A stretch of 11,913 bases of DNA, taken from the NCBI GenBank assembly GCA_021129445.1, contig JAJOLG010000040.1, positions 1 to 11,913 on the forward strand, in the 5' to 3' direction. The notes under the pieces were generated by a model. It worked only from the letters and a program-made list of their open reading frames with translations, had not been told where the DNA came from and did not search any database. Below are positions 1-11,913 of the stretch, in pieces. The first letter of the stretch is position 1. Every line of letters starts with the position of its first letter. The translations under genes were made by a program, and so were the position numbers. Origin of the DNA: Candidatus Altimarinota bacterium (lineage in GTDB: Bacteria; Patescibacteriota; Gracilibacteria; GCA-2401425; JAJOLG01).

Positions 1-227
1 CGTTGGATGCGACTTCGAGAGATGTTTTAATAAAAATTATCAAGGAAAAAAATCAAAAATGAACAACTTTTGTGGTGGTTTCGCATTCAAAAGATATTTT
101 GGAATTAGCTGAAAATTGAATTTTGCTTTGTAATTGAAAAAATCAAGATTTGTGAGAAAATCAGCTTTTAATGAAAAAATATTTTTGACAATGTGAGGTT
201 TGTGATGAAAAAAATAATTGTATTTAA
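1..227 (+). CDS. ABC transporter ATP-binding protein, C-terminal end (partial)
   Basis: This is the 3' end of a gene whose start lies before the window; the reading frame begins at base 3 with TGA read as Gly. The visible 74 residues carry the D-loop region (LDATS, which normally follows Walker B) and the switch histidine (FVVVSHSKDIL, H-loop). These two motifs mark the last part of an ABC-type nucleotide-binding domain, which hydrolyses ATP to drive transport. The Walker A and signature motifs are outside the window. The short tail after the domain ends in a cysteine-rich stretch, CEVCDEKNNCI, then TAA. The substrate cannot be told. The next gene on the same strand starts 45 nt downstream behind a possible promoter. 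Family assignment is sure at the level of ABC ATPase only. Confidence 0.85.
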
Positions 228-233
228 AAAATT

Positions 234-262
234 TTGACTTGTGTAAAATATTTTAATAGTAA
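234..262 (+). promoter_or_regulatory. possible promoter for the beta-propeller gene
   Basis: TTGACT (234-239) is followed after 17 nt by TAGTAA (257-262), a weak match to a -10 box. The ATG of the next gene lies only 10 nt further on, which would give a leader of a few bases at most. The -35 box is good and the -10 box is poor, so this is tentative in so AT-rich a background. Confidence 0.35.
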
Positions 263-272
263 ATAATTTTTT

Positions 273-2477
273 ATGAAAAACAAAATAAAAATTTTATTGG
301 CAATTTGAATAATATTTTTTTTAAATTTCCAAAATATTCAGTTTGTAAATGCAGATTTTTCGTCTTGGTTATTTGAAAAAATTTCTTCAATTTTAAAAAT
401 TGAATGAAATCAAAAAACTAGTATCTGAGATTTTACGAAGAAAATTGAGGAGAATTCTGATGAATTGAAAAAGATTTTGGATTCAAAAAATGTTTTGGAA
501 AAAGTAAATTCTTGTGATGTTTTGTCTGAAATTATTAAAAAAAATCATAAAAATCAACCTGTTCCGATTTTGTACAGAAATATGTGAATTATGGAAGAAT
601 CCGCATCTAATGCTGTTTCTTTGAAATCAAATTCTTTTTCTTGATGAATTGATTTTTCAAAAACAAATGTGCAAGTTAACGGGGTTGACGAGTGAGATAT
701 TGTGAAAAATGATTGAAGATTTATTTATATTTTGTCGAATTCCAAAAAATCGGTGAAAATTTTTGATGCAAAAAAATCTGTAAAAATTTGAGAAATTTTA
801 TTTTCTGAAAAAAATTTTTCTGCAAAAGAAATTTTTATAAATGATTGAAAATTGGTTTTAATCTGAACTTGATGGGAAGAAGATAATTTTCGTGCTGAAA
901 AAAATAAAAAAATTGCTCCGCCGAAATTTTGATGAAAAAATTTTGTAAAAATTTTTATTTACAATTTAAAAAAAATTTCAGAAGAAAATTTTGATGCAAA
1001 AAAATTTTTTTCAGAAATTAAGCCGGAAAGAAAAATTTTTTTTGAGTGAGGGTTTTCTCAAAGTAGATTAATTTGAGAAAATTTATTTTTGATAACAAAA
1101 AAATATTCGAGGAATTTTTGGTGGTGAAGTTGACATGATGAGGATTTATGAGAAAAAAATATTCCAGAATTTTTTGATTGAAAAAAATTTAAAAAAATTG
1201 CAAAATGTTGAGATGTTGAGTTTTTTCCGTGATCGGAAAAAACAGATTTTGTGGTGGTTTCAAAAATAAATTTATCAGATAAAAATACTGAAATTGAGAA
1301 AAAAATATTTTTATGAGATTTGGATAAAATTTATATGTCGCAAAAAAATTTGTTTATTGCGACTTGAATTAGATGAGAAAACTGAAATTTTTGGAATTGG
1401 GATAATACTCAAATTGTGAAAATTTGATTGGAAAATTTGGAATTAAAAAATATTTGAAAAGTAAAATGAAGAATTTTAAATCAGTTTTCAATGGATGAGT
1501 TTGAGTGAAATTTTAGAATTGCGACTACAAATGATGAGGATTTTGTTGAAAAATGAGAAAAATGAGAGGAGATTTTTTGAACAGAAAGGCAAAATAATGT
1601 ATTTATTTTGGACCAAAATTTGGTACAAATTTGAGCATTGACTTGAATTGCAAAATGAGAAAATATTAAATCCGTGAGATTTATGTGAAACAGGGCTTTT
1701 CTTGTGACTTTTAAAAATATGGACCCATTTTTTGTTTTGGATTTAGAAGATCCAAAAAATCCAAAAATTTTATGAGAGCTAAAAATTCCTTGATGGTCAG
1801 ATTATTTGCATCCATTTTGAGAAAATTTTATTTTGTGATTTTGAAAGGACGCAAAGGAGGTTTGAGAGTGAGAGGATTTGATATGGGAGGATGTTTGATG
1901 AATGAAAATATCGCTTTTTGATGTTTCAGATTTGGAAAATCCAAAAGAAAAATTTTTATTGAAAGTTTGAGCGAGATGAACTTTTTCTGATGTTTTAAAT
2001 AATCATAGAGCTTTATTTTTTGAGCAAAAATCGGATGATGAAGCAATTTTATGATTTCATTTACATGAAAAAAATGAGTTAAAATTTGAACAAAAAAATT
2101 GTTTTGAGTTTAGTTTTTCAAATTGTCCAATAAAATCTTGTCAAAAAAGATGTACACCAACAAGTTTAGAATTTACAAGTTGAGATTGTGATTGACCTTG
2201 ATCATGCATCTACAAAAGATTTCAAAATAATATTTGGACAACATTTGCATGAGCTGTATTTTTGGATGTTTCAAAAGAAAAATGATTTTCAGAGTTAAAA
2301 AGAATTTCAAATTTTTCAAAAAAAGATTATGAAAAAAATCAGTATTTTTGGGAGCAAAATGAGAAAAAGATTTCAAGGATTGTGAGAATTTGAGATAAAT
2401 ATTTTTGAATTTCAGAGGATATAATTTTTGAAGTTAGTAGTGATTTTTGAGAAGTTAAAAAGGTTTTGATAAAATAA
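273..2477 (+). CDS. exported beta-propeller domain protein (Beta_propel/COG4880 type)
   Basis: A 734-residue protein when TGA is read as Gly. Residues 1-27 form a signal peptide with a lysine-rich start, a hydrophobic core (ILLAIGIIFFL) and a likely cleavage site after VNA, so the protein should be exported. From about residue 131 it carries the hallmark stretch TNVQVNGVDEGDIVKNDG. Later come RFMGNRAFLVTF, DPFFVLDLEDPKNPKILGEL, SDYLHPFGEN (about 509) and ISLFDVSDLENPK. These match what I know of the secreted C-terminal beta-propeller family distantly related to WD40 (Pfam Beta_propel). Members are usually exported, and their ligand is unknown. A cluster of six cysteines at residues 610-645 (C610, C618, C623, C627, C639, C645) may form disulfides outside the cell. 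The gene sits between the ABC ATPase and tsaC. The start is the first ATG and gives the complete signal peptide. Family is confident; function is not known. Confidence 0.88.
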
Positions 2478-2555
2478 AATTGAAAGAATCTTGATATCGT
2501 TTTATTTACGAAGTTAAAAAAGAAGAGATTTTATAAAAACGCAAAAAAGAAATTT

Positions 2556-3098
2556 ATGAATAAAAAAATTTTAATCCACCTTACCGATACCTGTTATTGA
2601 TTTGCAACTCCTTTTGATAATCAATTTTGAATTGAAAAAATTTTCGAATTAAAAAAAAGACCAAAATGAAAAATTTTTTCTTTGCTTTTTGAAAATTTAG
2701 AGCAGTTAAAAAAATATTGTTTTGTTGATAAAGTTCAAGAAAAATTTATTTTGGAAAATAAGTTTTTTTCTTCTTTTATTTTGAAAAAAAAGGATATTTT
2801 GAAAAATTTTTTTTCAGATTTTGACACAGTTTGTGCAAGAATTGAAAATGAAAAATTTGATTTTAGCCCGGTTTGAACTGATTTTTTTAAAAATTGAAAA
2901 AAACCAGTTACGACAACATCCGTAAATATTTCAGGTGAAAATTTTTTTTATTGAAAGGAAAAAATTTTGGAGGTATTTTGAAAATTTTCTGATGATATTG
3001 AAATGATTTTTCCTGAAAATTTTAAAGAAAAAGAGGTTCTTTTGCAATCATCAAAAATTTTTGATTTAACAAAAAATGATTTTTGAAGGATAAGATAA
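2556..3098 (+). CDS. tsaC: L-threonylcarbamoyladenylate synthase (YrdC/Sua5 family)
   Basis: A 180-residue single-domain protein. TsaC makes threonylcarbamoyl-AMP from threonine, bicarbonate and ATP in the cytoplasm. This is the first step of the t6A37 modification of tRNAs that read ANN codons. Family motifs are visible in order: TDTCYGFATPFDN (residues ~10-22, family PTDTvYGL), IFELKKRPKGK (~29-39, with the conserved KRP), a VCARI segment (family VavRiP), PVTTTSVNISGE (family atSAN.SG), and a C-terminal SSKIFDLTKNDFGRIR (family STIVDL...ilR.G). The length is that of the short TsaC form, without a Sua5 C-terminal domain. The middle and N-terminus are divergent, for example no proline before TDT and Val in place of Ala in the SAN motif. 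It lies 78 nt after the beta-propeller gene, and I see no terminator between them. A YciO-like relative is the alternative, but the KRP and SAN-type motifs favour TsaC. Confidence 0.82.
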
Positions 3099-3115
3099 TT
3101 TTTTGTAAAAAAAAA

Positions 3116-3146
3116 TTGACAGACAAAAATAAAATTTTTTTATATT
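3116..3146 (+). promoter_or_regulatory. likely promoter of the membrane protein-ybeY-dprA unit
   Basis: A perfect TTGACA -35 box (3116-3121) is followed by TATATT (3141-3146) after 19 nt; an overlapping TTATAT at 3140 gives 18 nt. The ATG at 3158 lies 11 nt beyond the -10 box, so the transcript would begin only a few bases before the start codon. This is the best promoter match in the window. It follows the tsaC stop by 17 nt. Confidence 0.6.
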
Positions 3147-3157
3147 AAAAAATTTTT

Positions 3158-3448
3158 ATGGAACAAGTAATTAAAGAAAAGATTTTATCGGAATTTAAAG
3201 AAGAAATTTCTTTGTGATTAAAAATTGTTTTTTGAATTGTTTTGGTAATTTGTGGTTTTTTGTTTGGTAGAATTTATGAAAATTGAAATATTTTAAAATG
3301 AAATTTTTCGGATAATTATACTTTTATTGAAGTTCAAAAGATTTCTGATGAATGAATTGAATGAAAAATAAATTTTGGTTCTTTAAAAATTTTAAAGGAT
3401 TGAAAAAATTTTTCTTTTTGAGTTTGAAAATTTTTTTTAAAGAATTAA
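3158..3448 (+). CDS. small membrane-anchored protein, unknown function
   Basis: A 96-residue protein that I do not recognise. Residues 1-18 are charged (MEQVIKEKILSEFKEEISL). A single hydrophobic segment follows at about 20-37 (GLKIVFGIVLVICGFLFG), then a polar tail of about 60 residues with several TGA-encoded glycines and a KINFGSLKILKDGKNFSF stretch that could form beta strands. The shape suggests a single-pass inner-membrane protein with the tail on the outside (inference). Its promoter is directly upstream. The gap to ybeY is 68 nt with no convincing terminator, so co-transcription with ybeY and dprA is possible. The frame ends in TAA and uses the same recoded glycine codon as its neighbours, which supports a real gene. 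Confidence 0.7.
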
Positions 3449-3516
3449 TTTTTTTACAAAAATTTTTTGCAAAAAGTTTTTTTTAAAATAGTTTTTTCAA
3501 AAAAATAAAAAAATTA

Positions 3517-4020
3517 ATGAAGCTAAATATTTTTTTTAATATTGAAGAAAAATTTTCTAATGAAATAAAAAATAATTTTTCTGATAAAGATTTTCAGAAG
3601 ATTTTTTTTGAAATACAAAAAAATATTCCAAAATCTAAAAAAAATTTTTCAGAAAAGTCTGATTTTTTCGATGAAAAAGAGGTGAATTTGTTTTTTGTTT
3701 CTGATGATGAAATTCAAAAATTAAATAAGGAATTTCGCTGAAAAGATTCAGCAACTGACTGTTTGAGTTTTGAGAAAAGTGATGAGGATAAAAATGATGA
3801 ATTTGATCCGGTTTTTTGAGAGTGTTTTATTGCGATGCCTTACATTCAGCATCAGGCTGAGGAATATTGAGTTTCTTTGAAGTTTGAAATTACAAAAATG
3901 ATGATTCATTCAATTTTGCATTTGTACGGCTTTGATCATATTGATGATGCGGATTTTGAGGAGATGAATGCTTTGGAAAATGAGATTATGGAAAGTGTGA
4001 AAAATGAAATAAAAATTTAA
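3517..4020 (+). CDS. ybeY: endoribonuclease YbeY, rRNA maturation factor
   Basis: A 167-residue protein of normal family length. YbeY is a zinc metalloprotein needed for maturation of the 16S rRNA 3' end and for late ribosome quality control. The diagnostic zinc motif HxxxHxxxxxH is intact as [11 protein letters not shown] (H131, H135, H141), followed by the usual acidic helix [16 protein letters not shown]. The upstream family motif [17 protein letters not shown] (~69-85; family LN...R..d.pTDVLSF) is also present, with Cys in place of Val and one TGA-encoded Gly. The first ~50 residues are lysine- and phenylalanine-rich and divergent. Its stop codon is 3 nt before the dprA start, so the two are almost certainly translated from one mRNA. 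No other assignment competes. Confidence 0.93.
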
Positions 4021-4023
4021 AAA

Positions 4024-5136
4024 ATGCAAAAAGAGGATTACAGGATTTTATGGGCAGCGAGCGGTTTTTTAACCAAAAAAAGATATGATATTTTGAAAAA
4101 AATTTTTCAAGAAAATAAAACAAGTGATGATTTTTTGAAGTTTTTATGGGAAAAACTTTCTCCTGAAATTTTAAAAAAAATTTGAGAAAAAAGTATTTCA
4201 ATTGATAAATTTTTTGATTTTAAAAAAAATGTTTCTTTGGAAAAGCAGAAAAAATTTTTGGAAAAATATGATGCAGAAATTTTATTTTTTGAAGATGAAA
4301 AATTTCCAAAAAATTTAAAAAATATTCCTGATTGCCCAATGTTTTTGTATGTTCAGTGAGAAATTTTAGAAGATGATTTTTTGTCAATTGCAGTTGTTTG
4401 AGCGAGAAAAATTTCTGGATATTGAAAGGAAATTATTAAAAAAATAATTCCTCAATTGTCTGAAAAGTTGACAATTGTTTCCGGTTTGGCACTTTGAGTC
4501 GATTGAATGTCGCATTTGGAGGCGATGAATGCTTGATGAAGAACGATTTGAGTGATTTGAAGTGGTTTGGATATTGTTTATCCGTCGGAAAATGCACATA
4601 TTTACAAAAAAATTTTATCGGAAAAAAAATGAGCGATAATTTCAGAATTTCCATTTTGAACTCGTCCAGAAAAATATAATTTTCCACTTCGTAATCGCAT
4701 TGTTGCAGGTTTGACACTTTGAACTTTGGTGATTGAGGCGAGAGAAAAGTCTTGATCTTTGATTACCGCAAATTTGGCAATTGATTACAATCGTGAAGTT
4801 TTTGCGGTTCCTGGGTCGATTTTTTCAACTGAATCGTGATGAACAAATTCTTTGATAAAAAAGGGGTTTGCGAAGTTGATTTCCTCGTCTGATGATATTT
4901 TTGAGGAGTTGAATATGGAAAATAAATTGAAAATTAAAAAAGTACAAATTGATTTTGAAGGTGATGAAATTGAGGAGAAAATTTTTTTAGTTTTGTGAAA
5001 TGTCTGAAAAGTTGTTGATAAAATTGCAATTGAGACTTGATTATCCGTTCGTGAAGTTTCGTCAAAGTTGGTTTTAATGGAAATGAAAGGGTTTGTGATG
5101 GAAAATGAAAGTTGAAGTTTTGTGAGGTTGATTTAA
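4024..5136 (+). CDS. dprA: DNA-processing protein DprA
   Basis: A 370-residue protein. DprA binds incoming single-stranded DNA during natural transformation, protects it and loads RecA onto it. The Rossmann-like core spans about 85-290 and shows every family block: FPKNLKNIPDCPMFLYVQG, VVGARKISGYG (~125), SGLALGVDGMSH (~153-164), GVIGSGLDIVYP, FPFGTRPEKYNFPLRNRIVAGL and VIEAREKSGSLITA. Many of these glycines are TGA codons. A smaller C-terminal segment (~310-370) looks like the winged-helix DML1-type domain of longer DprA proteins (KVVDKIAIETGLSVREVSSKLVLMEMKG). The gene follows ybeY after 3 nt and ends just before a hairpin terminator. The VirB4-like ATPase gene comes next on the same strand, which fits a role in DNA uptake or exchange. 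Confidence is high. Confidence 0.95.
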
Positions 5137-5165
5137 AATTAAAAAACAACTTTTTATTTGTTTGT

Positions 5166-5197
5166 AAAATCTTTTTTCACGAAAAGATTTTTTTTTT
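5166..5197 (+). terminator. intrinsic terminator after dprA
   Basis: AAATCTTTT (5167-5175) pairs perfectly with AAAAGATTT (5182-5190) around a 6-nt loop (TTCACG), and a T run continues to 5197. It closes the ybeY-dprA transcript 30 nt after the dprA stop and separates it from the VirB4-like gene. The stem is AT-rich, with a single GC pair. Confidence 0.75.
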
Positions 5198-5238
5198 AAG
5201 TAAAATTTTTTGAAAATAAATAAAAAAATAAAATTTTT

Positions 5239-7101
5239 ATGTTCGAATTTTTATTTTGATCGAAGAAAAAAAAAGATGAAAAAACTCAGCAAAATACAGA
5301 ATTTTCTGGTGAGGAAAAAATTTCTAAAATGTCAAATAAAGAAATTTTAGAAGCTGAAAAAGTTTATAAAAAATGACTTTCTACTATTAAAGATATTATT
5401 GCGCCTGCTGCAATGGATGTTAAATTTAATCACATTAAAATGTGAGATTTTTACATGAAGAATTTTTTTGTTTATTCGTACCCAAGGTATGTAAATGAAA
5501 ACTGGCTTTCTGGTGTGATAAATATGGATGCAACAATGGATATTTCAATGTTTATTTATCCTCATAATTCTGCTGATGTATTGAGTATGCTGAGAAAAAA
5601 GACTTCTCAGATGAGATCTACGATGAATATGTTGAGAGATAAATGAATGTGAAGAGACCCAGAAGTTGAGGCTGCGCTTGAAGATGCAGAGATTTTAAGA
5701 GATCAGATTCAAAGATGAGAGGAGAAGTTTTTTCAATACTGATTGTATTTTTCGATTTATGATAAAGATGAGAAAAATTTAAATAAAAATGTGACTCAGT
5801 TGGAAACTAATTTGTGAGCAAAATTGGTTTTGACAAAAAGGGCAGATTTGCAGATGGATAGAGCGTTTACATCGTGTCAGCCACTTGCACTCGACAAGTT
5901 GGAAATTACTCATAATATGAATACTTCGCCACTTTCTTCGACTTTTCCATTTGCATCGTCAGATTTGACATCAGATAAATGAATTATGTATTGAATAAAT
6001 CGTCACAACGATTCATTGATTATTTTTGATAGATTTTCGCTTCCAAATGCAAATTCTATTGTTTTAGCGACTTCGTGAGCTTGAAAATCTTATGCTGTAA
6101 AACTTGAAATGCTTCGTTTAATGATGATTTGAGCAGATGTTATTGTTATTGATCCTGAAAATGAGTATAAAGATTTGTGTGAAACTGTTGGTTGAACATA
6201 TATTTCACTTTGATTAAATTCAAAAGAAAAAATTAATCCATTTGATTTACCTCAATGAATAAAAGATTTTGAGTGATCCACATGAGATATTTTAAGATCA
6301 GCAATTATCAATGTTTCGTGAATTATTTCATTGATGATTTGAGAAATGACAGCAGAAGAATGAGGTATTTTGGATAAGGCTTTAATTGATACTTATGCAA
6401 TAAAATGAATTACTTTTGATACAGATAATCCATGAGATTTAGAGGTTCCGACAATGTGAGATCTTTATAATATTTTATCTTCGATGGAGTGAGCGGATTC
6501 GCTTGCAACAAGGGTTGAAAAATATGTGACTTGATCTTATGCTTGAATTTTTAATCAAAAAACAAATATTGATTTAGATTCTTGAATGGTTGTTTTTAAT
6601 GTTAGAGATCTTGAAGAAGAGCTTCGTCCAATTGCGATGCATATGTTATTGAATTTTATTTGGAATAAAGTTAGGTCCGAGTTGAAAAAAAGATGTTTAG
6701 TTGTCGATGAGGCATGGAAAATTATGCAGCATGAACAATCTGCGAAATTTTTATTTTGACTTGTAAAAAGAGCGAGAAAATATTACCTGTGAGTGACTAC
6801 AATTACACAAGATGTTGATGATTTTCTTTATTCAAAATATTGAAAACCGATTGTGACAAATTCTGCAATGCAGGTTTTATTAAAGCAATCACCATCAAGT
6901 ATGGAATTATTGCAAAAAACATTTAATTTGACAGAGTGAGAAAAATATTTATTGATGAATTCTTCTGTTTGACAATGAATATTTTTTGCCGGAAATAAAC
7001 ATGCTGCGATTCAGATTACGGCTAGTTATAATGAGGATAAAATTATTACGACAAATCCTGAGGATAAAATAAAAAGCGATGATGATGTGGTTTTTGAATA
7101 A
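5239..7101 (+). CDS. VirB4-like type IV secretion/conjugation ATPase
   Basis: A 620-residue cytoplasmic AAA+/RecA-fold ATPase of the VirB4/TraC/TrbE family, which powers type IV secretion and conjugation machines at the inner membrane. The N-terminal half (~40-250) has the VirB4-type preamble with MKNFFVYSYPRYVNENWLSG and a helical stretch (VLSMLRKKTSQMRSTM). The motor part begins at YGINRHNDSLIIFDRFSLPNANS. Walker A is SGAGKS with G280, G282, K283 and S284; both glycines are TGA codons. IVIDPENEYKDL and NVRDLEEELRPIA follow, then Walker B CLVVDEAWKIM (D490, E491). A later RARKYYLGVTTITQDVDDFL and MNSSVGQGIFFAG match the family end. It is shorter than the ~800 residues of classical VirB4. No other secretion component is in the window. 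It follows the dprA terminator and is convergent with miaB, with 8 nt between the stops. Confidence 0.9.
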
Positions 7102-7109
7102 AAATCTAA

Positions 7110-8492
7110 TTATTCTCACTTCAAAGCCCAAGTATCACTTCAAATAACTTCAACTTCAACAATTTCTCAAACTTTATAATTTTTTTCCGAAAATCTGCAA
7201 ACATAATTCTCTTCAGTTTTTCATTCGCATATTCAGTTTTCAATTTTATCAATCAACACTTTTACTTTTTCTCACTGAAAAATCGACATTCTATTTTTCA
7301 TTGATTTTTTTAATTCCTCATTTGTCTCTTGCCATCTTTTTTTCTTTATTTCAAGAGAAATATCATCATTCATTTTGTCTCATGCAAAAGTTCATTTTCT
7401 GACAGAATATTGCGAAATGTAAATCATATCAAATTGAATTTCACGAATTGCTTTTAATGTGTTTTGAAATTGCCCCTCAGTTTCTCCACAAAATCAAACA
7501 ATTATATCTGTTGAAATTCAAAATTTTTTATTTTTACTTCTCAATTTTTTAACAATTTTTTTAAAATCATCAAAAGTATGTCTTCTTCTCATTTTTTTTA
7601 AAATTTCATCATTTCAAGATTGAAGTGCAAAATGCAAGGATGGCATAACTTTTTCACAATTTAAAATCGCCTTAATGATATCATTTGTCATATCATGCGG
7701 ATTTGATGATTGAAAACGAATTCTTTCAATTCATTCAATTTTATTTACCTCTTCAAGGAGTTTTGCAAAAGGTGTTTTTTCCTCTCAATCTAGCCATTTT
7801 TTATTTTCTTCATCAAATTTTCTTTTTGTAATTCATCATCATTTTCAGTAAGAATTTACATTTTGCCCAACTAAAATAACTTCTTTTATTCATTTTTTTG
7901 CATAAAAATTAATTTCTCTCGTGATTTCTGCGATTGAGCGGGAAAATTCTTTTCCTCTTGTGTAAGGAACAACACAATATGTACAAAAATTATCGCAACC
8001 TGTTTGAATTGGGATTATTGCTTGGTGTGGTGATTTTAATTTTTGTTGGATTTGGAAAAATTTTTCTTTGTCTTCGTTTAAATTTTTATCTGAATTTTTA
8101 TTTATTCAAAGTATTCATGGTAATTTTGGTAAATCTAAAATTCTAAAAACAAAATCTAAAATTTCTGATCTTCTTAAAAGTGGATCATTTGAATAAAACA
8201 CTGATTCTTTGTCGCGAATTCATGATTTTTTCACCATGCATCATGTAATTCAGTATTTTCTGTGTGGAAATTTTTCTTTTATTTTTTTAAAATTGTGCAA
8301 TAATCCAAAGATTTTATCTTCTGATTTTTGTTTAATTGAACAGGTATTAAAAATCACCAAGTCTGCATTTTCATCATCTAAAACCTCGGTAAGTCAATAA
8401 GAATCAAGAACTGATGAAATTTTTTCTGAATCTGAAAAGTTCATCGCACATCAGAAAGTTTTTATTGAATATGTTTTTAATTTATTTCACAT
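7110..8492 (-). CDS. miaB: tRNA-2-methylthio-N6-isopentenyladenosine synthase MiaB
   Basis: A 460-residue radical SAM methylthiotransferase. MiaB adds a methylthio group to i6A37 in tRNAs that read UNN codons. The N-terminal UPF0004 domain carries the three cysteines for the second iron-sulfur cluster: KTFGCAMN (C15), [13 protein letters not shown] (C51) and ITGCMVKKSG (C85). The radical SAM motif CDNFCTYC is intact (C166, C170, C173) and is followed by [12 protein letters not shown]. Later family blocks are [44 protein letters not shown] and [21 protein letters not shown]-like C-terminus (~400-460) ends the protein. NTCSIKQ and the QSGND.IL.KM.R motif favour MiaB over RimO. With tsaC in the same window, two A37 modification enzymes are near each other. 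The ATG at 8492 gives the full N-terminus. The rpmE terminator lies upstream, so miaB probably has its own promoter, which I could not identify with confidence. Confidence 0.93.
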
Positions 8493-8572
8493 AAAATTTT
8501 TTATTTTTTAATTTTTTATTAAAAATTTTTTAAAATACAAAGATTTTTTTTAATTTTTTATAAAAAAGAATA

Positions 8573-8604
8573 CAAAAAAATACTCCAAAAAGATTTGAAG
8601 TATT
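8573..8604 (-). terminator. intrinsic terminator after rpmE
   Basis: On the minus strand AATACTTC (8604-8597) pairs with GGAGTATT (8586-8579), an 8-bp stem with one G-T pair around a 10-nt loop. The run of A on the plus strand (8573-8580) then supplies a U tract in the transcript. It lies 23 nt after the rpmE stop and so ends the L31 message before miaB. Confidence 0.65.
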
Positions 8605-8626
8605 CAATTTTGTTAATTTAAAAAAA

Positions 8627-8842
8627 TTAAGCAGCTTTTTTTGCAACAGCTTCTTGTCTTTCTCTAAATCTAGCAACTCTTCAAGAATTTGCAACAGCTT
8701 TTGTTTTTCAAGTATAAAAGTTGTGACATTTTGAACAAGATTCAACTTTTATTGATTTAGAAGTTGAAAAAACTTCAAACTTAGTTCCACATGTACAAGT
8801 TGCAGTGATTTTATTTGTTGTTGGGTGAATTCAGGTTTTCAT
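8627..8842 (-). CDS. rpmE: 50S ribosomal protein L31
   Basis: A 71-residue protein of normal L31 length. It starts MKTGIHPTTN, matching the family MK.GIHP, and the Gly is a TGA codon. It has the zinc-binding form with four cysteines (C16, C18, C36, C39 in CTCGT and CSKCH), followed by the family signature FYTGK and SGRVARFRER. L31 sits on the central protuberance of the large subunit and helps bridge the two subunits. The alanine- and lysine-rich end (EAVAKKAA) is ordinary for the family. The gene has its own terminator. Its 50-nt upstream gap separates it from the flavoprotein remnant, and no clear -10/-35 pair stands out there. Confidence 0.96.
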
Positions 8843-8892
8843 AATTTTACTTTAAATTTATCAATTTTTTTAATAGCCAAATAAATATGATA

Positions 8893-9034
8893 TTAATTTT
8901 TATTAAATCAAGTTTTATTTTTAATTTTTTTTAAATTTTCTGAAATAATTTTTGCACAAATTGCGGAAAATGATATATTATAACCACCACAAAGTCAATT
9001 TATATCTAAAATTTCTCATGCAAAAAATAGATTT
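8893..9034 (-). pseudogene. 3' remnant of an HI0933/BaiN-type flavoprotein gene
   Basis: Immediately after the stop codon of the DUF4143 ATPase gene, a different frame (+1 relative to it) reads KNLFFAGEILDINGLCGGYNISFSAICAKII and runs on to TAA at 8893. This is the C-terminal signature of HI0933/BaiN-family FAD oxidoreductases (family pattern lyFAGEvlDvdG.tGGYNlq.a..sG), where the glycines contact FAD. The segment has no start codon or upstream part of its own; the frame runs back about 16 codons into the ATPase gene before a TAA. The matching N-terminal piece of the same family lies at 10206-10406 on the same strand, just beyond the ATPase gene. I therefore read the two as ends of one former gene that lost about 280-300 central codons. 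The lack of further stops or frameshifts in the conserved part suggests the event is not old. Confidence 0.8.
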
Positions 9035-10168
9035 TTAAAAAACAAACTCAAAAAAATTTTCTTGATTTATTAATTTTATTGAAGAATTTTTGTAGGTTTC
9101 CAAAAAAATTTTTTCTGTATTTTTTTTAATTTTTCATTTTTCTCACCATTTTATTTCATATCAAAAAATTTTTCATTCTCAATCTTCAAGTAAATCAATT
9201 TCATTTCATTCATAAGTCCTCCAAAAATATAAATCTCTATAAATTTCTTCATATTTTATTTTTTTAAACCTCTCCATAACTAAAAAATTTTCCCATAAAG
9301 CTCAAACGTCATTTCTTAAATTTAACGGATTAAATTGAGAAATTATTGCATTTCTAATTCATAAATCATAAAAATATATTTTCACTTTTTTTGTAATTTC
9401 GTTTCTTAAATTCCTTGAAAATCAGTATAACCTTTTAATTATAAATGCTTTTTCTAAAATATCTAAATATTTATCAGTTGTTTTTGTGTCTAATCAAACC
9501 TTCTGAGCTAATTCGTTAACAGAAACTTCTTGTCAAAGTTGGAATGAAATTAATTTTAATAAATTAAATAAAATAATTGATTTCTTAATTTTTTCTAAAA
9601 TTAAAATATCTTTAAATAAATAACTTTCTGCAATTTCCTTTATTTTACCTTGTTTTTCTTTTTTTGATTCTGCCAGAATAATTTCTGGATAAGATCAAAA
9701 AATCAAAAAATCCTCTAAATTTTTTCTCAATTCAAATTTAGTTTTTCAGTCTTCAAGTAATTCTTTTTGAGAAATTGGAAATAAATCCAGAACCTTTTTT
9801 CTTCATGTTAAAGGCTCCTGAGTTTTTTGTCATAAATCAAATGCCGATGATCAAGTTGTAATGATTTTCAGATTTGGATTGTGATCAATAATCAACTTTA
9901 AAGCTCTTCAAATATTTTTTACAACTTGTGCCTCATCAATAATCAAAATATCAAGTCACTCAACAAATTCATTTAATCTTTTCAGATTACAACTTGATAA
10001 TAATTCCTGAATTATAAAATTTTCTCAAGTTTCAAATAAATATTTTTCTTTTGTTTTTGATAAAAAATCCTTTATCAGGCTAGTTTTTCAAACCTGTCTT
10101 GCTCAGAAGATTATCAAAACTTTTCATTTTTCTAAATATTTTTCTAAATCATAAAATCTTTTAATCAT
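9035..10168 (-). CDS. AAA family ATPase with DUF4143 domain (COG1373 type)
   Basis: A 377-residue protein, complete from end to end. It has Walker A FGARQVGKTS (residues 21-30), Walker B LDILIIDEAQ (~72-81), a sensor-like KIITTGSSAFDL (~101-112) and TGRKKVLDLFPIS. The C-terminal DUF4143 part begins near 185 with a winged-helix-like VNELAQKVGLDTKTTDKYLDILEKAFII, then YFYDLGIRNAII and ALWENFLVMER. It ends with a PD-(D/E)XK-like arrangement, GNEIDLL...YEIKWG. Proteins of this group are common, occur in variable numbers per genome, and their role is unsettled; links to defence or toxin-antitoxin functions have been suggested. The gene lies inside the remains of a flavoprotein gene and shares its orientation. 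It uses TGA for glycine, including both Walker A glycines, so it is adapted to this code. Leucine CTG appears five times here but is rare in the neighbouring genes, a weak sign of different origin. Confidence 0.88.
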
Positions 10169-10195
10169 AAAATTTTGTTAAATTTTGGGGCTTGT

Positions 10196-10225
10196 ATTCC
10201 AAAAATTATAAAAAATTTTTGGAAT
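10196..10225. repeat. perfect 12-bp inverted repeat at the edge of the inserted ATPase gene
   Basis: ATTCCAAAAATT (10196-10207) is exactly complementary to AATTTTTGGAAT (10214-10225), with a 6-nt loop. It covers the last codons and the TAA of the truncated flavoprotein 5' fragment and ends 28 nt before the ATPase start. On neither strand is it followed by a T run, so it is not a standard terminator. It could be a transcript hairpin between the two frames or a scar of the rearrangement. Confidence 0.7.
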
Positions 10226-10406
10226 GTCAAAAATTTTTAAGAAAAATTTTATTCGTCACATTCATTTTTCAATTTCATGTAATTTTTAATTTTTTTCAAA
10301 TTTGGTGATTTTCTTCAAATAAATGAATTTCAAAATTTGAATTTTTTAATAAAAGTGATGAAAAAATTCCTGCTGGACCTGCTCAAATTATGGCTATTTT
10401 TTGCAT
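10206..10406 (-). pseudogene. 5' remnant of an HI0933/BaiN-type flavoprotein gene
   Basis: This 66-codon frame begins MQKIAIIGAGPAGIFSS, a dinucleotide-binding GxGPAG motif, and continues through HLFEENHQIGKKLKITGNGKMNVTN. That closely follows the N-terminus of HI0933/BaiN flavoproteins (kiaIIGaGPAGl...lfEkn..lGkKlliTGnGrcNltN). It ends at TAA inside the inverted repeat, although the family is about 400 residues long. The FAD-binding ADP fold alone cannot make a working enzyme. The C-terminal signature of the same family lies at 8893-9034 beyond the ATPase gene. The family's usual RCN is KMN here. The start and its upstream region look intact, so the fragment may still be transcribed and the ATPase with it, since they share a strand and are 37 nt apart. 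Confidence 0.82.
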
Positions 10407-10411
10407 TTTTT

Positions 10412-10440
10412 TTGACTTATTTTTAAATTTTTTTTATTTT
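10412..10440 (+). promoter_or_regulatory. possible promoter for the coiled-coil protein gene
   Basis: TTGACT (10412-10417) and TATTTT (10435-10440) are 17 nt apart in the 58-nt gap between the divergent flavoprotein remnant and the coiled-coil gene, whose ATG is 24 nt beyond the -10 box. A second -10-like TAACAT (10452-10457) lies closer to the ATG but has no -35 partner. The AT-rich background makes chance matches likely. Confidence 0.35.
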
Positions 10441-10464
10441 TTTTAAAAAAATAACATTTTAATT

Positions 10465-11481
10465 ATGAAAAACAAAAAAATTTTAATCGCAATGATGACT
10501 TTTTTATTTTCTGTGTTATTTGCGAATGCGAAAGTTGATTGAAATGCAAGTGTTCAAACGGATAATTGATTACTTGAAATTTCTTTAACTTCAAGTGAAA
10601 ATATTAATTCTTCTGCAATTGATTCTGTTGTTGCGGATGAAATTATAAATGAAAATTTGAAATCTGAATGAGTTGAGTTACAAAAAGGGCCAAGATGATT
10701 TTTTTCATCATTTTTTTGAGGATTAAAAGCAAATTTATTTTGAAATCCAGTTGATAAAATAGAGGAAAATATGAAAAAAATTCAAGATTTAAAGTTAAAG
10801 GCTGAAAAATGAGAAATTGATTGAGAAAAAGTTGCTGAAAAAATTGAAAAAATTCAGTGAAATATTGAAAAAAATCAAGAAAAAGTTGAAAAATTTTTAG
10901 AAAAAAATTCTGATAAAAAAGAAAAATTTTTGAAAAAAATTGCTGTAATTGAAGAAAAAAAATCTCAAATTTTAGAAAAAATTTCAGATAAATTACCAGA
11001 AGATAAAAAGGAAAAAATTTTAGAAAGAAAAAATAAAATTTTAGAAAAGTTAGCTCAAAAAGAAGATTTTTTAAAAATTCAAAAAGAAAGAAGAGAAAAT
11101 TTTTTAGAAAAGAAAAAAGAAATTATTGAAAAAATTAAGACAAATCCTGAATTTCAAGCTAAAATTGAAGAAAAGAAAAAAATTTTAGAAAAAGTAAGAG
11201 AGGGTAAAAAAGAATTTTCAAAAAAGATTTTAGAAGAATTTAAAAATTCTTGAATTGAAAATACTCCTGAAAATTTTAAAAAATTTAGAGAAGAGAAAAA
11301 ATGAGAGTTTAAAGAGTTTTTGAAAGAAAAAAGAGATGAGATGAAAAATGAAAAAGATGAGATAATGTGAGATTTGAAGGAGTTGAAAAAGTGAATGAAG
11401 GATAAGATGGAAAATTGAATTAAAAGTGTGATGGGACTGATGAGAAATGAAAATGTGATGAAGAATGTGAAGATAGTGTAA
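10465..11481 (+). CDS. exported, highly charged coiled-coil protein, unknown function
   Basis: A 338-residue protein. Residues 1-22 are a signal peptide (MKNKKILIAMMTFLFSVLFANA, cleavage after ANA), so it should leave the cytoplasm. Residues 23-105 are mixed, with a glycine/phenylalanine patch GPRGFFSSFFGGLKANLFG. From about 108 to 330 the sequence is almost all Lys, Glu, Ile, Leu and Asn in a heptad-like rhythm, with recurring ILEK, EKIEK and FLEK units, and should be a long alpha-helical coiled coil. The stretch NPVDKIEENMKKIQDLKLKAEKGEIDGEK faintly recalls the DUF5667 type of helical exported protein, but I would not assign it. Standard-code reading gives only a fragment of it (10930-11253). 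It has its own possible promoter and a strong terminator, so it is probably a single-gene unit. A surface fibre or periplasmic spacer role is inference. Confidence 0.8.
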
Positions 11482-11483
11482 AA

Positions 11484-11512
11484 TAAAAAATCCGGAGAAA
11501 TCCGGTTTTTTT
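11484..11512 (+). terminator. intrinsic terminator after the coiled-coil protein gene
   Basis: CCGGA (11492-11496) and TCCGG (11501-11505) form a GC-rich stem closed by a GAAA tetraloop and followed by seven T (11506-11512). The flanking A and T runs could extend the stem past one mismatch. It starts just after the TAA at 11481 and is the clearest terminator in the window. Confidence 0.9.
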
Positions 11513-11574
11513 GTAAAAAAATTTTTTGCATAAAATAAAAAAATTTTCAAGATTTAAAAAAATAATTTTTTAAA

Positions 11575-11913
11575 ATGAAAATTTTAGTTTGACTTTGAAA
11601 TCCGTGAAAAAAATATGAAAACACAAGACATAATGTCTGATTTTCTTTTTTGGATTTTTTTGCGAAGAAAAATAATTTTTGAGATTTTAAAGATGAAAAA
11701 AAGTTTTTTTGAGAGATTTCTGAGTGAAATATTTGAGGTGAAAAAGTGATTTTGTTAAAACCTCAAACTTTTATGAATTTATCTGGAAAATCTGTTCAGG
11801 CGATTTTAAATTTTTATAAAATTGATTTTGAAGATTTTTTTGTGATTTATGATGATAAAGATTTGGATTTTTGAAAAATCCGTTTTCGTGAAAAATGAAG
11901 CTCTGGTGGGCAT
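11575..11913 (+). CDS. pth: peptidyl-tRNA hydrolase, 5' part (cut by window end)
   Basis: The first 113 codons of Pth, which cleaves peptidyl-tRNA released from stalled ribosomes and recycles the tRNA. The start [23 protein letters not shown] carries the family's GLGNPG..Y..TRHN.G block, including the conserved Asn and the catalytic His in RHN. Four of its glycines are [20 protein letters not shown] (family kP.tyMNlSG.aV), [23 protein letters not shown] (family vihDdlDl..G..r.r) and GSSGGH follow exactly in order. The sequence stops at the window edge within the GGH block, so about the last 70 residues lie outside. It sits 93 nt after the coiled-coil gene and its terminator. The ATG at 11575 gives the standard N-terminus. 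Confidence 0.96.

Follow-up and report, generated by a model that had tools for sequence, protein, structure and literature searches.

An intact PDC-S01 ATPase gene in the gap of a broken HI0933/BaiN flavoprotein gene belongs to a family that appears to spread as a bare single-gene unit

How did a complete ATPase gene come to lie in place of the middle of a flavoprotein gene, with no transposase beside it? The question is raised by a window (the whole stretch of DNA analysed) of exactly 11,913 b, which is the entire contig C22 of a small symbiont-type bacterium. The 673-kb genome, a MAG in 77 contigs, is 95% complete and reads TGA as Gly (table 25). The features of the window on which the analysis rests are as follows.

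10465..11481, plus strand: coiled-coil protein with an N-terminal signal-like stretch (table 25 ORF); intact, divergent left neighbour
10242..10406, minus strand: codons 1-55 of an HI0933/BaiN-like FAD oxidoreductase gene, left as its 5' remnant (start of PF03486 and TIGR00275; tblastn to intact orthologues)
10169..10241, minus strand: ATPase leader, laid out as in relatives, of which the first ~10 nt possibly belong to the junction
10230-10225 and 10210-10205, minus strand: TTGACA and TATAAT boxes of the leader, read from the sequence
10224-10214 and 10207-10197, minus strand: 11-base inverted arms of the leader, TTCCAAAAATT and AATTTTTGGAA, with TATAAT inside the inverted repeat
10190-10180, minus strand: third half-site of the leader, CCCCAAAATTT, read from the sequence
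9035..10168, minus strand: AAA_14-DUF4143 ATPase of the PDC-S01 family, 377 aa (Pfam, PADLOC PDLC04789, invariant residues, structural model)
8893..9036, minus strand: 3' remnant of the same flavoprotein gene (PF03486 positions 210-234, TIGR00275 positions 366-392)
8627..8842, minus strand: rpmE, ribosomal protein L31 (PF01197, 7.9e-25); intact right neighbour
4024..5136, plus strand: DprA-like gene (ORF named by eye from the sequence), a competence and recombination function relevant to DNA uptake

Between the coiled-coil gene, whose product matched no significant family in a Pfam search, and rpmE, the minus strand carries in order the flavoprotein N block, the ATPase gene and the flavoprotein C block. 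The two blocks are pieces of one gene, as originally predicted: they lie on one strand in the correct order, and rather than belonging to unrelated families both are HI0933/BaiN (TIGR00275) and match the same intact orthologues (L017, L018, L019, L021, L022 and L024, 59-84% identity). The N block matched PF03486 with an E value of 5.5e-16 and TIGR00275 over positions 1-56 of 401, and the C block matched PF03486 at 1.3e-7 and TIGR00275 over the last part of the same 401 positions. In the 3' remnant, ~39 residues match orthologue residues 363-401 (the GEILDINGLCGGYN motif) and are followed by ~8 unmatched codons and a stop. In tblastn comparisons, homology to L021/L019 stops at residue 55 (10242) and restarts at residue 363/364 (~9036), indicating that ~307 central codons (0.92 kb) are missing. 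The loss had been predicted correctly, with an earlier count of about 280-300 codons. What is retained corresponds to residues 1-55 and about 363-401 of 401; the HI0933 sequence of the 673-kb genome is limited to these two fragments, and no complete enzyme was found in it. The homologous parts of the remnants contain no stops and are well conserved, the C fragment being up to 84% identical to L019, suggesting that the break is recent. Since HI0933 matches at E ≤ 0.001 are missing from 16 of 60 related genomes, loss of the flavoprotein is tolerated. A scan of genome contigs for the same locus, with miaB as the query, gave top matches of 43-44% identity and no close relative. In the sole genome of the same order that was compared (G001) the HI0933 gene is intact, and rpmE, miaB and the coiled-coil gene are all absent from the stretch around it. 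Another DUF4143 ATPase (L222, on contig C6 of G001) stops ~10 nt ahead of the ATG of that intact gene. We confirmed that a disrupted HI0933/BaiN gene with an intact ATPase gene in its gap is the real anatomy of the locus.

The ATPase gene is the sole ORF between the fragments, and its TAA stop shares bases with the Lys codon at which the homology of the C fragment begins. The prediction that the gap holds an intact ATPase gene and no transposase was borne out: the product matched the PADLOC PDC-S01 profile PDLC04789 from one end to the other (E 2.7e-139; residues 1-376 align with profile positions 1-373/375). It consists of an AAA core, a winged helix and a putative C-terminal PD-(D/E)XK domain, with a Walker A motif GARQVGKT, a Walker B motif ILIIDEA and a nuclease-type EIDLL...YEIK motif. 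Across 33 relatives, the residues of both Walker motifs and of E-x-D...E-x-K (E323, D325, E338 and K340) show little or no variation. A sequence search of the PDB returned no match. In an AlphaFold model of the protein (pLDDT 93.9), residues 1-277 found their best structural matches in the archaeal ATPases PABY2304 (Z 16.4) and SSO1545 (Z 16.0), which share ~20% identity with it and whose match barely covers the C-terminal domain. Coverage by the fold search was largely confined to residues 1-290; for residues 288-377 the model shows helix-strand-strand-strand-helix-strand. PDC-S01 has been described as the fusion of an ATPase with a PD-(D/E)XK member (PMC12988326), and on this description together with the motifs we regard the C-terminal domain as a candidate nuclease. 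The window protein resembles PDC-S01 (PADLOC; AAA_14 plus DUF4143) likewise in being encoded by a single gene. PDC-S01 is a common phage-defence candidate, and the part of its literature covered here deals with abundance and horizontal transfer. The protein is probably a STAND/ORC-like, DNA-associated nuclease ATPase that acts in defence or is encoded by a selfish gene.

The leader places the upstream border of the unit. The N block had been drawn down to 10206, the end of its reading frame, but flavoprotein homology ends at 10242, and the final 11 codons of the fragment as first reported (10241-10206) are ATPase leader and not flavoprotein. The ATPases of close relatives have leaders arranged alike, and the triple half-site is found in 32 of 132 ATPase leaders versus 25 of 509 control ORFs (p 5e-10). 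A consensus promoter scan found 13 promoters against 13.1 expected and did not call the ATPase leader; the scanner passes over it because the spacer between TTGACA and TATAAT is 14 nt, which is unusual. From the comparison with relatives, the leader is predicted to function as a promoter. Since the ATPase has its own family-type leader upstream, the old flavoprotein promoter, which had been proposed to drive it, is not needed.

ATPase genes of this kind vary in number, as had been anticipated: the 20 genomes searched carry from 1 to 29 copies, with 3 in the source genome, 21 in its nearest relative and 29 in another genome. We compared 134 ATPase genes with their flanks from the source and related genomes. 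Among 29 pairs from different genomes with at least 66% amino acid identity, homologous flanks were found in 0 of 24 upstream and 0 of 29 downstream comparisons; the control for shared flanks is thin, comprising 6 non-ATPase pairs of which 1 is fully testable. In aligned pairs, even between families, DNA similarity usually starts 36-76 nt upstream of the ATG and ends between -15 and +38 nt from the stop. Sites without the ATPase exist in same-genus genomes of relatives, the clearest being L265_7, where the flanks meet within 1 nt in both empty genomes. It is the only near-exact empty site, because several others show intergenic differences of 20-200 nt. No transposase lies within the unit. These comparisons support the view that the ATPase gene spreads between genomes as a bare single-gene unit, made of leader and ORF, and the guess of a mobile process in the original prediction gains support from the unshared flanks, the empty sites and the gene-end duplications described below. 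In the part of the PDC-S01 literature covered here, single-gene unit borders, gene-end insertions and a mode of movement are not described. The ATPase does not appear to be typical plasmid or phage cargo, since relatives occur in 127 of 72,556 records of a plasmid collection and 10 of 50,697 records of a phage collection; a scan of IMG/VR returned no relative. Plasmids of Thermus thermophilus (L339-L347) seemed at first to offer two sites with precisely one 1302-bp unit each, both empty in HB8. We gave this case little weight, because HB8, HC11 and HB5018 have, in place of an empty site, an ATPase with one common internal deletion, and because both related-ATPase units end in an apparent CRISPR repeat.

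The surroundings of the relatives point to a preferred type of site. With direct repeats counted when they scored at least 50 bits and lay close on both sides, 13 of 132 ATPases were flanked by a repeat versus 3 of 451 control ORFs (p 7e-7), and for most ATPases (~90%) a flanking repeat was not seen. The second ATPase of the source genome (L033, on contig C25) lies between two dnaG-like 3' ends at 101-192 and 1465-1556, copies of 92 nt that are 95% identical. The 3' ends of prmC, exoA, nadA and dxr are likewise present twice around ATPases of relatives (all host gene names were assigned by eye from the sequence), and the duplication measures about 32-92 nt or is lacking. From these cases the ATPase unit seems often to settle at the 3' ends of host genes. 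L229 was left out of the clean cases because its repeat recurs elsewhere in G106, and L208/L211 because palindromic repeats in G001 are involved. Synonymous and nonsynonymous counts in the duplicated gene ends did not separate a donor allele from a decayed copy. tRNA sites were not enriched as targets (5 of 134 ATPases versus 11 of 536). The third ATPase of the source genome (L243, contig C53, 1019-2358) begins 13 nt behind a tRNA-Ser gene, with no convincing copy of the tRNA-Ser end behind the ATPase. Further observations were made around individual relatives. Numerous copies of a ~140-nt sequence are scattered over G106, often close to ATPases; a tyrosine-recombinase-like gene adjoins the ATPase at the prmC 3' end (L306, G027:C10); and at L291 (G324:C3) the halves of an interrupted small gene, a relative of an ORF of L252, overlap by ~77 nt, with the nearby ATPase off the exact borders of the interruption.

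The split flavoprotein locus departs from this picture. It has no flanking direct repeat, the best match being 63% identical, A/T-rich and of 35 bits; long target duplication is absent here and present at dnaG in the same genome. Elsewhere the unit stands between duplicated gene ends or is a clean or near-clean insertion, and within this limited reference set the flavoprotein gene is the single clear case, among the 134 relatives, of a gene split with loss of its middle. The proposed replacement of host sequence by these genes is not supported as a general property; host-sequence loss looks special to this locus within the same reference set.

We consider it likely that a mobile PDC-S01 unit entered the flavoprotein gene with the loss of ~0.92 kb, probably by homology-facilitated illegitimate recombination (HFIR) anchored at the 3' end. 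The segment from ~10241 to 9035 would be a complete PDC-S01-type unit, composed of a short, regulated-looking leader and one ORF up to its stop. A fragment with the ATPase beside a flavoprotein 3' end, from a hypothetical donor, would have been taken up and would have paired by homology with the flavoprotein 3' end that is now the C fragment, and this homologous join would have been coupled to an illegitimate join near codon 55. About 0.92 kb of the host gene would have been lost on entry, leaving the flavoprotein dead, and the ATPase would probably be driven by its own leader. HFIR has been described as typically inserting ~1 kb and deleting ~1 kb (PMC3240628), and the sizes at the locus, ~1.2 kb in and ~0.92 kb out, fit that description, as would homology on one side; here the process is inferred from one locus. 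A comEC gene (PF03772, 2.9e-44) is present elsewhere in the source genome, and together with the DprA-like gene of the window it counts in favour of uptake and HFIR.

The main rival to HFIR-type insertion is a route in two steps, in which the unit inserted at the flavoprotein 3' end and duplicated that end while leaving the gene whole, and a later deletion removed the sequence from codon 56 to the leader edge. Such a route would account for the loss of host sequence at this locus only, and at dnaG, prmC and exoA a gene end is likewise copied behind the ATPase stop. On the other hand, the deletion must have ended just ahead of the leader, and the genome retains no trace of the upstream copy. 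We regard this route as possible, with a clearly smaller chance than entry by HFIR.

Movement could also be the work of the unit itself, its PD-(D/E)XK domain cutting the target and repair copying the unit in with variable duplications or deletions, in the manner of homing genes or restriction-modification (R-M) units. The nuclease-type residues are conserved, the unit borders fall at the leader and the stop, and duplication lengths vary from about 32 to 92 nt. Insertion of R-M systems has been described as accompanied by target duplications that are long and variable (Nobusato 2000 and Furuta 2010, cited by PMC3874152 and PMC3031569), and by these accounts they are likewise nuclease-type and lack a transposase, so that the variable duplications among PDC-S01 relatives are a point of likeness; they differ in having R and M in place of one gene, and the window locus shows deletion and not duplication. 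Against self-mobilisation, the cutting activity is predicted from motifs, and no target sequence common to the loci was noticed. We consider this route rather unlikely. That the unit came to lie in a pseudogene, the flavoprotein gene having begun to decay beforehand, is improbable: the absence of HI0933 from some related genomes would suit it, but the conserved remnants, free of stops in their homologous parts, argue for a recent break. Integrase sites typically show duplicated gene 3' ends after integration, and a site-specific, tyrosine-type recombinase acting in trans might integrate the units at gene 3' ends; an XerC-like gene does adjoin the prmC case. However, the unit contains no recombinase, a recombinase gene was seen beside that one locus only, and tRNA sites are not enriched, making this explanation more improbable still. 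Although the MAG is in 77 contigs, an assembly chimera is very improbable indeed, given ordered fragments on one strand with intact genes on either side, GC content (0.22) and Gly codons (TGA 22/23) of the ATPase gene that agree with the neighbouring genes, and clean, family-type unit borders.

Known transposable elements share parts of this arrangement. The AAA plus PD-(D/E)XK protein of the window recalls TnsC plus TnsA of Tn7-like elements, whereas the unit has neither a TnsB transposase nor TniQ. The gene yhiN is presumably equivalent to the HI0933 family. The Tn7-like element Tn6230 at yhiN (PMC11406308) would accordingly have a target of the same YhiN/HI0933 family, and it inserts behind an intact gene, whereas the window unit lies inside a broken one. 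Insertion sequences and DNA transposons differ from the unit in carrying a transposase and in making a short target duplication of fixed length, whereas duplication is absent at the flavoprotein locus and of 32-92 nt or absent in relatives.

The main interest of the locus is that a very common candidate defence gene appears to move as a bare single-gene unit. A speculative extension, to which we give little credence, is that PDC-S01 genes are minimal mobile elements: self-regulated, they would use their own ATPase-nuclease to open targets, preferably gene 3' ends, and insert leader and ORF with variable duplication or deletion, having no transposase and no terminal repeats. If this were true, one of the commonest prokaryotic 'defence' families would be a class of selfish genes. 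Given sharp unit borders, a common leader and empty sites in same-genus genomes, the idea of mobility can be tested directly. If PDC-S01 genes do spread as bare units to gene ends without a transposase, mobility may account for their abundance no less than protection does.
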